Assembly (NCBI RefSeq): GCF_000169375.1
Contig: NZ_AAXY01000002.1
Location: forward strand, 62,001 to 126,000
Direction of reading: 5' to 3'
DNA: 64,000 nt
DNA from: Marinobacter sp. ELB17
GTDB taxonomy: Bacteria > Pseudomonadota > Gammaproteobacteria > Pseudomonadales > Oleiphilaceae
The notes under the pieces were generated by a model, which had not been told where the DNA came from, made no database searches, and was given only the letters and a program-made list of their open reading frames with translations. A program made the position numbers and the translations under genes. Positions 1 to 64,000 of the stretch are shown here, piece by piece (positions within the stretch are counted from its first letter, which is position 1; the number at the start of each line of letters is the position of its first letter).

Positions 1-371
1 CCTTGCGACTGGGTATAAGCCAGGCCAAGAAGCCGCATGAAGATCGCTATGCCTCGCTCGCTGCGCTGGTGCATTCGCACTGCGCTTTCGGTCAGGGCCC
101 GCAGGGTCTGATTTAACGTTGGCGCTTTGCCATTACAACTTTTTTCCAGATCGTCAAACGCAGCTTCGGCGGTGGCCGAAAAAGGTGTTAAAAAGCGAGC
201 AAAAACTGCTTGTATCAGGGATTTTTTGGAGCCAAAATGATAATTCACGGCAGCAAGATTCACTTTTGCCCGGCTGGTGATCATCCGCAGCGATGTTTCA
301 GCAAACCCGCGATCGGCGAACAACTCTTCCGCTGCGTCCAAAATGCGATCTACAGTATCTGATTGCGCCAT
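1..371 (-). CDS. psrA: TetR-family regulator PsrA (3' end outside window)
   Basis: Transcriptional repressor of the TetR family. Translation from the ATG at 371 gives 123 residues before the window edge. The N-terminal helix-turn-helix is clear (residues 8-50, ending in the NLAAVNYHFGSKKSLIQAVF block typical of PsrA), followed by the start of the ligand-binding domain with the FMRLLGLAYTQSQ stretch. In Pseudomonas, PsrA senses long-chain fatty acids, represses itself and controls beta-oxidation and rpoS; that role is family knowledge. Two AAAC-N4-GTTT operator-like copies lie just upstream at 406-431, which fits autoregulation. The C-terminus is outside the window, so integrity cannot be judged. 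No other TetR subgroup fits as well. Confidence 0.88.
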   Translation of the reverse strand, partial: MAQSDTVDRILDAAEELFADRGFAETSLRMITSRAKVNLAAVNYHFGSKKSLIQAVFARFLTPFSATAEAAFDDLEKSCNGKAPTLNQTLRALTESAVRMHQRSERGIAIFMRLLGLAYTQSQ

Positions 372-405
372 TGTAAATCCTAATTCTAATAATATACGCG
401 TTTTT

Positions 406-431
406 AAACATACGTTTTAAACATACGTTTG
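406..431 (-). promoter_or_regulatory. Tandem PsrA-type operator upstream of psrA
   Basis: Two copies of AAACATACGTTT, at 406-417 and 419-430, are separated by one base. The second is followed by G, giving GTTTG. Each fits the AAAC-N4-GTTT core of the PsrA box described in Pseudomonas (G/C AAAC N2-4 GTTT G/C). They sit 35-60 bases upstream of the psrA start codon, between it and the stop of the next upstream gene. Autorepression is the likely role; that is inference. Confidence 0.65.
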
Positions 432-436
432 AAAAA

Positions 437-1471
437 TCAATTTGTCAAGTTAGCGTTATCCTCTCTGTCGTCTACCGGGCTGCCTTCCACCAAACCCTGG
501 TCCAGCCCCTCTTGGCGGCTGTCCAGAAACACCTGTTGCAGCCTCTGGTACGCTTTGTCTGCCTCTACCAGATAGAACAGATACAGGCGCACGTATTTGC
601 GCTCGGTTAATTGCTGCACCAGTGTATGCTTCTTTGATGCTTCCCGTAATCGCGAAAAGCTGTGACTTGCCAGCGCAGGGTTGAACGCCGCCATACGCTC
701 GCACTGCCACACCAGCCCATCGGCCCCCTCTAGATGCGCCACATGGCGCCTGGCGTCCCGCAGCATTTGCCGGCGCTGTTGCACTAGCTCCCGGTTTGAC
801 GGGCGCGAACTGATCACCCTGCGCACCGGCGGCAATGCCAGCAGCAGCGTCGTAACAAACACACCAAAACCCGCACCGCCCAGCCACGCCGGCAATAAGC
901 CGAGCACGCCGCCAACAAAGAAAACAGCGGCAACGGCCACCGCCAGCAACCACAGATCTCGGCGCCTTCGCGCAGCAGAAATCCGGGCGTTATCCGGCCA
1001 TTTCTCCATCGCCAGCAAGTCGTAATCGGCGAGCAGCACCCGGTCACATTGGCGCATCATCAATCGCAGCTGTCGCTGGTGGTTGGCGGCTTTGTCACGA
1101 TTGCTGCCAGCGGAATCATCGCGGCTGCCCGCAGCGTCGGCAGCGTCGGCAGCCATTGCATCAGATGTCTGCTTGGCGCTTTCATTTGAGCCGATCGACG
1201 GTTGAGTGTTATTTTGAGTGCCCTGGCCCGCAACCGCCACAGCGTTATCCGCCACGGTCGGCGCCGGGTCTGCCGCCCGGCCTTGGCGCAATACCGCGGG
1301 CGCTGCGGCTGACGACGCCGTTGCAGGTGCCTGTCGCGCCTGGGTGCCTGTGTTCTGGGCCATGGGCAATTCCACCTGAAAATGTATGGACTTATTCAGA
1401 TTAACGGCGTCGGCGGCAGAATCTTGAGGCGCGCGTTGTTCCTCTGGCGTCATCTGGTTATTCTGGCCCAC
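437..1471 (-). CDS. Unrecognised membrane protein
   Basis: I do not recognise this gene. The 344-residue product has an Ala/Gln/Asp-rich, probably disordered N-terminal half (about residues 1-125). Two adjacent hydrophobic segments follow (about 172-220) after an arginine cluster (ARRRRD). The remaining ~120 residues are charged, Gln/Arg-rich and likely helical. This suggests a cytoplasmic protein anchored by a membrane hairpin. The start is uncertain: GTG at 1471 gives the longest form and ATG at 1453 (MTPEEQ) is an alternative; neither has a strong ribosome binding site. It precedes psrA on the same strand and diverges from ribE, leaving only 41 bases between the two starts. No function is proposed. 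Confidence 0.7.
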   Translation of the reverse strand: MGQNNQMTPEEQRAPQDSAADAVNLNKSIHFQVELPMAQNTGTQARQAPATASSAAAPAVLRQGRAADPAPTVADNAVAVAGQGTQNNTQPSIGSNESAKQTSDAMAADAADAAGSRDDSAGSNRDKAANHQRQLRLMMRQCDRVLLADYDLLAMEKWPDNARISAARRRRDLWLLAVAVAAVFFVGGVLGLLPAWLGGAGFGVFVTTLLLALPPVRRVISSRPSNRELVQQRRQMLRDARRHVAHLEGADGLVWQCERMAAFNPALASHSFSRLREASKKHTLVQQLTERKYVRLYLFYLVEADKAYQRLQQVFLDSRQEGLDQGLVEGSPVDDREDNANLTN

Positions 1472-1512
1472 CGTATGCTACGTCATCATTTTAACCGCAC
1501 GAGGCTTTTCCC

Positions 1513-2127
1513 ATGTTTACAGGCATTGTTCAGGGCATTGCGACCATTGAAGACGTTATCACTGCGCCAGGGCTCAGTACGTTTGCCATCGCCTTACCCG
1601 CCGGCAAAGCCGAAGGCGTGACCATCGGCGCCTCGGTTGCCATTAACGGAACCTGCATGACCGTCACCCGCCAGCAGGGCAATGTGCTGTACTTTGACGC
1701 CATGCAGGAAACCCTGCGGCTGACGACTTTGGGCGCTATGGTGGCCGGCAGCCGGGTGAATTACGAACGCGCAGCGCGCATTGGCGATGAAATCGGCGGG
1801 CATTTACTATCTGGACACATTCACACTCGCGCGCAGGTTGTCGATATCGTGCGCAGCGAAAACAACGTCAGCCTTTGGTTTGAAGTGCCGGCGGCCTGGG
1901 GCCACTATGTGTTTGCCAAGGGCTACATTGCTATTAACGGCGCCAGCCTGACCATCGGCGAAGTGCATGACAACCGCTTCAACGTGCATCTGATTCCAGA
2001 AACCTTGCGCGCCACGGTATTTGGTGAGACCAGCGTGGGCCAGAACGTGAATATTGAAATCGACAGCCAGACCCAAACCATTGTCGACACCTTGGCCCGC
2101 TTGGGTTACGACCGTCCTGCCATTTAA
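1513..2127 (+). CDS. ribE: Riboflavin synthase, alpha chain
   Basis: Catalyses dismutation of two 6,7-dimethyl-8-ribityllumazine molecules to riboflavin and a pyrimidinedione, the last step of riboflavin synthesis; cytoplasmic homotrimer. The 204-residue protein has the expected two tandem lumazine-binding barrels. The first begins with the diagnostic MFTGIVQG and carries GxSVAINGTCMTV; the second carries KGYIAINGASLTIGEV and HLIPETL. The DEIGGHLLSGHI segment, strongly conserved in the family, is intact. The C-terminus is slightly shorter than in E. coli. The gene stands alone here, with no ribD, ribA or ribH next to it. No FMN riboswitch is visible in the 41-base leader. Strong match to known riboflavin synthases. 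Confidence 0.93.
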   Translation: MFTGIVQGIATIEDVITAPGLSTFAIALPAGKAEGVTIGASVAINGTCMTVTRQQGNVLYFDAMQETLRLTTLGAMVAGSRVNYERAARIGDEIGGHLLSGHIHTRAQVVDIVRSENNVSLWFEVPAAWGHYVFAKGYIAINGASLTIGEVHDNRFNVHLIPETLRATVFGETSVGQNVNIEIDSQTQTIVDTLARLGYDRPAI

Positions 2128-2189
2128 TCCCGTTGCGTGATCGAAAGATGTGATTAAAAGCAGTCAAAAACGAGCACCAGCGCCTGGTT

Positions 2190-3449
2190 TTAACGGCTAG
2201 CTTCGAGCACCACAAATTTAGGGTTGGCGTCTAGCTGGCGCACCTGGGGGAAGAAGCGGCCAAGGCTGCGATGGTACCCCAGATGCCGGTTGCCCACCAG
2301 CAACAGTCGTCCACCGGGGCGAAGATGGCGGCGGGCAGCGGCAAACAGCGCTAGGGCGATATGATCACCCACGACCCCACCCTCGTGAAACGGCGGATTA
2401 AGCAGTATCAGATCGAACTCGCCGCCATCTGCGGCAATGCTGTCGGCATGGCGGAAAGAAAATGCGCTTTGAGGGAATTCGCGGGCGGCGTTGGTGGCGG
2501 CGCTTATAACCGCCTGGCTGGAAACATCGCTGAAGGTCAGTTCAAGGTGGCTGTTAGCTGCAAGGGCTGCCAAGCCAAGTACGCCATTACCACAGGCCAA
2601 GTCTAACACCTGCGCGCCTGGCGCCAACGCTGCGGCTGCCTGTGTAACGTGGGGCAGCAATGCCCGGGTGCCGATATCCAGCTTGTCGCGGGCGAACACC
2701 GCCGGCAGAGCTGAAACGCTCAGCGCTTTTGCTGTTTCAGCGCCCGCAGCAAGCGAGTAGCCCTGCCACGCCGAGGTCCAGCTTGTTAACTCTGCGCTCC
2801 CTTTACGACATATCACCACCCGCGCTTTTTTGCGCGCCGGGCACACCTTTTCGGTAACAACCGCCTGGGCAAATACGTCCACACTGCGGTCTGGCAGGTG
2901 TTTTATCATGCCACCAGCGAGTAGCACGCCGTTGTCTGCCAGCAAGGTATTTACCCGTCGAAGCAACCAGGCCAGGTAATCGCCATAGCGGGGAATGCGC
3001 ATGACCACCAGATCAAACGGGCCGTTCAGTCTATTGGCGCTGTGCGAGCTGTTTGTTGCCGTTTCCTGCGCCAACACCGGGTCGTCGCACCAGCTCAGAG
3101 GCACTGGCTGATCGCTCAGATTGCTTTGCAGTGGTGGATTCAAAGCAAGATTGTGTGCCAGCACCCGCCCAAGGGCCGCGCTGTCGGCCAGGGTAATCGG
3201 CTGCAAATCCCATAGCCCTAGCGTAAGGGCGCCAAAGTTGTCATCCACCACCAGCACCCGCGGATGTTGTTTGCCCGCCGGCTGTTTATCCGCCAGCCAT
3301 CCGTCCTCCATCCAATGCGTGGCCTGCTGCAACAGCAGTTCATCCGCTGAATCCCAGGCTTGAAGGCTGGCAACGTTGGCATTTGGCTTCGCTGCCTTAT
3401 CAAGCGTTGGCGCAGGCGCCGCACGCTCCAGATTCAACGGCCATATCAC
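2190..3449 (-). CDS. rlmG: 23S rRNA (guanine-N2)-methyltransferase RlmG
   Basis: SAM-dependent methyltransferase; in E. coli RlmG makes m2G1835 of 23S rRNA. The 419-residue protein has the family's two-half layout: a degenerate N-terminal methyltransferase-like half (starting near LQAWDSADELLLQQ) and a catalytic C-terminal half. The SAM-binding loop VLDLACGNG is at 281-289 and the N2-guanine signature NPPF at 351-354. The C-terminal LLLVGNRHLGYHRSLG and PKFVVLEA match RlmG rather than RsmC. It is somewhat longer than the E. coli enzyme because of extra residues in the N-terminal half (around 110-145). The ATG overlaps the stop of rsmC by four bases, so the two are probably translationally coupled. 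Confidence 0.85.
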   Translation of the reverse strand: MIWPLNLERAAPAPTLDKAAKPNANVASLQAWDSADELLLQQATHWMEDGWLADKQPAGKQHPRVLVVDDNFGALTLGLWDLQPITLADSAALGRVLAHNLALNPPLQSNLSDQPVPLSWCDDPVLAQETATNSSHSANRLNGPFDLVVMRIPRYGDYLAWLLRRVNTLLADNGVLLAGGMIKHLPDRSVDVFAQAVVTEKVCPARKKARVVICRKGSAELTSWTSAWQGYSLAAGAETAKALSVSALPAVFARDKLDIGTRALLPHVTQAAAALAPGAQVLDLACGNGVLGLAALAANSHLELTFSDVSSQAVISAATNAAREFPQSAFSFRHADSIAADGGEFDLILLNPPFHEGGVVGDHIALALFAAARRHLRPGGRLLLVGNRHLGYHRSLGRFFPQVRQLDANPKFVVLEASR

Positions 3450-4540
3450 TGACGAAAGGCCCGGTACACCGTAAACTTGTTGTTTTCTGCAAGGCGTTCA
3501 ACCGGGCCAATACAACGACGAATCAAGGCCTCATAAGGCAAGAAGTTGTTGGCCACCAACCGCAGCTCACCGCCGTGTTCCAAGTGGCTGGCCAGGTCGC
3601 GCACAAAGCGCTCGGTCATGGTCATATCGGTGCGCACGCCGCTGTGAAACGGCGGGTTAGACACCACCGCCTGCCAGCGGCCGTCTAGCCCGGCAATGCC
3701 GTCAGACGCAATAATCTCGCCCCGCGCACCCACTCGGTCATAAGTCGCGCGGGCGCTCAGCAGCGCCTGGGACTGCACGTCTACGGCATCAACGCTTAGG
3801 TCCGTGTTTTCTTCAGTCTGCAACCAGGCGCCAATAACGCCGGCGCCGCAGGCAAAGTCGAGAACACGCAGGGCCTTGCCGGCCCGCGTCGGCGGTATAC
3901 CGGGCGCCGCCCGAACCGACAGGGTGGTCAATGGGGTGCTGGCCAGGGTTTCCAGCAAAAGGCTTGTGCCCGAGTCTAGTTCGCCACGGCTGAACACACC
4001 GGGTAAGCCTGCTACATCGAGCTCCCGACCGGCAACGCTGACCTGACTCCAATCCAGCCAATCTGCAATGGCAAAGTGCGCAAGCGGTGTTACGTCTTCT
4101 GCGCACCACACCTGACAATGCCGCGCACTGTCAATTTTGTGCACCTGAGGCAAGGCCTCGCGCAGCTGTTTTACCGCGCCGGCAATGCCCTCTTTTTTCT
4201 CCCCCAACACCAGCAGGCGGCCACCGGGGCGCACCAGCCAACGCGCCAGCGACAGTCGCAGATCCAGCTCGGCGCGGGCCTTGGGCAAAAACACCACAAC
4301 AGAATCGAAGGCTGCGGCGGTCAGAGCCAGGGCGTCATAGCCAAAGGCCACCGGCCAGCTGTCGGCCTGCTCGAGGGCCTGTGCGTATCCGGCGTGTTCG
4401 GTCATAGCCAGGCCAGTGCTGCCCAACGTTGCCAGCTCGGTCAGTAAAACCGGTGCAGTAGCGCCCAGCAGGGCGACCTTGCCGGTCAGATAAGAACGAT
4501 TACGAAGCAGCGCTTCGTGGGAATTAGGTAATGCAGACAT
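3446..4540 (-). CDS. rsmC: 16S rRNA (guanine-N2)-methyltransferase RsmC
   Basis: SAM-dependent methyltransferase; E. coli RsmC makes m2G1207 of 16S rRNA on the 30S subunit. The 364-residue product has an N-terminal pseudo-catalytic half, then LPGVFSRGELDSGTSLLL, the SAM loop VLDFACGAG at 226-234 and NPPF at 295-298. The ending LRLVANNFLPYEALI ... NNKFTVYRA is typical of RsmC. An insertion of roughly 20 residues (about 201-222) before the SAM loop is absent from E. coli. It is first in a two-gene unit with rlmG, which it overlaps by four bases, and starts only 14 bases from the end of can on the same strand. Confidence 0.86.
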   Translation of the reverse strand: MSALPNSHEALLRNRSYLTGKVALLGATAPVLLTELATLGSTGLAMTEHAGYAQALEQADSWPVAFGYDALALTAAAFDSVVVFLPKARAELDLRLSLARWLVRPGGRLLVLGEKKEGIAGAVKQLREALPQVHKIDSARHCQVWCAEDVTPLAHFAIADWLDWSQVSVAGRELDVAGLPGVFSRGELDSGTSLLLETLASTPLTTLSVRAAPGIPPTRAGKALRVLDFACGAGVIGAWLQTEENTDLSVDAVDVQSQALLSARATYDRVGARGEIIASDGIAGLDGRWQAVVSNPPFHSGVRTDMTMTERFVRDLASHLEHGGELRLVANNFLPYEALIRRCIGPVERLAENNKFTVYRAFRQ

Positions 4541-4554
4541 GGGCGTTCCGTAAT

Positions 4555-5235
4555 TCAGGCTTTAATCAGGCGGCCGGAGCGCACCGGGCGAAGTACCATT
4601 TCATCCACCGATTGCTGGCGGGCATACTCGCTGGTGACAGCGTTGGATATGGGAATGCCCATATCCCGCATTATGCCGTCACGCAGGTCGTACACGAAGC
4701 CGTGCACGGTTAAGTCTTGGCCCCGTTTCCAGGCGTCCTGAACAATGCTGTTCTGGCACACGTGGTCCACCTGTTCAATCACGTTCAGTTCGCACAGGCG
4801 GTCGGCGCGGTCTTGCACACTGGTGATGGGTTCCAGAATGTGCCGGTAACGATCACGCACGTCTTGCACGTGGCGCAGCCAGTTGGCAATCAGGCCAAAG
4901 CCCTCGTTTAGCAAGGCGGCTTTAACACCGCCGCAGCCGTAGTGACCCACCAAAAGAACGTGTTTCACTTTCAACACGTCAATCGCAAACTGCAGCACCG
5001 ACAGGCAGTTGAAGTCGGTGTGCACCACCACGTTGGCCACGTTACGGTGAACAAACAACTCGCCGGGCATCAGGTCCACGATCTGATTGGCTGGTACCCG
5101 GCTGTCTGCACAACCAATCCACAAATATTCTGGGGCCTGCTGATTTGATAACCGATCAAAAAACTGTGGGTCCTGTGCCTTAATACCCTCTGCCCAGGCC
5201 CGGTTTTTTTCCAGTAAATAATCCAGTTGCCCCAT
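4555..5235 (-). CDS. can: Beta-class carbonic anhydrase
   Basis: Zinc enzyme that interconverts CO2 and bicarbonate in the cytoplasm, supplying bicarbonate to carboxylases. The 226-residue protein matches E. coli Can along its length. The zinc ligands are Cys42 and Asp44 in the CADSR motif and His98 and Cys101 in GHYGCGG. FVHRNVANVV and NCLSVLQFA are also conserved. The type II residues Asp44/Arg46 are present, as in the bicarbonate-regulated subgroup. It lies between gdhB and rsmC on the same strand; a hairpin follows the gdhB stop just upstream, so it may have its own promoter in the ~65-base gap. Confidence 0.93.
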   Translation of the reverse strand: MGQLDYLLEKNRAWAEGIKAQDPQFFDRLSNQQAPEYLWIGCADSRVPANQIVDLMPGELFVHRNVANVVVHTDFNCLSVLQFAIDVLKVKHVLLVGHYGCGGVKAALLNEGFGLIANWLRHVQDVRDRYRHILEPITSVQDRADRLCELNVIEQVDHVCQNSIVQDAWKRGQDLTVHGFVYDLRDGIMRDMGIPISNAVTSEYARQQSVDEMVLRPVRSGRLIKA

Positions 5236-5272
5236 CTACGTGCTCCGATTTTTGAGTTAAGGCGAAGGATTG

Positions 5273-5291
5273 AACGGGAATTACTCCCGTT
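5273..5291 (-). terminator. Hairpin behind gdhB
   Basis: AACGGGA and TCCCGTT form a perfect 7-bp stem with a 5-base loop, 10 bases past the gdhB stop codon in the direction of gdhB transcription. There is no clean U-tract after it, so termination may be partial or Rho-assisted. It separates gdhB from can. Confidence 0.4.
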
Positions 5292-5300
5292 AATCAATAC

Positions 5301-8300
5301 CTAGTTCACATCAGAAGCAGTTTCTACCGGCTCAGCGGGTGCCTGGTGAAGAGTTGTCTGCGCCAGGTCCAGTAATTCCCGCAGGGCCACAGAAAACATG
5401 GCGTATTCCGGCTCGGGGCTGCGTTTCAACTCGACCAACATCTCCTGCCAGCGGTCAATCATGGGCTGGTGACGGGCCATCCATTGATCCACGCACAGGG
5501 CCACATCATCCGGCTCGCCTGCTTGCTGCAGCACGCCGGTGGTCAGCGCCCGCTGCTGCCAGTTCAGGTCTTCACGGAAACTTTCCCGCGCCAGCGACTG
5601 CCAGTGGCTGGCTGGCACCAGCGCCGAGATGGCGCCGGCAAACCAGTTCAGCTGCAGACGTTCGCTGATTTCGTAGTACAAGCTGGCCACGGTTTTCAAT
5701 GGCACGTCTGTCGCTTCCTGGGCTTCGATAATACCCAGCGACGAATACAGATAGTCAGTACCGGCCAGCACCGGCGCCAGATCTTCCGGCACTCCGGAAT
5801 CCATCAGAGCCTGATGGCGCTTCTGCCAGAGTTTACGGGTTTGTCCGTTAAGGTAGTCTGGCAGGCCCGCAGTAATAGCCCAAACGCTGTCGGCAAAGCG
5901 CTCAATGTGATGGGCAATCGACAGTTCGGCGCGGCGATTACGCAAAAGCCATTTCACAGTGCGCCGCATCAGCCGCATCATTTCTTGCATCAGTTCTATC
6001 TGTAGCTGAGCGCTTACATGGAAATCCAGGTCTTCAATACGGTCCCACCAGGTGTCAACGCGGAACAGATCGCGGGCAATAATCCAGGCCAGGGCTATCT
6101 GCGCCGAATCGGCGCCGGTCGCTTGTTTGATGCTGTCGACAAAAATGATGCCCATGTGGTTAACCATATCATTGGCAATCTGGGTACCAATGATTTCCCG
6201 CCTTAGCTGGTGTTCGCCCAGCTCGTCGGCAAATTTGCGATTAAGCTCCCGCGGAAACACCTTGTACATTTCCCCCGCCAACAGCGGGTCATCAGGCAGG
6301 TTGCTAGCCACCAGGGTCTGTTTTAAGTCTGCTTTTACATACGCAATCAACACCGCGAGTTCCGGCCGTGTCAGGCCTTTACCAGCCTGCTTGCGCTGGT
6401 TCAGGGCCTCGTCGTCGGGCAGAAACTCCAGCTCGCGGTTCAGTTTACCTTCTGCCTCTAAGGAGTTCATCAGCCTACGACATTCTTCAATGCGTTTGGG
6501 GGCATCTTCGCTGGCGATGCTCAGGGCCTGGGTCTGGCGGTAATTGTTCTTCAGCACCAGCGCAGACACGTCTTCGGTCATGTCTTCCAGCAGCAGGTTG
6601 CGCTGTTTAGCGGTCAAGTCGCCCATCACAATGGAGCGATTGAGCAGAATCTTTATATTCACTTCGTGGTCTGAACAGTCCACACCGCCGGAGTTGTCAA
6701 TGAAGTCGGTGTTCAAGCGCCCGTCTTTGAGCGCATATTCAATACGGCCGCGCTGGGTAAGGCCCAGGTTAGCGCCTTCGGCAACCACCTTGCAGCGCAG
6801 GTCGGCGCCGTTGATACGAACGCCGTCATTGGCTTTATCGCCGACATCGCTGTGGCTTTCACCGCCCCCTTTGACATAAGTGCCAATGCCGCCAACCCAT
6901 AGCAGGTCTACCTGCGCTTTGAGGATGTGGGCAATCAGCATGTTGGGCGGCACCCGATCTGCTTTAATTCCCAGCAGGGCTTTGATTTCGGGGCTCAGCG
7001 GAATGGATTTCGTACTGCGGCTAAAAATGCCACCACCGGCGGATAGCAACTCGCTGTTGTAATCAGTCCAGGCCGAACGCGGCATTTTGAATAGGCGCAG
7101 GCGTTCTTTATAGCTCTTGGCTGCGTCTGGAGACGGATCGATAAAAATATGGATATGGTTGAACGCCGCTACCAAGCGGGTTTTTTCTGAGCTCAGCAGG
7201 CCGTTGCCAAACACGTCACCGGCCATGTCACCAATGCCCACCACGGTAAACTCGTCGTCCGCAGGGTTAATACCCATTTCCCGGAAGTGTCGCTCTACCG
7301 ATACCCAGGCGCCGCGGGCGGTAATGGCCATTTTTTTATGGTCATAACCGTTGCTGCCACCAGAGGCAAAGGCATCACCCATCCAGAAGTCGTAGTCGGC
7401 AGACAAGCCATTGGCGATGTCAGAGAATGTCGCGGTGCCTTTGTCGGCGGCTACCACCAGGTAGTGATCGTCTGCATCTTGGCGCACCACGCTGAGCGGT
7501 GGCACAATATTGCCGTCTACCAAGTTGTCGGTAATGTCGAGCAACCCGCGAATAAAGGTTTTGTACGCTTCTTTGCCTTCGGCCTGGAAGGCCTCGCGGT
7601 TAGAGGCTTTCGGCAGTTGCTTGGCAACAAAACCGCCCTTCGCTCCCACTGGCACAATCACCGCATTTTTTACCTGTTGCGCCTTTACCAGGCCCAGCAC
7701 TTCGGTACGGTAATCTTCAAAACGATCCGACCAGCGCAGGCCTCCGCGCGCCACTTTACCACCCCGCAGATGCACACCTTCGACCCGCGGCGAATACACG
7801 AATATTTCAAACATCGGCATCGGCAGTGGCATGTCCGGAATGCCGGTCGGATCCAACTTTACGCTGATGTAAGACTTGGGTTGGCCAGACTCGTCGGGCT
7901 GGTAATAATTAGTGCGCAGGGTGGAGTGAATCAGCTCCATATACAGCTTAAACACCCGATCTTCGCTCAGGTTTTCTACTTCTTCCAGCCCGGCGTTGAA
8001 TTCCACCAGCAGTTTCTGCTGCGTAGCCTCGCGCTTGGCCGGGCTGTAGCCGTTATCCGGATTAAAGCGGGCTTCAAAGTAGGCCAGCAGAACTTCGGTC
8101 AGGTTCTTGTGGTGGAACAGGGTTCTGGCAATAAAGGTCTGGCTGTTGGAAAAGCGGATCTGGCGCATGTAACGGGCATAGGTGCGCAACAGCGCAATCT
8201 GGCGCCAGCTCTTGTAAGACGATTTCATCAGGCGGTTGAAGGCGTCGTTCTCGGCATCGCCGCGCCACACGCGACGGAAGAGTTCGTCAAACAGCGGGCG

Positions 8301-10205
8301 CAAACGCTGAAGGTCGACCGTGGCGCCGGAAACCGTGCGCAGAGTGAAGTCGTGCAGCCAGATCACTTCGCCATTGCGGCTGGTCATTTCAAAAGGGTGT
8401 TCGCTGAGCACGCGGAAGCCAAAGTTGTCGAACACCGGCATGACGTCTGACAAAGGTACCGGATGGTTTGGATAGAACAATTTAAAGTGAATGGTGCTGT
8501 CGTCTTCTTCCAGCGCCCGATAAAAACTCATGGCCATGTCGCCGGTTTTGGCGGCGGTGGCGACGTATTCCAGATCAATGGCGGCGCGGCGCGGCGAAAA
8601 CATTTCCAGGTAACTGGCGGGGAAACCCGCACTCCAGGTACGCTTCATCTCGCTGCCTTTCTCTTCGCCCCAGGCCTCGGTAAGCGCTTCTAACAGCCCG
8701 TCACTCCAGGACTGCGCCAGCCCGATTACCTTTTGGCGAATCTCGGCCAGTGGCAGCTGGCGGTTTTCCATAGGCGGCACGCGAATGGTGAACTGTACCC
8801 GCGCCAGAACCGATTCGGAAAAATAAGTGACAAATTCAACGTCTTCGGCGCCCAGGGTTTCTACCAGAACCTGCTCAACTTTCAGACGCAGCTCGGTGTT
8901 GTAGATGTCCCTTGGAAAATAGGCCAGACAAGACACAAACTGGCCGTACACGTCTTCGCGCATGAACAGTTCAATGCGTCGACGTTCCTGAATGTACAGT
9001 ATGCCGGTGGCCAGTCGCAGCAGTTCTTCGGTATTGAGCTGGAACAGCTCGTCACGGGGCAATACCGTCAGAATTTGGTCAAGCTCTTTGCCGGTGTAGT
9101 CGTCACGGGGGAAACCAGACTGCGTCATCACACTTTCAAATTTGCGGCGAATCAATGGAATCTGGTCCGGCCGCTCGTTGTAAACTCGAGCGGTATAAAG
9201 GCCCAGAAAGCGCCGCTCACCCACCACTTCACCCTTCTGGTTGAAGCGTTTTATGGCAATATAATCCGGGTAGGCCGGGCGATGTACGCGTGAGCGCTGG
9301 GCGGATTTAGCAAAGATAAACACATCGTCAGTGCGGGTCATTTCCTGACCGGTACGGTTGGGCAACTCACTTAAACGTACACACACGGGGCGTTCGTTGG
9401 TCACCCGCAATATGCCAAGTTCGGAGTCTTTTACCCGACGCACTTCCACGCCGTTTTTATCGTTTACAAAGTCATACTCGTCGTAACCCAGAAACGTGAA
9501 ATGATCTTCTTGCAGCCAGGTCAAAAATGCCTGTGCTTCTTTTTTCTGCTGTTTGCTGATATCTCCAGCGGAATGCTCCAGCTCCTCGCGACTTTCGATC
9601 ACTTTCGCGTTTACCCGGGGGAAGTCACCTACAGCGATGCGTACTTCGTGCAACACGCTCTGCAGTACCTGCTCCAGTTCGGCCATTTCTTCCGGCGCGC
9701 TGTGGCGATCAATTTCGATGGCAATAAACGCCTCTTGAGCACACTTAACCGGTGCAGTCCCGCTGGCATCTTTGCCGTGCAGATCGGCCAACTTGCCATC
9801 TTTATCGCGGCTGATCTGAAGCACCGCGTGCTGAATGGAATGGGTACCAATTTCGCGCTGGTTAATAGCAATGCGCAGTGAGTCAATCAGAAACGGCATG
9901 TTCGGATGAATGATAAAAATCATCGTATGCGTCGATGCCCACCCATCGCTTTCCAGATCCGGATTGAACACTGAAACCGGGGTCTCGTCCTGTTCGCGAT
10001 GGCGAAGAAACTGCCAAGCTGCCATTACGCCGCCATAAATATCTGAAAATCGCCGCTTGACCAGTTCTTCCAGAGGTATCTGCGAGTAGTGTTGGCGGGC
10101 AAATTCGCTGATTCGGGTGGCTTCCGTTTTGGCAATCTTCTCGCCAAATGCCTCTTCTAGCAGAGAAAAAAATTGTTCCTTACTGGCCACTGTCAGCGCA
10201 TTCAT
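5301..10205 (-). CDS. gdhB: NAD-specific glutamate dehydrogenase, large (180 kDa class)
   Basis: Oxidative deamination of glutamate to 2-oxoglutarate and ammonia with NAD+; a catabolic cytoplasmic enzyme. At 1634 residues it belongs to the very large bacterial class typified by Pseudomonas aeruginosa GdhB. A long N-terminal regulatory part with ACT-like segments is followed by the catalytic core: [20 protein letters not shown], the lysine-bearing VGAKGGFV stretch, and the Rossmann motif [13 protein letters not shown] near residue 987. A long C-terminal helical part follows. The start chosen is the ATG at 10205, which has AGAGGT seven bases upstream; the longer reading frame to 10265 lacks such a site. 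In Pseudomonas this enzyme is allosterically activated by arginine; whether that holds here cannot be seen. Confidence 0.93.
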   Translation of the reverse strand: [1634 protein letters not shown]

Positions 10206-10383
10206 AGCGTACCTCTGGTTCGTGTAAACGATGGAGCTGGTATTTATACCGTTGTTATCGCACAAGGATATGCCAAGCGCTTGATTTTTGCCGGCATCTC
10301 CGCAAAATTACGGCAACTACTTATCAGTTGGATTGTTGTAGCATAGCTGTCTTTTATCGTTACCGGTCACGAGTACCTTGCCT

Positions 10384-11370
10384 ATGTCATCGCCGTTATC
10401 ACTACAGCAGACTTTTCTGAATCTTCAGAGCCAGCTGGAAACCCGTATTATTGGCCAGAAAATCCTGGTTAACCGTCTATTGATGGCTCTGTTGGCTGAT
10501 GGCCACCTGCTGGTGGAAGGCGCCCCGGGGTTGGCGAAAACCACCGCCATCAAAACCTTGGCTGAATACGTTGAAGGTGACTTTCACCGCATCCAGTTCA
10601 CCCCTGACCTGTTGCCTTCCGATGTGACCGGCAGCGAAATCTATCGCGCAGAAACCGGTCTTTTCGAATTCCAGCGCGGCCCGGTGTTTCACAACCTGGT
10701 ACTGGCCGATGAAATAAACCGCGCCCCGGCCAAGGTGCAATCGGCGCTGTTGGAAGCCATGGGCGAACGCCAGGTCAGCGTGGGCATGAACACCTTCGCG
10801 CTGGAACCGCTGTTTCTGGTGATGGCGACGCAGAATCCGATAGAGCAGGAAGGCACTTACCCCCTGCCGGAAGCCCAGCTCGACCGCTTTCTGATGCACG
10901 TGTTGATTGATTACCCCGATGCCAGCGCCGAGCGCCAAATTCTGCATCTGGCGCGCCGCGACTTTCGCCAGCCTGCAGCCGCCGTTACCCGCCGTGTTAG
11001 TGTCAGCGAGGTGTTTGCCGCGCGCCAGCAAGTGGCCAACGTACACATGGCAGAAGCTGTTGAAGATTATTTACTGGCGCTGGTGTTGGCCACCCGTAAC
11101 CCTGCAGAGCTAGGCCCGCAGATCGGCCCGGAACTTGCGCGCTGGGCCAGTTTTGGCGCCAGCCCGCGGGGCACTATCGCACTGGACCGTTGCAGCCGCG
11201 CCCAGGCCTGGCTTGACGGGCGCGACTATGTAACCCCGGACGACATCCGCAATGTGGCCTTTGACGTGTTGCGCCACCGGGTGCTGCTAAACTTTGACGC
11301 CCAGGCTGAGGGCATCAGCACCGACGATTTTTTGCGGCGACTCTTAGAATGTCTGCCGGTAACGGCATAA
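10384..11370 (+). CDS. MoxR-type AAA+ ATPase
   Basis: AAA+ ATPase of the MoxR family, thought to act as a chaperone-like activator for proteins with von Willebrand A (vWA) domains. The 328 residues contain Walker A GAPGLAKTT at 46-54, Walker B LADEINRAPAKVQSALLEAM, sensor-1 region MATQNPIEQEGTYPLPEAQLDRF, and the C-terminal lid with RDYVTPDDI. The ATG at 10384 was chosen over a TTG two codons earlier. It heads an operon with a DUF58 protein and the BatA/B/D-type vWA proteins, the usual partner set. It diverges from gdhB across about 180 bases in which I found no convincing promoter on either strand. The cellular target is unknown. Confidence 0.9.
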   Translation: MSSPLSLQQTFLNLQSQLETRIIGQKILVNRLLMALLADGHLLVEGAPGLAKTTAIKTLAEYVEGDFHRIQFTPDLLPSDVTGSEIYRAETGLFEFQRGPVFHNLVLADEINRAPAKVQSALLEAMGERQVSVGMNTFALEPLFLVMATQNPIEQEGTYPLPEAQLDRFLMHVLIDYPDASAERQILHLARRDFRQPAAAVTRRVSVSEVFAARQQVANVHMAEAVEDYLLALVLATRNPAELGPQIGPELARWASFGASPRGTIALDRCSRAQAWLDGRDYVTPDDIRNVAFDVLRHRVLLNFDAQAEGISTDDFLRRLLECLPVTA

Positions 11371-11377
11371 TCCGCCC

Positions 11378-12367
11378 ATGACTCACGGTAACGCATCCAA
11401 TGTGTCGACCTCTGCCGCGCAGGCCAACGCAGCGCACGACATCGCGTTGCCATTGGCTGAGCTGGTAAAGCTGCAGGCAGACGCCCATACGCTGCGGCTG
11501 CCGTCGGCCAAGGCCACCCGCAGCCGCCAGGCCGGAGCTTACGCCTCGCCACAAAGAGGCCGTGGTATGGCGTTTGCCGAAGTTCGGCAATATCAGCCAG
11601 GCGATGACATTCGCGCCATTGACTGGCGAGTAACGGCAAGGCGACAACAGACCCATACAAAAATTTACGAGGAAGAGCGAGAGCGCCCGGTTCTGCTGTT
11701 ATGTGACTTAAGCCCGTCACTGTTCTTTGCCAGTACCGGCGCCTACAAACAGGTGCGCGCCGCCCAGGCTACTGCCATGCTGGCCTGGGTTGCGCTTTTT
11801 GGCGGCGACCGGGTAGGCGGTCTGGTGTTCAATGGCCAACGGTTAACTTTGCAGCGCCCGGCACGGCGCAAGACCTCAGTGCTGCGACTGCTAGACAGCC
11901 TTGCCCGCCTACAACATCAGCCCGGCCAGTTTTATCCCACCCCGAGCGCGCCGCTAGCAGAGCCGGGGTCGCTGGATAACGCACTGGCTGAAGCCTGTCG
12001 TGTTGCGCGCACCGGCAGCCGAATTTTCATCATCAGTGACTTTATGCAGCTGAGCGAACACAGCGCTGGCTTGATGGGTAAGCTGGCTCAGCACAACAGC
12101 GTCAGCGCCGTTCATATCAGTGACCCGTTGGAGCAGGCATTGCCCCGGCACGGCCAGTTTGCGGTGGCCAGCGCCACTGGGCCGCTGTGGTTTGACGCCG
12201 CGGATAACACGTTTCGCCGGGCCTGGCAGCAGCGCATGAACCAACACCAGGAGCGATTGCAACATTGCCTGCGAGTGGCAGCGGTAACCAGCATTAGTGT
12301 TTCTACTGGCGAGCATCCACGCTTGGCGCTGCATGCGCTGATGGCCGGCGGGGGCCGCCTGGGATGA
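11378..12367 (+). CDS. DUF58 domain protein (vWA-like)
   Basis: Member of the DUF58 family that nearly always accompanies MoxR ATPases. The 329-residue protein shows the diagnostic block RGMAFAEVRQYQPGDDIRAIDW followed by a vWA-like fold that keeps a DxSxS metal-binding motif (DLSPS). A second conserved strand reads GSRIFIISDF. No signal peptide or membrane segment is seen, so it is likely cytoplasmic, next to the MoxR ATPase. It begins seven bases after the moxR stop and its end overlaps the next gene by four bases (ATGA), which indicates coupled translation. Biochemical role unknown. Confidence 0.85.
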   Translation: MTHGNASNVSTSAAQANAAHDIALPLAELVKLQADAHTLRLPSAKATRSRQAGAYASPQRGRGMAFAEVRQYQPGDDIRAIDWRVTARRQQTHTKIYEEERERPVLLLCDLSPSLFFASTGAYKQVRAAQATAMLAWVALFGGDRVGGLVFNGQRLTLQRPARRKTSVLRLLDSLARLQHQPGQFYPTPSAPLAEPGSLDNALAEACRVARTGSRIFIISDFMQLSEHSAGLMGKLAQHNSVSAVHISDPLEQALPRHGQFAVASATGPLWFDAADNTFRRAWQQRMNQHQERLQHCLRVAAVTSISVSTGEHPRLALHALMAGGGRLG

Positions 12368-12906
12368 ACACCCCTAACGCCACCCATACCGCCAACAATG
12401 GGGCCAACAACGCCGCCAACGCGCTGCAACAACTGCGCGATATTCATTTACCCGTGAGCGAAGGCTGGTGGCCGCCAGCGCCCGGCTGGTGGTTACTGGC
12501 CGCTGCAGGCTTGCTCTGCCTGGTGCTGGCCGTGCGCGGATGGCAACGCTGGCAGCAGCGCAACCGGCGCTGGCAAACTGTACAACGGGAACTGGCGACA
12601 CTGCGGACGCAAACGCAAACGCAAACGCAATTGCAGAATAGCCCCGCCTGGTTCAGCCAACTTAACGCATTACTAAAGCGTGTGGCCCGTGACATCTACC
12701 CACTGCAGTCGATAGCTGCCCTGAGCGGCGACGATTGGGTCGCGTTTTTGCAGCACAGTAGCGATAACGCCGTTGAAGCAGACCTGGTTACCACCATGGT
12801 GGACGCCTGCTGGCAACCCCACAGCAGCTGCGACCCGCAGCACGCACTAGCCTTTGCTGGGCGCTGGCTGCAAGACCATAAAAAACAACTGCGGGGTGCG
12901 CCATGA
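12364..12906 (+). CDS. DUF4381 membrane protein
   Basis: Small protein of the DUF4381 type found between DUF58 and BatA genes. The 180 residues have the typical entry LRDIHLPVSEGWWPPAPGWW, one transmembrane segment (about 39-60, WLLAAAGLLCLVLAV), then a Gln/Arg-rich helical cytoplasmic region. A short Thr/Gln repeat (TQTQTQTQLQ) around residue 85 is encoded by repeated ACGCAA units and may be length-variable. It overlaps both neighbours by four bases. Probably a membrane component of the MoxR/Bat complex; that role is inferred from gene order only. Confidence 0.78.
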   Translation: MNTPNATHTANNGANNAANALQQLRDIHLPVSEGWWPPAPGWWLLAAAGLLCLVLAVRGWQRWQQRNRRWQTVQRELATLRTQTQTQTQLQNSPAWFSQLNALLKRVARDIYPLQSIAALSGDDWVAFLQHSSDNAVEADLVTTMVDACWQPHSSCDPQHALAFAGRWLQDHKKQLRGAP

Positions 12907-13928
12907 CACTGGCTTACCCCTGGGTGCTCTGGCTTGCATTGCTGCCGCTGGCGCTGCTTTGGCGGCGCCGCGCAGCCCACCCCGTGCAGGCGCCGGTAAT
13001 GCCCCTGGGGCACTGGTTAACCGACATGCCTGGGGTATCCAGCCATAGCGCCAAAAATCCTGTATGGCTGCGTTTGCTCACACTGTCGAGCTGGTTGCTG
13101 TTGGTGCTGGCGCTGGCGCGGCCGCAAGTGGTGGGCGAGGCTCGGCAACTGCCGACAACAGGGCGCGATCTGATGCTGGTGGTAGACATTTCACCCAGCA
13201 TGGACGAGCCGGACATGGTACGCCAAGGCCGACGGATTAACCGGTTACAGGCGGTAAAACAGGTGCTGGCCGAGTTTATTGATCAGCGCCAGGGCGATCG
13301 CCTGGGCCTTATTCTGTTTGGCAGCCAGGCCTATGTACAAGCACCCCTGACCTTTGACCGAACAACGGTAAACATTCTGCTGCAAGAAGCCGGCCTCGGC
13401 ATGGCCGGGAACGCAACCGCCATTGGCGACGCCGTTGGCCTAGCGGTGAAGCGCCTGCGCGAGCGGCCCCTGGAGCAACGAGTTGCCATTGTGCTGACCG
13501 ACGGCGCCAACACCGCCGGCGAAATAACGCCTGACAAAGCCAGTGAGCTGGCACAGGCCAGTGCCGTGCGGCTTTACACCATCGGTATTGGCGCCGGCGC
13601 GGATAGCGCCATAACCGGACTGCTGCAGCGCAATCCGTCACGGGATCTAGACGAGGCCCTGCTAACGCGCATGGCGCAGCAAACCGGCGGCCAATATTTT
13701 CGCGCCCGTAATCTGGCCGAGCTTGGCGGTATTTACACCAGCATTAACCAGCTCGAACCAGCCCTCCAGGAAGGTCAGTTTTACCGACCGGTGCGCGAAT
13801 ATTATGTCTGGCCGGCGGCGCTGGCCGTAACGCTGTGGCTGTTTGCGCTCTTGTTCCGCCGCTACCAAAAGCTACGTCAGCAACCGCTTCGCCAAGGCCC
13901 CGAAACAGAGAAACAGCCCCATGTCTGA
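12903..13928 (+). CDS. batA: BatA-type vWA membrane protein
   Basis: Inner-membrane protein with a von Willebrand A domain, first of the Bat (Bacteroides aerotolerance) set. The 341 residues have two N-terminal hydrophobic segments (about 4-18 and 55-75), a vWA domain with an intact MIDAS (DISPSMD, then the conserved threonine region and LTDGANTAGE), and a C-terminal membrane segment (VWPAALAVTLWLFALLF). The large domain probably faces the periplasm. It starts inside the DUF4381 stop and ends eight bases into batB, so the operon is tightly packed. Bat proteins have been linked to stress resistance, but their molecular action is not settled. Confidence 0.86.
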   Translation: MTLAYPWVLWLALLPLALLWRRRAAHPVQAPVMPLGHWLTDMPGVSSHSAKNPVWLRLLTLSSWLLLVLALARPQVVGEARQLPTTGRDLMLVVDISPSMDEPDMVRQGRRINRLQAVKQVLAEFIDQRQGDRLGLILFGSQAYVQAPLTFDRTTVNILLQEAGLGMAGNATAIGDAVGLAVKRLRERPLEQRVAIVLTDGANTAGEITPDKASELAQASAVRLYTIGIGAGADSAITGLLQRNPSRDLDEALLTRMAQQTGGQYFRARNLAELGGIYTSINQLEPALQEGQFYRPVREYYVWPAALAVTLWLFALLFRRYQKLRQQPLRQGPETEKQPHV

Positions 13929-15792
13929 GCTGATGATTTTGCAGTTACAGTGGCTGCGGCCCTGGTGGTTTTTGCTGTTGCTGGCCACACCGCTGGTGTA
14001 CTGGCTTGCCCGGCATCGCGGTGACGGCGACAGCGGCTGGCCGGCACTGATACCCCGGCATCTTCTGGCACCGCTGCTGCCAGAGCCGCGACACAGCGCT
14101 GCAGACCAGCGAAGAGTGCCAAGAAGAGCGCTCAGAAGAGTGCCACGGATCGCCAGCCCGCTGGCAGCCTTGCTGGCGTTTGTGCTGATCAGTCTGGCCT
14201 TGGCTGGCCCAGTGTGGCGCCAGGCGCCAAGCCCCGCGGCACCACCCGCCAGCAGCCTGGTGATAGTGCTGGACATGTCGCTGTCGATGCTGGCCACCGA
14301 CGTGCAGCCCAACCGCCTGACACTGGCCAAACGCAAAGTTCGCGACATTCTTGCCGCGCGCCAAGGCAGTCTTACAGCTCTGGTGGTGTACGCCGCAGAC
14401 GCCCACAGCGTAACGCCCCTCAGTGACGACAGCGCCACGACCGAATCCATGCTCGCCGTTCTGGACCCGCTGATGATGCCGGCGGCCGGCAACCGCGCCG
14501 ACCTGGCAGTGCGCAAGGCCATGGAGCTGCTCGAACGCGGAGCACCGGGCAACGGCCGTATTTTGTTAATCACAGACGACGTGCAACCCCGTTACCGCCA
14601 GGCCATTACCGAGCTGTTGACAGGCAGCCGTTTCCAGCTTGACACCCTCACCGTTGGCACCCGCGCCGGTGGCCCGATCCCCCTGGCCGAGCGCGGTTTT
14701 ATACGCGACGGCGACCGCATTGTGATCAGCCAGGCAGCGCCCGAGACATTAGCGCAGCTGGCGGCGGCCAATGGCGGCAAGAGCGCGACCCTGACGCTGG
14801 ATGGCCGTGACCTCAGCGCGCTGGCGGTCAGCGGCTTAAACGCGGCTTTCACCAAGACCGACGCGGCACGGCTTGATCCTGCAAAAACACGCCAACAGTT
14901 ACAGTGGCAGGAAGACGGCTACTGGCTACTTTGGCTGGCCCTTCCCTGGTTACTGCTGATCTGGCGCCGCGGCGCTTTAGCGCTGTTCGCCCTGGCCTTG
15001 CTACCTACCCTGCCGCAGCCTGCGCAAGCCCTTAGCTGGGGCGAGCTGTGGCAGCGTGAAGACCAGCGCGCAAAAGCTCTGATAGAGCAGGACCCAACGC
15101 AGGCCGCAAAGCAGCTGCAAGCGCCCGAATGGCAAGGTTCAGCGCTCTATCGCAGCGGCGAGTTCGAGGCCGCCGGTGAGCGCTTCGCCGAGGTGCCCGG
15201 AGCCGACGGCGCCTACAACCGGGGCAACGCGCTGGCCCAAGCGGGCGAACTGGAATCTGCCATTTCCGCCTACGACCAAGCACTCACCCTACAGCCCCAA
15301 CACACGGACGCCCTTGCCAACCGAGCGTTGGTTTCCGACTTGCTCCAACAACAGAAACAGGAGCAGCAGCAAGAACAAGGTCAACAGCAAGATCCGTCAT
15401 CCGGACGGGACCCGGGCTCTGACAACCAGGACGGGCAGCCGCAGAACAGCGAAAATTCCGAGAATACAAAGAACTCCGAAGATTCCGGGAGCTCCAAGAG
15501 CCCGGGAAAAGGTAAAAACGGGCGCGATCAGCAATCTGACAACAACGGCGATAGCGCAGAGCTCGATGCCGAACTTGATAAAAAATCAGGGAACGAGCCA
15601 GAGAGTGAGTCCGGTAAAGAGCCTGGCCCGGAACAGGCCCCGGCAGATACCCGTGAAGCCCCGTTGAGCCAGAGCCAAGAGCAGTATTTAAGGCGGGTGC
15701 CAGATGACCCTGGCGGTCTGTTGCAGCAGAAATTCCTTCAGCAATACCGGCAACGGCAGACACCAGCAGATAGAGGCGATACGCCATGGTAG
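13921..15792 (+). CDS. batB: BatB vWA protein fused to a TPR (BatC-like) region
   Basis: The 623-residue protein joins three parts. Residues 1-320 are a BatB-type vWA domain between membrane segments, with MIDAS motif DMSLSM. A hydrophobic stretch follows at about 333-375. Next is a TPR region (ALYRSGEFEAAGERF, AYNRGNALAQAGELESAISAYDQAL) that corresponds to BatC in organisms where it is separate. The last ~145 residues are low complexity, rich in Gln, Glu, Asp, Ser and Asn. The start is the ATG at 13921, overlapping the batA stop; the upstream extension in frame lies within batA. It ends seven bases into batD. The fusion implies BatB and BatC functions act as one unit. Confidence 0.84.
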   Translation: MSELMILQLQWLRPWWFLLLLATPLVYWLARHRGDGDSGWPALIPRHLLAPLLPEPRHSAADQRRVPRRALRRVPRIASPLAALLAFVLISLALAGPVWRQAPSPAAPPASSLVIVLDMSLSMLATDVQPNRLTLAKRKVRDILAARQGSLTALVVYAADAHSVTPLSDDSATTESMLAVLDPLMMPAAGNRADLAVRKAMELLERGAPGNGRILLITDDVQPRYRQAITELLTGSRFQLDTLTVGTRAGGPIPLAERGFIRDGDRIVISQAAPETLAQLAAANGGKSATLTLDGRDLSALAVSGLNAAFTKTDAARLDPAKTRQQLQWQEDGYWLLWLALPWLLLIWRRGALALFALALLPTLPQPAQALSWGELWQREDQRAKALIEQDPTQAAKQLQAPEWQGSALYRSGEFEAAGERFAEVPGADGAYNRGNALAQAGELESAISAYDQALTLQPQHTDALANRALVSDLLQQQKQEQQQEQGQQQDPSSGRDPGSDNQDGQPQNSENSENTKNSEDSGSSKSPGKGKNGRDQQSDNNGDSAELDAELDKKSGNEPESESGKEPGPEQAPADTREAPLSQSQEQYLRRVPDDPGGLLQQKFLQQYRQRQTPADRGDTPW

Positions 15793-17276
15793 AGCGAAAC
15801 AACAAATTCTCGGCGCCGTTGCGGCGACATGATTATGGCGATTACAGCGATTGCCGTGGCTTTGGTCGGTTTTTGATCATCGTCTTTTGCCTGCTGGCGT
15901 TGCCGGCATGGGCGCAAAACCCGACTGCAGACGTGCGGAAGAGTTTTATAGAGCTCTCCACCGACAAAGCCGAACTTTATGTGCAGGAGCAGCTGCTGCT
16001 AACGGTACAACTGTACTTCAGCAATGAGCTCATCCGCGGCGAACTGTCGGAACCGGTCAGCAATAACGCGGTGATTGAATCCTTAGGCCCACAGCAGGAA
16101 TACTCGCGGGTTCGGGGTGATCAACGCTACCGTATGATTGAGCGCCGCTACGCGGTTTACCCGCAGACACCGGGCCAACTCAGCCTAGCGCCCCTCGAAT
16201 TTGAAGGCAGCTTTCGCGGCGCCAGCGGCCGCCTGCAGATCCTGCGCAGCAACGAACAACTGTTTGACCTGCCGGTGAAAGACATACCGCCGCTATTCAG
16301 CGGCAGCGTCTGGCTACCCGCCACAGGGTTAACGCTGGAAGAAAGCGGGCTCCCCAACGATAACCGCGTCACCAGCGGTGCAAATCTGACCCGCCAGCTA
16401 ACCCTGCGCGCCAACGGTTTGCCAGATGCCACGCTGCCGCCCTTTCCGGCTCAGACAGCGCCCGGGTTGCGCAGTTATCCAGAGCCTGCCAAACGCGCCA
16501 CCGACATCAGCGCCGACGGCCTGATGTCTATACTGCAACAGTCCAGCGCCCTGGTGCCGGTGCAAGCCGGCGAGCTGCACCTGCCCGAGGTGCGCGTTCC
16601 CTGGTGGGATACCGCAAGCGATTCAGAAAAAGTCGCGATTATTCCAGCGCGCATGCTGGTGGTTGCGCCCGGTTCAGACTTCGATGCTCAGGCTCAGATT
16701 CAGGCCCAAGCTCCGGCGGTCACCGCTATCGATGAAAAGCTGAATAACTCCGCTAGCGACGCAGATCCAAAGTCGGATATGAACGGCCAAAACACCACTG
16801 GCGGCGGTGCTTTCTGGCCTTGGCTGGCGTTGTTTATGGCCGTTGGCTGGGGTATTACCGCAGGTTTGTTCTGGCGCGCAAAGCGCTCGCGTTATCGAGC
16901 TAACAAGGCAGCCGCGAGCAACCTCGGGCCAGACGATTCAGGGCTCTACAAGGAACTGCTGGCCGCTGCCGGCAACAACAATCCGGACACACCGCGGCTG
17001 TTGCTGCGCTGGATGAATCTCCAGTATCCGGACAAGGGATTTCAAAGCTGGCGCCAAGTGGCGGAGTTCTGTCATTTGCCGCCGCTAACTGACGCTCTAA
17101 CCAAGCTTGAACAGCGGAGTTATGGTACGGGGCAACCGTTGGAAGACAAGGCGTCAAATAACCCGGCACAGCTGCAACAGGCGATTCGTGAGCTAGGGCG
17201 CAGGCCTGTCAGCCAGGCGGAAAACAACGGTCTATCGCCGCTATACCCGCCTGCCATTGACGCATCGCAGCAATAG
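15786..17276 (+). CDS. batD: BatD-type oxygen tolerance protein
   Basis: Last gene of the moxR-bat operon, 496 residues. An N-terminal export signal (FLIIVFCLLALPAWAQ, about residues 28-44, preceded by a charged stretch) precedes a large region of beta-rich, Ig-like character (KSFIELSTDKAELYVQEQLLLTVQLYF is typical of BatD). A transmembrane segment lies near residues 340-360 (FWPWLALFMAVGWGITAGLFW), with a basic cytoplasmic tail of ~130 residues. It likely projects into the periplasm and anchors the vWA partners. It starts within the end of batB. Transcription runs toward ccmI; a strong hairpin at 17307-17341 lies between them. Confidence 0.83.
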   Translation: MVERNNKFSAPLRRHDYGDYSDCRGFGRFLIIVFCLLALPAWAQNPTADVRKSFIELSTDKAELYVQEQLLLTVQLYFSNELIRGELSEPVSNNAVIESLGPQQEYSRVRGDQRYRMIERRYAVYPQTPGQLSLAPLEFEGSFRGASGRLQILRSNEQLFDLPVKDIPPLFSGSVWLPATGLTLEESGLPNDNRVTSGANLTRQLTLRANGLPDATLPPFPAQTAPGLRSYPEPAKRATDISADGLMSILQQSSALVPVQAGELHLPEVRVPWWDTASDSEKVAIIPARMLVVAPGSDFDAQAQIQAQAPAVTAIDEKLNNSASDADPKSDMNGQNTTGGGAFWPWLALFMAVGWGITAGLFWRAKRSRYRANKAAASNLGPDDSGLYKELLAAAGNNNPDTPRLLLRWMNLQYPDKGFQSWRQVAEFCHLPPLTDALTKLEQRSYGTGQPLEDKASNNPAQLQQAIRELGRRPVSQAENNGLSPLYPPAIDASQQ

Positions 17277-17306
17277 CGCCACTCAGGTACAAGCCATTGC
17301 AAGCCA

Positions 17307-17341
17307 CCGCGGTAGCGAAAACGTAGGCGGCGCTACCGCGG
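17307..17341. terminator. Hairpin between convergent batD and ccmI
   Basis: CCGCGGTAGCG and CGCTACCGCGG form a perfect 11-bp stem with a 13-base loop, sitting in the 76-base gap between the convergent genes batD and ccmI. No T-run flanks it on either side, so it may act as a bidirectional Rho-independent-like barrier or as a 3'-end stabiliser. Confidence 0.5.
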
Positions 17342-17352
17342 CAAGGCCATGC

Positions 17353-18669
17353 TCATTCGATCAATAGACTATCAATCACTAACGTCAGGGGTGTTTGCTC
17401 ACCAGCGGCTACGGTAGCCGGCGCTGCCAAGCTGCCCTGCCAGTCGCCGGCGCGGGCCATAACACTGCTACTGGGGCTTAGGCGCGCCGTGACCATCACT
17501 TTTTCAACCGAGGAAATCGTATTCTGCGGAGACATTGCCAAGGAGTCATCCAGACGGATCTCCAACGGCATGTCAGCGGCTGTGAAGCGTGCAACCGCCA
17601 GCGGTGGGCCGCTGTTAACGTTGGCCTGGCGGGCAAACACGAACAGCGTGGTATCGGCAGGTACGTCGTTCAAGAAAGCTTCGTCCAGGCTAACGCTGAC
17701 GGTGACACCAGGGCCGTCACTCTTTAGGGCCTGAGCCGACTGCTGGTCGGAAGCCTGAATCGATGCCAGAAAACTCTCAGGCGGTGTTTCGCCCAAGCGG
17801 TTGTAGGCTTCGGTAATACCGCCCGCAATAGAATCGCGCTGCGGGTGGTCTGGCGCCACCTGAACAATACGCTGCCAGAAGCCAATCGCCTCGCGGTAGT
17901 TTTCCTGGCCAAAAGCGCTGATGCCCAGCAGACCAAGGGCATTAACCTCGTTTGGGTCGAGCTCCAGCGCGCTGGTGATGACCTGTTGCACCTCTGCGTT
18001 CATCGCGCCTTGGTATTGGAAAAACATTGCCTGACCAGCCAGGCCCAAAGCCAGGGCACGGGACGGGTCGTCACCGCCGGCACGCTCTACGCTTTGCTCC
18101 AACCGCTGAAACGCCTGTGCCGCCTGCGGGTATTTTTCCATGCGCATATAGGTTTGCCCCAGCATGGCCCAGCCGTCAGGGTTGTCCGGGCTGGCTTCCA
18201 GCTTAGTCTGCAACTGCGCCGCAAGCGACGCCATCTGTTGCTCGCGGTCGACGTCATCACCGGCCCCCAGCTGCTCCATGGTAATGAACTGCTCTACCTG
18301 ATCCATAGCACCCCAACGCTCATACAACACAAGGGTCAAAGCGGGAATCGCCAAAATGGACAACAGTGCCACCGCCATCCCGGTTTTACGGCCAGGGGTT
18401 GAGGCGGCAGGCGTTTCATTTTCAGGAATGTCATCGAGCATGGAACCACCAAGCTCGGTTTTTAGCTGTTGATAGTTGTCTGTATCAAGCACGCCGGCTT
18501 CGTATTCGGCGTCTAGTTCCTGCATGCGTGAGCGGTAAGCCAGCAGATTCTGATTGCGCTGGTCTAGCTGCTGGCTCCGGCCAGAGCGGTGGAAAAAAAC
18601 CGGATACAGCACAAAGGCCAATGCCAGCACGATTAATAAAGATGCGGCAATCCAAAACATATTGCTCAT
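17353..18669 (-). CDS. ccmI: Cytochrome c maturation protein CcmI (CycH)
   Basis: Apocytochrome c chaperone that holds unfolded apocytochrome for heme ligation by CcmF/H. The 438-residue protein has two membrane segments (about 5-23 and 96-114) around a cytoplasmic loop with the typical NQNLLAYRSRMQELDAEYEAG motif. The periplasmic part has TPR repeats (SPDNPDGWAMLGQTYMRMEKYPQAAQAF; DPNEVNALGLLGISAFGQENYREAIGFW) and a C-terminal beta-rich domain. It is the last gene of the ccmABCDEFGHI operon, about 60 bases after ccmH. Full-length CcmI with a long C-terminal domain is usual in Pseudomonas-type bacteria. Confidence 0.9.
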   Translation of the reverse strand: MSNMFWIAASLLIVLALAFVLYPVFFHRSGRSQQLDQRNQNLLAYRSRMQELDAEYEAGVLDTDNYQQLKTELGGSMLDDIPENETPAASTPGRKTGMAVALLSILAIPALTLVLYERWGAMDQVEQFITMEQLGAGDDVDREQQMASLAAQLQTKLEASPDNPDGWAMLGQTYMRMEKYPQAAQAFQRLEQSVERAGGDDPSRALALGLAGQAMFFQYQGAMNAEVQQVITSALELDPNEVNALGLLGISAFGQENYREAIGFWQRIVQVAPDHPQRDSIAGGITEAYNRLGETPPESFLASIQASDQQSAQALKSDGPGVTVSVSLDEAFLNDVPADTTLFVFARQANVNSGPPLAVARFTAADMPLEIRLDDSLAMSPQNTISSVEKVMVTARLSPSSSVMARAGDWQGSLAAPATVAAGEQTPLTLVIDSLLIE

Positions 18670-18728
18670 GAAAATCCCGTTACCGATGAGAGAAAATCGT
18701 TAAATGTGATTGCGGTTTGTTCTGGGCG

Positions 18729-19241
18729 TTACGCCTGTGAATCCGATTTGCCGTTGTGCCCGTCCATAATTTTCTCCACCCGCGCCCGTTCCTCGGCGCT
18801 CAGCTCACTGTCAATCTGGTTGTTGCGGCGCGAACGCAAAACAATACCACCCACAATTAAAAGGCCGCCAAGCACTGAAATGGCTGGTGTTGCCCATAAC
18901 AGCAGGGTACGTTTTTCTAATAAGGGCTTGTAGCGGATAAACTCGCCAAACCGGCCTACCAGCGAATCCATGATTTCTACGTCGCTGGCGCCGTTTGTCA
19001 TCATCCGATAGACCTCGTCACGCATGTCTTCGGAAATCGGAGAATTAGAGTCGGCAATGTTCTGGTTCTGGCACTTGGGGCAGCGCAGCTCGGTGATCAT
19101 GGTCTGGTACCGCTGCTGTTTTTCCTCAGTATCGAAACTATAAACGTCGCGCACTACCGCCTGTGCCGGCAGTGCCAAAACAATCAGCAGGGCTGCCAAC
19201 CATGCCGGTGCAAAGCGGCTGAATAGCCTGAAAATCGCCAT
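18729..19241 (-). CDS. ccmH: Cytochrome c maturation protein CcmH
   Basis: Membrane thiol protein that reduces or presents apocytochrome CXXCH cysteines for heme attachment. The start chosen is the ATG at 19241, which overlaps the ccmG stop by one base (TGATG), giving 170 residues. There is a signal peptide (about 1-28), the redox motif LRCPKCQ with Cys54 and Cys57, a three-helix domain and a C-terminal membrane anchor (LLWATPAISVLGGLLIVGGIVL). The short form plus a separate ccmI corresponds to the two halves of E. coli CcmH. Confidence 0.92.
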   Translation of the reverse strand: MAIFRLFSRFAPAWLAALLIVLALPAQAVVRDVYSFDTEEKQQRYQTMITELRCPKCQNQNIADSNSPISEDMRDEVYRMMTNGASDVEIMDSLVGRFGEFIRYKPLLEKRTLLLWATPAISVLGGLLIVGGIVLRSRRNNQIDSELSAEERARVEKIMDGHNGKSDSQA

Positions 19242-19777
19242 CAGTACTGGCCTCCCGCCTGGTTCAAGAGAGGCCGTAATGTCTCCTCCCACACCTGCTT
19301 GTTCACCACGCCCACGTGGCGATACAGCACCGTGCCGTCAGCACCAATTACAAACGTTTCGGGAGCACCATACACACCCAGATCAAAACCCAGGCTGCCT
19401 GTGGGATCATAAATACTGGTGCTGTAGGGGTCGCCCAGGCGCTCTAGCCATGTTTTGGCCTTGGCACGCTGGTCTTTGTAGTTCAGCCCCACAATGGGCA
19501 CGCCTTCGTTCTTGGCCAGCCACATCAAGTCAGCATGCTCGTCGCGACACGACGGACACCAGGTGCCCCACACATTTAACAGGCGGGGCTCACCCTGGAA
19601 CACCTGCTGGCTGACTTGCACCTCTGGCCGGTGCAGATCCTCAAGGGCGAACTCCGGCATGGCTTTACCGACCAGGGCTGAATCCAGCTTTGTCGGGTCT
19701 TTGCCGATGCCGGAAAACAGCAACACGCCTAAAACCAGAGCCACCAGCAACGGTAAAAACAACAGAACCCGCTTCAT
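19241..19777 (-). CDS. ccmG: Thiol:disulfide interchange protein CcmG (DsbE)
   Basis: Periplasmic membrane-anchored thioredoxin-like reductant of the cytochrome c maturation system. The ATG at 19777 overlaps the ccmF stop by one base; the in-frame TTG one codon earlier is less likely. The 178 residues show an N-terminal signal anchor (about 4-23) and a thioredoxin fold with the active site WCPSC (Cys74, Cys77). YGAPETFVIGADGTVLYRHVG matches the conserved cis-proline region of DsbE. It acts with CcmH to keep apocytochrome thiols reduced. Confidence 0.93.
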   Translation of the reverse strand: MKRVLLFLPLLVALVLGVLLFSGIGKDPTKLDSALVGKAMPEFALEDLHRPEVQVSQQVFQGEPRLLNVWGTWCPSCRDEHADLMWLAKNEGVPIVGLNYKDQRAKAKTWLERLGDPYSTSIYDPTGSLGFDLGVYGAPETFVIGADGTVLYRHVGVVNKQVWEETLRPLLNQAGGQY

Positions 19778-21813
19778 CAAGACCGAGCCTCCGACGTCAT
19801 TGCCGATTTTGTAACAGAAGTCATCGCCGGATTTGCGACAAGCGAACCACTGTCGGCAGGTTTTGCTTTTCGCTCGGTTGCCCGTTCGCGGATACGGTAG
19901 CGTTTGTCACTAACCGCCAGGAAGCCGCCAAGCGCCATTATGAACGCCCCCAGCCACAACCAGCGAATCAACGGTTTGTACTGCAGCCGAATGGCCCAGG
20001 CGTTGTCTGAGATGCGTTCACCAATGGCGACAAAAATGTCACGGGTAAAGCCTGCATCTATGTCTGCTTCGGTCATCACGTTCATGCCCACCGAATACTG
20101 GCGTTTTTCCGGGTGCAATTCAGCCACTTTACGGCCGTCCAACAACACGTCAAAACCACCGTATTGGGCGGTAAAGTTCGCACCCTGGCGCTGGCCAATG
20201 TCAGTGAACACAAACTGATAGTCACCCACGGTGGCAATATCGCCCAGCTCCATACGCACGTCGCGCTCAATGCCGTAGTTGGACACCACTGTTGCGCCGG
20301 CGATGGTCATCGCCAGGCCCAAGTGCCCCAGCACCATGCCGTAATAGCTGCGCGACTGGCGCTTGAGCCCATGCATCCGGCCCTTACGTGAGTTCGACTT
20401 GTCCAACAGGTCCCAACACGTGGCCACAGCCACCCACACCGCGGTGAAAATGCCAAGAAAAGCCATAATCTTGAACTCGCCGTAACCGACAATCGCCGCG
20501 GCGCTGATCAGAATGCTGAGGGCCAGCGGCCACAGCAGTTTGCGCGCCAACCAGCCAGCGTCGGTTTTCTTCCAGCGTGAAAAAATACCAACACCCATTA
20601 ACAGCCCGGCGGCGATGGCCAGCGGAGTAAAGGTCAGATTGAAAAACGGCTCGCCAATAGACAGCTTGCCCATATCCAGTGAGTCCAGCACCAGCGGATA
20701 AAGCGTGCCCACCGCCACCAGCAAGGTAGCCGACACCAGCATGACGTTGTTCAGCAGCAGGAAAATTTCCCGCGACATGGAACCGAAACGCGCGCGCACG
20801 TGCACAGTGGGTGCGCGAACCGCGTACAGAATCAGGCTGCCAATCACCGTGATGGCCAGCAAAACCAGCAGGAAGGTGCCGCGCTCGGGGTCAGAGGCGA
20901 AAGCGTGCACCGAGGTCAGTACGCCAGAGCGCACCAGGAAGGTGCCGAGCAGGCTCAGGGCAAAGGTCACAATGGCCAGCAACACAGTCCAGCTTTTGAA
21001 CACACCGCGTTTTTCCGTCACCGCCAACGAGTGCATCAGTGCGGTACCCGACAACCAGGGTAACAGCGACGCGTTCTCGACCGGATCCCAGAACCACCAG
21101 CCGCCCCAGCCAAGCTCGTAATAGGCCCACCAGCTGCCCAGAGCAACACCGATAGTCAGAAAGGCCCAGGCAACAGTGGTCCAAGGCCGCGACCAGCGCG
21201 CCCAAGCGGCGTCCAAACGGCCGTTAATCAGTGCCGCAATGGCAAAGGCAAAAGCGACTGAAAAGCCCACATAGCCCATGTACAGCATAGGCGGGTGGAT
21301 AATCAGGCCAAAATCCTGCAACAACGGGTTCAGGTCGGCGCCGTCTGTGGGAATGTTTGGCAGTATTCGCTCAAACGGATTCGAGGTAACAACGATAAAC
21401 AGCAAAAAACCGACGCACACGATGCCTAAAACCGACAGCACTTGGGACACCATCACCGCAGGCAGGCGCTGCGAAAACACCGCTACCGCCAGGGTCCAGC
21501 CCGCCAGCATCAGAATCCACAACAGAAGAGAACCTTCGTGGCCGCCCCACACCGCACTGAATTTGAAATACCAGGGCAACAGGCTATTGCTGTTGTTGGC
21601 AACATAAGCCACCGAGAAATCATCGGTAAGAAAAGCGTAGGTCAGAATGCCGAAGGCCACGGCGACAAATACAAACATGCCCGCCGTCAGCGGCCTGGCA
21701 AACGCTTGCAAGCTATCACGGCCGGTGACCGAGCCCACCATGGGCACCACCGCCAGCAACACCGCCAACAGCAGCGCCAGAATGAGTGCAAACTGTCCGA
21801 GTTCCGGATACAT
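19777..21813 (-). CDS. ccmF: Heme lyase subunit CcmF
   Basis: Large integral membrane protein that attaches heme from holo-CcmE to apocytochrome c. The chosen ATG at 21813 begins MYPELGQFALILAL, the usual CcmF start; ATG 21816 one codon upstream is possible, and the longer frame to 21861 is in a low-complexity CCACTCATTTGCCA-like stretch and is unlikely. About 678 residues with many membrane helices and the tryptophan-rich heme-handling motif WGGWWFWDPVENASLLPW. A large periplasmic loop precedes the final helix. It is flanked by ccmE and ccmG and overlaps ccmG by three bases. Confidence 0.93.
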   Translation of the reverse strand: MYPELGQFALILALLLAVLLAVVPMVGSVTGRDSLQAFARPLTAGMFVFVAVAFGILTYAFLTDDFSVAYVANNSNSLLPWYFKFSAVWGGHEGSLLLWILMLAGWTLAVAVFSQRLPAVMVSQVLSVLGIVCVGFLLFIVVTSNPFERILPNIPTDGADLNPLLQDFGLIIHPPMLYMGYVGFSVAFAFAIAALINGRLDAAWARWSRPWTTVAWAFLTIGVALGSWWAYYELGWGGWWFWDPVENASLLPWLSGTALMHSLAVTEKRGVFKSWTVLLAIVTFALSLLGTFLVRSGVLTSVHAFASDPERGTFLLVLLAITVIGSLILYAVRAPTVHVRARFGSMSREIFLLLNNVMLVSATLLVAVGTLYPLVLDSLDMGKLSIGEPFFNLTFTPLAIAAGLLMGVGIFSRWKKTDAGWLARKLLWPLALSILISAAAIVGYGEFKIMAFLGIFTAVWVAVATCWDLLDKSNSRKGRMHGLKRQSRSYYGMVLGHLGLAMTIAGATVVSNYGIERDVRMELGDIATVGDYQFVFTDIGQRQGANFTAQYGGFDVLLDGRKVAELHPEKRQYSVGMNVMTEADIDAGFTRDIFVAIGERISDNAWAIRLQYKPLIRWLWLGAFIMALGGFLAVSDKRYRIRERATERKAKPADSGSLVANPAMTSVTKSAMTSEARS

Positions 21814-21892
21814 CATACTTTCCATACTCCACATATTTGCCATACACCACTCATTTGCCACACACCCCTGCGTATCGGGCGTTTAACGGGCA

Positions 21893-22363
21893 TCAGTTGG
21901 TCAGGGTTTTGGTAGCTTCAACCGCGATATCGCGACTTTCGGAGGCTTTTGCCAGAGCGTCAGCCACTTCCGGTGGCATGTAGTTTTCATCGTGTTTGGC
22001 CAGTACCTGGTCGGCCACAAACACGCCTTCGCTGTTTAATCTACCCATGGCCACAATACCCTGCCCTTCGGCAAACAGGTCAGGCAGGATGCCCACGTAC
22101 TCAACGGTGACCGATTCGGTAAAGTCAGTCACCTTGAAAGCCACTTTCAGGCTTTCCGTATCGCGCAGCACAGACCCTTCTTCCACCATGCCGCCAGCAC
22201 GAATGCGCACATCCGCCGGTGCTTCTCCCGCGGCGATCTGGGTAGGATCATAAAATAGATTGATATTCTGGCGCAGGGCGTAGGTGGTCAAGCCTACCGC
22301 CACAGCAAGGCCGGCCAGCAGGAACAGCACAATGGTCAAACGTTTTTTACGGATCGGGTGCAT
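21893..22363 (-). CDS. ccmE: Periplasmic heme chaperone CcmE
   Basis: Covalently binds heme through a histidine and carries it from CcmABCD to CcmF. The 156 residues have a signal anchor (about 9-29), the OB-fold core ([34 protein letters not shown]) and the heme-binding [10 protein letters not shown] motif, with His124 as the ligand. The C-terminal tail is short and charged. Its ATG lies 15 bases past the ccmD stop and its stop 80 bases before ccmF. Confidence 0.95.
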
Positions 22364-22377
22364 GGTTTTTCAGCCAC

Positions 22378-22626
22378 TCAGTCTTGGGAAACATCAACAC
22401 GGGTGAAGCTAGCCGCTGTCGCTGGCGCCGTGTCCGAATCTGGTTTTGGCGCCCGCGACGAGCGGGAACCGGCGTGCTGACGGCAGCTTTGCAGCACCGC
22501 ATTGCGGCGCCGATAAGAACCCACCATCAGCACCGCCATCAATACAAAAAATACACCGTAACTAGCCCATACATAGGGACCATGGCCTTCCATTGCCAAA
22601 AACGCACCGAAGGAATCAAACGCCAT
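22378..22626 (-). CDS. ccmD: Heme exporter protein CcmD
   Basis: Small single-span membrane protein that releases holo-CcmE from the CcmABC complex. At 82 residues it shows the typical FLAMEGHGPYVWASYGVF followed by one transmembrane helix and an RRR charged end. The tail beyond about residue 50 is longer than in E. coli and Ser/Arg/Ala-rich. It overlaps the ccmC stop by one base (TAATG). Confidence 0.88.
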   Translation of the reverse strand: MAFDSFGAFLAMEGHGPYVWASYGVFFVLMAVLMVGSYRRRNAVLQSCRQHAGSRSSRAPKPDSDTAPATAASFTRVDVSQD

Positions 22627-23375
22627 TATCTAACACCTTCATTCACATGGAACAGGTCCTGTACCCAGCGGGTGCGCTGTTCACGTATCAGAATTTCCGT
22701 CTGCATACGCAGACACGCCAGCCAGCCAAACAATAGATACAGGCCAATGACCGACAACAGAAGCGGCACCCACATTTCCGCCGGCATGCTGGGCTTCTCT
22801 GTCAGCTTGAAGGTGGCCGGCTGATGCAGAGTATTCCACCAATCCACAGAGTATTTGATAATCGGAATGTTCACCACGCCCACCAGCACCAATATGGCCA
22901 CGGCGCGGGCCGCCGATTTTTCATCATTAATGGCGCGGTCAAGAGCGATCACCCCACCGTACAGAAACAACAGGATCAGCATCGATGTCAGCCGCGCATC
23001 CCAGATCCACCAGGTGCCCCAGGTGGGCTTGCCCCAAACCGCGCCCGTAAAAAGCGATATAAAAGTGAGCACCAGGCCCACCGGTGCTGTAGCTTTAACA
23101 AACACATCGGCCAGCTTCATGCGCCACACCAGTGTAACCACCGCAGCCGAGGCCATCATGATGTAAATCGACTGGGCCAAAAACGCCGACGGCACATGAA
23201 TAAAAATGATGCGGTAGCTGTTGCCCTGCAGGTAGTCCTTAGGCGCAAACGCCAGGCCCCACACCAAGCCAGCGCCGAGACACAGCAATCCCAGTACCAG
23301 CAACCAGGGCATTAGCCGGGTGGCAATCCCGTAAAACCATTTTGGTGATCCCAGCTTGTGAAAAAATGGCCACAT
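22626..23375 (-). CDS. ccmC: Heme exporter protein CcmC
   Basis: Six-span inner-membrane protein that loads heme onto CcmE. The 249 residues contain the [17 protein letters not shown] tryptophan-rich motif and periplasmic histidines expected for heme binding ([12 protein letters not shown]; the second near NTLHQP). Start ATG 23375. It lies between ccmB and ccmD in standard operon order. Confidence 0.94.
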
Positions 23376-23410
23376 CAGTTAAATACCTTGCCTCTGTTTG
23401 AGTCGGTTTG

Positions 23411-24118
23411 TCAGCTGTTTGACAGGCTGACTTTCAGAGCCGCTGCGCTGGCAAAAGGCGCCAGAGTCAAAGCCAACACCAGAAACGCGCCCAGCAACGC
23501 CAGATAGGCGCCAACCGGGGCACCTTCGGCGGCGGCGGCAACAGTGCCGGTACCGAAAATCAGCACCGGAATGTACAAAGGAATAATCAACAGGGACAAG
23601 AGTACACCCGCTGATCGCAAACCCAGAGTTAACGCCGCACCAATCGCACCGATCAAACTAAGAACAGGTGTACCAATTAGCAGCGTTAGACACAAAATAG
23701 CGATAGAGTTCCCGTCCAGATGCACCATTACACCCAAAACCGGCGTTAACAACACCAGCGGCAATCCGGTTAGCACCCAGTGCGCCATGGTTTTGGCCAA
23801 CACCAGCAAAAACAGAGGCTGTGGCTGCAGCACCAGCTGCTCCAGTGTGCCGTCGTCAAAATCGTGACGAAACAGATGATCCAGTGACAAGAGCACTGAC
23901 AACAGTGCCGCCACCCACAAAATGCCGGCCCCGGCTTCCTGCAAAAATGAGATTTCCGGGCTCACGCCCAGCGGAAACAGGGTGACCACCATCATGAAAA
24001 ACAGCAAAGGGTTGAGCAAATCCTGACGCTGGCGAAAGGCCACTTTCATGTCGCGAGCGAACACCGCTTTCATGGCCTCAATTGAACCGACGGCCTGATC
24101 CAGGGGTTTAATCATCAT
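23411..24118 (-). CDS. ccmB: Heme exporter permease CcmB
   Basis: Membrane permease that pairs with the ATPase CcmA in the CcmABCD complex. The start is ambiguous. ATG 24118 (MMIKPLDQAV, 235 residues) overlaps the end of ccmA by 11 bases and is given here; ATG 24073 (MKAVFARDMK) matches the length of E. coli CcmB better. The core is unmistakable: LLNPLLFFMMVVTLFPLGVSPE, GILWVAALLSVLLSLDHLFRHDFDDGTLEQL, and AHWVLTGLPLVLLTPVL, with six hydrophobic segments. The frame open further upstream lies inside ccmA and is not coding. Confidence 0.92.
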   Translation of the reverse strand: MMIKPLDQAVGSIEAMKAVFARDMKVAFRQRQDLLNPLLFFMMVVTLFPLGVSPEISFLQEAGAGILWVAALLSVLLSLDHLFRHDFDDGTLEQLVLQPQPLFLLVLAKTMAHWVLTGLPLVLLTPVLGVMVHLDGNSIAILCLTLLIGTPVLSLIGAIGAALTLGLRSAGVLLSLLIIPLYIPVLIFGTGTVAAAAEGAPVGAYLALLGAFLVLALTLAPFASAAALKVSLSNS

Positions 24119-24749
24119 AACCAACGGCCCCCGGTGTGAGTACCAGTCGCTTCGTACCTGCAATCTGTACGTTGTGATGGGTGGTAAACACCACGGCACC
24201 GCCCTCAGCGGCACGCTCTTGCAGCAGGTTTTCGATAGCCACCACGCCGCTCGCATCGATGGCGGTGAACACTTCATCCAGCAGCCAAAGGGGTTCGTCG
24301 GCAACCAACAGACGCGCAAGCGCCACCCGCCGTTGCTGACCGGCTGAAAGGTGCCGGCACGGCACCTGTTCGTAGCCCGCCAGACCGGTCCTGGCAAGCG
24401 CCTGCATAAGGGCTTTGTTGCCCATCGGGCGGCGACCGGCCATCAGCGCCCGCAGGTTTTCCAGCGGCGACAGCAACGGCTTTATGCCCGGCCGGTGGCC
24501 CAAATACAGCACATTGCGTAAAAACGACTCACGCACGCGGGAACGCGGCTCGCCACACCACAACAACTGGCCCGCCCAGGCATCGCTAAGACCGGCCAAT
24601 ATACGCAACAAAGTGGTTTTACCGGAGCCGTTGGCACCCTCGACACGGGTCACAGTTGCGGGCAGTATGGAAAACGATAAATCATGGAACAGTTCCCGCT
24701 TGTCGCGTTCACACTGTAAATTGATCGCCTGTAGCAGCGGTTCAGACAT
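24108..24749 (-). CDS. ccmA: Heme exporter ATPase CcmA
   Basis: ABC ATPase that powers release of heme-loaded CcmE. From the ATG at 24749 it has 213 residues: Walker A GANGSGKT (38-45), signature LSAGQQRRVALARLL, Walker B LWLLDEVFTAID, and the switch histidine in FTTHH. The extra 23 codons to 24818 would run into the promoter region and are not used. It is the first gene of the ccm operon; a TATAAT hexamer lies about 70 bases upstream. It diverges from the FliK-like gene. Confidence 0.94.
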   Translation of the reverse strand: MSEPLLQAINLQCERDKRELFHDLSFSILPATVTRVEGANGSGKTTLLRILAGLSDAWAGQLLWCGEPRSRVRESFLRNVLYLGHRPGIKPLLSPLENLRALMAGRRPMGNKALMQALARTGLAGYEQVPCRHLSAGQQRRVALARLLVADEPLWLLDEVFTAIDASGVVAIENLLQERAAEGGAVVFTTHHNVQIAGTKRLVLTPGAVGYDD

Positions 24750-24816
24750 CCGGGCCCCGGTTCCGTATCGATGCAGCGTAGGCTGGCATCGTGTGTATTC
24801 AATATTGGCGCGGAGC

Positions 24817-24822
24817 ATTATA
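24817..24822 (-). promoter_or_regulatory. Probable -10 element of the ccm operon
   Basis: A perfect TATAAT is read on the minus strand 68 bases upstream of the ccmA ATG. No good -35 hexamer is seen at 16-18 bases, so activation or a weak promoter is possible. It lies in the 119-base gap between the divergent starts of ccmA and the FliK-like gene. Confidence 0.45.
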
Positions 24823-24868
24823 GCGAAAGCAGCCAGTGATTACCCATTTCCAGGTCAATTTGGTAGCG

Positions 24869-26260
24869 ATGAAACTTCCCGCCAACCCGCCCCAACCCAC
24901 TCCCCAATCTACGTCGCCCGCCAGCGCCGACAGCCGGCCACCGCAAGGCAGCACCAACGCGCCTGCCCCAGCCCCGCCTACATCGACCGCGCTAAGCGCC
25001 CAGCGGGTACTGAACCAGTTGCAGATGGGCCGTAACGAAAGTCTGCTGGCAAGGGTTACCGAGGTCATTCAACGCCGGGATGGTGGCGCCGAGCTGCTGT
25101 TGGACATACGCGGCAAACCGCTTCAAGTTCAGGCCAGTATTGGCGAAACCAAACTTCAGGCCGGCGACTGGATAAAAGTGCTGCGTGCAGGCAACGAATT
25201 GCAGCTGATGGGCAAACTGGCAACTGCCCCGGAAGTCAGCTTGGCACAGGCTCTGGTGCAACGCCTGCCCTGGCAGCAAAGCCTGGACAGCGGACTGGCA
25301 CGACTGATGGCAGGCTTGCAGCAAGGTGTGAAAACCGACACACCGCCCGGCCAACTGCCCTCGCAGGCTGTCTCGGGCACCGCCGCGCAGCCTCTGCCAC
25401 AAGCGGCGCGTCAGGCTCTGGAACAACTATTTGCACGCTTTCCCACCAGCAACCAGCTTGCGCCCGGGGCCGGACAGCAGACCACAGCGGTGCAACAGGT
25501 ACAGCAATGGCTGAGCGAAAGCGGGCTGTTTGCAGAGGCGCGACTGGCGGCAACACCGTCGGCAACCCTACCCGATCTGAAACTGGCCATTGGCCGGGTA
25601 ATCACCGCGCTTCTGGCACAGCAGGGCAAGGGGCCAGAGCACTTCAACCGGCTGACACCGCTGGCTAGCCCAGCGCTGATTCAGGCGCCGTTACAGTTTC
25701 CCGGCGCATTCGCCATGGCTCAGGCCAGCACCGGTAGCAGCGCCAGAGAAGAACCGCCCAACGTCGGGCAATTGCTGCGAATTCTGGCCGGTATGCTCAA
25801 CCGCATTACCGTAAACCAGCTGCACACCCAGGTGTTGAACGCTCGCGGTGGCACAGATGCCGGCGCGCCCACTAACACGCTTTTACTGGAACTGCCCTGG
25901 ATGAACCCGCAACAGCAACCCAAGCTGGCGCAACTGCGGATTGAACAGCATCCGGGCAAAGACGGCAGCGGCCGCGGGCCATCACGGGCAAGCGTTGGCG
26001 AGTGGCGCCTCGTACTGGCGATGGATCTGGACCAGGCCGGCCCTTTGCAATTCGAAGTGAGCCTGCGCCAACAGGCAGTGAGCGCTCTGGTGTGGGCAGA
26101 GAAACTGGCCACCTTGCGCAAGGTGCACCAACAACTGCCGCTGCTGCGCAGCAGCCTGACCGATCTGGGGCTCGAAGTGGCGGATCTGGAGTGTCGCCAG
26201 GGCAATCCGGGCCCGGTAGCGACAAAGCTGCAACATCGACTGGTGGATACCAAAGCATGA
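24869..26260 (+). CDS. FliK-like hook-length control domain protein
   Basis: A second FliK-type protein, distinct from fliK at 54220. The 463 residues start at the ATG at 24869 (a GTG at 24836 is in frame). A Pro/Gln/Ala-rich N-terminal region is followed by a segment repeating LLARVTEVIQRRDGGAELLLDIRGKPLQVQ, a long Ala/Gln-rich middle, and a C-terminal domain like the FliK/Flg_hook domain (LLLELPWMN, then PLQFEVSLRQQAVSALVWAEKLATLRKVHQQLPLL). FliK C-terminal domains switch export specificity by contacting the FlhB C-terminal domain. The next gene, overlapping by four bases, is exactly such a domain, so the two probably act together. The substrate they control is not known. Confidence 0.72.
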   Translation: MKLPANPPQPTPQSTSPASADSRPPQGSTNAPAPAPPTSTALSAQRVLNQLQMGRNESLLARVTEVIQRRDGGAELLLDIRGKPLQVQASIGETKLQAGDWIKVLRAGNELQLMGKLATAPEVSLAQALVQRLPWQQSLDSGLARLMAGLQQGVKTDTPPGQLPSQAVSGTAAQPLPQAARQALEQLFARFPTSNQLAPGAGQQTTAVQQVQQWLSESGLFAEARLAATPSATLPDLKLAIGRVITALLAQQGKGPEHFNRLTPLASPALIQAPLQFPGAFAMAQASTGSSAREEPPNVGQLLRILAGMLNRITVNQLHTQVLNARGGTDAGAPTNTLLLELPWMNPQQQPKLAQLRIEQHPGKDGSGRGPSRASVGEWRLVLAMDLDQAGPLQFEVSLRQQAVSALVWAEKLATLRKVHQQLPLLRSSLTDLGLEVADLECRQGNPGPVATKLQHRLVDTKA

Positions 26261-26547
26261 GCAAAAATAACGAGCCGCAACAGGCGTCAGCGGCAGTCGC
26301 GTTAAAATACGACGGTGAGCGGGCGCCCACCATCAGCGCTGTTGGCAATCACGAACTTGCGGACGAAATTATTCGCATTGCCCGCGAACACGGGGTGCCC
26401 TTGTACGAAAACGCTGAGCTGGCCAGCACCCTGGCACGACTGTCGCTGAATGACGAAATCCCCGAACAGCTGTACCAGCTGGTCGCAGAAATTCTGGCCT
26501 TCGCCTTTCACATACGGGGTCTGACACCGGAAGACGCCGCTCAATAA
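26257..26547 (+). CDS. Free-standing FlhB C-terminal domain (FlhX/YlqH-like)
   Basis: A 96-residue protein that lines up with the part of FlhB lying after its autocleavage site. FlhB here reads NPTH (270-273) then YAVALKYDPN; this protein begins its homology at AVALKYDGE and continues with HELADEIIRIAREHGVPLYENAELASTLARLSLNDEIPEQLY, matching ELAFKIMEIARENKVEILRTPPLARAVY and IGQEIPDGLY of FlhB. There is no NPTH and no membrane part. Such proteins (FlhX of Helicobacter, YlqH of Bacillus) can replace the cleaved FlhB fragment; that is family knowledge. Its ATG overlaps the end of the FliK-like gene by four bases (ATGA). Confidence 0.82.
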   Translation: MSKNNEPQQASAAVALKYDGERAPTISAVGNHELADEIIRIAREHGVPLYENAELASTLARLSLNDEIPEQLYQLVAEILAFAFHIRGLTPEDAAQ

Positions 26548-26563
26548 CGCCAAAAACCGGGGT

Positions 26564-26968
26564 TCAGGCTGCCTGGCGTTTCTTCAGGGCAGACACCAGT
26601 TCTGCCTCGGGCCGGGAAATGCCGCAGGTGTTCATCAGGTCGTCGATATCGGCGCCAAGATCAACCAGCCTTGCGGCTTCGTCATAAGACACCCGCAGCG
26701 GATCGTTCTGGCGCATTTCTTCGATGGTGGTTCGCAGTTCGTGCAGTTGGCGTTCGCAGGCTACCAAGCGCTGGCCTACCCCCATGCCAGTGCTGGCAGT
26801 GGCATGCAGTTCGCGGCCAAGAATGTCACAGCGGCTTTTCAGCGCCACCTGCAACCCTCGCAGCTGCCGCCCTTGCAAGACAATTTGCGCCACCAGCAAA
26901 GACAGAGCTGTAGCGACCAGAATCCAGGGCACCCATTGGGGAATCTCGGCAAATACATCAGCAAACAT
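26564..26968 (-). CDS. DUF2802 membrane protein of the che cluster
   Basis: The 134-residue product has one N-terminal transmembrane helix (about 10-30), a long probable coiled coil (LQVALKSRCDILGRELHATA ... ACERQLHELRTTIEEMRQ) and a C-terminal motif (SYDEAARLVDLGADIDDLMNTCGISRPEAELVSAL) that resembles a short helix-turn-helix. This matches the DUF2802 family, found next to cheW in Pseudomonas. The ATG at 26968 has AAGGAG at the right distance, so the longer frame to 27013 is not used. It follows cheW and is the last gene of the chemotaxis block; it converges with the FlhX-like gene. Function unknown. Confidence 0.75.
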   Translation of the reverse strand: MFADVFAEIPQWVPWILVATALSLLVAQIVLQGRQLRGLQVALKSRCDILGRELHATASTGMGVGQRLVACERQLHELRTTIEEMRQNDPLRVSYDEAARLVDLGADIDDLMNTCGISRPEAELVSALKKRQAA

Positions 26969-27028
26969 AGCAACGTCTCCTTGGTGTGCGTCAGGGCGTC
27001 GATCTGCGTTCACTGCCGGCCTAAGACC

Positions 27029-27517
27029 TTACAGCGCTGAGATGTCCGCCCATTCGTGATCTGTCAGCATCTTGTCGAACTCGACCAGAATGATCAGTTC
27101 GCCATTTTTGTTACACACGCCCTGAATAAAGCGGGCACTTTCTTCGCTGCCCACATTGGGCGCGGCTTCAATTTCACTGGACTTGAGGTAAACCACCTCG
27201 GCCACCGAATCCACCAGAATACCCATCACCTGATCGGCGGACTCCATCACCACAATACGGCTGGAGTCGGTGATTTCGGCATCGTTCAAGCCAAAACGCC
27301 GACGGGTATCAATCACCGTTACCACGTTGCCGCGCAGGTTGATGATGCCCAGAACGTAGTCCGGTGAACCCGGTACCGGTGCAATCTCGCTGTAACGCAG
27401 TACTTCCTGAATCTGCATTACGTTGATGCCGTAAGTTTCATCGTCCAGACGAAAGGTCACGTACTGCAGTATCTCGTCATCTTTGGTCTGTTTTTGCTGT
27501 CCGTTTGGGGCTGCCAT
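27029..27517 (-). CDS. cheW: Chemotaxis coupling protein CheW
   Basis: Scaffold that links methyl-accepting receptors to CheA in polar arrays. The 162-residue protein is a single CheW (two SH3-like barrels) domain: LQYVTFRLDDETYGINVMQIQEVLRY, PVPGSPDYVLGIINLRGNVVTVIDTRRRFGL, and the conserved ILVDSVAEVVYL. A GGAGAT ribosome site precedes the ATG. It lies 142 bases after parP; that gap carries two hairpins and may hold a separate promoter. Confidence 0.94.
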   Translation of the reverse strand: MAAPNGQQKQTKDDEILQYVTFRLDDETYGINVMQIQEVLRYSEIAPVPGSPDYVLGIINLRGNVVTVIDTRRRFGLNDAEITDSSRIVVMESADQVMGILVDSVAEVVYLKSSEIEAAPNVGSEESARFIQGVCNKNGELIILVEFDKMLTDHEWADISAL

Positions 27518-27537
27518 TGTGTTAAATCTCCATGTGC

Positions 27538-27605
27538 GGCTGCCGTGCGGGCAGCCTGACCGTCAAAAAATCATCATTAGCGCCCCTATACGCTATTTAA
27601 GGGGC
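27538..27605 (-). other. Two hairpins in the parP-cheW gap
   Basis: One stem is GGCTGCC/GGCAGCC (27538-27544 with 27550-27556, 5-base loop). The other is GCCCCT/AGGGGC (27582-27587 with 27600-27605, 12-base loop). In the direction of transcription the second comes first, and a T6 run follows it 11 bases later. This could be a partial terminator behind parP or a leader structure of cheW; the sequence does not decide. Confidence 0.35.
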
Positions 27606-27659
27606 ATAAATCGTGCCAGCACTACCCTTTGTTAGCACTGAACGCTCGCCGGGGCCTGC

Positions 27660-28358
27660 TCAGCTTAAATCCAGGTGCTGTTCGCGCTCGGCGCGAACCA
27701 GCAGATTCGCCATGCTCTGAACGTCCAGCAGGGCGCACATCTGCTCAATCACTGTGCCAGCCAGCCATGGCCGCTTGCTACGCGACGTGCGCCAGCGCAC
27801 CTGCTGGGGGCTCAAAGTAAAAGATTGAGCTACATTATCACAAGCCAGCCCCCAATCACTGTTGTTAAGGTGTATCACAAACCGATAATTAGCGCGTGCG
27901 TTTGCCGGTGCCCGACCCGCCATAATCCACTCAGCACTGTCGACCACCCGCAGGTTTTTGTCCCGGCCCGGGCGAATACCCATATACCAAGACGGACTTC
28001 CGGGCATCGGCATTACATCGTCTTCGATGCGGTGAACGCCCCCTAGCAGCACCAAGGGCACAGCCAGCTGCAACCCTGCCACGGTAAAAATCAGACATTC
28101 AAATGGCTTTTCGGCCCACTCAGGCCTTGCCTGCGGCCCGGCTATTGGCAACAGTTTCGGGGCGGTCACGGCCTGCGCTAATGGTGCAGCAATTGCGGGC
28201 TCTGGCTTGGCCGGCAGCGGCTGCGGCTGCGGCGCTATTGCCACCGCCGGTTTGGCAACAGCCTGCGTGTCCTGCTGATGCGCCTGATCGGTGGCCGTGT
28301 GCAACAGGTCGTCCAGATAACTGGCGATGGCGGCTTGCGGGTCCGCCAGCTGTGTCAT
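27660..28358 (-). CDS. parP: CheW-like protein ParP
   Basis: The 232-residue protein has a Pro/Ala/Gln-rich N-terminal half (about 25-85) and a divergent CheW-type C-terminal domain (KPFECLIFTVAGLQLAVPLVLLGGVHRI; SPSWYMGIRPGRDKNLRVVD; LACDNVAQSFTL). The gene order parC-parP-cheW is that of the Vibrio/Pseudomonas system in which ParP binds CheA and the ParA-like ATPase to keep chemotaxis arrays at the cell pole. That function is family knowledge. Start ATG 28358 lies seven bases past the parC stop. It could also be called an auxiliary CheW. Confidence 0.78.
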   Translation of the reverse strand: MTQLADPQAAIASYLDDLLHTATDQAHQQDTQAVAKPAVAIAPQPQPLPAKPEPAIAAPLAQAVTAPKLLPIAGPQARPEWAEKPFECLIFTVAGLQLAVPLVLLGGVHRIEDDVMPMPGSPSWYMGIRPGRDKNLRVVDSAEWIMAGRAPANARANYRFVIHLNNSDWGLACDNVAQSFTLSPQQVRWRTSRSKRPWLAGTVIEQMCALLDVQSMANLLVRAEREQHLDLS

Positions 28359-28365
28359 TTTTTTG

Positions 28366-29163
28366 TCAGCCACCAGACGGCTCCAGCCAGGTACCGGTTT
28401 GCGCCAATAAATCGTCAAGCAGGCGGTGATAAGCGCGCACTCCGTGGGTGTTGACGTCTACCGCTGAGGGCACTAATCCGGCCTGGCTGGCATCACGGAA
28501 CTTTGTGTCTACCGGTATGGCAAAACGCCAAAGCTGATGCGGATAGGTATCACGCAGCAGATTCAGGCTTTTATTCGAGGCTTGGGTTCGGCGGTCAAAT
28601 AGAGTTGGCACAATGGTATAGCTCAAGGGATTTTTCTGCGAACGGCTAATCATGTGCAGCGTGTGCAACATGCGCTCAAGACCCTTAATGGCCAAAAACT
28701 CGGTTTGCACCGGAATAATCAAATGGCTTGCCGCCGCCAGGCTGTTAACCATCAGCACGCCCAATGTTGGGGTGTTATCCAGCAGCACGTAGTCAAAATC
28801 ATCCCACAGCTGCGCCAGCGCGCGGGAAATCAACAGACCCATGCCTTCAACACCTGTGACCCGCCTTTCCAGGGTTGCCAGGGCAGTGCTGGCCGGCATT
28901 AACGAAAGATTGGGCACGCCGGTGTCGGTAATCAGCTGTGCGGGCAGTCCTTCGGGTACTTTTCCCTGATGTTGAAACAGGTCAAACAGGCTGTGCTTGA
29001 GGCGGTCCGGATCATAGCCAAACCAGCTGGTAAGCGAACCGTGCGGATCCATATCCAGCATCAGCACACGCTTGCCACGGCTGGCCAACAGGTCGCCCAA
29101 GGCAACCACGGTGGTGGTTTTACCCACCCCGCCTTTTTGATTGGCCACTGCCCAAATTCGCAC
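28366..29163 (-). CDS. parC: ParA-like ATPase ParC of the chemotaxis locus
   Basis: Walker-type ATPase of the ParA/MinD family; not topoisomerase IV ParC. The start is the GTG at 29163, with AGGAGG eight bases upstream (positions around 29171-29176); the longer reading frame has no such site. From there it is 265 residues, MRIWAVANQKGGVGKTT with the deviant Walker A at 9-17, DMDPHGSLTSWFGYD, and DYVLLDNTPTLGVLMVNSL. In Vibrio and Pseudomonas the homologue positions chemotaxis arrays at the flagellated pole. It lies between motD and parP; a perfect hairpin is found in its leader. Confidence 0.84.
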   Translation of the reverse strand: MRIWAVANQKGGVGKTTTVVALGDLLASRGKRVLMLDMDPHGSLTSWFGYDPDRLKHSLFDLFQHQGKVPEGLPAQLITDTGVPNLSLMPASTALATLERRVTGVEGMGLLISRALAQLWDDFDYVLLDNTPTLGVLMVNSLAAASHLIIPVQTEFLAIKGLERMLHTLHMISRSQKNPLSYTIVPTLFDRRTQASNKSLNLLRDTYPHQLWRFAIPVDTKFRDASQAGLVPSAVDVNTHGVRAYHRLLDDLLAQTGTWLEPSGG

Positions 29164-29196
29164 GTTTGATCCTCCTGCCTGTCCTCGGCATTTCAC

Positions 29197-29214
29197 ACGG
29201 CAATAGATTGCCGT
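29197..29214 (-). other. Hairpin in the leader of parC
   Basis: ACGGCAA-TAGA-TTGCCGT forms a perfect 7-bp stem with a 4-base loop, ending 34 bases upstream of the GTG of parC and 75 bases past the motD stop. No T-run follows in the direction of transcription. It may attenuate read-through from motCD or protect the mRNA. Confidence 0.4.
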
Positions 29215-29288
29215 TATGTTGTGTTTCGCTACTGAAAAAGCGCTGCTCACTGTTTTTTAAAAGAAAGACTACAGAAATCGTGCCAAGT

Positions 29289-30074
29289 TCAGCGTATGGC
29301 ATCGCGAATGCTGGCATCGCGGGAAATCAGCAGCACCACGCGACGATTACGGCGACGGCCTTCGTCGGTATCGTTGCGTGCCACTGGCTGATGCTCGCCA
29401 TACCCCACCGCAGCCAGCCGCGCCGGGTCTATACCATCCATCACCAGCATGCGCACCAAAACCGACGCGCGGGCAGCCGAAAGCTCCCAGTTTGACGGAA
29501 AGCGGCCACTGCGAATGGACTGATTATCGGTAAAACCTTCAATGCGAATGGCGTTGTCAGTGTCGCGCAGCACGCCCGCAATTTTTTCCATCACTGCGAA
29601 GGAGTCGTAATGAGGTTCAGCGTCGCCGCTGCCAAACAACAGGCTGTTGGGCAAATTCAGCTGCAACCACTCATCATCTGCGTTCAGGGATATCACGCCC
29701 CCCTCAATCAGTGCACTAAACTCCTGCCCGAGCTGGCCGGCCAGCTCCTGAAGCGCACGCGACCGGCTGGCGTTGTCTGGTGCTGGCAAACTGAGAGGTG
29801 CTTCGGTAACCACCGGCGCGATAACGGCATCGGTGTCACTGCGCCCACCAGCAACCGGCTGTTCGCCAACGGTAATAGGCACAACCGAGCGTTCCGGCGC
29901 GTTGAAAACACCAGTCAAGGTATTCGACAGCACCTTGTATTTGCCCTCGTTAACCGAAGACACCGAATACATCACCACAAAAAACGCGAACAACAGGGTA
30001 ATGAAGTCGGCGTATGAGATTAGCCAACGCTCTTTATGATGAAAATCATCTTGGGGGGGTTTGCGGCGTCGCAT
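29289..30074 (-). CDS. motD: Flagellar stator protein MotD (MotB family)
   Basis: Stator B subunit, proton-driven type. The 261 residues start at ATG 30074 (TTG two codons upstream is in frame). A basic cytoplasmic tail MRRRKPP is followed by one transmembrane helix with the ion-carrying Asp23 in ISYADFITLLFAFFVVMYS. The C-terminal OmpA-type peptidoglycan-binding domain reads IRIEGFTDNQSI, NWELSAARASVLVRML and RLAAVGYGEHQPVA. Together with MotC it forms the second stator pair typical of Pseudomonas; a MotAB pair is expected elsewhere in the genome. Confidence 0.92.
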   Translation of the reverse strand: MRRRKPPQDDFHHKERWLISYADFITLLFAFFVVMYSVSSVNEGKYKVLSNTLTGVFNAPERSVVPITVGEQPVAGGRSDTDAVIAPVVTEAPLSLPAPDNASRSRALQELAGQLGQEFSALIEGGVISLNADDEWLQLNLPNSLLFGSGDAEPHYDSFAVMEKIAGVLRDTDNAIRIEGFTDNQSIRSGRFPSNWELSAARASVLVRMLVMDGIDPARLAAVGYGEHQPVARNDTDEGRRRNRRVVLLISRDASIRDAIR

Positions 30075-30090
30075 AAGCAATTAACACTCG

Positions 30091-30834
30091 CTACCAGGGA
30101 AGAAATCCACGCAAGCGGATTTCGATGGATTTAGGGTTTTCACCTTCAGCGATGGCAATAAGGCCTTCGATCATCATGTCTTCGTAGCGGGTGCGCTCGC
30201 GCACCAGCCCGCGCAGCTTATTGGCCACCGGGAAAAAAAGCAGGTTAGCCAACGCCACCCCATAGATGGTGGCAACAAAAGCGGTGGCTATACCGCTGCC
30301 CAGTGACTCCGGGTCTTCCAGGTTGGTCATTACCTGAATTAGCCCCATCACCGCGCCGATAATGCCGATGGTGGGCGAATAGCCGCCCATGGCTTCAAAC
30401 ACCCGCGCCGAATCCAGATCCCGCTGCTCTCGGGTTTCCAGCTCTACTTCCATGATGCTGCGAATGGTGTTGCTTTCGGCACCGTCAACCAACAGCAGCA
30501 AGCCTTTTTGCACAAACCGCTCCGGCTCGCTTTCTGCTAGCCCCTCAAGCCCCAGAAGGCCTTTTTTGCGGGCAATAACGCTCCAGTTCACAACTTTGTC
30601 GAGGCCGTCTTCCAGGCTGACAAACGGCGGCACAAATACCCAGCGGGATTGGCTGAACGCATGCTTCAGCACCGGCCAGGAGGTCTGCAGTATCGTGGCC
30701 GCCAGGGTACCGCCAATAACAATCAGCGCCGCCGGCGCGTTGAACAACGACGCAAGCGCACCGCCTTCCAGTAGATTACCCCCCAAAATGGCTACAAACG
30801 CCAAGATAACGCCAAGAAGGCTAAGCACATCCAT
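30091..30834 (-). CDS. motC: Flagellar stator protein MotC (MotA/PomA family)
   Basis: Stator A subunit that couples ion flow to FliG. The 247 residues have four membrane segments (about 4-25, 30-50, 150-170 and 180-200), with the typical GGTLAATILQ near the second and GYSPTIGIIGAVMGLIQVMTNLEDP at the third. A cytoplasmic loop between segments 2 and 3 contains charged residues for rotor contact. The ATG overlaps the cheB stop by one base (TGATG), and 16 bases separate it from motD. Confidence 0.92.
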   Translation of the reverse strand: MDVLSLLGVILAFVAILGGNLLEGGALASLFNAPAALIVIGGTLAATILQTSWPVLKHAFSQSRWVFVPPFVSLEDGLDKVVNWSVIARKKGLLGLEGLAESEPERFVQKGLLLLVDGAESNTIRSIMEVELETREQRDLDSARVFEAMGGYSPTIGIIGAVMGLIQVMTNLEDPESLGSGIATAFVATIYGVALANLLFFPVANKLRGLVRERTRYEDMMIEGLIAIAEGENPKSIEIRLRGFLPW

Positions 30835-31964
30835 CAGCTGACTCCATCTTTAAGCCGCTGGCAAACGTCGTTCAGCGCCAGAATTTCGTCACTCAGGCCG
30901 GCTTTAGCCACGGCCATGGGCATGCCGTAAATCACCGAGCTTTTTTCATCCTGCGACCACACAATCGAGCCGCTCTGTTTCATCATGCGACAGCCTTCCC
31001 GGCCATCTGCGCCCATGCCTGTTAGAACAATACCCAAAGTTTTACCGGGAAAGCTGCGTGCCAGCGAACCAAAGGTGACATCTACCGAAGGTTTGTAATT
31101 GAGCCGATCATCGCCGGGTAATATACGTACCCGGCCTTGGCCACCGCGGTTTTCCACCATCATTTGTTTGCCGCCGGGTGCCAGCAAAGCCAGGCCGGGG
31201 CGCAACACATCACCGTCTTCCGCCTGGCGCACCTGTATTTGGCAAGACCGGTTCAACCGCTCGGCAAAAGCCGGGGTAAAACTGGCGGGCATGTGTTGCA
31301 CCAGAATCAGCGGTGCGGGAAAGCTGGCAGGCAGGCCGATGAGCACGTTCTGCAGGGCCACCGGGCCACCGGTAGAGGTGCCGATCGCCACCACTGTAAA
31401 GTGCCTGGATGGTGTACGCCGGTGATGGCGCTCCGGACTGGCAACCGCTGCTGCAGCCGCGGGGCGCCGCTGTACCGCTGGAGTCGCGGCGCGGTCAGTC
31501 GCAGGCGTAGCCCCAACCGATGCCACTGGTGGCTCATGGGCGCGAGTGCTCCCAGAGCTGCTGGGGCGACTACGGGCAATACTAACAACACGTTCTACCA
31601 ATATTTTTTGTAACTGACTGCTGTTACCGGCAATTTCTTCGAAATTCTTGGGCAGGAAATCCACGGCTCCAGCTTCCAGCGCATCCAGGGTGACCCGCGC
31701 ACCATCATAAGTAAGCGAAGAAAACATCAGCACCGGTATCGGGTGTCTGCGCAGTATTTCCCGCACGGCCGTAATCCCGTCCATGACCGGCATTTCATAA
31801 TCCATGGTAATCACGTCAGGATGCAGTTTCTCTGCTTGCTCTACGGCTTCGCGGCCGTTGCTTGCGGTGCCAACAACGGTGATCTGGCCAGACGCACCAA
31901 GGATTTCACTCAGGCGTTTACGAAAGAAACTGGAATCATCAACAATCAGCACAGAAACCGTCAT
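30834..31964 (-). CDS. cheB: Chemotaxis methylesterase CheB
   Basis: Response regulator with glutamate methylesterase/amidase activity that resets receptors. The 376 residues have an N-terminal receiver domain (VLIVDDSSFFRKRL; phosphoacceptor in VITMDYEMPVMDG), a long Ala/Pro/Arg-rich linker (about 130-190), and the catalytic domain with the serine in GTSTGGP, histidine in LVQHMPASFTPAF and aspartate in GMGADGREG. A strong GGAGGAGTAA ribosome site precedes the ATG. It follows cheA after a 95-base gap and is coupled to motC. No cheR is present in this window. Confidence 0.94.
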   Translation of the reverse strand: MTVSVLIVDDSSFFRKRLSEILGASGQITVVGTASNGREAVEQAEKLHPDVITMDYEMPVMDGITAVREILRRHPIPVLMFSSLTYDGARVTLDALEAGAVDFLPKNFEEIAGNSSQLQKILVERVVSIARSRPSSSGSTRAHEPPVASVGATPATDRAATPAVQRRPAAAAAVASPERHHRRTPSRHFTVVAIGTSTGGPVALQNVLIGLPASFPAPLILVQHMPASFTPAFAERLNRSCQIQVRQAEDGDVLRPGLALLAPGGKQMMVENRGGQGRVRILPGDDRLNYKPSVDVTFGSLARSFPGKTLGIVLTGMGADGREGCRMMKQSGSIVWSQDEKSSVIYGMPMAVAKAGLSDEILALNDVCQRLKDGVS

Positions 31965-32059
31965 TTACTCCTCCGGGCTATGCCTGCCGCCCGCCAAGCC
32001 GGCGGCCGTTCGACAATTAATCGACGATTAATCAACAATGGATCGGCGATGTATCGGCG

Positions 32060-34102
32060 TTAACTGTAATGTTGCAGCAAACTGGGCACATCGATAATCA
32101 GCGCGATCCGACCATCGCCGGTAATGGTAGCGCCAGCCATACCCGGCGTACCCAACAGCCCGCGCCCGAGAGGTTTAATCACCACTTCTTCCTGGCCTAC
32201 CAGCTGGTCAACCACGAACCCGACCTGGCGGGTACCCATAGACACAATCACCACGTGGCCGTTTTCCGGCTCAACGTTTCCAGCACCGCCACGAATGAGC
32301 CAACGCTTGATGTGAAACAGCGGGAATACCTTGTCGCGCACCACAACACACTCGCGACCATCTACCACGTTGGTCTTGCTCAAATTAAGGTGGAATATTT
32401 CCACCACGTTAACCAATGGCAGTGCGAACGACTGGTCAGCAAGCATAATCATCAGCGTAGGCATGATGGCCAGAGTCAGTGGCACTTTGATCACAATGCT
32501 TGAGCCTTCGCCCAGCTTTGACACCACGCTTAGCTGGCCGTTGAGCTGGCTGATTTTTGTTTTCACCACATCCATACCCACACCACGGCCAGACACATCG
32601 GAAATCTGGTCTTTGGTGGAAAAACCGGCGGCAAATATCAGGTTGTAGCATTCCTGATCGGTCAGCCGGTCGGCGCCATCCTGGTCATACATGCCCTTTT
32701 CGACTGCTTTTCGGCGCAACACGTCGGCGTTCATGCCGGCGCCATCGTCGGTGATCAACAGCAGGATGTGATCACCCTCTTGCTCCGCCGACAAGGTAAT
32801 GGTGCCGACTCTGGGCTTACCGGCCCGTTCCCGCTCTGCCGGGCTTTCAATGCCGTGGTCCACCGAGTTGCGCACCAAGTGCACCAACGGATCCGACAAT
32901 GCTTCCACCAGATTTTTGTCGAGATCGGTGTCTTCGCCGTGCATCACCAGATTGATTTCTTTTTTCAGGCTGCGAGCAAGGTCACGTACCACCCGCGGGA
33001 AACGACCAAACACTTTCTTGATGGGCTGCATGCGGGTTTGCATGACAGCAGCCTGCAGGTCGGTGGTGACCACAGCCAGATTGGCCACTGCTTTGTGCAT
33101 CTGCTCGTCTTCGCTTTGATCACCCAGGCGTTGCAGGCGGTTTCGCACCAGCACCAACTCGCCCACCATATTCATGATGTCGTCCAAGCGTTTAGTATCT
33201 ACCCGCACGCTGGTTTCCGAAGCGGCATGGGCAGCATCGCGGGCCGGCGCTTTGGCTTGTGCCGGTTCGGCTGGAGCTTTGGCCACTGCTGGAACCTTGG
33301 CTGGTTCCGGCTTTTTAGCGGGCGCTGGCGCGGCGGACGCGGCCGCAACGACTGCTTTCGGGCTGCCGCCCTTACCGTGAAGCTGGTCCAGCAGTGCTTC
33401 GAATTCGTCGTCAGAGATATCGGTTGGCTGGGCACTGCTCGTCTCAGCCGCGGTTTCTTTGGCGGCTGCCGGCGCGACCGGGGCGCCGGCGAACTGGCCT
33501 TTGCCGTGAAGCTGATCAAGAAGAGCTTCGAATTCGTCGTCGTTGATGTCGCCATCGCCACTTGCAACCGGGCTAGCCGCACTGGTTTCGCTGGCAGCCG
33601 CTGACGCTGTTTCGTCGCCGTTCAGGGCGTCGAGCAGCTGTTCGAATTCGTCATCGGTAATGTCGCCCTGATCAGCGCTGGCGGGCGCAGCTGAATGGAT
33701 CGTAGCTTCGCCTTCAGGCAATGCCAGCTGATCCAGCCGTTCAATCAGTTCCTGCGGCGCCGGCGTGGGCACTTCGCGCTGACGCACCTCTTCGAACATG
33801 GCATTCACGTTGTCCAGGGTTTCCAGGACTACGTCCATCAGCTCAGAGGTTACTTTGCGCTTGTGGTTGCGCAGGGTGTCGAATACGTTTTCCGCCGAGT
33901 GACAGCAGTTTACCAGGGCATCTAACCGCAAGAAGCCTGCTCCGCCTTTGACCGTGTGAAAACCACGGAAGATGGCATTCAGCAAATTGCTGTCGTCAGG
34001 ATTCTGCTCCAGGTCCACGAGCTGCTCAGACAACAGCTCAAGAATCTCACCGGCTTCAACCAGAAAGTCCTGCAGGATTTCTTCATCGCCGTCAAACGAC
34101 AT
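32060..34102 (-). CDS. cheA: Chemotaxis histidine kinase CheA
   Basis: Central kinase that phosphorylates CheY and CheB. The 680 residues run: Hpt domain with phosphorylated His49 (FHTVKGGAGF); a linker of about 185 residues; dimerisation domain (from about 297, RVDTKRLDDIMNMVGELVLVRNRL); HATPase domain (LVHLVRNSVDHGIE, DDGAGMN, GRGVGMDVVK); and a C-terminal CheW-like domain. No folded P2 domain is apparent. In its place the linker holds three near-identical acidic motifs at 147-162, 185-202 and 228-245 (DI-x-DDEFExLLDxLHGKG), separated by Ala/Pro-rich spacers. These resemble the CheY-binding peptide of FliM and the end of CheZ (see findings). It lies between cheZ and cheB. Confidence 0.95.
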   Translation of the reverse strand: MSFDGDEEILQDFLVEAGEILELLSEQLVDLEQNPDDSNLLNAIFRGFHTVKGGAGFLRLDALVNCCHSAENVFDTLRNHKRKVTSELMDVVLETLDNVNAMFEEVRQREVPTPAPQELIERLDQLALPEGEATIHSAAPASADQGDITDDEFEQLLDALNGDETASAAASETSAASPVASGDGDINDDEFEALLDQLHGKGQFAGAPVAPAAAKETAAETSSAQPTDISDDEFEALLDQLHGKGGSPKAVVAAASAAPAPAKKPEPAKVPAVAKAPAEPAQAKAPARDAAHAASETSVRVDTKRLDDIMNMVGELVLVRNRLQRLGDQSEDEQMHKAVANLAVVTTDLQAAVMQTRMQPIKKVFGRFPRVVRDLARSLKKEINLVMHGEDTDLDKNLVEALSDPLVHLVRNSVDHGIESPAERERAGKPRVGTITLSAEQEGDHILLLITDDGAGMNADVLRRKAVEKGMYDQDGADRLTDQECYNLIFAAGFSTKDQISDVSGRGVGMDVVKTKISQLNGQLSVVSKLGEGSSIVIKVPLTLAIMPTLMIMLADQSFALPLVNVVEIFHLNLSKTNVVDGRECVVVRDKVFPLFHIKRWLIRGGAGNVEPENGHVVIVSMGTRQVGFVVDQLVGQEEVVIKPLGRGLLGTPGMAGATITGDGRIALIIDVPSLLQHYS

Positions 34103-34118
34103 GTTTGTTCCTCATTGC

Positions 34119-34904
34119 TCAGAAACCAAGACTGGACAACAGGTCATCCACGTCATCCTGACCAGACAACACATCTTTGCGTTGTTCTGGCATTATTTGC
34201 GGACCCACACCCTGCTCAGCCGAGGGCTGATTGTCCTCAATCTGGTGCACTGTGCCGGTCAACTGGTCTACGTGGCCGGCCATCACCACCAGGCTCACCA
34301 GGTTGTCTTCCACTTTACGCACAAGGGTGATCACATTTTGAATCACTTGACCTGTCAGGTCTTGATAATCCTGAGCCAACAAAACTTCTGAGAGGTTACC
34401 GTACAGTTTGCCAGCGTCGGTGCTCAACGCCACCAAAAACTGGTCCATGCGAGCGTGCAACTCGCGAAATTCTGTCGGTTCCATGTCCCGCCGCCGCAGG
34501 CGCTGCCACTGCTGGTGCAGATCTTGGGCTTCGTCTTGCAAATGACGGGCGACCGGCATGCTTTCTTCTACCAGATCCATGGTGCGATTCGCCGCCTCGC
34601 CAGTCATTTTCACCACGTATTCCAGGCGATCAGAAGCGTCGGTCATTTTTGACAGAGCTTCTTGCTGTTCGGGGTTGCGCGGATCAATCTGAAAATTACG
34701 CCTGGCTTCGTGCAGGCTGCGGGTTAGCCGCCCTACTTCGTGGTACAGGCCCTGATTTCGCACTTCTGCAAGCTCGCTGATCATCGCCATAGCGCGGGAA
34801 TAATCGCCCGCATGCACGCTCTCAACCAGCTGTTCGGACTGTTGCTTTAATTTTGCCGTCAGCTCTGGTTCCAGGGCATGGCGCTCGTCTGTTGACTTGC
34901 TCAT
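34119..34904 (-). CDS. cheZ: CheY-phosphate phosphatase CheZ
   Basis: Dephosphorylates CheY-P to terminate the signal. The 261-residue protein is mostly long helices that form a four-helix bundle dimer. The catalytic motif is in LLAQDYQDLTGQVIQNVI (the DxxxQ arrangement with the attacking-water Gln). The C-terminal tail SGQDDVDDLLSSLGF is the CheY-binding peptide. It sits between cheY and cheA with 16-28-base gaps, in one transcription unit. Confidence 0.93.
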   Translation of the reverse strand: MSKSTDERHALEPELTAKLKQQSEQLVESVHAGDYSRAMAMISELAEVRNQGLYHEVGRLTRSLHEARRNFQIDPRNPEQQEALSKMTDASDRLEYVVKMTGEAANRTMDLVEESMPVARHLQDEAQDLHQQWQRLRRRDMEPTEFRELHARMDQFLVALSTDAGKLYGNLSEVLLAQDYQDLTGQVIQNVITLVRKVEDNLVSLVVMAGHVDQLTGTVHQIEDNQPSAEQGVGPQIMPEQRKDVLSGQDDVDDLLSSLGF

Positions 34905-34924
34905 GGCTTGTATCCACTCCCCGG

Positions 34925-35296
34925 TTACTGAATTCGCTCAAAGATTTTTTCGATTTTTTCTTTGAGAACGGCGGCAGTGAACGGCTTTATAATGTAGCCG
35001 TTCACACCGGCCTGCGCCGCAGCGACAATCTGGTCGCGCTTGGCTTCGGCCGTCACCATCAGGATCGGCAGGGTTTTCAGCTGATCGTCGGCGCGAACAT
35101 TCTTGAGCAGGTCAAAACCGGACATGCCGGGCATATTCCAGTCGGTCACCAGAAAGTCGTACTTGCCGGTTTTCAGCATAGGCATTGCCGTATTGCCATC
35201 GTCGGCTTCGTCGGTGTTGGTGAAGCCCAAGTCACGCAGCAGGTTTTTGATAATGCGCCGCATCGTGGAAAAATCGTCCACAATGAGGATTTTCAT
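34925..35296 (-). CDS. cheY: Chemotaxis response regulator CheY
   Basis: Single-domain receiver that binds FliM when phosphorylated. From ATG 35296 it has 123 residues, with acidic pocket Asp7/Asp8, phosphoacceptor Asp52 (TDWNMPGM), Thr82 and Lys105 (KPFT). The longer frame to 35362 has no support from homologues. A TTG four codons upstream (35308) has GGAGG five bases before it and is a possible alternative start. The sequence is of the Pseudomonas cluster I type. Gap to fliA is 89 bases and contains a strong hairpin. Confidence 0.94.
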
Positions 35297-35354
35297 ATTT
35301 TTGTCCAAGAGGACCTCCAATCGGTGAAATCTAGTCGAATCTCGTTGCATCACT

Positions 35355-35378
35355 GCCTGCAACTTGCGGGTTGCAGGC
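35355..35378 (-). terminator. Hairpin between fliA and cheY
   Basis: GCCTGCAAC and GTTGCAGGC form a perfect 9-bp stem with a 6-base loop, beginning seven bases after the fliA stop codon. No U-tract follows. It is a candidate partial terminator or processing site that would separate sigma factor expression from that of the che genes. Confidence 0.45.
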
Positions 35379-35385
35379 GCTAGAA

Positions 35386-36126
35386 TTATGTATGGTCCGT
35401 TTTCCAGTCGGCTAACCGGCTGCGTAAGCGCAAGGCAGCCTGGCTGTGAATCTGGCTGACCCGGCTTTCGCTGACGTCCAGCACAGCACCGATTTCCCTC
35501 AGGTTCAACTCTTCCTGGTAATAGAGGCTCAGCACCAGTTTTTCACGTTCTGGCAGGGTTTCAATGGCCGCCGCCAAACTGTTACGGAAGGCGAACTCTG
35601 ACACCCCGTGCAGCGGATTATCATCCGTCTCTGATTGTTCTATCGGCAGCTCGCCGGAATCATTGAGCTCATCCAGACTAAAAAGCCGACCGCTGTTGGA
35701 GTCGGCCAGGCAACTGTGGTATTCCGACAGCGTCATATCCAGCTCAGCAGCCACTTCGACATCGTGGGATTCGCGGCCCTCTCGGCCCTCTACAGCTTTG
35801 ATGGCGCTGGAAATGCGCCGGGAGTTTCTGTGCACCGAACGCGGCACCCAGTCGCCTTTGCGGATTTCGTCCACCATAGCGCCGCGGATACGGATACCGG
35901 CGTAGGTCTCGAAGGTAGCACCTTTGCCCGTGGTATAGCGCTGCGACGCCTCAAGCAAGCCGATCATACCAGCCTGCATCAGGTCTTCCAGCTGAACACT
36001 GGAAGGCAATCGCGCCAGCAGGTGAAGGGCAATTTTCTTGACCAGGGGCGCGTGCTCTTCAATCAGCCAGGAAGCGTCTGAAGCACCCGACCGTTGATAG
36101 ACTCCAAGATCTTTCGCCAGTATCAT
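35386..36126 (-). CDS. fliA: Flagellar sigma factor FliA (sigma-28)
   Basis: Sigma factor for late flagellar and chemotaxis genes. The 246 residues contain region 2 ([54 protein letters not shown] is the characteristic FliA block), region 3, and region 4 ([40 protein letters not shown], with its helix-turn-helix). Start ATG 36126. It follows fleN by 27 bases. FlgM, its anti-sigma factor, is not in this window. Confidence 0.95.
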
Positions 36127-36153
36127 AAATCCGCTTTTTGTACGGGATGTGTT

Positions 36154-36966
36154 TTAAACTTCGACGAGCCGCTCTATAAAGAATTCGAGATGGCCCCGCG
36201 GTGATGATGGCAGCGGCCAACTGTCCACTTTTTCAGCAAGAGCCCTTATGGCCAGCGAGGCTTTTGCTTGCGGGTAAGCTTCCAACACCGCTTGCTGGCG
36301 CCGCACCGCTTTTTTGACGGCCTCGTCAAAAGGTACTATACCTACATATTGTAACGCCACATCCAGAAAACGCTCGGTAACCCGGGTCAGTTTTTCATAC
36401 AAAAGCCGGCCTTCTTGTTCGGTGTTCACCTGATTGGCCAGAATCCGGAAGCGGTTGGTGTCGTAATCGCGGTTCATCAACTTGATCAAGGCGTAGGCAT
36501 CGGTAATCGAAGTAGGCTCGTCGCACACCACCAGCAGCAGTTCCTGGGATGCCCGCAAAAAGCTGACCACCGATTCGGAGATGCCTGCGGCGGTATCCAC
36601 AATCAGTACGTCGATCTGGTCGGCAATGTCGCTGAAGGCGTGAATCAGCCCGGCGTGCTCCATGGCACTGAGCTGGGTCATGCGCTGGGTGCCTGATGAG
36701 GCCGGCACAATCTTGATGCCGCCGGGGCCATCTACCAGCACGTCACGCAAATCGCAGTCACCATTGAGTACGTCTTGCAGATTACGCTTGGTTTTCAGGC
36801 CTAACAGCACATCGATATTGGCAAGCCCCAGGTCGGCGTCCAACAGCACCACCCGACGGCCTCTTTGCGCCAGAGCAATGCCCAGGTTGACCGACACATT
36901 ACTTTTACCAACGCCACCTTTACCGCCAGTGACCGCAATTACCTGAACCGGATGTGCTTTACTCAT
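36154..36966 (-). CDS. fleN: Flagellar number regulator FleN (FlhG)
   Basis: MinD/ParA-type ATPase that limits polar flagella to one, in Pseudomonas by antagonising FleQ. The 270 residues have the deviant Walker A GGKGGVGKS (14-22), LLDADLGLANIDVLLG, and DVLIVDTAAGISESVVSFL. The C-terminal region is basic, with RRQQAVLEAYPQAKAS typical of FlhG. It lies between flhF and fliA, its usual place. Presence of flhF-fleN suggests polar flagellation. Confidence 0.94.
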   Translation of the reverse strand: MSKAHPVQVIAVTGGKGGVGKSNVSVNLGIALAQRGRRVVLLDADLGLANIDVLLGLKTKRNLQDVLNGDCDLRDVLVDGPGGIKIVPASSGTQRMTQLSAMEHAGLIHAFSDIADQIDVLIVDTAAGISESVVSFLRASQELLLVVCDEPTSITDAYALIKLMNRDYDTNRFRILANQVNTEQEGRLLYEKLTRVTERFLDVALQYVGIVPFDEAVKKAVRRQQAVLEAYPQAKASLAIRALAEKVDSWPLPSSPRGHLEFFIERLVEV

Positions 36967-37068
36967 ACTGATGATGGCCTCTTGCCATGTTTAACCGGGA
37001 ACGGATGTTACCGCTGCCCCACTGTTCCTTACTGCCCGCTTGCTGTGATGCTTTTACAACCGGCGCTT

Positions 37069-38430
37069 TCAGGACCCGCTAGCAACGGCCTGCTCCTGCC
37101 GCAAACCCTTCAGCCGTTCTACACCGAGTTGCACCAGCGCAAGCGCTTTCGCCGGGTGCAAGTCTTGGGGTATTTTCTGGCCGTCGGTGTACCAAGCCAC
37201 CGGCAGACTGGTTTCCATAACAAATCCCAGCGCTTCGCCCAGAGTCAGAGCCTCGTCGATCTTGGTAATCACACAGCCGGCAAGGTTTGCCATCTTATAA
37301 CAATGCCATACGGATTTCATAATCCGCGGCTGGCTGGTGGCAGACACCACCAAATGTGTACGGATTTTGTGATGACTGCGGGCCAGCTCGGCCAATTGCT
37401 CCTGGTAGCCCCGATCGGTGCTGGTCAGCCCGGCGGTATCAATCAACACCAGGCGACGGTCAGACAACTCATCCAGAATTTCATCCAGCGGGTGGCTTTC
37501 ATCAACTACCCGTACCGGCACGTTAAGAATACGGCCAAACACAAACAATTGCTCGTGCGCCGCAACCCGATAACGATCGGTGGTAATCAACGCCAGGGAA
37601 TCGGCGCCGTGGCGCAGCACGTAGCGTGCCGCCAGTTTGCCGATGGTGGTGGTTTTACCCGCTCCAGTAGGCCCAACCAGAGCAAATACGCCGCCTTCAT
37701 CCAGCCATTCCTGGCGCGGGGTACGCACACCGTTAACCAGCATTTTGAGAGACTGCTTCCAGCCATCCTCCAGGCGCCCGGCCTGGTGACGGAGGGCGAG
37801 ATTGTCAGACAGCTCGCGGCTAAGGCCGAACTCACCCAAGCGTTCTGCCAGGCGCTGCTGAAGAGCCGTAACATTGGCGCCAGCACTGGTGTCTTTTAAC
37901 GCGGCAGGCGCGGTCTGACCGTTCATCAGCTCGCGCAGACTGCTTATTTCAGAACGCATGGCCGCCAGCTCCCCGGCATAACCCGCAGGCTGACCGCTTT
38001 GCGCTGCCGCGTTTTGGCTACGCTCGTCAGCGCCGGCCGGCAAGGTTCTGCCGCCTGCTGCAAACGGATCTGCGCTAGTCATGTCAGCAAAGCCATTGAC
38101 GGTTTCAGCAATGGAACCGTAACCGGCCTGGCTGTCGGCACGCTGATCGCGCACATCGCGGATGCGATCACGGGAGCGGCCAAGCTCGTCTTCCAGGTGG
38201 CGCTGCTGGTCTGCCTGCAGCTCTGCCAGATGGGTGCCACTCGTAGCTGCCACCGCTTTGTCACCTAGGCGTTGGCGCGCCATGTTTTCGTCGTAATCGA
38301 GGGCCGTCACAATTTCAACGCCGCCGTCTACCCGGCGGTTGGAAAGTATCATCGCATCCGGCCCCATGTGTTCGCTGACCTGCTTCAGGGCTGCGGCCAT
38401 TGTGGGTGCAAAAAAACGTTTTACTTTCAT
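37069..38430 (-). CDS. flhF: Flagellar polar placement GTPase FlhF
   Basis: SRP-type GTPase that sets the pole at which the flagellum is built. The 453 residues open with a basic B domain (MKVKRFFAPTMAAALKQVSEHMGPDAMILSNRRV), have a variable middle, then the N and G domains with GPTGAGKTTTIGKLAARYV, LITTDRYRVAAHEQL, LIDTAGL and ITKIDEALTLGEAL. A ribosome site AAGGATGAGC precedes the ATG. About 100 bases separate it from fleN and 57 from flhA. Confidence 0.94.
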   Translation of the reverse strand: MKVKRFFAPTMAAALKQVSEHMGPDAMILSNRRVDGGVEIVTALDYDENMARQRLGDKAVAATSGTHLAELQADQQRHLEDELGRSRDRIRDVRDQRADSQAGYGSIAETVNGFADMTSADPFAAGGRTLPAGADERSQNAAAQSGQPAGYAGELAAMRSEISSLRELMNGQTAPAALKDTSAGANVTALQQRLAERLGEFGLSRELSDNLALRHQAGRLEDGWKQSLKMLVNGVRTPRQEWLDEGGVFALVGPTGAGKTTTIGKLAARYVLRHGADSLALITTDRYRVAAHEQLFVFGRILNVPVRVVDESHPLDEILDELSDRRLVLIDTAGLTSTDRGYQEQLAELARSHHKIRTHLVVSATSQPRIMKSVWHCYKMANLAGCVITKIDEALTLGEALGFVMETSLPVAWYTDGQKIPQDLHPAKALALVQLGVERLKGLRQEQAVASGS

Positions 38431-38487
38431 GCTTGCTCATCCTTTGCCGGGAACGCGGCTGGCGTTATCCGTGTGTCGTCTGCGCCA

Positions 38488-40656
38488 TTACTGGCCTACC
38501 GACGCTACGATGGTAATCTGTTTGTTATCCGGCACTTCCTGATAAGACAGTACGTGCAGGCGTTCTATGCCATAACTGGCGAACTTTGCCAGCACCGGCC
38601 GCAGCGGGCCGGACACCAGCAGAATCGCTGGCTTACCGAGCACTTCCTGGCGCTGCACGCTGTCTTGCAGTGAGCGCTGGAGTTTTTCCACCATGTTCGG
38701 CTCTAGCACTAGCCCGATATCGTCCTGCGCGCCGGATTGTTGACTCTGCTGTACAGACTTAAGCAATAACTGTTCCAGATCTGGATCCAGGGTAATCACC
38801 GGTATTTCGGATTCGTTACCAACGATGCTTTGCACAATCATCCGCCGCAGGGCTTGGCGGGTTACCGTAGTCAAGACTTTCGGGTCCTGACTGCGCGGGT
38901 GCAGGTTCACTATGGATTCGGCGATAGAGCGCATATCACGAATAGGCACTTCTTCTTTCAACAGATTCTGCAACACTCGCAGCAACACGCTGATGTTCAC
39001 CGCTGAGGGCACCAGCTCTTCCGCCAGTTTCGGCGATACCTTTTCCAGTTGGTCCAGCCACTTCTGCACTTCTTCATGGCCCAGCAACTCGTAGGCGTGG
39101 GTCTGCAGAACCTGATTCAGGTGAGTAGCCACTACGGTGCTGGCGTCTACCACGGTGTAGCCCAGGCTTTGGGCCTGGTCTTTTTTCTCTGGCTCTATCC
39201 AGATGGCATCAAGGCCAAAAGCCGGATCTTTGCCTTCTATACCCTCCACTTTGCCAAACACCTGGCCGGGGTCGATGGCCAGCTCACGCTCCGGGTGAAT
39301 CTCCGCTTCGGCAATGGTGACGCCCATCAGGGTGATGCGGTAAACGTTGGGCATTAAGTCCAGGTTGTCGCGGATATGCACCGAGGGCATCAAAAAGCCC
39401 AAATCCTGGGACAACTTTTTACGCACACCTTTAATACGGCTAAGCAGTTGCCCGCTCTGACTTTTATCCACCAACGGAATAAGACGGTAGCCGACTTCCA
39501 GGCCCACAATGTCCACAGTGGCGACGTCGTCCCAGCCCAGCTCGCGATTCTCTGCCGGTGCCGGTAGAGCCTGGCTACCGCTGTCGCCACTGACCAGTTC
39601 GCCGCCGCTGGTACGACCAGCCGCTCCTGCACCGCCACGTACCGGGAAGCTGTCACCTTCTTCTACCATTTGTTGATTTTTCTTCCAGGTAAGCCAGGCC
39701 GCTGCCGCCGCCAGCGAACCCAGCCCCAGAAAGACTACGTGGGGCATCCCAGGAATCAGGCCCAGCAAAATCAGAATACCGGAAGCAATAGCCAGAGCCT
39801 TGGGCACATCGAACATTTGCTGCAGAATCTGGCCGCCCATATCCTGGCTGGAGGTGGTACGGGTAACCATAATCGCCGCCGCCGTAGACAACAACAGCGA
39901 CGGGATTTGGGCCACAAGGCCGTCACCAATGGTCAACAGCGCGTAGCGCTCCACCGCCAAGCTAAAATCCAGCCCGTGCTGGGCCATACCAATAGCAATC
40001 CCGCCGATGATGTTAATGGCCAGAATGAGCAGGCCCGCAACGGCGTCGCCTTTTACAAATTTCGAAGCACCGTCCATGGAACCGTAGAAATCGGCTTCTT
40101 CGGCAACTTCCCTACGGCGAAATTTGGCGTCTTCCTGATTAATCAAGCCGGCGTTCAAGTCGGCGTCGATGGCCATTTGCTTGCCGGGCATAGCATCCAG
40201 GGTAAATCGGGCGCTCACCTCCGACACTCGGCCGGCACCTTTGGTGACCACCAGAAAATTGATGATCATCAGGATGGCAAACACCACCAGGCCAACAGCG
40301 TAGTTACCGCCAATCAACACCGCACCGAAAGACTCAATTACTTTACCGGCCGCATCCCCGCCATTATGGCCTTCCAGCAGCACAATACGGGTAGACGCGA
40401 CGTTCAGCGCCAGGCGTAGTAAGGTCGCCAACAGCAAAACGGTGGGGAACGCAGCAAAATCCATCGGCCTCAGGGCGTACACGCACACCAACAGGATCAC
40501 GATGGACAAGGTTATGTTGAAGGTAAAAAACACGTCCAGCAAAAACGCCGGCACGGGCAGAATCATCATGCCCAGCAATCCCATTAGCATCAGTGGAACC
40601 CCGAGGTTCCCCTTCGCCAAGGATTTGACGTTACTAAAGACTAAAGCTCGGTCCAT
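38488..40656 (-). CDS. flhA: Flagellar export gate protein FlhA
   Basis: Core of the flagellar type III export gate; forms a nonameric ring. The 722 residues have eight membrane segments in the first ~320 residues and the conserved FHIPEP loop region (DAMPGKQMAIDADLNAGLI, then RREVAEEADFYGSMDGASKFVKGDA). The rest is the cytoplasmic domain that docks export chaperones. It is first in a flhA-flhF-fleN-fliA run. A sigma-54 promoter sequence lies about 105 bases upstream, and its leader holds three GATC sites within 19 bases. Unlike in Pseudomonas, flhB is some 8 kb away, beyond a block of metabolic genes. Confidence 0.95.
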   Translation of the reverse strand: MDRALVFSNVKSLAKGNLGVPLMLMGLLGMMILPVPAFLLDVFFTFNITLSIVILLVCVYALRPMDFAAFPTVLLLATLLRLALNVASTRIVLLEGHNGGDAAGKVIESFGAVLIGGNYAVGLVVFAILMIINFLVVTKGAGRVSEVSARFTLDAMPGKQMAIDADLNAGLINQEDAKFRRREVAEEADFYGSMDGASKFVKGDAVAGLLILAINIIGGIAIGMAQHGLDFSLAVERYALLTIGDGLVAQIPSLLLSTAAAIMVTRTTSSQDMGGQILQQMFDVPKALAIASGILILLGLIPGMPHVVFLGLGSLAAAAAWLTWKKNQQMVEEGDSFPVRGGAGAAGRTSGGELVSGDSGSQALPAPAENRELGWDDVATVDIVGLEVGYRLIPLVDKSQSGQLLSRIKGVRKKLSQDLGFLMPSVHIRDNLDLMPNVYRITLMGVTIAEAEIHPERELAIDPGQVFGKVEGIEGKDPAFGLDAIWIEPEKKDQAQSLGYTVVDASTVVATHLNQVLQTHAYELLGHEEVQKWLDQLEKVSPKLAEELVPSAVNISVLLRVLQNLLKEEVPIRDMRSIAESIVNLHPRSQDPKVLTTVTRQALRRMIVQSIVGNESEIPVITLDPDLEQLLLKSVQQSQQSGAQDDIGLVLEPNMVEKLQRSLQDSVQRQEVLGKPAILLVSGPLRPVLAKFASYGIERLHVLSYQEVPDNKQITIVASVGQ

Positions 40657-40697
40657 GCCGGATTTCTCTCTAATGATTACCTAATTGGGCCTGATTT

Positions 40698-40716
40698 GAT
40701 CTAAATTGATCTGATC
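40698..40716 (-). repeat. TGATCT repeat cluster in the flhA leader
   Basis: Within 40691-40729 the plus strand repeats CTGATTT/TGATCT-like units. Three GATC tetramers lie at 40698-40701, 40708-40711 and 40713-40716. The cluster is between the predicted flhA transcription start (near 40748) and its ATG, so it would be in the leader RNA. Confidence 0.6.
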
Positions 40717-40759
40717 TGACCTGATTTCTGGCGCATTGGCGCGTTTTAGCAGGTACACC

Positions 40760-40775
40760 GCAAAAACCATACCAA
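40760..40775 (-). promoter_or_regulatory. Sigma-54 promoter of flhA
   Basis: Minus strand reads TTGGTATGGTTTTTGC: TGG at -24, five-base spacer and TTGC at -12 (GG at 40772-40773, GC at 40760-40761, ten bases between). It matches the TGGCAC-N5-TTGC consensus at the invariant positions. Predicted start near 40748, leader about 92 bases. In Pseudomonas flhA is FleQ/RpoN dependent, which fits. Confidence 0.68.
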
Positions 40776-40915
40776 TCCTTAGGAAATCCCCTACAACTTT
40801 CTGCTGCCGGCAGCCTGACGCAAACCACCAGATACGGTATCCTTTCGCCATTTTGTGTCGTTGCCTTTATGCACGACCCCGCGCCCTCAATTATCACGAC
40901 AAACAGGTGACCGCC

Positions 40916-41554
40916 ATGCCCATCCACGAAGTAAAACACCCTCTGATACAGCACAAAATTGGCCTGATGCGCCGTGCCGATATCAGCACCAAGAATTTTC
41001 GTGAACTGGCGCAGGAACTGGGTACGCTGCTGACTTACGAGGCCACCAAAGACCTGACCCTGAAAAAACAGCAGATTGACGGGTGGGCCGGGCCGGTCAC
41101 CGTGGAACAAATTCAGGGTAAAAAAGTGACCATCGTACCGATTCTGCGCGCCGGCATTGGCATGCTGGACGGCGTGCTGGCGCTGTTACCCGCGGCGCGG
41201 GTGAGCGTAGTGGGCCAGATCCGCAACGAAGAAACCCTGGAAGCCACCACCTACATGGAAAAACTGGTGGGTGAACTGGACCAACGCATGGCGCTGATTA
41301 TCGACCCCATGCTGGCCACCGGTGGCTCGATTATCTCGACGATTGATTTGCTGAAAAAAGCCGGCAGCACCGACATTCGCGCGCTGATTCTGGTGGCCGC
41401 TCCTGAAGGCGTGAAACGAGTTCTGGCTGCGCATCCGGATGTGTCTATCTACACCGCCTCCATCGACGACGGCCTAAATGAAAAAGGCTATATCCTGCCT
41501 GGCTTGGGCGACGCCGGCGACAAGATTTTCGGCACCAAGCAGAAGGACGTCTAA
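40916..41554 (+). CDS. upp: Uracil phosphoribosyltransferase
   Basis: Converts uracil and PRPP to UMP (pyrimidine salvage). From ATG 40916, with AGGTGA five bases upstream, it is 212 residues. Homology begins at [17 protein letters not shown]. The PRPP loop is [12 protein letters not shown] and the C-terminal uracil-binding segment is [25 protein letters not shown]. The open frame upstream to 40736 crosses the flhA promoter region and is not coding. It is divergent from flhA and two bases from uraA, with which it forms an operon. Confidence 0.95.
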
Positions 41555-41556
41555 TT

Positions 41557-42858
41557 ATGTCCCAACACGCTAACGAGTCTGTTAACGACGCTAACAAGGA
41601 GCCTGTCGACGAATCTTTTCATGAGCCGGTGTGGAAGCAAGCGTTAGCCGGCTCCCAGATGTTGCTGGTGGCCTTTGGCGCACTGGTGCTGATGCCACTG
41701 ATTACCGGCATGGACCCGAATGTCGCGCTCTTCACTGCGGGCCTTGGCACCATCATTTTTCACGTTGTGACCGGTGGTCAGATTCCGATTTTTCTGGCGT
41801 CGTCATTCGCCTTTATTGCCCCGGTGATTGCCTCCAAAGGCAAATTCGGTATGGAAGAAACCATGGGCGGCTTGATGGCAGCGGGTATTTTGTACATCAT
41901 TCTGAGCGCCTTGGTGAAAGTCCGCGGTACCGGCTTTATTACCCGCTTGCTGCCACCGGTGGTGATTGGCCCGGTCATTATGGTGATTGGCTTGGGGCTG
42001 GCACCTGTAGCGGTGCACATGGCGTCTGGCCGCGCCGGTGACGGCAGCGTTCAACTTATTGCGGAAAACACCGCGCTGTGGATTGCGATGATTTCGTTGG
42101 TGTGCACCGTAGGCGCCTCGGTCTGGGCAAAAGGTATTTTTCGCCTGATTCCAATCATGTTTGGCGTACTGGTGGGCTATGGTCTATCGGCCATATTGGG
42201 CTTGGTAGACACGACTCCGGTGCAACAGGCTCCTTGGCTGGCCATTCCCAACTTTACCGCGCCACAATTCAGCTGGGGAGCCATTCTGTTCATGATCCCG
42301 GTGGCCATTGCCCCAGCTATAGAGCACATTGGCGACGTACTGGCCATCGGCAACGTAACCCGTAAAAACTATCTGGACAAACCCGGCCTGCACCGCACCC
42401 TGCTGGGCGACGGCCTGGCCACCAGCGCCGCATCACTACTGGGCGGACCGCCCAACACCACCTACTCGGAAGTGACTGGCGCCGTCATGCTGACCCGCAA
42501 CTTCAACCCGAAAACCATGTGGTGGGCCGCGGTTATCGCCATTGTACTGGCCTTTGTGGGTAAATTCGGCGCGGTGCTGCAGACCATTCCGGTGCCGGTG
42601 ATGGGCGGCATTCTATGCCTGCTGTTCGGTTCTATTGCGGTGGTGGGCATGAGCACGCTGATACGCCACCAGGTGGACCTGAACTTACCGCGCAACCTGG
42701 TGATTGTAGGTGTCACCCTGGTATTCGGTATTGGCGGCATGGTGCTGGGCCATCTGGCAGGCATCGCGCTTTGTGCGATCGTGGCCATCGCCCTGAACCT
42801 GATTCTGCCGGGCTCACGCGAGGCCTGGGGCAAAGCCATTTACGAAAAGAAAGACTGA
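41557..42858 (+). CDS. uraA: Uracil permease UraA
   Basis: Proton symporter for uracil of the nucleobase-ascorbate transporter family, inner membrane, about 14 spans. The 433 residues include GLGTIIFHVVTGGQIPIFLASSFAFIAP, PVVIGPVIMVIGLGLAP, the signature region IAPAIEHIGDVLAIG with the conserved glutamate, and GDGLATSAASLLGGPPNTTYSEVTGA. Start ATG 41557, two bases after upp, giving a salvage pair of transporter and enzyme. A G+C-rich hairpin follows at 42866. Confidence 0.94.
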   Translation: MSQHANESVNDANKEPVDESFHEPVWKQALAGSQMLLVAFGALVLMPLITGMDPNVALFTAGLGTIIFHVVTGGQIPIFLASSFAFIAPVIASKGKFGMEETMGGLMAAGILYIILSALVKVRGTGFITRLLPPVVIGPVIMVIGLGLAPVAVHMASGRAGDGSVQLIAENTALWIAMISLVCTVGASVWAKGIFRLIPIMFGVLVGYGLSAILGLVDTTPVQQAPWLAIPNFTAPQFSWGAILFMIPVAIAPAIEHIGDVLAIGNVTRKNYLDKPGLHRTLLGDGLATSAASLLGGPPNTTYSEVTGAVMLTRNFNPKTMWWAAVIAIVLAFVGKFGAVLQTIPVPVMGGILCLLFGSIAVVGMSTLIRHQVDLNLPRNLVIVGVTLVFGIGGMVLGHLAGIALCAIVAIALNLILPGSREAWGKAIYEKKD

Positions 42859-42865
42859 TCAGCAC

Positions 42866-42888
42866 CCGGCCCCCGCCCTGGGGGTCGG
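42866..42888 (+). terminator. G+C-rich hairpin after uraA
   Basis: CCGGCCCCC and GGGGGTCGG pair over nine positions (one G-U) around a GCCCT loop, starting eight bases after the uraA stop. There is no T-tract, so it is a probable but not textbook terminator. It marks the edge between the upp-uraA unit and the A/T-rich nirK control region. Confidence 0.5.
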
Positions 42889-43003
42889 CTAACTTAAGCG
42901 TCGCGGCATCAATTTAACGGCTCGACGAAGCCAACTAACGCTATTTTGGATCACATTCAGCCCGCTATTCTCTACTCCAAATTCTGACAAAATGATTATT
43001 TAT

Positions 43004-43083
43004 CTGATCTCGGTCAATTAGGATAACGCTAATTATATCGATTTGATTTCAGTCAATTGTGATTTTGTCATCTTATCTATGCT
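43004..43083 (+). promoter_or_regulatory. nirK promoter with two FNR/DNR-type boxes
   Basis: Two sites resemble the FNR/DNR consensus TTGAT-N4-ATCAA. CTGATCTCGGTCAA is at 43004-43017 and TTGATTTCAGTCAA at 43043-43056; their centres are 39 bases apart. A TATGCT -10-like hexamer lies at 43078-43083, which puts the predicted start near 43090 and the second box at about -41.5, the class II activator position. This predicts activation by an FNR, DNR or NNR protein under low oxygen or nitric oxide. The surrounding 43-kb intergenic stretch (about 270 bases) is A/T-rich and holds no gene. Confidence 0.68.
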
Positions 43084-43158
43084 CAGTTTCTGATGGCTCA
43101 CTCAATGATTTTGTGCTGTCAACACGCAGAAAAATGCCACTGAATCATGGAGCTAGGT

Positions 43159-44331
43159 ATGGAAGGCAAAACTTCAAAAACATCAGCAGTCAATGAACAG
43201 CGTCGTAACTTTATCAGTGGCTCAATCAGTGCTGGCTTTTTGGGCGCAGGCATTGCAGCAGGGTTAGTGCCAGCATTGGCTCAGGCTGAAAGCGGCAAAC
43301 AAGTGAACCGTATGGCTAGCTATACCGCTGATCAGCTAGAGCGAGTCAAGCAAGTACTAGTAGTCCCGCCTATGGTACCCGCGCATGACCAAGTCGCTAA
43401 AGGCAAGCCTAAAGTCATTGAAGTACGCCTCGATGTAGAAGAGAAACAAATAGATCTAGAAAATGGTGCTAAGTCATGGGTATGCGCCTTTAATGGCAGC
43501 GTGCCTGGGCCGTTAATTGTTTGCCACCAACACGACTATGTTGAATTAACCTTAGTTAACCCTAAAACCAACATGCTAGCCCATAACATAGACCTTCACG
43601 CGGCAACGGGTGCCTTGGGAGGCGGAGAGTTAACGCTTGTTTCTCCAGGTGAAGAAGTTACCTTCAGATTTAAGGCCACTAAAGTAGGAACTTTTGTATA
43701 TCACTGCGCGCCAGGTGGCGTCATGATCCCTTGGCATGTCGTGATGGGCATGAATGGCGCGATCATGGTATTACCACGTGAAGGCTTAAACGATGGCGAT
43801 GGCAACAACCTAACCTACGACAAGGCCTATTACATTGGCGAACAAGATTTCTATATTCCCAAAAATGAGCAAGGGAAACACAAGGCTTATGACACTGTTT
43901 TAGGCAGCATGAATGAAACCTTAGAAGTGATGAAAACCCTTACCCCATCCCATGTCGTCTTTAACGGCGCAGTTGGGGCCTTAACGGGTCAGAATTCCAT
44001 GACAGCCAAGCTTGGTGAAACTGTGCTGTTTGTTCACTCTCAAGCTAACCGTGATACTCGCCCACATATTATTGGCGGTCACGGGGATTATGTTTGGAAC
44101 ACAGGTTCATTCAATGACAGACCATCTCGAAATTTGGAGACTTGGCATATTGCCGGTGGCAGCGCTGGCGCAGCTTTATATACCTTCATGCAACCTGGGT
44201 TGTATGTCTATGTGAATCATAATTTAATTGAAGCCATCATGAAAGGTGCTGCAGGCCATATCAAGGTGGACGGCGAATGGAATGATGATTTGATGACCCA
44301 GGTCAGCAAGCCTTCTCCCATCAAATCCTAA
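43159..44331 (+). CDS. nirK: Copper-containing nitrite reductase
   Basis: Periplasmic reductase of nitrite to nitric oxide. The ATG at 43159 is preceded by GGAG at six bases; ATG 43147 is in frame. The 390 residues carry a probable Tat signal (QRRNFISG, hydrophobic run to AQA at about 43) and two cupredoxin domains. Type 1 copper ligands are His142, Cys183, His193 and Met198; type 2 ligands are His147, His182 and His354; catalytic Asp145 and His303 ([10 protein letters not shown]) are present. All key residues are intact. Base and codon use (many TTA, AAT, GAT) is A/T-richer than the flagellar genes, suggesting a different origin. No norCB, nnrS or nirV is seen beside it. Confidence 0.93.
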
Positions 44332-44386
44332 ATACTAGCCCTAAGCTATTCGGTCAGATAATAAATTAAAGAAACCGTACTAAGGT

Positions 44387-44415
44387 GTGGCTCAAAACAA
44401 ATATTTCTGAGCCAC
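44387..44415 (+). other. Hairpin between nirK and a small secreted ORF
   Basis: GTGGCTCA and TGAGCCAC form a perfect 8-bp stem with a 13-base A/T-rich loop, 56 bases past the nirK stop. There is no T-run. It could limit read-through into, or stabilise a processed end before, the 73-residue gene downstream. Confidence 0.45.
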
Positions 44416-44450
44416 TGGCGCGAGGCAACACAGGTGCGAAGGAAAGCGCC

Positions 44451-44672
44451 ATGCTAAAAGTAATCTATATATTTTTTCTGACTATAGCCTGCCAAACTGC
44501 CACAGCCCAACAAGTCGATAAAAGCACGAAGGATTATTTAATTTATGCCAGTGTAATGATCAAAAACTTAGCTCTGGACGTGCCGACAGAAGGTAACATT
44601 TTGCCGCTTACTCTGAATTTCGACAACGGTGAAACCATTAGCCTAGGCGCCAAAGTAACACGCACGCCATAA
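44451..44672 (+). CDS. Small secreted protein of unknown function
   Basis: Not recognised. ATG 44451 has GGAAAG about six bases upstream; the longer frame to 44385 includes the hairpin and is unlikely. The 73 residues start with a signal peptide (LKVIYIFFLTIACQTATAQ, probable cleavage near residue 19) and leave about 54 residues, which include IKNLALDVPTEGNILPLTLNF. A cysteine at residue 15 is not in a canonical lipobox. It lies 120 bases after nirK on the same strand and shares the A/T-rich composition. A periplasmic role tied to nitrite reduction is a guess. Confidence 0.55.
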   Translation: MLKVIYIFFLTIACQTATAQQVDKSTKDYLIYASVMIKNLALDVPTEGNILPLTLNFDNGETISLGAKVTRTP

Positions 44673-44758
44673 AGGACCGTGGGAAGCGGAATGATTGGCA
44701 AGAAGGTGGGGAATCTCCAAATCCTGCCCTGTCCGGCCAATTCAACTCCCTGAGCGGC

Positions 44759-45577
44759 CTAACGGCGCGCCATGGATTCCAGCATTCGGTTCACCGCATC
44801 CAGGTGCTCTGGCTCGTTATGGCACATGCCTTGAAAGCAGGCGCAAAGATCCAGAAAGTCCTTCAGTTCCATTCGCTGCGCCATCTTCATCAAGCGCTTG
44901 GTCATCCGAGTCGCTTTAGGCGGCTGGCTGGCCATCCGCCCGGCTAACGTCATGGCCGTGGGCATCAGCTCATCTGCCGGCACCACGTCCAAAACAATGC
45001 CCAATTCTTTGGCTTCGTGCGCATCAACAATCCGGCCAGACAAGGTTAACTCGAAAGCCCGCTGGTAGCCGATCAAGCGTTGCATCAACCAGGCGCCACC
45101 GTCCCCCGGAATGATGCCAAGATTAAGGAAAGTTTCGCCGAACTTGGCTTTCTCTGAGGCTATACGGACATCGGCCATATTGGCCAGATCGAAGCCCGCT
45201 CCGATGGCCGGCCCATTTACAGCGGCAATAATCGGCACCTCGACAGCCTGCATGACCAACGGAATACGCTGAATGCCCTTGCGATAGCGTTCGGCGCATT
45301 CCGCTGCATCACCGGCAAAATCGCCACCGCGTTCGGCCATGTCGCGGACGTTGCCGCCTGCACTAAAGGCTGAACCGGCACCGGTAATAACCAGTACCGA
45401 GACATCGTCACAGCCATTGACCCATTCGGCAGTGGTAACAATATCGTCGATCAAATGGGACCCCGTAAGGGCGTTGCGTAAGTCGTGGCGGTTGAGAGTT
45501 AACGTCGCAACACGGTTCTCAAGAGTAATCAGTGCATCAACCAGCTGTGGCAGGTTGCTCATATTTGATTGACTCAT
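44759..45577 (-). CDS. Enoyl-CoA hydratase/isomerase family protein (atypical active site)
   Basis: Crotonase-fold protein of 272 residues; start ATG 45577 has AGGAG nine bases upstream and overlaps the stop of the acyl-CoA synthetase by four bases. The oxyanion-hole segments are present (SAGGN; NGPAIGAGFDLANMADVRIASEKAKFG). However, the two glutamates used by enoyl-CoA hydratase are replaced: Asp130 at the first position and Phe150 at the second, while an Asp159 occurs in PGDGG. An isomerase, lyase or other crotonase reaction is therefore more likely than simple hydration. It is last of a three-gene acyl-CoA set and converges with the small ORF after nirK. Confidence 0.82.
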   Translation of the reverse strand: MSQSNMSNLPQLVDALITLENRVATLTLNRHDLRNALTGSHLIDDIVTTAEWVNGCDDVSVLVITGAGSAFSAGGNVRDMAERGGDFAGDAAECAERYRKGIQRIPLVMQAVEVPIIAAVNGPAIGAGFDLANMADVRIASEKAKFGETFLNLGIIPGDGGAWLMQRLIGYQRAFELTLSGRIVDAHEAKELGIVLDVVPADELMPTAMTLAGRMASQPPKATRMTKRLMKMAQRMELKDFLDLCACFQGMCHNEPEHLDAVNRMLESMARR

Positions 45578-47718
45578 AGCGGTGTCTCCTGGCAAACGAT
45601 CACTCGGGCATCAACCACCGCGTAACCGTCGTCATAGGCAATCACGGGATTAAGATCCAGTTCAAGGATCTCGGAGTGAGCGTCAACGATACTGGACACT
45701 TTCAACAGCAGCTCGACCAGCGCGTCTTTACTCACCGCTGGTTCGCCACGGGTTCCATCCAATATCTTGCGGGCTTTGATCTGGTTTACCATAGCGTGGG
45801 CATCATTGCGGCTCAGTGGAATGGCGCGAAAAGCTACGTCCTCCAAGACTTCCACAAAAATACCGCCCAAGCCGAACATCAACACCGGTCCGAACACCGG
45901 GTCACGGCTGACCCCGATTATAACCTCAGTGCCCTTACGAGCCATGGGCGCTAACAAAACACCCTCTATCTCGGCGTCGGCTTTGTAGAGCTTACACGCG
46001 GCGAGAATTTCAGCATGGCCGCGGCGCAAATCCGCCTCGCCACTGAGGTTGAGTTTGACTCCGCCGGCATCCGATTTGTGTAAAATATCCTTGGAAACGA
46101 CTTTCATAGCCAACGACGTGTGACCAAACTCAGCAACCGCTTCTAAAAACTCGGCCTCATTTCGGACAATCAGCTCTTTCGGCACATCCACGCCATAAGT
46201 GCGCAACAATGACTTCGCCTCAAACTCAAACAAATCCCGACCGCTTCTTTGAGCCTGCTTAAAGGTTGCAACAACGCCAGCATCGGGGCTCAGTGGCTGC
46301 GCCAGCTCCGCCCGCTGGTTACTGGCGATATAGGCTCCCCGTTCGTTCAGCGCTTTCAAGACCTGGACCGCGTGCTCGATCGAATTGTAAACAGGCACCC
46401 CTGCTCCGCGCAGTCGAACCAGCGGTTCAGGCCGAACATGGCTGTAAAGGCTGTAAACCACCAACGGTTTATCGATCTGGCCAGCCAGTTTCGCGATCGC
46501 ATCAGCCGTCTGCAGCTCTTCCGCCTTGAGTTCCTCTGCAAAGCGAATGCCGTAGCCACCAAACATGCCCACCAGGAACACCATGTCAACGTTCGCGTCC
46601 TCAACCAGGATACCCATGCAGTCTGCAAGCAGACTCGGGTTCGCGTCGGTACTGCCAGCCACATCAACAGGGTTTACCAACGACGCCTGTGGAAAGAGGA
46701 TGTCCCGCAGCGCTGATCGGGTCGCATCAGACAGCTCGGCCAGTTCCAACCCTGCTTCACACAAGCGATCAGAAGCGATCGTTGCCTGGCCACCACCGTC
46801 GGCCAAAATCGCAACCCGGTTTCCATTCGCCTGCTGCAAAAGACCCAAGCCTTCGGCAACCGGCAGAATTTCATCAGACTGGCTGACCACGGTTACGCCC
46901 ACCTGACGAAGCAGGTCTACCGTCATCGCATAGCTGCCGGCTAAAGCTCCGGTGTGAGATTTGGCGGCTTTCTGGCCGGCCTCGGTTGAGCCCGACTTAT
47001 AAACCACCACCGGCTTGGTTTTCGCGATTTCTTTGGCAACATTCAAAAACACACGGCCGTCTTTGAAACCCTCCACATAAAGGGTTGCCACACGCGTGTT
47101 CTCGTCTTCTCCCAAATACTGAAGGTAGTCTGCAAAGCCTAAATCAATTTGGTTTCCTGGCCCCACATAGGTGCTAAAACCCACATGCCCGTTACTTTCC
47201 GCTTCGAGCGCCAGAGCCAAAAGCATATTCCCTGACTGAGAGATGATGCCGATATCGCCGGGCTTAACGTTGTCGAGAGCCAGCAAATTAACTTTTTTAT
47301 GAAGGTTGAAGACCCCGGATGTGTTGGGGCCAACAATACGCACGTTGGCTTTTTGAGCGGCCTCTAATACCTCCTGCCCCAGCTTTGCACCGGCTTCGTC
47401 CACTTCGCCAAAACCGCTTGCCAGGATAATCGCCCCTTTTGTTCCATTGCGGCCACATTGGCCCAGCAGGTCGGGAATGGTCTTCGCTGGCGTACATATC
47501 AGCGCCAAAGCCGCCGGGCCCGGCAGTGATTCCATCGACGGGTAGGCTTTGTAACCCAGAATCGTATCGGCTTTAGGATTGATCGGATAGATCGCGCCTT
47601 CATAGCCGTCGTTAATAAGTCCAACCATCGCCTTGTAACCGCGCTTGGTGGGATCGGATGAGGCACCAAGAATCGCGATTGAATCGGGTGCCAGAAAATC
47701 GTGCAATGAACTTTTCAT
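45574..47718 (-). CDS. ADP-forming acyl-CoA synthetase (acetate-CoA ligase family)
   Basis: Forms acyl-CoA with ATP hydrolysis to ADP and phosphate. From ATG 47718 it is 714 residues with fused alpha and beta parts. First is a CoA-binding Rossmann domain (SIAILGASSDPTKRGYKA, about 12-105), then the succinyl-CoA ligase-like domains (GIISQSGNMLLAL) with the phosphorylated His255 in SHTGALAG. The C-terminal ATP-grasp part starts near residue 490 (LLRTYGVDVPKE; MKVVSKDILHKSDAGGVKLNL). The frame upstream to 47799 lies within the preceding gene. It is flanked by two crotonases, suggesting activation and turnover of an aromatic, branched or unsaturated acid; the substrate is not known. Confidence 0.9.
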   Translation of the reverse strand: MKSSLHDFLAPDSIAILGASSDPTKRGYKAMVGLINDGYEGAIYPINPKADTILGYKAYPSMESLPGPAALALICTPAKTIPDLLGQCGRNGTKGAIILASGFGEVDEAGAKLGQEVLEAAQKANVRIVGPNTSGVFNLHKKVNLLALDNVKPGDIGIISQSGNMLLALALEAESNGHVGFSTYVGPGNQIDLGFADYLQYLGEDENTRVATLYVEGFKDGRVFLNVAKEIAKTKPVVVYKSGSTEAGQKAAKSHTGALAGSYAMTVDLLRQVGVTVVSQSDEILPVAEGLGLLQQANGNRVAILADGGGQATIASDRLCEAGLELAELSDATRSALRDILFPQASLVNPVDVAGSTDANPSLLADCMGILVEDANVDMVFLVGMFGGYGIRFAEELKAEELQTADAIAKLAGQIDKPLVVYSLYSHVRPEPLVRLRGAGVPVYNSIEHAVQVLKALNERGAYIASNQRAELAQPLSPDAGVVATFKQAQRSGRDLFEFEAKSLLRTYGVDVPKELIVRNEAEFLEAVAEFGHTSLAMKVVSKDILHKSDAGGVKLNLSGEADLRRGHAEILAACKLYKADAEIEGVLLAPMARKGTEVIIGVSRDPVFGPVLMFGLGGIFVEVLEDVAFRAIPLSRNDAHAMVNQIKARKILDGTRGEPAVSKDALVELLLKVSSIVDAHSEILELDLNPVIAYDDGYAVVDARVIVCQETPL

Positions 47719-47720
47719 AA

Positions 47721-48506
47721 TTAGCAGCCCTTGAAGACTGGTAAGCGTTTTTGAGCAAAGGAATCGACACCTTCCTGCCAGTCTTGGGTTGTCGTGCACA
47801 TAAACACGCCGTCCAGCTCATGCTGAAGCTGCGCATCCAGATCCGCATGAGAGGCGTTGTTCAATAACTTCTTGACCAATGACATGGAAATTGGAGCCTT
47901 GGTGGCCAGCTGTTTGATAAACGCCTCTGCCTCATCAAGCAGTACCTCGTCAGCTACCGAACGAGTCGCCAAGCCAATACGCTCAGCCTCGGGGCCGTCA
48001 ATTTTAACGCCGGTGAAGATCAGCTCACGAGCTTTCGCTAACCCTACCAAACGCGGCAGAAAACTGGTCACACCGCCGCCAACACACGTACCAATGCTGA
48101 CTTCGGGAAAGCCGATTTTTGCCGTCTCGCCCATAAATATGAAGTCACAGGAGCAGGCCATTTCGGCCCCCGCACCTAATGCATAACCGTTAATGGCCGC
48201 AACCACCGGCTTACTCAGTCGAAACATCGCTTCGCAAACGTCATTACCCAATTGCAGATACTGCCGACGCTGATACTGGCTGCGCTCGCCAGAACCGTGC
48301 TCTTTCATATCGGCGCCAACACAAAAGGCGCGCCCTTCACCGGTTAATAAAACGGCTCTGACCTCAGGGTCGGCTTCTGCCTGGTTCAACGCCGCCAATA
48401 AGTCTTTATAAAACTGCTCAACAACGGCGTTTAAACGATGGGGACGATTGAAGCGAATCTCGGCATAGCCGTCTTTGATGGTATAAATCAGGGTTTCAAA
48501 TGACAC
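47721..48506 (-). CDS. Enoyl-CoA hydratase
   Basis: Crotonase-family hydratase of 261 residues. The start is GTG at 48506 with GGAG eight bases upstream. Both catalytic glutamates are present: Glu115 (GAGAEMACSCD) and Glu135 (GFPEVSIG). CoA/oxyanion-hole elements include FCVGADMKEH. The stop is three bases before the acyl-CoA synthetase start. The GTG is only 20 bases past the flhB stop on the same strand, so read-through from the flagellar operon is likely unless a promoter lies inside flhB. The true substrate is not evident. Confidence 0.9.
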   Translation of the reverse strand: MSFETLIYTIKDGYAEIRFNRPHRLNAVVEQFYKDLLAALNQAEADPEVRAVLLTGEGRAFCVGADMKEHGSGERSQYQRRQYLQLGNDVCEAMFRLSKPVVAAINGYALGAGAEMACSCDFIFMGETAKIGFPEVSIGTCVGGGVTSFLPRLVGLAKARELIFTGVKIDGPEAERIGLATRSVADEVLLDEAEAFIKQLATKAPISMSLVKKLLNNASHADLDAQLQHELDGVFMCTTTQDWQEGVDSFAQKRLPVFKGC

Positions 48507-48526
48507 AATAAATCTCCTCTATCTCA

Positions 48527-49660
48527 TCAGGTGTCACGTCGCAAGTCCGACGGTATCGGGAAATTCGGCATGATGGGCTTGTCGACGTGGCCTTTGCGGA
48601 ACTGGCGCAGCTGGAATACATAGGCCAGCACCTGGGCGATGGCCATGTACAGGCCGTCTGGTATTTCCTGACCAATGTCACTGTTGTGATACACCGCCCG
48701 CGCCAGCGGCGGTGTGCGCAGAATTTCTACCTTGTTTTCGCGGGCAATTTCCATAATCTTGAAGGCCAGTTCGTCACCGCCCTTGGCCACCACCATAGGC
48801 GCGGCCATGCTGTTCGGGTCGTACTTCAGCGCCACCGCGTAATGGGTCGGGTTGGTGATGACCACGTCAGCGGTGGGAACGTCCTGCATCATCCGTCTCT
48901 GCGACATCTCCCGCTGCAGCTGGCGGATACGGCCTTTCACCTCGGGTTTGCCTTCGCTGTCTTTGTGTTCGTCTTTTACTTCCTGCATGGTCATTTTGAG
49001 CTTTTTATGATGATCGTAAATCTGGAAGGGCACATCGATCACAGCAATAATGATGGTGGCACAGGACAACAGAAAAAAGCTCCAACCCAGGGTCCAGAGT
49101 ACATGCTCCATAGCCGGAACCGCCGGTTCTGCGGAGATGCTCAGCAAGTCCACCGTTCGCACTTGCAGAATGAGAATAGCGATGGTGAGTACCAGACCCA
49201 CTTTGGCGATGGCTTTAAACAGCTCGATTAGCGAGCGTGCAGAGAACATGCGCCCAATGCCCTTTATAGGGTTCATACGATTAAGCTTGGGTGCAATGGA
49301 TTTGCCGCTGAACAGCAAGCCTCCAATACCGATGGAGCCGGCTATAGCGGCCACCAGCAGCATAACCAGAATGGGCGACAACGCCCAGGCGGCGGCTTTC
49401 GTCGAGGCAATCAGCTGCACGCTCATATGGCGCATATCAAAAATGGCGCTGCGCTCGAGGGTAAAGGCGTCGCGCATGATGGCTTCCAGGGCAGCGCCAA
49501 GATGGGTACCAAAAATCAGTAGACCGCCAGCACCGGCCATCAACACAGCCGTTGTCGCCAGCTCTTTAGAACGCGCAGTCTCGCCATCCTCTTTGGCCTT
49601 TTCCAGCCTTCGGGGGGTGGCCTCTTCGGTTTTCTCCTGACTGCTGTCGTCGTCGGCCAT
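48527..49660 (-). CDS. flhB: Flagellar export switch protein FlhB
   Basis: Export-gate protein that changes specificity from rod/hook to filament substrates after autocleavage. The 377 residues have an acidic/basic N-terminus (MADDDSSQEKTEEATPRRLEKAK), four membrane segments (about 35-55, 92-115, 150-168, 188-210) and the cytoplasmic domain with the cleavage site NPTH at 270-273. It is the last flagellar gene of the fliK-flhB run and is followed 20 bases later by the acyl-CoA genes. Confidence 0.95.
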   Translation of the reverse strand: MADDDSSQEKTEEATPRRLEKAKEDGETARSKELATTAVLMAGAGGLLIFGTHLGAALEAIMRDAFTLERSAIFDMRHMSVQLIASTKAAAWALSPILVMLLVAAIAGSIGIGGLLFSGKSIAPKLNRMNPIKGIGRMFSARSLIELFKAIAKVGLVLTIAILILQVRTVDLLSISAEPAVPAMEHVLWTLGWSFFLLSCATIIIAVIDVPFQIYDHHKKLKMTMQEVKDEHKDSEGKPEVKGRIRQLQREMSQRRMMQDVPTADVVITNPTHYAVALKYDPNSMAAPMVVAKGGDELAFKIMEIARENKVEILRTPPLARAVYHNSDIGQEIPDGLYMAIAQVLAYVFQLRQFRKGHVDKPIMPNFPIPSDLRRDT

Positions 49661-49693
49661 TATCGGAATACCCTGATGCTGATGCTGTTATGA

Positions 49694-50473
49694 CTACCGC
49701 TGCAACTCGCGCATGAAGTCGAACGTCTGCCGGGCGTAAACCTCGAAATGCGGCAGAAAATTGGCGTGCAACACCCAGATAGCAAACAATCCAAAAATCA
49801 GGCCAATGGGGAAGCCAAGGGCGAAAATATTCATCTGCGGCGCGGCGCGGGTCATCACCCCAAAAGAAATACTGACAATCAACACCGCCGTTACCGCAGG
49901 CAGCGCCATCAGCATAGCTGATACAAACATCCAGCTGATACGGTGCGCCAACTGCCACATACCGGCCTGCCCTAAACCTTCAAGGCCGATAGGCAAGGTG
50001 CGAAAACTCTCGATAAACACTTCAAACGCCACCAAGTGGCCATTCATCGCCAAAAACAACAGAGTGATGGTGATGGTGTAGATTTGCGCCAGCACCGCAA
50101 CATTCACGCCGTTGGCGGGATCCACCATAGACGCAAAGCCCAAGCCCATTTGCATGGCAATCATCTGGCCGGCAATCACAAACAGCTGCCACAGGGCGGT
50201 TAGCGCGAAACCTAACCCTACGCCGATCAATATCTGCTGCAGGGTAATCACCACCGCATCGGCGCTTAAGGCGTCTATCTGGGGCACCGGAGGAATCATC
50301 GGCACCACGATAATGGTCATCAACAGGGCCAGGCCCAGGCGCACCCGGGCAGGCACCAACTGGGTACCAAAAACGGGAATCACCATCAGAAAGCTGGCAA
50401 TGCGGAACAGTGGCCATAAATGTTGGCCAACCCACTGGCCTATCAGATCGGCACCGAGTTCGGTAGGCAGCAT
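49694..50473 (-). CDS. fliR: Flagellar export protein FliR
   Basis: Integral part of the FliPQR export channel. The 259 residues have about six membrane segments, with GLALLMTIIVVPMIP and ALPAVTAVLIVSISFGVMTRAAPQMNIFALGFPIGLIFG characteristic of FliR. The stop codon of fliQ lies three bases before its ATG at 50473, and flhB follows after 33 bases. Confidence 0.94.
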   Translation of the reverse strand: MLPTELGADLIGQWVGQHLWPLFRIASFLMVIPVFGTQLVPARVRLGLALLMTIIVVPMIPPVPQIDALSADAVVITLQQILIGVGLGFALTALWQLFVIAGQMIAMQMGLGFASMVDPANGVNVAVLAQIYTITITLLFLAMNGHLVAFEVFIESFRTLPIGLEGLGQAGMWQLAHRISWMFVSAMLMALPAVTAVLIVSISFGVMTRAAPQMNIFALGFPIGLIFGLFAIWVLHANFLPHFEVYARQTFDFMRELQR

Positions 50474-50476
50474 GGG

Positions 50477-50746
50477 TCAGCCGATCAAAAAGGGAATGCT
50501 GGAGAAGAGCGCGTTAGCGTGGTCCAGCAGTTTTGTCAGCATCCACGGCCCCCACACAATGATCACGATCAGTGTGATCAGCAGGCGCGGCAGAAAGCTC
50601 AGGGTTTGTTCGTTGATTTGAGTGGCCGCTTGAAAGGTACTGACCACCAAGCCAATAATCAGGCCCGGGGTAATAATCACCGACGCCAGCAGCACAATCA
50701 TCCACAGCGCTTCGCGCAAAATATCGATGACGGTTTCCGGGGTCAT
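50477..50746 (-). CDS. fliQ: Flagellar export protein FliQ
   Basis: Small two-span channel protein (89 residues): MTPETVIDILREALWMIVLLASVIITPGLIIGLVVSTFQAATQINEQTL is the family signature in shortened form, with membrane segments at about 15-38 and 53-72. GGAGG lies before the ATG. Works with FliP and FliR in a helical gate. Confidence 0.95.
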   Translation of the reverse strand: MTPETVIDILREALWMIVLLASVIITPGLIIGLVVSTFQAATQINEQTLSFLPRLLITLIVIIVWGPWMLTKLLDHANALFSSIPFLIG

Positions 50747-50779
50747 AGATGTCCTCCATTAAGATCGCCGCTGCGCTCG

Positions 50780-51559
50780 TTAAAGGCCATAACTGGCCGC
50801 CAGGGTGCCCATTATCAACGCCCAACCGTCTACCAGCACAAACAGCATGATTTTGAACGGTAGCGAGATAATAATCGGCGACAGCATCATCATACCCATG
50901 GCCATCAGCACGCTGGCCACCACCATGTCGATAATCAGAAACGGTATGAACAATATAAAACCGATCTGAAACGCAGTTTTCAGCTCGCTGGTGACAAACG
51001 CCGGTAGCAGCACCCAGAATGTGACATCTTCAGGGCTGGCAAACTGCTCGTCAGCCATGCGCATGAAAAGGCCCAGGTCGCTCTCGCGGGTTTGTGCCAG
51101 CATGAACTGTTTGAACGGCTCCGACGCGGCTTCCACGGCTTCCAGCGAGGTCAGTTCTTCCTGCAGATAGGGTTGCAACCCTACCCGGTTGGCTTCTTCC
51201 AACACCGGTTTCATAATGAATATGGTCAGAAACAACGCCAGCCCCAGCAGAATTTGGTTGGACGGCGCTGATTGCAGGCCCAGGGCTTGGCGCAGTATGG
51301 AAAATACGATAATGATGCGGGTGAACGACGTCATCATCATCAGCATCGCCGGCAAAAATGTCAGCGCAGTCATCAGCGCCAGAATCTGCAGGGTCACCGA
51401 ATATTCCTGCTGGCCCTCGCCGGCGCCGGGCTCTACGGTGAACGCGGGTATGCCGGGCAAGTCCGCCTGGGCCAGCGGCGCCCAAACCATGGCAGCGATG
51501 ACAATCAGTAACGGCAATAGCGCCTCTAGCAGGCGCGCAGGTTCAAATCTTGCGGTCAT
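50780..51559 (-). CDS. fliP: Flagellar export protein FliP
   Basis: Channel-forming protein; pentamer in the export gate. From ATG 51559 it has 259 residues, starting inside the end of fliO (17-base overlap). A cleavable signal (about 1-33, ending PLAQA) is followed by [38 protein letters not shown] and the C-terminal [37 protein letters not shown]. The longer frame to 51592 lies inside fliO and is not used. Confidence 0.95.
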
Positions 51560-52043
51560 CGGTCGATCTGCCAGAACTGTCGGCCGCGGCATTCGGGGCC
51601 TGGGTTTTATTCATCAGGGACTGGAGTTTGCGGGCAAATTCACCGCTGGGCGCGCTGCCGCCTACACTCACGACTGGCTCATCGAACACGTGCAGAGTGC
51701 GGATGGTGCTGGGAGTAATACCCAGCAGCAACTGCTGGCCCGCCACATCCACCACCGCAATGCGTTCGCGGGCGCCTAGGGCCATCACCGATACCACTTT
51801 AATGGCGCTGTTGTTCATGCCTGTCATGCCGGTCATGCGGCGGATCAGCCAAGCACAGCCATAGATAATCGCAATCACCGCCAGCAAGCCCAAACCCAGG
51901 CTCACCAGAGTAGACAGGGTATCCGGAGTGCGCGTCGCCCCAATCAGTTGCGTTTGCGCTTGCGGCGCAGCGGGCTCTGCCATGGCCGGAAACGCGGCCA
52001 TCAACCAGAATATAGGAACTGCCTGCCAGAGCTTTGACGTCAT
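51543..52043 (-). CDS. fliO: Flagellar biosynthesis protein FliO
   Basis: Assembly factor for the FliPQR channel. The 166 residues have a signal-like N-terminus (about 1-22), a transmembrane segment ([24 protein letters not shown], about 45-68) and a cytoplasmic domain with [30 protein letters not shown]. One base separates its ATG from the fliN stop and it overlaps fliP. Confidence 0.92.
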
Positions 52044-52044
52044 A

Positions 52045-52563
52045 CTATTTCTGCAAGCGCTTGATGCGCTCGCCCGGGCTCATGACGTCCGTCAGGCGAA
52101 TGCCAAATTTATCGTTAACCATCACCACCTCGCCGTGGGCAATCAAGGTGCCATTCACCAGCACGTCCAGCGGCTCGCCGGCCAGACGGTCAAGCTCGAT
52201 CACCGAACCCTGATTCAGCTGTAGCAAATTGCGGATGGGAATCATGGTATTGCCGACTTCCATCGAGATGGTCACCGGTATGTCCATGATCACGTCGAGA
52301 TCTGGCGAGCCTTTTGAAGTGTTAACGCTGTCTGAACTAAACTCTTCCATGGGCGCTGCGCGCACGTTGTTTTTTTTGTCGCTTTTTTTATCACGATTCT
52401 CAGCGCCAGCCGCCTCGGCCATCGCCTCGTCCCCGTTGTCTTCGGTGCGGTCAGACTCTACACCGGAATCTGCACCAGACTCACCCATCGCGGCTTCCCA
52501 CTCTGCCGCCAGCTTTTCATCTTCGCTCATATTCTGGTCGTCTGTTTTATCGTCGTCAGCCAT
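52045..52563 (-). CDS. fliN: Flagellar motor switch protein FliN
   Basis: C-ring component. The 172 residues have an acidic N-terminal extension (about 1-85, Asp/Glu/Lys-rich with LAAEWEAAMG) and the C-terminal SpoA domain (LDVIMDIPVTISMEVG, IRNLLQLNQGSVIELDRLAGEPLDVLVNG, GEVVMVNDKFGIRLTDV). The ATG overlaps the fliM stop (TAATG). Confidence 0.95.
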   Translation of the reverse strand: MADDDKTDDQNMSEDEKLAAEWEAAMGESGADSGVESDRTEDNGDEAMAEAAGAENRDKKSDKKNNVRAAPMEEFSSDSVNTSKGSPDLDVIMDIPVTISMEVGNTMIPIRNLLQLNQGSVIELDRLAGEPLDVLVNGTLIAHGEVVMVNDKFGIRLTDVMSPGERIKRLQK

Positions 52564-53558
52564 TAGGTACGCCCTATCTTCAGTTGTTTCTTGACCTTGG
52601 GCAACGTCGCCCGTCCGTGAATTCTTAGTGCCAATTTGTCATCGCGGGTGCCCAACGTTGCGGTATATATCGGAATACCGTTAGCGGTGACGGTTAAATG
52701 CTCCGCCATTTCAATGGGTATGATGTCACCGGCTTTGAACTTGGCCACTTCACGCAGTGAAATGTGGCGACGGCAGATTGTAGAGTTCACCGCCACACTC
52801 ACTGTCTTGATGTCTTCCTGAAGCGCGCTTACCCAACGTTCGTCGGTGTCGTCGATGTCGCTTTGCACCCCAGCGTCTAACACATCGCGAATGGGCTCAA
52901 TCATCGAGTATGGCAGCGCAAAGTGCAGCTCGCCGCCGCCGCCGTCCAGTTCTATATGAAAGGTGCTCACCACGACCACTTCGCTGGGGCTGACAATATT
53001 GGCCATAGACGGGTTCACTTCCGAGCTCAGATACTCGAAATTCACTTTTAACACCGTCTGCCAGGCTTCCTGCATGTCGTGGAATACCTGATTCAGCATC
53101 ATCTGCACAATGCGGTTTTCGGTAGGGGTGAATTCGCGGCCCTCAATTTTGGCGTGGCGGCCCTGGCCACCGAAGAAGTTGTCCACCAGTTTGAATACCA
53201 GTTTTGCATCCAGCACAAACAGCGACGTGCCGCGCAGCGGGCGGATTTTGCACAGGTTCAAACTGGTTGGCACGTAAAGGGTGTGCACGTACTCGCCGAA
53301 CTTCATGATCTGAACGCCGCTGGTTGACACATCGGCGGTGCGCCGCAGCAGGTTGAACAGGCTAATGCGGGTATAGCGGGCAAAACGCTCGTTAATCATT
53401 TCCAGTGTCGGCATGCGCCCGCGGACGATGCGGTCCTGGCTGGCCAAATCGTAGCTTTTTACACCGCCTTCGTCGGTGTCGTCTTCGGTGTCGATGTCAC
53501 CGTCGTCTACTCCATGAAGGAGCGCATCGATTTCGTCCTGAGACAGCAAGTCCTGCAT
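52563..53558 (-). CDS. fliM: Flagellar motor switch protein FliM
   Basis: C-ring protein that binds CheY-P and sets rotation sense. The 331 residues start with the CheY-binding peptide LSQDEIDALLHG (5-16), an acidic linker, the middle CheC-like domain (GRMPTLEMINERFARYTRISLFNLLRR) and the C-terminal SpoA domain. It is separated from fliL by about 70 bases. The N-terminal peptide is the reference for the CheA repeats reported in findings. Confidence 0.95.
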   Translation of the reverse strand: MQDLLSQDEIDALLHGVDDGDIDTEDDTDEGGVKSYDLASQDRIVRGRMPTLEMINERFARYTRISLFNLLRRTADVSTSGVQIMKFGEYVHTLYVPTSLNLCKIRPLRGTSLFVLDAKLVFKLVDNFFGGQGRHAKIEGREFTPTENRIVQMMLNQVFHDMQEAWQTVLKVNFEYLSSEVNPSMANIVSPSEVVVVSTFHIELDGGGGELHFALPYSMIEPIRDVLDAGVQSDIDDTDERWVSALQEDIKTVSVAVNSTICRRHISLREVAKFKAGDIIPIEMAEHLTVTANGIPIYTATLGTRDDKLALRIHGRATLPKVKKQLKIGRT

Positions 53559-53614
53559 AGTCGATTCCGCTGTGTAGATTCCAGCCGCATGGCGGCTATA
53601 TCAAACGTCCACCT

Positions 53615-53657
53615 TACTGAACAACAAAATTACTGAACAACAAAGTTGCTGAACAAT
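53615..53657. repeat. Tandem 16-base repeat at the end of fliL
   Basis: TACTGAACAACAAAAT (53615-53630) and TACTGAACAACAAAGT (53631-53646) follow head to tail, with a partial third copy TGCTGAACAAT at 53647. The last two lie in the fliL C-terminal codons and the first lies past the stop. A 16-base slip would shift the reading frame. Confidence 0.75.
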
Positions 53658-54139
53658 ACCTGGCGAATAGCGGCTGCGTTCTCGTTCGCCAACAGCTCAT
53701 TGACCTTGTCAGTCATCGCCTGTGCTAGCTCCTGGCGGCCCTCTAGGGCGCGCAAGCTGTTAAAGCTGCGACTGCCCATTAGCTGAATCAGCTGGCTGCG
53801 CAGCAATGGCAAATGCACTTTGGCGGCGTCCAGCACCGCCTGGCTTTCCGCTTCCAGTGACACATGTACCTGAGCGTAACGCTGGCGGCCTTCAGCTTGC
53901 ACGGTGGTCAGCAAGGGTTTTTCCAGGTCCAGATAAACGCTGGGTAGAAATTCCGGTTCTTGGACCTGTTCATCAGCGGTTTCATCACCACCCATGCCGG
54001 GCAGGCTGCCATTCATAAACCAGAGCGCACCGGCCACAGCCAGACCAATGGCCAGTAAAATCAAAAAGCCCAGCAACACAAAGAGCTTGAGTTTGCTTTT
54101 TTTCGCTACGGGTTCATCAGCGCTGGTGTTCTCCGCCAT
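53630..54139 (-). CDS. fliL: Flagellar basal body protein FliL
   Basis: Single-span membrane protein that supports the stator and motor torque. The 169 residues have a short cytoplasmic N-terminus (KKSKLKLF), a membrane segment (about 20-40), an acidic spacer and the periplasmic FliL domain (FLPSVYLDLEKPLLTTVQAEGRQRYAQVHVSLEAES; ending VLFSNFVVQ). It lies between fliK and fliM. Confidence 0.92.
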   Translation of the reverse strand: MAENTSADEPVAKKSKLKLFVLLGFLILLAIGLAVAGALWFMNGSLPGMGGDETADEQVQEPEFLPSVYLDLEKPLLTTVQAEGRQRYAQVHVSLEAESQAVLDAAKVHLPLLRSQLIQLMGSRSFNSLRALEGRQELAQAMTDKVNELLANENAAAIRQVLFSNFVVQ

Positions 54140-54191
54140 AAGTAATCGGTCCTGTAAAACTCAAATAAGCCGTTGCGCGCAGTTTACCGTT

Positions 54192-54228
54192 CAGCCCAGC
54201 CCTGGGCAAAACAGTTTGCCTAGGCAAA
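54192..54228 (-). other. Nested palindromes at the fliK stop
   Basis: GCCCAG-CC-CTGGGC (54194-54207 region), GGCAAA-ACAG-TTTGCC (54205-54220) and TTTGCC-TA-GGCAAA (54215-54228) share arms, so only some can form at once. The last one contains the fliK stop codon. No T-run follows. Possibly a weak terminator or processing site between fliK and fliL. Confidence 0.45.
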
Positions 54229-55521
54229 CACGTCAACCTCACCACGCCAGCTCAAATCCAGCTGCCCGCCTGCTAAAATGACGTCCTGACCACCAAGTTC
54301 AGACGCCAGGCCATCGCCACCGCGGCGGCCCTGGCCACCGTTACTGCCGGCCTCCGCATTACCTTGTCCACCGGATTGCTGACGGGACTGGTCAGACACA
54401 TCAAATCGCTCCAGCGAAACGCCCTGCTCACTCAGCATCTCACGCAAACGGTGGGAATGCTGTTCTAACTGATCGCGCACCATTGGGTTGGCCGCGTGCA
54501 CCGTTATGCTGGCCTGATCGTTGTGCATACGCACCTTTACTTCCATCGGGCCCAGGTCTGCCGGGGACAGATGAATTTCAGCCACCGACATGTTGCGCGC
54601 GGTAAGCCAGCTGAGTTTGCCCATCACCTTGTCGCCCCAATCGGCCTGGCCCACCGGCACGTCTACAGACGTAGTGTAACCGCGCAGAGCCAGTGCCGGA
54701 TCGGTCTGCACCCGGGCGGCGCTGTTGGGCTGCTGCAACAGACTGTCGGCGCTGCCTTGCAGACGGCTGTCGGCCACCAAATTGGCGCCGTCTACCGGGC
54801 GCAGGCTTTCCCCTTTGCGCAATGTGTCGGTGAGGGCCAGGCCCGCGGCTTGGCTGGCGCTCAAGCCGGTCGCGGCGCCCTCTGTACCGCCCTTTATAAC
54901 GCCAGGCGCCGCCAGCGGATTCAGTGATTGCCCTGGAATGCCTGCGACCGGCATGGCGCCGGCGCTGGCCAAGGCAACGCCGGCGGCGCTATTAATAACC
55001 ACCGCGCTGCCAGCGGCACCAGGGGCAGGGGCCGGCGCCAGCATGGCCTGCAATTCCATAAAGGTGAGGGCCACCGGTTCCGTATCGGGCAGGTCTGCGG
55101 TGTCGGTATTTTCGGCAGAGTTGTTCTGCGGGTTGGTTATAGCCCCAGGCTCGGTGTTCTCGCTTTGGGGTTCATTGACCTTGCCAACGTCGTCCGCTTC
55201 GGCCTGGCTGCTACGGTCAGCATCGACAGGTTTTTTGGCGGTATCCGCTGCCTGGGGATTAGCAGCGTTTTTATCCGCTGCGTTGGCCCTATCGGCGTCG
55301 GCTTTTGAGTCTTTCGCAGCCGCTTGCTGAGCGGCAGAACGGTTTTTAACCTGATCCTGACGTGCCAGGGTTTGCGTGTGTTCACGGGACACGTCTTGGT
55401 AACGGCTGTTGCCGCCGTTGCCACTGTCGGCGTAACCGCCGTCACGACTTTTTGCCGGGCGACTGGCCGCCTGCTCGCTGATTGCGCTGGCAGAGCCTTG
55501 GGGGAGAAGCATTTGGGACAT
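54220..55521 (-). CDS. fliK: Flagellar hook-length control protein FliK
   Basis: Secreted ruler that stops hook growth and switches FlhB. The 433 residues start at ATG 55521 (AGAGGT upstream). The N-terminal ~170 residues are Ala/Asp/Asn/Gln-rich and probably disordered; the middle is Ala/Gly-rich; the C-terminal domain reads AEIHLSPADLGPMEVKVRMHNDQASITVHA ... LREMLSEQGVSLERFDV, the FliK core. It is preceded by a near-perfect sigma-54 promoter in the fliJ-fliK gap. A second FliK-like gene is found at 24869. Confidence 0.9.
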   Translation of the reverse strand: MSQMLLPQGSASAISEQAASRPAKSRDGGYADSGNGGNSRYQDVSREHTQTLARQDQVKNRSAAQQAAAKDSKADADRANAADKNAANPQAADTAKKPVDADRSSQAEADDVGKVNEPQSENTEPGAITNPQNNSAENTDTADLPDTEPVALTFMELQAMLAPAPAPGAAGSAVVINSAAGVALASAGAMPVAGIPGQSLNPLAAPGVIKGGTEGAATGLSASQAAGLALTDTLRKGESLRPVDGANLVADSRLQGSADSLLQQPNSAARVQTDPALALRGYTTSVDVPVGQADWGDKVMGKLSWLTARNMSVAEIHLSPADLGPMEVKVRMHNDQASITVHAANPMVRDQLEQHSHRLREMLSEQGVSLERFDVSDQSRQQSGGQGNAEAGSNGGQGRRGGDGLASELGGQDVILAGGQLDLSWRGEVDVFA

Positions 55522-55550
55522 GGCAACCTCTTGCCGCGTGTGGCCGCGTA

Positions 55551-55572
55551 GTAGCTTGAAAGTAGCTTGAAA
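55551..55572 (-). repeat. 11-base tandem repeat in the fliK leader
   Basis: GTAGCTTGAAA occurs twice head to tail (55551-55561, 55562-55572), about 30 bases upstream of the fliK start and within its predicted leader RNA. Copy number could vary between strains. Confidence 0.7.
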
Positions 55573-55642
55573 GTAATCCAAAAACCGGAAAACGGCGTTC
55601 AATGGCCGTTATTCCGCGTAAGTAACAAAGCTAAAAGAGGTG

Positions 55643-55660
55643 TAGCAAGATCGGTGCCAG
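55643..55660 (-). promoter_or_regulatory. Sigma-54 promoter of fliK
   Basis: Minus strand reads CTGGCACCGATCTTGCTA: TGGCAC at -24 and TTGC at -12 with a five-base spacer, a full match to the consensus. GG is at 55657-55658 and GC at 55645-55646. Predicted start near 55634, leader about 113 bases. It lies five bases past the fliJ stop, so fliK and the genes after it have their own RpoN-dependent promoter, probably driven by FleR or FleQ. Confidence 0.85.
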
Positions 55661-55666
55661 AGCGCG

Positions 55667-56110
55667 TCAGCGGGGTCGGCCCAGAAACGCCCGGCCTGCG
55701 GCTTCGTCAGCCTGCTTCTGTTCGCGAGAATCTTGCTCACGTTGCTCCTGCTGGCGACAGGTTGTGATGAAATTCTCCATGCCACGGCGTTTTTCCCAGG
55801 CTTTCAACCATTCGTTGCGACGAACTTCAAACACCTGATTTGCCTGTTCAAGCTGAACCTGCTGCTGCCCGATTAACTGGTCAAGCTGACCCATAAACGC
55901 CTGCCAGGCTTGCAACCGGCTAACCGCAATCACGCCCTGCTGGCCGTCACGAATTTGCTGGCGATATTCCTGATGATAGCGCTGAAGCTCCTGAATTTGC
56001 TGCTCCCGTTGAGCCATCAGGGTGCGAGCCTCGCCCATGCGTTCCAGCGCCTGTTTCTCTTTGCGCTGTTCCACCGCCAGCACCACCCCAAGGCGTTGCG
56101 AGCGCTGCAT
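55667..56110 (-). CDS. fliJ: Flagellar export chaperone FliJ
   Basis: Soluble coiled-coil stalk protein that links the ATPase FliI to FlhA. The 147 residues are almost wholly helical and rich in Gln, Glu and Arg (EQRKEKQALERMGEARTLMAQREQQ). The ATG overlaps the fliI stop by one base (TAATG). No membrane segment or signal. Confidence 0.9.
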   Translation of the reverse strand: MQRSQRLGVVLAVEQRKEKQALERMGEARTLMAQREQQIQELQRYHQEYRQQIRDGQQGVIAVSRLQAWQAFMGQLDQLIGQQQVQLEQANQVFEVRRNEWLKAWEKRRGMENFITTCRQQEQREQDSREQKQADEAAGRAFLGRPR

Positions 56111-57549
56111 TATGGATTACTCCCGGCGGCGGTTGGGTTTGGCGCAGCCACCTGCATGCGTTCGGGCGAACGCCGCTCCGGCACCACCGCAAGCAGTTGC
56201 TCAACGCTGTCGTTCAGCGAGGTTTTTTCACTGAGCCCCTGCTTCAGGAACTGCCGCATATTGGCAATGTGCGCAATGGCAAAGTCGGTTTCCGGATCGC
56301 TGCCTTTGACATAAGCGCCCACGCTGATCAAATCCCGCGCCTGCTGGTAGCGTGAATACACCTGTTTAAAGCGCTGCGCCCGGGCGAAGTGCTCGGGCTC
56401 GGTCACCTGGGGCATAACCCGGCTGATGGACGCTTCAACATCGATAGCCGGGTAGTGGCCTTCTTCCGCCAGCCGCCGCGACAAAACAATATGGCCGTCC
56501 AGAATGGCCCGGGCGGCATCGGCAATCGGGTCTTGCTGATCGTCGCCTTCGGTCAGTACCGTGTAAAAAGCAGTAATGGAACCGCCGCCGGGGCGACCGT
56601 TGCCGGTGCGTTCCACCAACTGTGGCAACTTGGCAAATACCGATGGCGGGTAGCCCTTGGTGGCCGGGGGTTCACCCACTGCCAGGGCAATTTCACGCTG
56701 GGCCTGGGCATAGCGTGTCAACGAATCCATCAGCAGCAGCACACGCTTGCCCTGATCACGGTAAAATTCGGCAATGCGTGTGGTCAGCATAGCCGCGCGC
56801 AGGCGCATCAGAGGTGAGTCGTCGGCGGGTGAGGCCACTACCACGGAACGGGCCAGGCCTTCTTCACCCAGAATGTCTTCAATGAATTCTTTCACTTCGC
56901 GGCCGCGCTCGCCAATCAACCCGACCACGGTGACGTCGGCGTTGGTAAATCGGGTCATCATGCCCAGTAGCACACTTTTGCCCACGCCGCTGCCGGCGAA
57001 CAGGCCAAGGCGCTGGCCCTGCCCCACGGTAAGCAGCGCGTTAATGGCACGAATGCCCACGTCCATAGGTTGGCGCACCGGCGCTCGGTTCAGCGGGTTG
57101 ATGATATCGCCGCTGAGCGACACGCGGGCTTCGGCGTGCAGCGGGCCTTTTCCATCCAGCGGCTCGCCACTGCCGTCAACTACTCGCCCAAGCAACTGAT
57201 TGCCCACCGGCACCCGGCTAGTGGAAGACAAGGGCACCACCAAAGCGCCAGGGCGAAGGCCTTCAATGGCGGTCAGTGGCATCAAATACACTTTTTCATC
57301 TTCAAAACCGACCACTTCGGCTTCGACCACGCTACTGCCCTGACTCTGGATCACGCAGCGGTCGCCCACCACCATAGGCACGCCCACGCATTCCAGCGTA
57401 AGCCCAACCATGCGGGTCAGGCGGCCAGCCAGTTCCGGCGTTTGTTGTGCCTGTACGTTGCGGCTACGACGGTTCAGGCGTTCGGCAAGGCTGCCAGACA
57501 AGCTACCAGGTGAGCTGTCAGGTAGGGCATCAGAGAGCGGAGCTGTCAT
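56110..57549 (-). CDS. fliI: Flagellum-specific ATPase FliI
   Basis: Hexameric export ATPase related to F1-beta. The 479 residues start at ATG 57549 (AGGAG upstream), overlapping the end of fliH by 20 bases. Motifs: Walker [37 protein letters not shown], Walker [38 protein letters not shown]. The longer frame to 57582 is inside fliH and not used. Confidence 0.95.
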
Positions 57550-58306
57550 CGCCGAGCTCCTGGGATTCGTTTGTGCTGGCATCGTTTACCAAGGCGTAAA
57601 CCACCTGTTGAAAACGTTTTTCAACGGTGAAATCCACCAGCGAGTAGCGGGTTTCCACGCGGCAACCGCCGGGGCTGACAGCGGCATCTTCCACCAATTT
57701 CGTGGACGCATCAAGCCGCGCCAAAGACGCTTGCAGCGGTTCAATATCCTGGGGATTGGCGCTGATGCGCACGGTTTCAGTGGTGGATGGCAGTGCCGCC
57801 ATAGCTTGGCGCACCACCTGCAAAATATGGCTGGAGTCCTGGGAAAGCTCGCGCTGCACAACCGCTTTGGCCACGGCAGTCGCAAGCTGAACCAACGCCT
57901 CTTCCAGGTCGTTTTGCTGCTGGCGAATGGGTAATACCAGTGATTCCATCACTAAGTCGAGGCGCTTTTCCAACGCCTGCATCTGCCGCTTGCTGTGTTC
58001 GCGTTCCGCGAGCTCGCCTTTCTCGCGGCCTTCAACAGTGCCAGCCTTCACGCCTTGAGCAAAACCTTCTTCACGGCCTTTGGCAAAACCTTCCTGATGG
58101 CCTTTTTCAAGCCCGGCCCCGCGGCCTTCCGCTTCCGCCTGTTGGTGAATATCCTGCAGCTCCGCGGCGGTCAGCGGTTTGATATCACGCTCTTCTTCAC
58201 GGGGAACTTCGTTGCCACGGGCGTCAAGCAGGGGCAACTCCCAACGCTCGTAAGCGGTGAGCTGTTCTTTCGGGATGCGGCTGCGGTCGTTGCGGGAGTC
58301 GGCCAT
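57530..58306 (-). CDS. fliH: Flagellar assembly protein FliH
   Basis: Regulator of FliI that anchors it to the C ring. The 258 residues contain a Gly/Glu-rich repeat region ([26 protein letters not shown], GxxxG heptads, about 79-115) typical of FliH, then a helical domain and a C-terminal domain ([20 protein letters not shown]). Overlaps the fliG stop by one base. Confidence 0.9.
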
Positions 58307-59349
58307 TACATCATTTCTTCGCCGCCGCCACCGAGGATGATTTCACCGGCTTCGGCCATGCGGCGGGCGATGCTTATAATGTCTTTTTGTGCGCCTTCTA
58401 CTTCACTCACTTTAACCGGGCCCTTGGTTTCCAGATCGTCCTGCAAGAGTTCAGCGGCACGCTTGGACATATTCTTGAAAATTTTGTCTTTGACTTCTTC
58501 GTCGGCGCCCTTGAGCGCAATCACCAGCACCTCAGACGACACTTCACGCAGCAAGGCCTGAATGCCACGGTCGTCCACGTCCTTCAGATTGTCGAATACA
58601 AACATCAAGTCTTCAATGGTGGTTGCCAGATCCGGGTCGGTTTCCTTGATGGATTCCAGCAGACTGGATTCAATGCTGCGGTCCATAAAGTTCATGATGT
58701 CGGCGGCGCGCTTTACGCCGCCAATCCGGCTGGTTTGCGCCGAGGAGCTGCCAGAGAACTGTTTTTCCAGAATGTCGTTCAGTTCCTGTAACGCCTGGGG
58801 CTGTATGGTTTCCAATGTCGCAACGCGCATCATTACATCTAATCGCACTTTCGGGTCCAGAGCAGCCAGGATTTCGGCAGACTGGTCCGGGTCAAGATAG
58901 GAGATAACGATGGCCTGAATTTGCGGGTGTTCGTAACGGATGATATCGCCCACCGCGCGGGGCTCCATCCACTTCAGAGTGTCTAGCCCGGTGGTATTGC
59001 CACCAATCAGAATACGGTCAATCAGGCTGGCGGCTTTGTCGTTACCCAGAGCCTGGGTCAGCATGGCACGAATGTAATCGTCGTTGCCCACGCCCAGGCC
59101 GGTCTGGCCGCCCACGGCGTCGATAAAGTTGTTGAGTACGCCACTGACGTCGTCTTTGCTGATATCGCGCATTTGTGCCATCGCCATTCCAACTTTCTGC
59201 ACTTCCTTCGGGCCCATGTGCTTTAGCACTTCCGCAGCGTCGGCTTCGCCCAGCGACATCAACAGAATGGCCGCCTGCTCTACCCGCGAGATTTTGCGTG
59301 CGGGTTTCGCCGGCGCGCTGCCGACGCCCTGGTTTACCTCATCAGTCAT
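58306..59349 (-). CDS. fliG: Flagellar motor switch protein FliG
   Basis: Rotor protein that contacts the stator. Start ATG 59349 (MTDEVNQG, GGTGA upstream) overlaps the fliF stop; ATG 59355 is in frame. The 347 residues have the N-domain (RKISRVEQAAILLMSLGEADAAEVLKHMGPKEVQ), middle domain with the hydrophobic EHPQ patch (RYEHPQIQAIVISYL) and the C-terminal domain with the charged helix (LMFVFDNLKDVDDRGIQ; ADEEVKDKIFKNMSKRA). Confidence 0.95.
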   Translation of the reverse strand: MTDEVNQGVGSAPAKPARKISRVEQAAILLMSLGEADAAEVLKHMGPKEVQKVGMAMAQMRDISKDDVSGVLNNFIDAVGGQTGLGVGNDDYIRAMLTQALGNDKAASLIDRILIGGNTTGLDTLKWMEPRAVGDIIRYEHPQIQAIVISYLDPDQSAEILAALDPKVRLDVMMRVATLETIQPQALQELNDILEKQFSGSSSAQTSRIGGVKRAADIMNFMDRSIESSLLESIKETDPDLATTIEDLMFVFDNLKDVDDRGIQALLREVSSEVLVIALKGADEEVKDKIFKNMSKRAAELLQDDLETKGPVKVSEVEGAQKDIISIARRMAEAGEIILGGGGEEMM

Positions 59350-61051
59350 CAACATTCACCCATTGGCGCATTACCTGTGCAACCCGTGCCGGATCTTCGG
59401 CAATCAGCCCTTTCAGGGCATTGAGCTGCCTATCATAGCCCCCTGTGCTGCCGGGTAAAAGCAGGTCGTCCTGATTGGCCATGGCTCGGCGCAGAGAATC
59501 GCCGCCTTCGATGCCGTCCAGATCGCCGTAACCTTCATTACCGCTACCGGCCAAGCCTCTATTGCCGCTCGCCAGATTTTTCAGGGTGGGCCGCAACAGG
59601 CCCAATACCAGCACCAGAACCACCAGGCCGGCCAGAAGCTGTTTCATCAGGTCCCAAAACCAGGGTTGCTGCCAAAAACGGGGGGCGTCATATTCCAGCA
59701 CCTGTTCCGGGGCAAACGCGGTATTCATCACTGTGACGCTGTCACCGCGGGCCGCCGAATAGCCCACTGCGTCGCGCACCAGCATGCTCAGGCGCTGCAG
59801 TTCCTGCTCCGGCCAGGGCTCGTAAGTAACCGCGCCGGTGTCCGCATTGACCACTTTTATATCATCCACCGCCAAGGCGACGGTCAGGCGCTTGATCCGG
59901 CCCAGTTCCTGGCGAACGTAGCTAACAGTGCGATCCATTTCGTAATTGCGGGTGGATTCGCTGCGCACATCGACTGGCGCCGGCGCAGGCTCGGCACCGT
60001 CAGCATTAGCGCCGGCATTGGCTTGTTGCGGCACAGTCGCGTTCGCGGGGGGCTGGTTCGACAGAGCTCCGGGAATGCCAATGGGGCCGTCACCAGCGCT
60101 GCGCCTTTCGGTTAACTGGCGTTCGCTGCGAACCGCCTGCTGTTCCGGGTTGAACAACTCTTCGGCTCGTTCCACCGAAGAGAAATCAAGATCTGCGGAC
60201 ACCTCGGTGCGATAGCGGCCTTCCCCTACAATTGGCGAAATCAGCGACGACACCCGGCGGCTCAGGCGCTCTTCCACCCTGTCGGTGTAGTCGTACTGGT
60301 CGGACATGCGATCAGTGTCGGTTTCAGCGTCGGCGCCGGTCAGCAGATTGCCATTCTGATCAACCACGGTCACACCGGACTGGGTCATCATCGGCACGCT
60401 GCCAGCCACCAGATTAACAATGGCAGCAATGTACTCCTGCTCCGGGCGGCGCCCGGCAAACACTTCCAGAAACACCGAGGCTGACGGCTCGCGGGCATCG
60501 CGGATGAACACCGAACGCTCAGGAATGGCAAGGTGCACTCGGGCGCTGCGCACGCCGCGCATGCTGGCAATAGTCCGCGCCAGTTCGCCTTCCAGGCCGC
60601 GGCGATAGCTGATGGTTTCCATATATTGGGAGGTACCCAGGCCACGGTCCTGATCCAGCAATTCAAAGCCCAGGGTTTTTTGGTCGGTAACGCCTTCAGC
60701 CGCAAGTCGCAGGCGCGCGTTATATACCTGATCGGCCACCACCAGGAGTGCACCGGTACGCGGGTCCATTTTATAGTCGATTCCGCTGCTGTCCAGAATG
60801 CTGGTAACGTCCTGCGGGTTGTACGATGACAAGTCACCCAATACCGGCTGGTAGTTGGGTTCCTGGGCCCAAAGCACCACCGCCACACCCAGAGCAACGC
60901 TGGCTGCCAGGCCCACCATCAGGCCAATCTGACGCAGCAAGTCCAGTCTATTGAAGCCCATGAAGGCGCGACTGCGGCCTTCGCCGCTGCTGTCTGCTGC
61001 GGAGGCCGCCGGCAAATTCGATTGTGTGGTCTGTGCAGGCACGCTGGCCAT
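59342..61051 (-). CDS. fliF: Flagellar MS-ring protein FliF
   Basis: Inner-membrane ring, base of the flagellum. The 569 residues have membrane segments near 36-56 (LRQIGLMVGLAASVALGVAVVLW) and about 465-490 (WFWDLMKQLLAGLVVLVLVLGLL), with ring-building motifs between (VRSARVHLAIPERSVFIRDAREPSASVFLE; VIVNLVAGSVPMMTQSGVTVVDQNG-like segment). The C-terminus binds FliG. GGAGAG lies about nine bases before the ATG. Confidence 0.95.
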   Translation of the reverse strand: MASVPAQTTQSNLPAASAADSSGEGRSRAFMGFNRLDLLRQIGLMVGLAASVALGVAVVLWAQEPNYQPVLGDLSSYNPQDVTSILDSSGIDYKMDPRTGALLVVADQVYNARLRLAAEGVTDQKTLGFELLDQDRGLGTSQYMETISYRRGLEGELARTIASMRGVRSARVHLAIPERSVFIRDAREPSASVFLEVFAGRRPEQEYIAAIVNLVAGSVPMMTQSGVTVVDQNGNLLTGADAETDTDRMSDQYDYTDRVEERLSRRVSSLISPIVGEGRYRTEVSADLDFSSVERAEELFNPEQQAVRSERQLTERRSAGDGPIGIPGALSNQPPANATVPQQANAGANADGAEPAPAPVDVRSESTRNYEMDRTVSYVRQELGRIKRLTVALAVDDIKVVNADTGAVTYEPWPEQELQRLSMLVRDAVGYSAARGDSVTVMNTAFAPEQVLEYDAPRFWQQPWFWDLMKQLLAGLVVLVLVLGLLRPTLKNLASGNRGLAGSGNEGYGDLDGIEGGDSLRRAMANQDDLLLPGSTGGYDRQLNALKGLIAEDPARVAQVMRQWVNVDD

Positions 61052-61121
61052 GATGCTGCTCTCCGGTTAAACCTTGATTCGATGGACTAACAAAATCCTG
61101 ACACGCTCTGAAACGCGCTGG

Positions 61122-61490
61122 TTATACCGGCATGTTCATGATGTCTTCGTAAGCTTTGACGACCCGGTTACGGACCTGGGTCAGCGCCTCAAACGACACC
61201 GATGATTTCTGCGCGGCAATCATTACCCGGGTAATATCCACGTTGGGCTCGCCCATGTCGTAGGCTGTGCGCAGATCACCCGCGGTTTTCTGCGCATCCG
61301 CCACATTGCCAACAGCCTGCCCCAGCATAGAGCTAAAACTTGCCGTTCCGTTGGTTTCGCCTACTTCGCGCGGGCCATCAATACGGCCGCGCACAGATTG
61401 ATTCTGCTCTACCTGCTGGTTCTGCGTCATTTGCGAACGCAGGTTGCGGATGTCGGCAAGAACACTGTTGATATCGGCGCGCTGAACCAT
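61122..61490 (-). CDS. fliE: Flagellar hook-basal body protein FliE
   Basis: Junction protein between MS ring and rod. The 122 residues include SFSSMLGQAVGNVADAQKTAGDLRTAYDMGEPNVDITRVMIAAQKSSVSFEALTQVRNRVVKAYEDIMNM(PV), the conserved C-terminal block here read in pieces. The start is ATG 61490. First gene of the fliEFGHIJ unit; a sigma-54-like promoter lies about 60-75 bases upstream. Confidence 0.94.
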   Translation of the reverse strand: MVQRADINSVLADIRNLRSQMTQNQQVEQNQSVRGRIDGPREVGETNGTASFSSMLGQAVGNVADAQKTAGDLRTAYDMGEPNVDITRVMIAAQKSSVSFEALTQVRNRVVKAYEDIMNMPV

Positions 61491-61549
61491 AACTTTCTCC
61501 CGGGCTACCCAGATGGAGTTGGGTTATCTATCTCGTTACCGAAGATTGA

Positions 61550-61565
61550 GCAAAGCTCAGACCAA
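61550..61565 (-). promoter_or_regulatory. Sigma-54-like promoter of fliE
   Basis: Minus strand reads TTGGTCTGAGCTTTGC: TGG and TTGC with a five-base spacer (GG 61562-61563, GC 61550-61551). The GG/GC spacing and the -12 half fit; the CAC of the -24 half does not. Predicted start near 61539, about 49 bases before the fliE ATG. Confidence 0.55.
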
Positions 61566-61689
61566 CTTTTTAAAAGTGTTTTTAATCAGTAGGATACCTT
61601 TTCATTAACGCCCAAAAACCTCGACTTCAAAAGGTTGGAACGGATAAGCGTCGAAGTTTTGACAGGAATCGGGGAGCCTGCGGCCGAAC

Positions 61690-61713
61690 AAAAAAGGCAC
61701 CCAAAAGGGAGCC
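61690..61713 (-). terminator. Intrinsic terminator of fleSR
   Basis: On the minus strand GGCTCCC-TTTT-GGGTGCC forms a 7-bp stem with one internal mismatch, followed at once by T6. It lies 86 bases past the fleR stop and upstream of the fliE promoter, so it isolates fleSR from the fliE unit. Confidence 0.75.
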
Positions 61714-61720
61714 AGGAAGG

Positions 61721-61770
61721 AGTGCTGCGTAAAAAATAGTACTGAATAAAAAGAAGTGCTGCGTAAAAAA
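61721..61770. repeat. 16-base direct repeat behind fleR
   Basis: AGTGCTGCGTAAAAAA occurs exactly at 61721-61736 and 61755-61770, 34 bases apart, between the fleR stop and its terminator. Together with the terminator and the fliE promoter it fills the 308-base fliE-fleR gap; no gene is seen there. Confidence 0.7.
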
Positions 61771-61798
61771 GCGGTTAGGGAAACCGGCGGCCCTTAAA

Positions 61799-63289
61799 TC
61801 AGGCCAAAGCCATTTCCGCGTCCAGATCAATACCGGCCTCTCGGATCTGCGCCAGCTTGTAGCGCAAGGTGCGGGGGCTGATGCCCAACTGCTCGGCGGC
61901 GCGGTTACGGCGACCACGCTCCTGGCGCAGAGTCTGAATAATAAGTCGGAATTCCTGCTGGCGCAGATCGCCTTCAAGTGTCCCTAGGGAACCTTGCTGG
62001 TTTGCCATAGCTCCCGCTGTGTCAACTGAGTCGGGCACTGCCGGCTGCGAAACCAGATGAGCTGCGTGCGAATCAGCGGTAGTTGATTCCACATCTACTT
62101 TTGCGGCCGCTGATACCATGGGCGCTATTGGGGCAACGGGTGCTGCAGCGCGCGCGCTGATGCCTAAGTCCAGGCACAGGTCGTCAACGTGAATCACATT
62201 GCTCTGGTGCAACACTAGCGCTCTTTGTATGGCGTTATCCAATTCGCGTACATTGCCCGGCCATGGGTGAGCCAGCATTGCCTCGCGGGCGTCAGCCGCA
62301 AACCTGACGCCATTGAGTTTCAGTTTGCGGCTGTGATTTTTCAACACCGCATTAGCCAGGGGAAGAATGTCCAGCGGCCGCTCACGCAGCGGTTGCCAAT
62401 GCATGGGAAACACCGTCAGTCGGTAGTACAGGTCTTCACGAAAACGGCTTTCGCGCACGTGTTCGGCCAGATCCCGGTTGGTGGTGGCAATCACCCGCAC
62501 ATCCAGAGCAATGGTTTTTCGCCCACCTACCCGCTCCACTTCCCGCTCCTGCAGCACTCGCAGCAATTTGGATTGCAAGCCTGGGTCCATTTCCGACACT
62601 TCATCCAGCAAGATCGTTCCGCCGTTGGCTTGTTCGAACTTGCCTGGTGATGACGCGATGGCACCGGTAAAGGCGCCTTTTTCATGGCCAAAGAGCATGG
62701 CTTCAAGCATGTTTTCGGGAATGGCTGCGCAGTTGATGGCAATAAACGGCTTGGTGGCGCGGGGGGAATGCTGGTGAATATAGCGCGCAAGCACCTCCTT
62801 GCCGGTGCCGCTTTCACCTGAGATCATGACCGTTGAGTCGCTGTTGGCTACCTTGATTGCCAGCTGGAACATGCGTTTGCTGACCGGGTCTTCTGCCACC
62901 GGCTGATCGCTGTCGGCCTGGCGCTTGCCGCCGGTAATTTTGCTAACCGCGTCGACCAGGGTATGGCCTTCAAACGGCTTTACCAGGTAATCAATGGCAC
63001 CGGCCTGCATAGCCGACACCGCATGGCTAATCTGGCCGTAGGCCGTCATCAGCATCATCGGCAGCCCCGGGTACAGGCGCTGTACTTCAACCAGCAATTC
63101 GTGGCCAGACAGCCCCGGCATATTAACGTCGCTAACCACCATGTCGACTGGCACCTGGGACAGCTGCCGCAGAGCTTCGTGGCCGTCTGCCGCCTCATGA
63201 ACGCGAAATTTGGCCAGCTCCAGGGTTGTCACCAAGGCTTCGCGCAGGTCACGGTCGTCCTCAACAATCAGAATCCGGGGCTTGGTCAT
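61799..63289 (-). CDS. fleR: Sigma-54-dependent flagellar response regulator FleR (FlrC)
   Basis: NtrC-type activator of middle flagellar genes. The 496 residues from ATG 63289 (GGAG upstream) have a receiver domain with phosphoacceptor Asp54 (VVSDVNMPGL), an AAA+ domain with Walker A GESGTGKE, the sigma-54 contact motif GAFTGA and Walker B GGTILLDEV, a variable Ala/Ser/Val linker, and a Fis-type helix-turn-helix (RNRAAEQLGISPRTLRYKL). A GTG at 63304 is in frame. Pairs with FleS just upstream; the sigma-54 sites at fliK, flhA and fliE are candidate targets of FleR or FleQ. Confidence 0.94.
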   Translation of the reverse strand: MTKPRILIVEDDRDLREALVTTLELAKFRVHEAADGHEALRQLSQVPVDMVVSDVNMPGLSGHELLVEVQRLYPGLPMMLMTAYGQISHAVSAMQAGAIDYLVKPFEGHTLVDAVSKITGGKRQADSDQPVAEDPVSKRMFQLAIKVANSDSTVMISGESGTGKEVLARYIHQHSPRATKPFIAINCAAIPENMLEAMLFGHEKGAFTGAIASSPGKFEQANGGTILLDEVSEMDPGLQSKLLRVLQEREVERVGGRKTIALDVRVIATTNRDLAEHVRESRFREDLYYRLTVFPMHWQPLRERPLDILPLANAVLKNHSRKLKLNGVRFAADAREAMLAHPWPGNVRELDNAIQRALVLHQSNVIHVDDLCLDLGISARAAAPVAPIAPMVSAAAKVDVESTTADSHAAHLVSQPAVPDSVDTAGAMANQQGSLGTLEGDLRQQEFRLIIQTLRQERGRRNRAAEQLGISPRTLRYKLAQIREAGIDLDAEMALA

Positions 63290-63357
63290 GGTGCTGTTCT
63301 CCACTGCGTATTCGATAGTGCGTGCCGGTGCGGCTCGCCAGATTTAATCAAGTGCTG

Positions 63358-64000
63358 CTATTGATTCGTGCGATTCAACAATGGCAGGTAAATCGTGGCC
63401 TGAGCCCCGCCTTGGCCGTTTGAGATCATCGCAAAGCGGCCTTGATGTGCGCTCACTACCGCTTGTACGACCGCCAGGCCAAGGCCGGTGCCGTGGGATT
63501 TTGTGGTGTAGAAAGCTTCTTGCAATCGCGGAGCCATAGCCGGGTCAAACCCCGGGCCGTTATCGCTTACCTCGATGGCCAACTCATGATCACAACCGCG
63601 AAGGTTCAGGCGCACGCTGGTTGCCCCTGCTTCGATGCTGTTGTTGACCAAATTGGTACAGGCACCAACCAGAGCGTCACGGTTACACAACAGGTGGCCC
63701 TCAGCCCCCCGTGTGTCCAGAATTAGCTGAGCTCCACTGCGTTCAGCAATGGCGTCTACTGCAGACTTCAGTGCAACCGCCAGAGTGGTTACCGACAGTT
63801 CTTCCGCCAAACGGGTTTCACCGCGGGCAAAAATAAGCATGTCGCGCACCTGCTGTTCCAAATGCGACAGGCGCGACATGAGTCGGTTGGCACAGCGCTG
63901 GCGCATTTCTTCATCCAGATCGGCTTCGGTCAGGTGACCGCCGTACAGAATTGCCGCCGACAGGGGCGTGCGAATCTGATGGGCCAATGAAGCGACCATC
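63358..64000 (-). CDS. fleS: Flagellar sensor kinase FleS (5' end outside window)
   Basis: C-terminal 213 residues of a soluble histidine kinase that phosphorylates FleR. Visible: H-box ASLAHQIRTPLSAAILYGGHL, dimerisation helix (SRLSHLEQQVRDMLIFARG), N-box LVNNSIEAGA, and G boxes SDNGPGFDPAMAPRLQEAFYTTKSHGTGLGLAVVQ. The reading frame is open to the window edge, so the N-terminal PAS part and start are not seen. No membrane segment in this part. It ends 68 bases before the fleR start. Confidence 0.9.
   Translation of the reverse strand, partial: MVASLAHQIRTPLSAAILYGGHLTEADLDEEMRQRCANRLMSRLSHLEQQVRDMLIFARGETRLAEELSVTTLAVALKSAVDAIAERSGAQLILDTRGAEGHLLCNRDALVGACTNLVNNSIEAGATSVRLNLRGCDHELAIEVSDNGPGFDPAMAPRLQEAFYTTKSHGTGLGLAVVQAVVSAHQGRFAMISNGQGGAQATIYLPLLNRTNQ

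Follow-up and report, generated by a model that had tools for sequence, protein, structure and literature searches.

Where does a chemotaxis kinase without a recognizable P2 domain dock its response regulator, and could short repeats in the linker between P1 and P3 do so instead? The question is raised by the cheA gene of the window, i.e., the whole stretch of 64,000 nucleotides of Marinobacter sp. ELB17 DNA that was analysed. Its product has Pfam matches to Hpt (residues 8-100), H-kinase_dim (297-356), HATPase_c (403-543), and CheW (550-678), and three near-identical repeats of 16 residues each lie between P1 and P3 (Table 1). By homology, CheAs of this class are the flagellar chemotaxis kinases in Pseudomonas and Marinobacter as well as in numerous other gammaproteobacteria. 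We consider it likely that P2 has been replaced in these proteins by a disordered tether with short FliM-like motifs that dock CheY.

The absence of P2 is in itself not exceptional. According to the accessible part of Berry, Andrianova and Zhulin 2023 (PMC10542144), over half of the CheAs have no P2, and the P1-P3 region is unstructured in AlphaFold models; the missing P2 and the unstructured linker are features that these proteins have in common with the class of the window CheA. In the published article (PMC10782961), a term search of the main text did not return "motif," "repeat," or "short linear." The CheA of P. putida is treated as an E. coli-like five-domain protein with P2 in the accessible text of PMC11978298. 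Among the papers listed by searches of the open-access literature, none was seen to describe FliM- or CheZ-like repeats in CheA.

The linker of the window CheA

The open reading frames around cheA follow the order fliA-cheY-cheZ-cheA-cheB-motC-motD-parC-parP-cheW on the minus strand. Six of them were assigned by Pfam, while the names of the others are those that we presume for such a cluster. By core similarity and gene order, the window CheA falls among the F6-type kinases, a label that we take, from general use and from papers, to be the appropriate one for its class.

Table 1. Features of the window that bear on the CheA repeats (nucleotide positions are those of the window; aa, residues of CheA)
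Feature	Position	Strand	Remarks
cheA	32060..34102	-	680 aa; P1-linker-P3-P4-P5, P2 not found (Pfam)
CheA linker	aa 134-300, 33203..33703	-	Predicted disordered outside the three repeat helices (pLDDT <50)
CheA repeat 1, DITDDEFEQLLDALNG	aa 147-162, 33617..33664	-	N-terminal copy type, without LHG
CheA repeat 2, DINDDEFEALLDQLHG	aa 185-200, 33503..33550	-	
CheA repeat 3, DISDDEFEALLDQLHG	aa 228-243, 33374..33421	-	
cheY	34925..35296	-	123 aa; product proposed to bind the repeats; Response_reg 3.5e-31; best solved match 3to5, "CheY homolog"
CheZ C-terminal tail, QDDVDDLLSSLGF	34122..34160	-	CheY-binding peptide by homology; Pfam CheZ 2.3e-72; tail also in relatives
fliM	53558..52563	-	N terminus begins MQDLLSQDEIDALLHG
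FliM N-terminal peptide, LSQDEIDALLHG	53511..53546	-	CheY-binding by homology
parP-like gene, CheW-domain protein	27660..28364	-	Start uncertain; candidate partner in the LID alternative; Pfam CheW 4.6e-14; 267 bits with profile A3, which includes it
parC-like gene, ParA ATPase	28366..29172	-	Start uncertain; candidate partner in the LID alternative; Pfam AAA_31 2.1e-43
cheB	30834..31964	-	Candidate second client of the docking array; Pfam Response_reg and CheB_methylest

The three repeats were found in the linker where the original prediction had placed them. Its range for copy 1 was correct, whereas its ends for copies 2 and 3 lay two residues too far; likewise, the LHG ending that it ascribed to all copies does not apply to copy 1, which ends in LNG.

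No Pfam match to P2 or to a CheY-binding domain was obtained for the window CheA at E<=1 or for 42 F6-like linkers at E<=0.01. By itself, this is weak evidence, because HMMER with Pfam found no P2 in 39 non-F6 linkers either; these 42 and 39 linkers are the ones that passed automatic boundary rules, which 29 loci failed. (In alignment A1, the linker of locus L134 was omitted for its length and the window linker was added.) The structure predicted by AlphaFold2 from a 42-row alignment has a pLDDT of <50 for almost all of residues 134 to 300, and the sole helices in this region, 151-158, 188-199, and 231-241, are the repeats. The claim that no P2 is visible is thus supported by the Pfam searches and by the predicted disorder of the linker apart from three helices. 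The AlphaFold2 model also addresses the possibility that the repeats are part of a folded P2, since it places them outside any folded domain.

A hidden P2 was rejected: hhalign gave a probability of 0.7% for F6-like versus other linkers, and the AlphaFold2 linker is disordered. Profile searches of the PDB with the F6-like or the other linker set gave one weak match each, of no use. The residues F, I, L, V, W, Y, and M account for 8% of the spacers versus 30% of the motifs. We also rejected an EF-hand reading of GDGDINDDEF in repeat 2, as no EF-hand family was matched at E<=1 (Pfam) and the residues ahead of the motif are variable in the linkers of relatives. The proposed array would share with P2 (Pfam P2, CheY-binding) its site between P1 and P3 and the presumed job of docking CheY near P1. 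However, P2 is a folded domain, whereas the window CheA has several 16-residue motifs in a linker that is predicted to be disordered.

Occurrence of the motif among CheAs

CheAs were classified as F6-like by the similarity of their core; the cheY-cheZ-cheA-cheB-motCD-parC-parP-cheW neighbourhood that goes with this type is incomplete at some of the F6-like loci. The cut of 350 bits in core score was chosen after the scores had been seen and falls in a gap between the other CheAs (<=337 bits) and the F6-like CheAs (>=365 bits). The most divergent F6-like locus, L181, scores 365 bits; L149 was counted as F6-like despite its broken core.

Two sets of loci were used. The 80 named loci are enriched for the motif because DINDDEFE was one of six patterns in the scan that gave them. 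The class panel was chosen without regard to the motif and consists of 30 loci and 80 further CheA regions, among the matches listed, down to an E value of 5e-10; it omits G060:C130, G116:C346, and the window's own locus. The class-wide search covered 143 genomes, 86 of which had H-kinase_dim matches, with each of the listed ones from a different family.

As the original prediction had suggested, linkers were aligned and motif copies were counted across relatives. The motif, with the consensus I[ST][DE]xEFExLLDxLHGxG, is present in 130 of the 132 F6-like CheAs (80 named loci, 51 class-panel loci, and the window). Position by position, the percentages are I94, T68/S25, D72/E27, D55, E98, F99, E86, x, L95, L98, D91, x, L82, H60, G68, x, and G55. 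The two F6-like CheAs without it have broken linkers, interrupted by Ns in L152 and by the contig end in L164, and L152 has three motif-like stretches in other reading-frame pieces of the same locus. Altogether, the 130 proteins contain 417 copies, one to eight each, three or four being the commonest numbers overall; within the class panel, one copy was counted in 5, two in 14, three in 24, four in 5, and eight in 1. The spacing has a median of 42 residues (27-69, n=287).

The non-F6 CheA frames behaved differently. With the threshold set at 0.2 bits from shuffled linkers, 58 of these 59 frames, which include fragments such as L141 (24 aa), L103 (315 aa), and L101 (418 aa), remained below it. 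The one frame above the threshold, L081, reached 4.6 bits with an unrelated-looking helix, versus 26 to 60 bits for the listed copies from F6-like CheAs; the next frame scored -5.0. At the level of the phylum, 200 genomes were searched and yielded 30 loci, comprising the window's own, 23 F6-like ones, and six more distant CheAs. The motif occurs in all 23 F6-like loci, down to 52% core identity (three genomes being repeated from the panel), and in none of the six more distant CheAs outside the class. A Vibrio CheA was sought in the panel by identity to CheY3, and none was clear (best match, 91% over 115 residues).

The copies are not all alike. Among CheAs with at least three copies (80 named and 30 panel proteins), HG is missing from the first copy in 65 named and 26 panel proteins and present in the last copy in 77 and 24, respectively. 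First copies often carry Ala at position 12, and later copies mostly have LHG.

Some linkers show additional features. In genome G033, the CheA of L134 (1073-aa frame) combines eight motif copies with a long KPAAAPA tandem tail, and in a non-F6 CheA of the same genome (838-aa frame; L088:562-1512, plus strand), P1 and P3 flank a globin domain (Pfam Globin, 1.4e-19), possibly a built-in haem sensor. The low-complexity CheA linkers of L268, L269, and L270, from the same phylum but outside the class, have a block L-x-PGEVxLDELERxFRETA in common that might be an analogous docking peptide.

Resemblance to the FliM and CheZ peptides

The whole genome (4.89 Mb, both strands) was scanned with a degenerate DNA pattern that corresponds approximately to [ST][DEHQ]xE[IMVFL][DE]x[LF][LF] and leaves out serine encoded by AGY and, at the fifth position, leucine encoded by CTN. 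It matched three places, namely CheA repeat 1, CheA repeat 3, and the N terminus of FliM; repeat 2 falls outside the pattern because of the N at its first position. The reversed pattern had no match in the whole genome. Since the pattern had been designed with both proteins in view, a profile made from FliM only was used as an independent test.

This profile was built with substitution-matrix pseudocounts from 47 FliM N termini, which comprise six distinct 10-mers (LSQDEIDALL in 35 of the 47), and was run against 988,493 residues of six-frame open reading frames from 80 loci and the window. Of its 100 best matches, 57 were CheA motifs and 31 were CheZ tails, while 4 lay elsewhere in CheA and 8 were of other kinds. 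Among the best 50, there were 29 CheZ tails, 18 CheA motifs, and one site elsewhere in CheA; the remaining two are the window's FliM, which had itself been used for training, and a HATPase-like stretch. When the columns were permuted, 30 such profiles together returned a single CheA motif (mean, 0.03); CheZ tails averaged 0.9 per profile, with 23 of these tails coming from one profile, and the mean for other CheA sites was 23.8 of 100. The reversed FliM profile found neither CheA motifs nor CheZ tails. Composition thus counts in part, as one permuted profile found the 23 CheZ tails and permuted profiles often hit CheA sites other than the motif. The counts are inflated by kinship among the rows and by the choice of loci around CheA, biases that the permuted controls carry as well.

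The likeness is one-sided, as profiles made from CheZ only or from CheA only return it poorly. Among the 100 best matches of the CheZ profile, built from only the 121 tails that end in LGF (105 of which read QD[DE]VDDLLSSLGF), there were 9 CheA sites, the best three of which lay outside the linker motifs. With a CheA profile of 13 columns, CheZ tails scored 10.0 bits at most, and the window's FliM was absent from the 198 places that scored above zero. In other words, the matches of the FliM profile are order-specific but not reciprocal, and the motif can therefore be described as FliM-like over ten positions with a tail of its own. The proposed likeness of the repeats to FliM and to the CheZ tail is borne out in this order-specific sense by the FliM-only profile versus the 30 permuted controls, with weak reciprocal searches.

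In detail, the motif shares I/L-S/T-x-x-E-hydrophobic-D/E-x-L-L, in this order, with the N-terminal peptide of FliM. The latter, however, is a single copy at the protein terminus, with Ile and without the DxLHGxG tail, whereas the CheA motif has Phe and occurs in several internal copies. With the CheZ tail, it has x-D-E-hydrophobic-D/E-x-L-L-x-x-L-G/H in common; this tail is a single C-terminal copy that ends in GF and has Val where the CheA motif has Phe.

Proposed CheY docking and its alternatives

The linker region that contains the repeats is also that of the LID of Vibrio CheA, which is reported to be bound by ParP and which the accessible text of PMC5706961 and PMC7534058 places between P2 and P3 and describes only for CheAs with ParC/ParP. 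In the window, parC and parP belong to the same gene cluster as cheA. Conceivably, the repeats are a LID that binds the AIF domain of ParP and ties CheA to the polar ParP/ParC anchor, rather than a docking site for CheY. They are the most conserved elements of the linker, and the alignment has no other strongly conserved block before the P3 edge, so ParP may also use the motif. As the explanation of the repeats, however, ParP binding seems unlikely to us. The ParP profile matched 45 of 52 genomes (51 with an F6-like CheA and the window's) at E<=1e-6, the matches in G012 and G025 having only 34 to 38 bits, the level of plain CheW matches. The window's ParC was searched for in 12 chosen genomes of the 52, with G088, which has no ParP match, left out; clear ParC matches scored 192 to 284 bits, and second-best ParA matches in other genomes scored up to 123. 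In the assemblies of G001, G010, G022, G025, and G026 (91 to 100% complete), neither ParP nor a ParA match above 128.5 bits was found. Yet these genomes retain the motif, with four copies in G001, two in G010, one in G022, two divergent ones in G025, and two in G026. If the motif were the LID, it would thus occur outside its described association with ParC/ParP in five genomes. G111 and G056, with a ParC match but without a ParP match, retain it as well, whereas no motif was found in a non-F6 CheA (878 aa) of G012 (C37, L114), which shares its stretch with a ParC homologue (216 bits) as well as with a weak ParP/CheW-like gene. Nor would ParP binding explain the likeness to FliM. Because the motif is kept where neither ParP nor ParC was found, ParP is unlikely to be what keeps it, and we have rejected LID/ParP as its sole function. 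The ParP N termini themselves (28364..27660 of the window, minus strand, and alignment A3) have a conserved YLDxLL peptide followed by a variable linker, perhaps the ParC-binding part.

Alternatively, the copies may be specialised, such that the array serves CheY and ParP (or CheB) and the first copy, usually without LHG, has a different partner. The unequal distribution of HG over first and last copies would fit such a dual use, but all copies have the same core, and first copies without HG persist in G001 and G026 (L147 and L162), where ParP/ParC were not found; we hold this to be quite unlikely. Still less credible, in our opinion, is a generic helix-capping or oligomerisation repeat of the SHOCT type, with convergence of acidic amphipathic helices as the source of the FliM/CheZ likeness. 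The window CheA scores 27.9 bits versus a Pfam cut-off of 27 for SHOCT, 35 of 42 linkers match at E<=0.01 (best, 3.8e-11), and the poor mutual return of the CheA and CheZ profiles could be accounted for in the same way. However, the best match in the window covers only positions 11 to 26 of 28, a partial match that makes membership in this family doubtful; SHOCT is a C-terminal domain of 28 positions, whereas the repeats are internal and multiple. Furthermore, to judge from the permuted profiles, the CheA motif does not owe its likeness to FliM to composition alone, and a generic repeat leaves the restriction to the P2-less class unexplained.

We return to CheY docking as the preferred explanation. 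In the mechanism that we envisage, a disordered tether rich in Ala, Ser, and Pro, usually with two to four short linear motifs, would stand in for the folded P2. As an amphipathic helix, each motif would dock to the alpha4-beta5-alpha5 face of CheY, which is the FliM/CheZ face. Docking would raise the local concentration of CheY beside phospho-P1 and thereby allow fast phosphotransfer, and several copies might provide avidity or a local reservoir of CheY. Once phosphorylated, CheY would partition to the peptides of FliM and CheZ, which compete with the motifs for this face. Like the original prediction, we read the repeats as a multivalent set of peptides that substitutes for P2, and we extend this reading to the whole class. 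The failure to find a folded P2, the likeness to FliM and CheZ, the conservation throughout the class, and the persistence where no ParP/ParC was found all argue for this substitution, and from these sequence features we infer that the repeats bind CheY. If so, the account of the transition from F6 to F7 would need revision, as would domain-deletion experiments and CheY-flux models, and the question of how P2-less CheAs dock their response regulator would be answered in part.

The CheY of this class is consistent with such a role. All 45 sequences from the panel and the window have I95, V103, Y106, K109, and K119, 43 have Q94, and 35 have R92, and to judge from these residues the face used by FliM is retained. 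In the accessible text of Ortega et al. (PMC7184735), CheY positions 92, 94, and 103, assigned to the P2 face, are said to have changed when CheY moved from the F6 to the F7 CheA, which fits the absence of P2 in F6 CheA. We see about an even chance that the F6 pathway as a whole relies on a single short linear code, in which case CheA (one to eight copies), FliM, and CheZ would compete for the same CheY face, the CheA arrays would be tunable reservoirs of CheY, and the E. coli-type F7 system would have taken over the CheY/CheZ pair and re-tuned CheY 92, 94, and 103 because it exchanged a peptide array for a folded P2.

On the P2 domain of E. coli CheA, the sites for CheY and CheB overlap. By analogy, CheB is a possible second client of the docking array. 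For P. syringae, the accessible text of PMC11253619 reports that CheY2, and not CheY1, bound FliM, and a CheA2-CheY2-FliM route to the motor was proposed. The activated form of V. cholerae CheY3 binds FliM, and the face involved is said to serve both FliM and CheZ (accessible text of PMC3774744). This poses a puzzle, since a docking site on the kinase should favour unphosphorylated CheY or release it quickly. One may speculate that the Phe and the LHGxG tail set the preference for one form of CheY.

A last model carries no weight for or against docking: CheY was tethered in one chain to CheA residues 1 to 247 and folded with a different, shallower alignment, the output gave no contacts, coordinates, or PAE, and CheY itself reached a pLDDT of only 66 to 74 at residues 81 to 110. 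The same three helices appeared, and the repeat pLDDT was modestly higher, with blocks of 56/76, 71/69, and 61/84 versus 58, 51/70, and 43/74/41 for CheA alone (registers differ).
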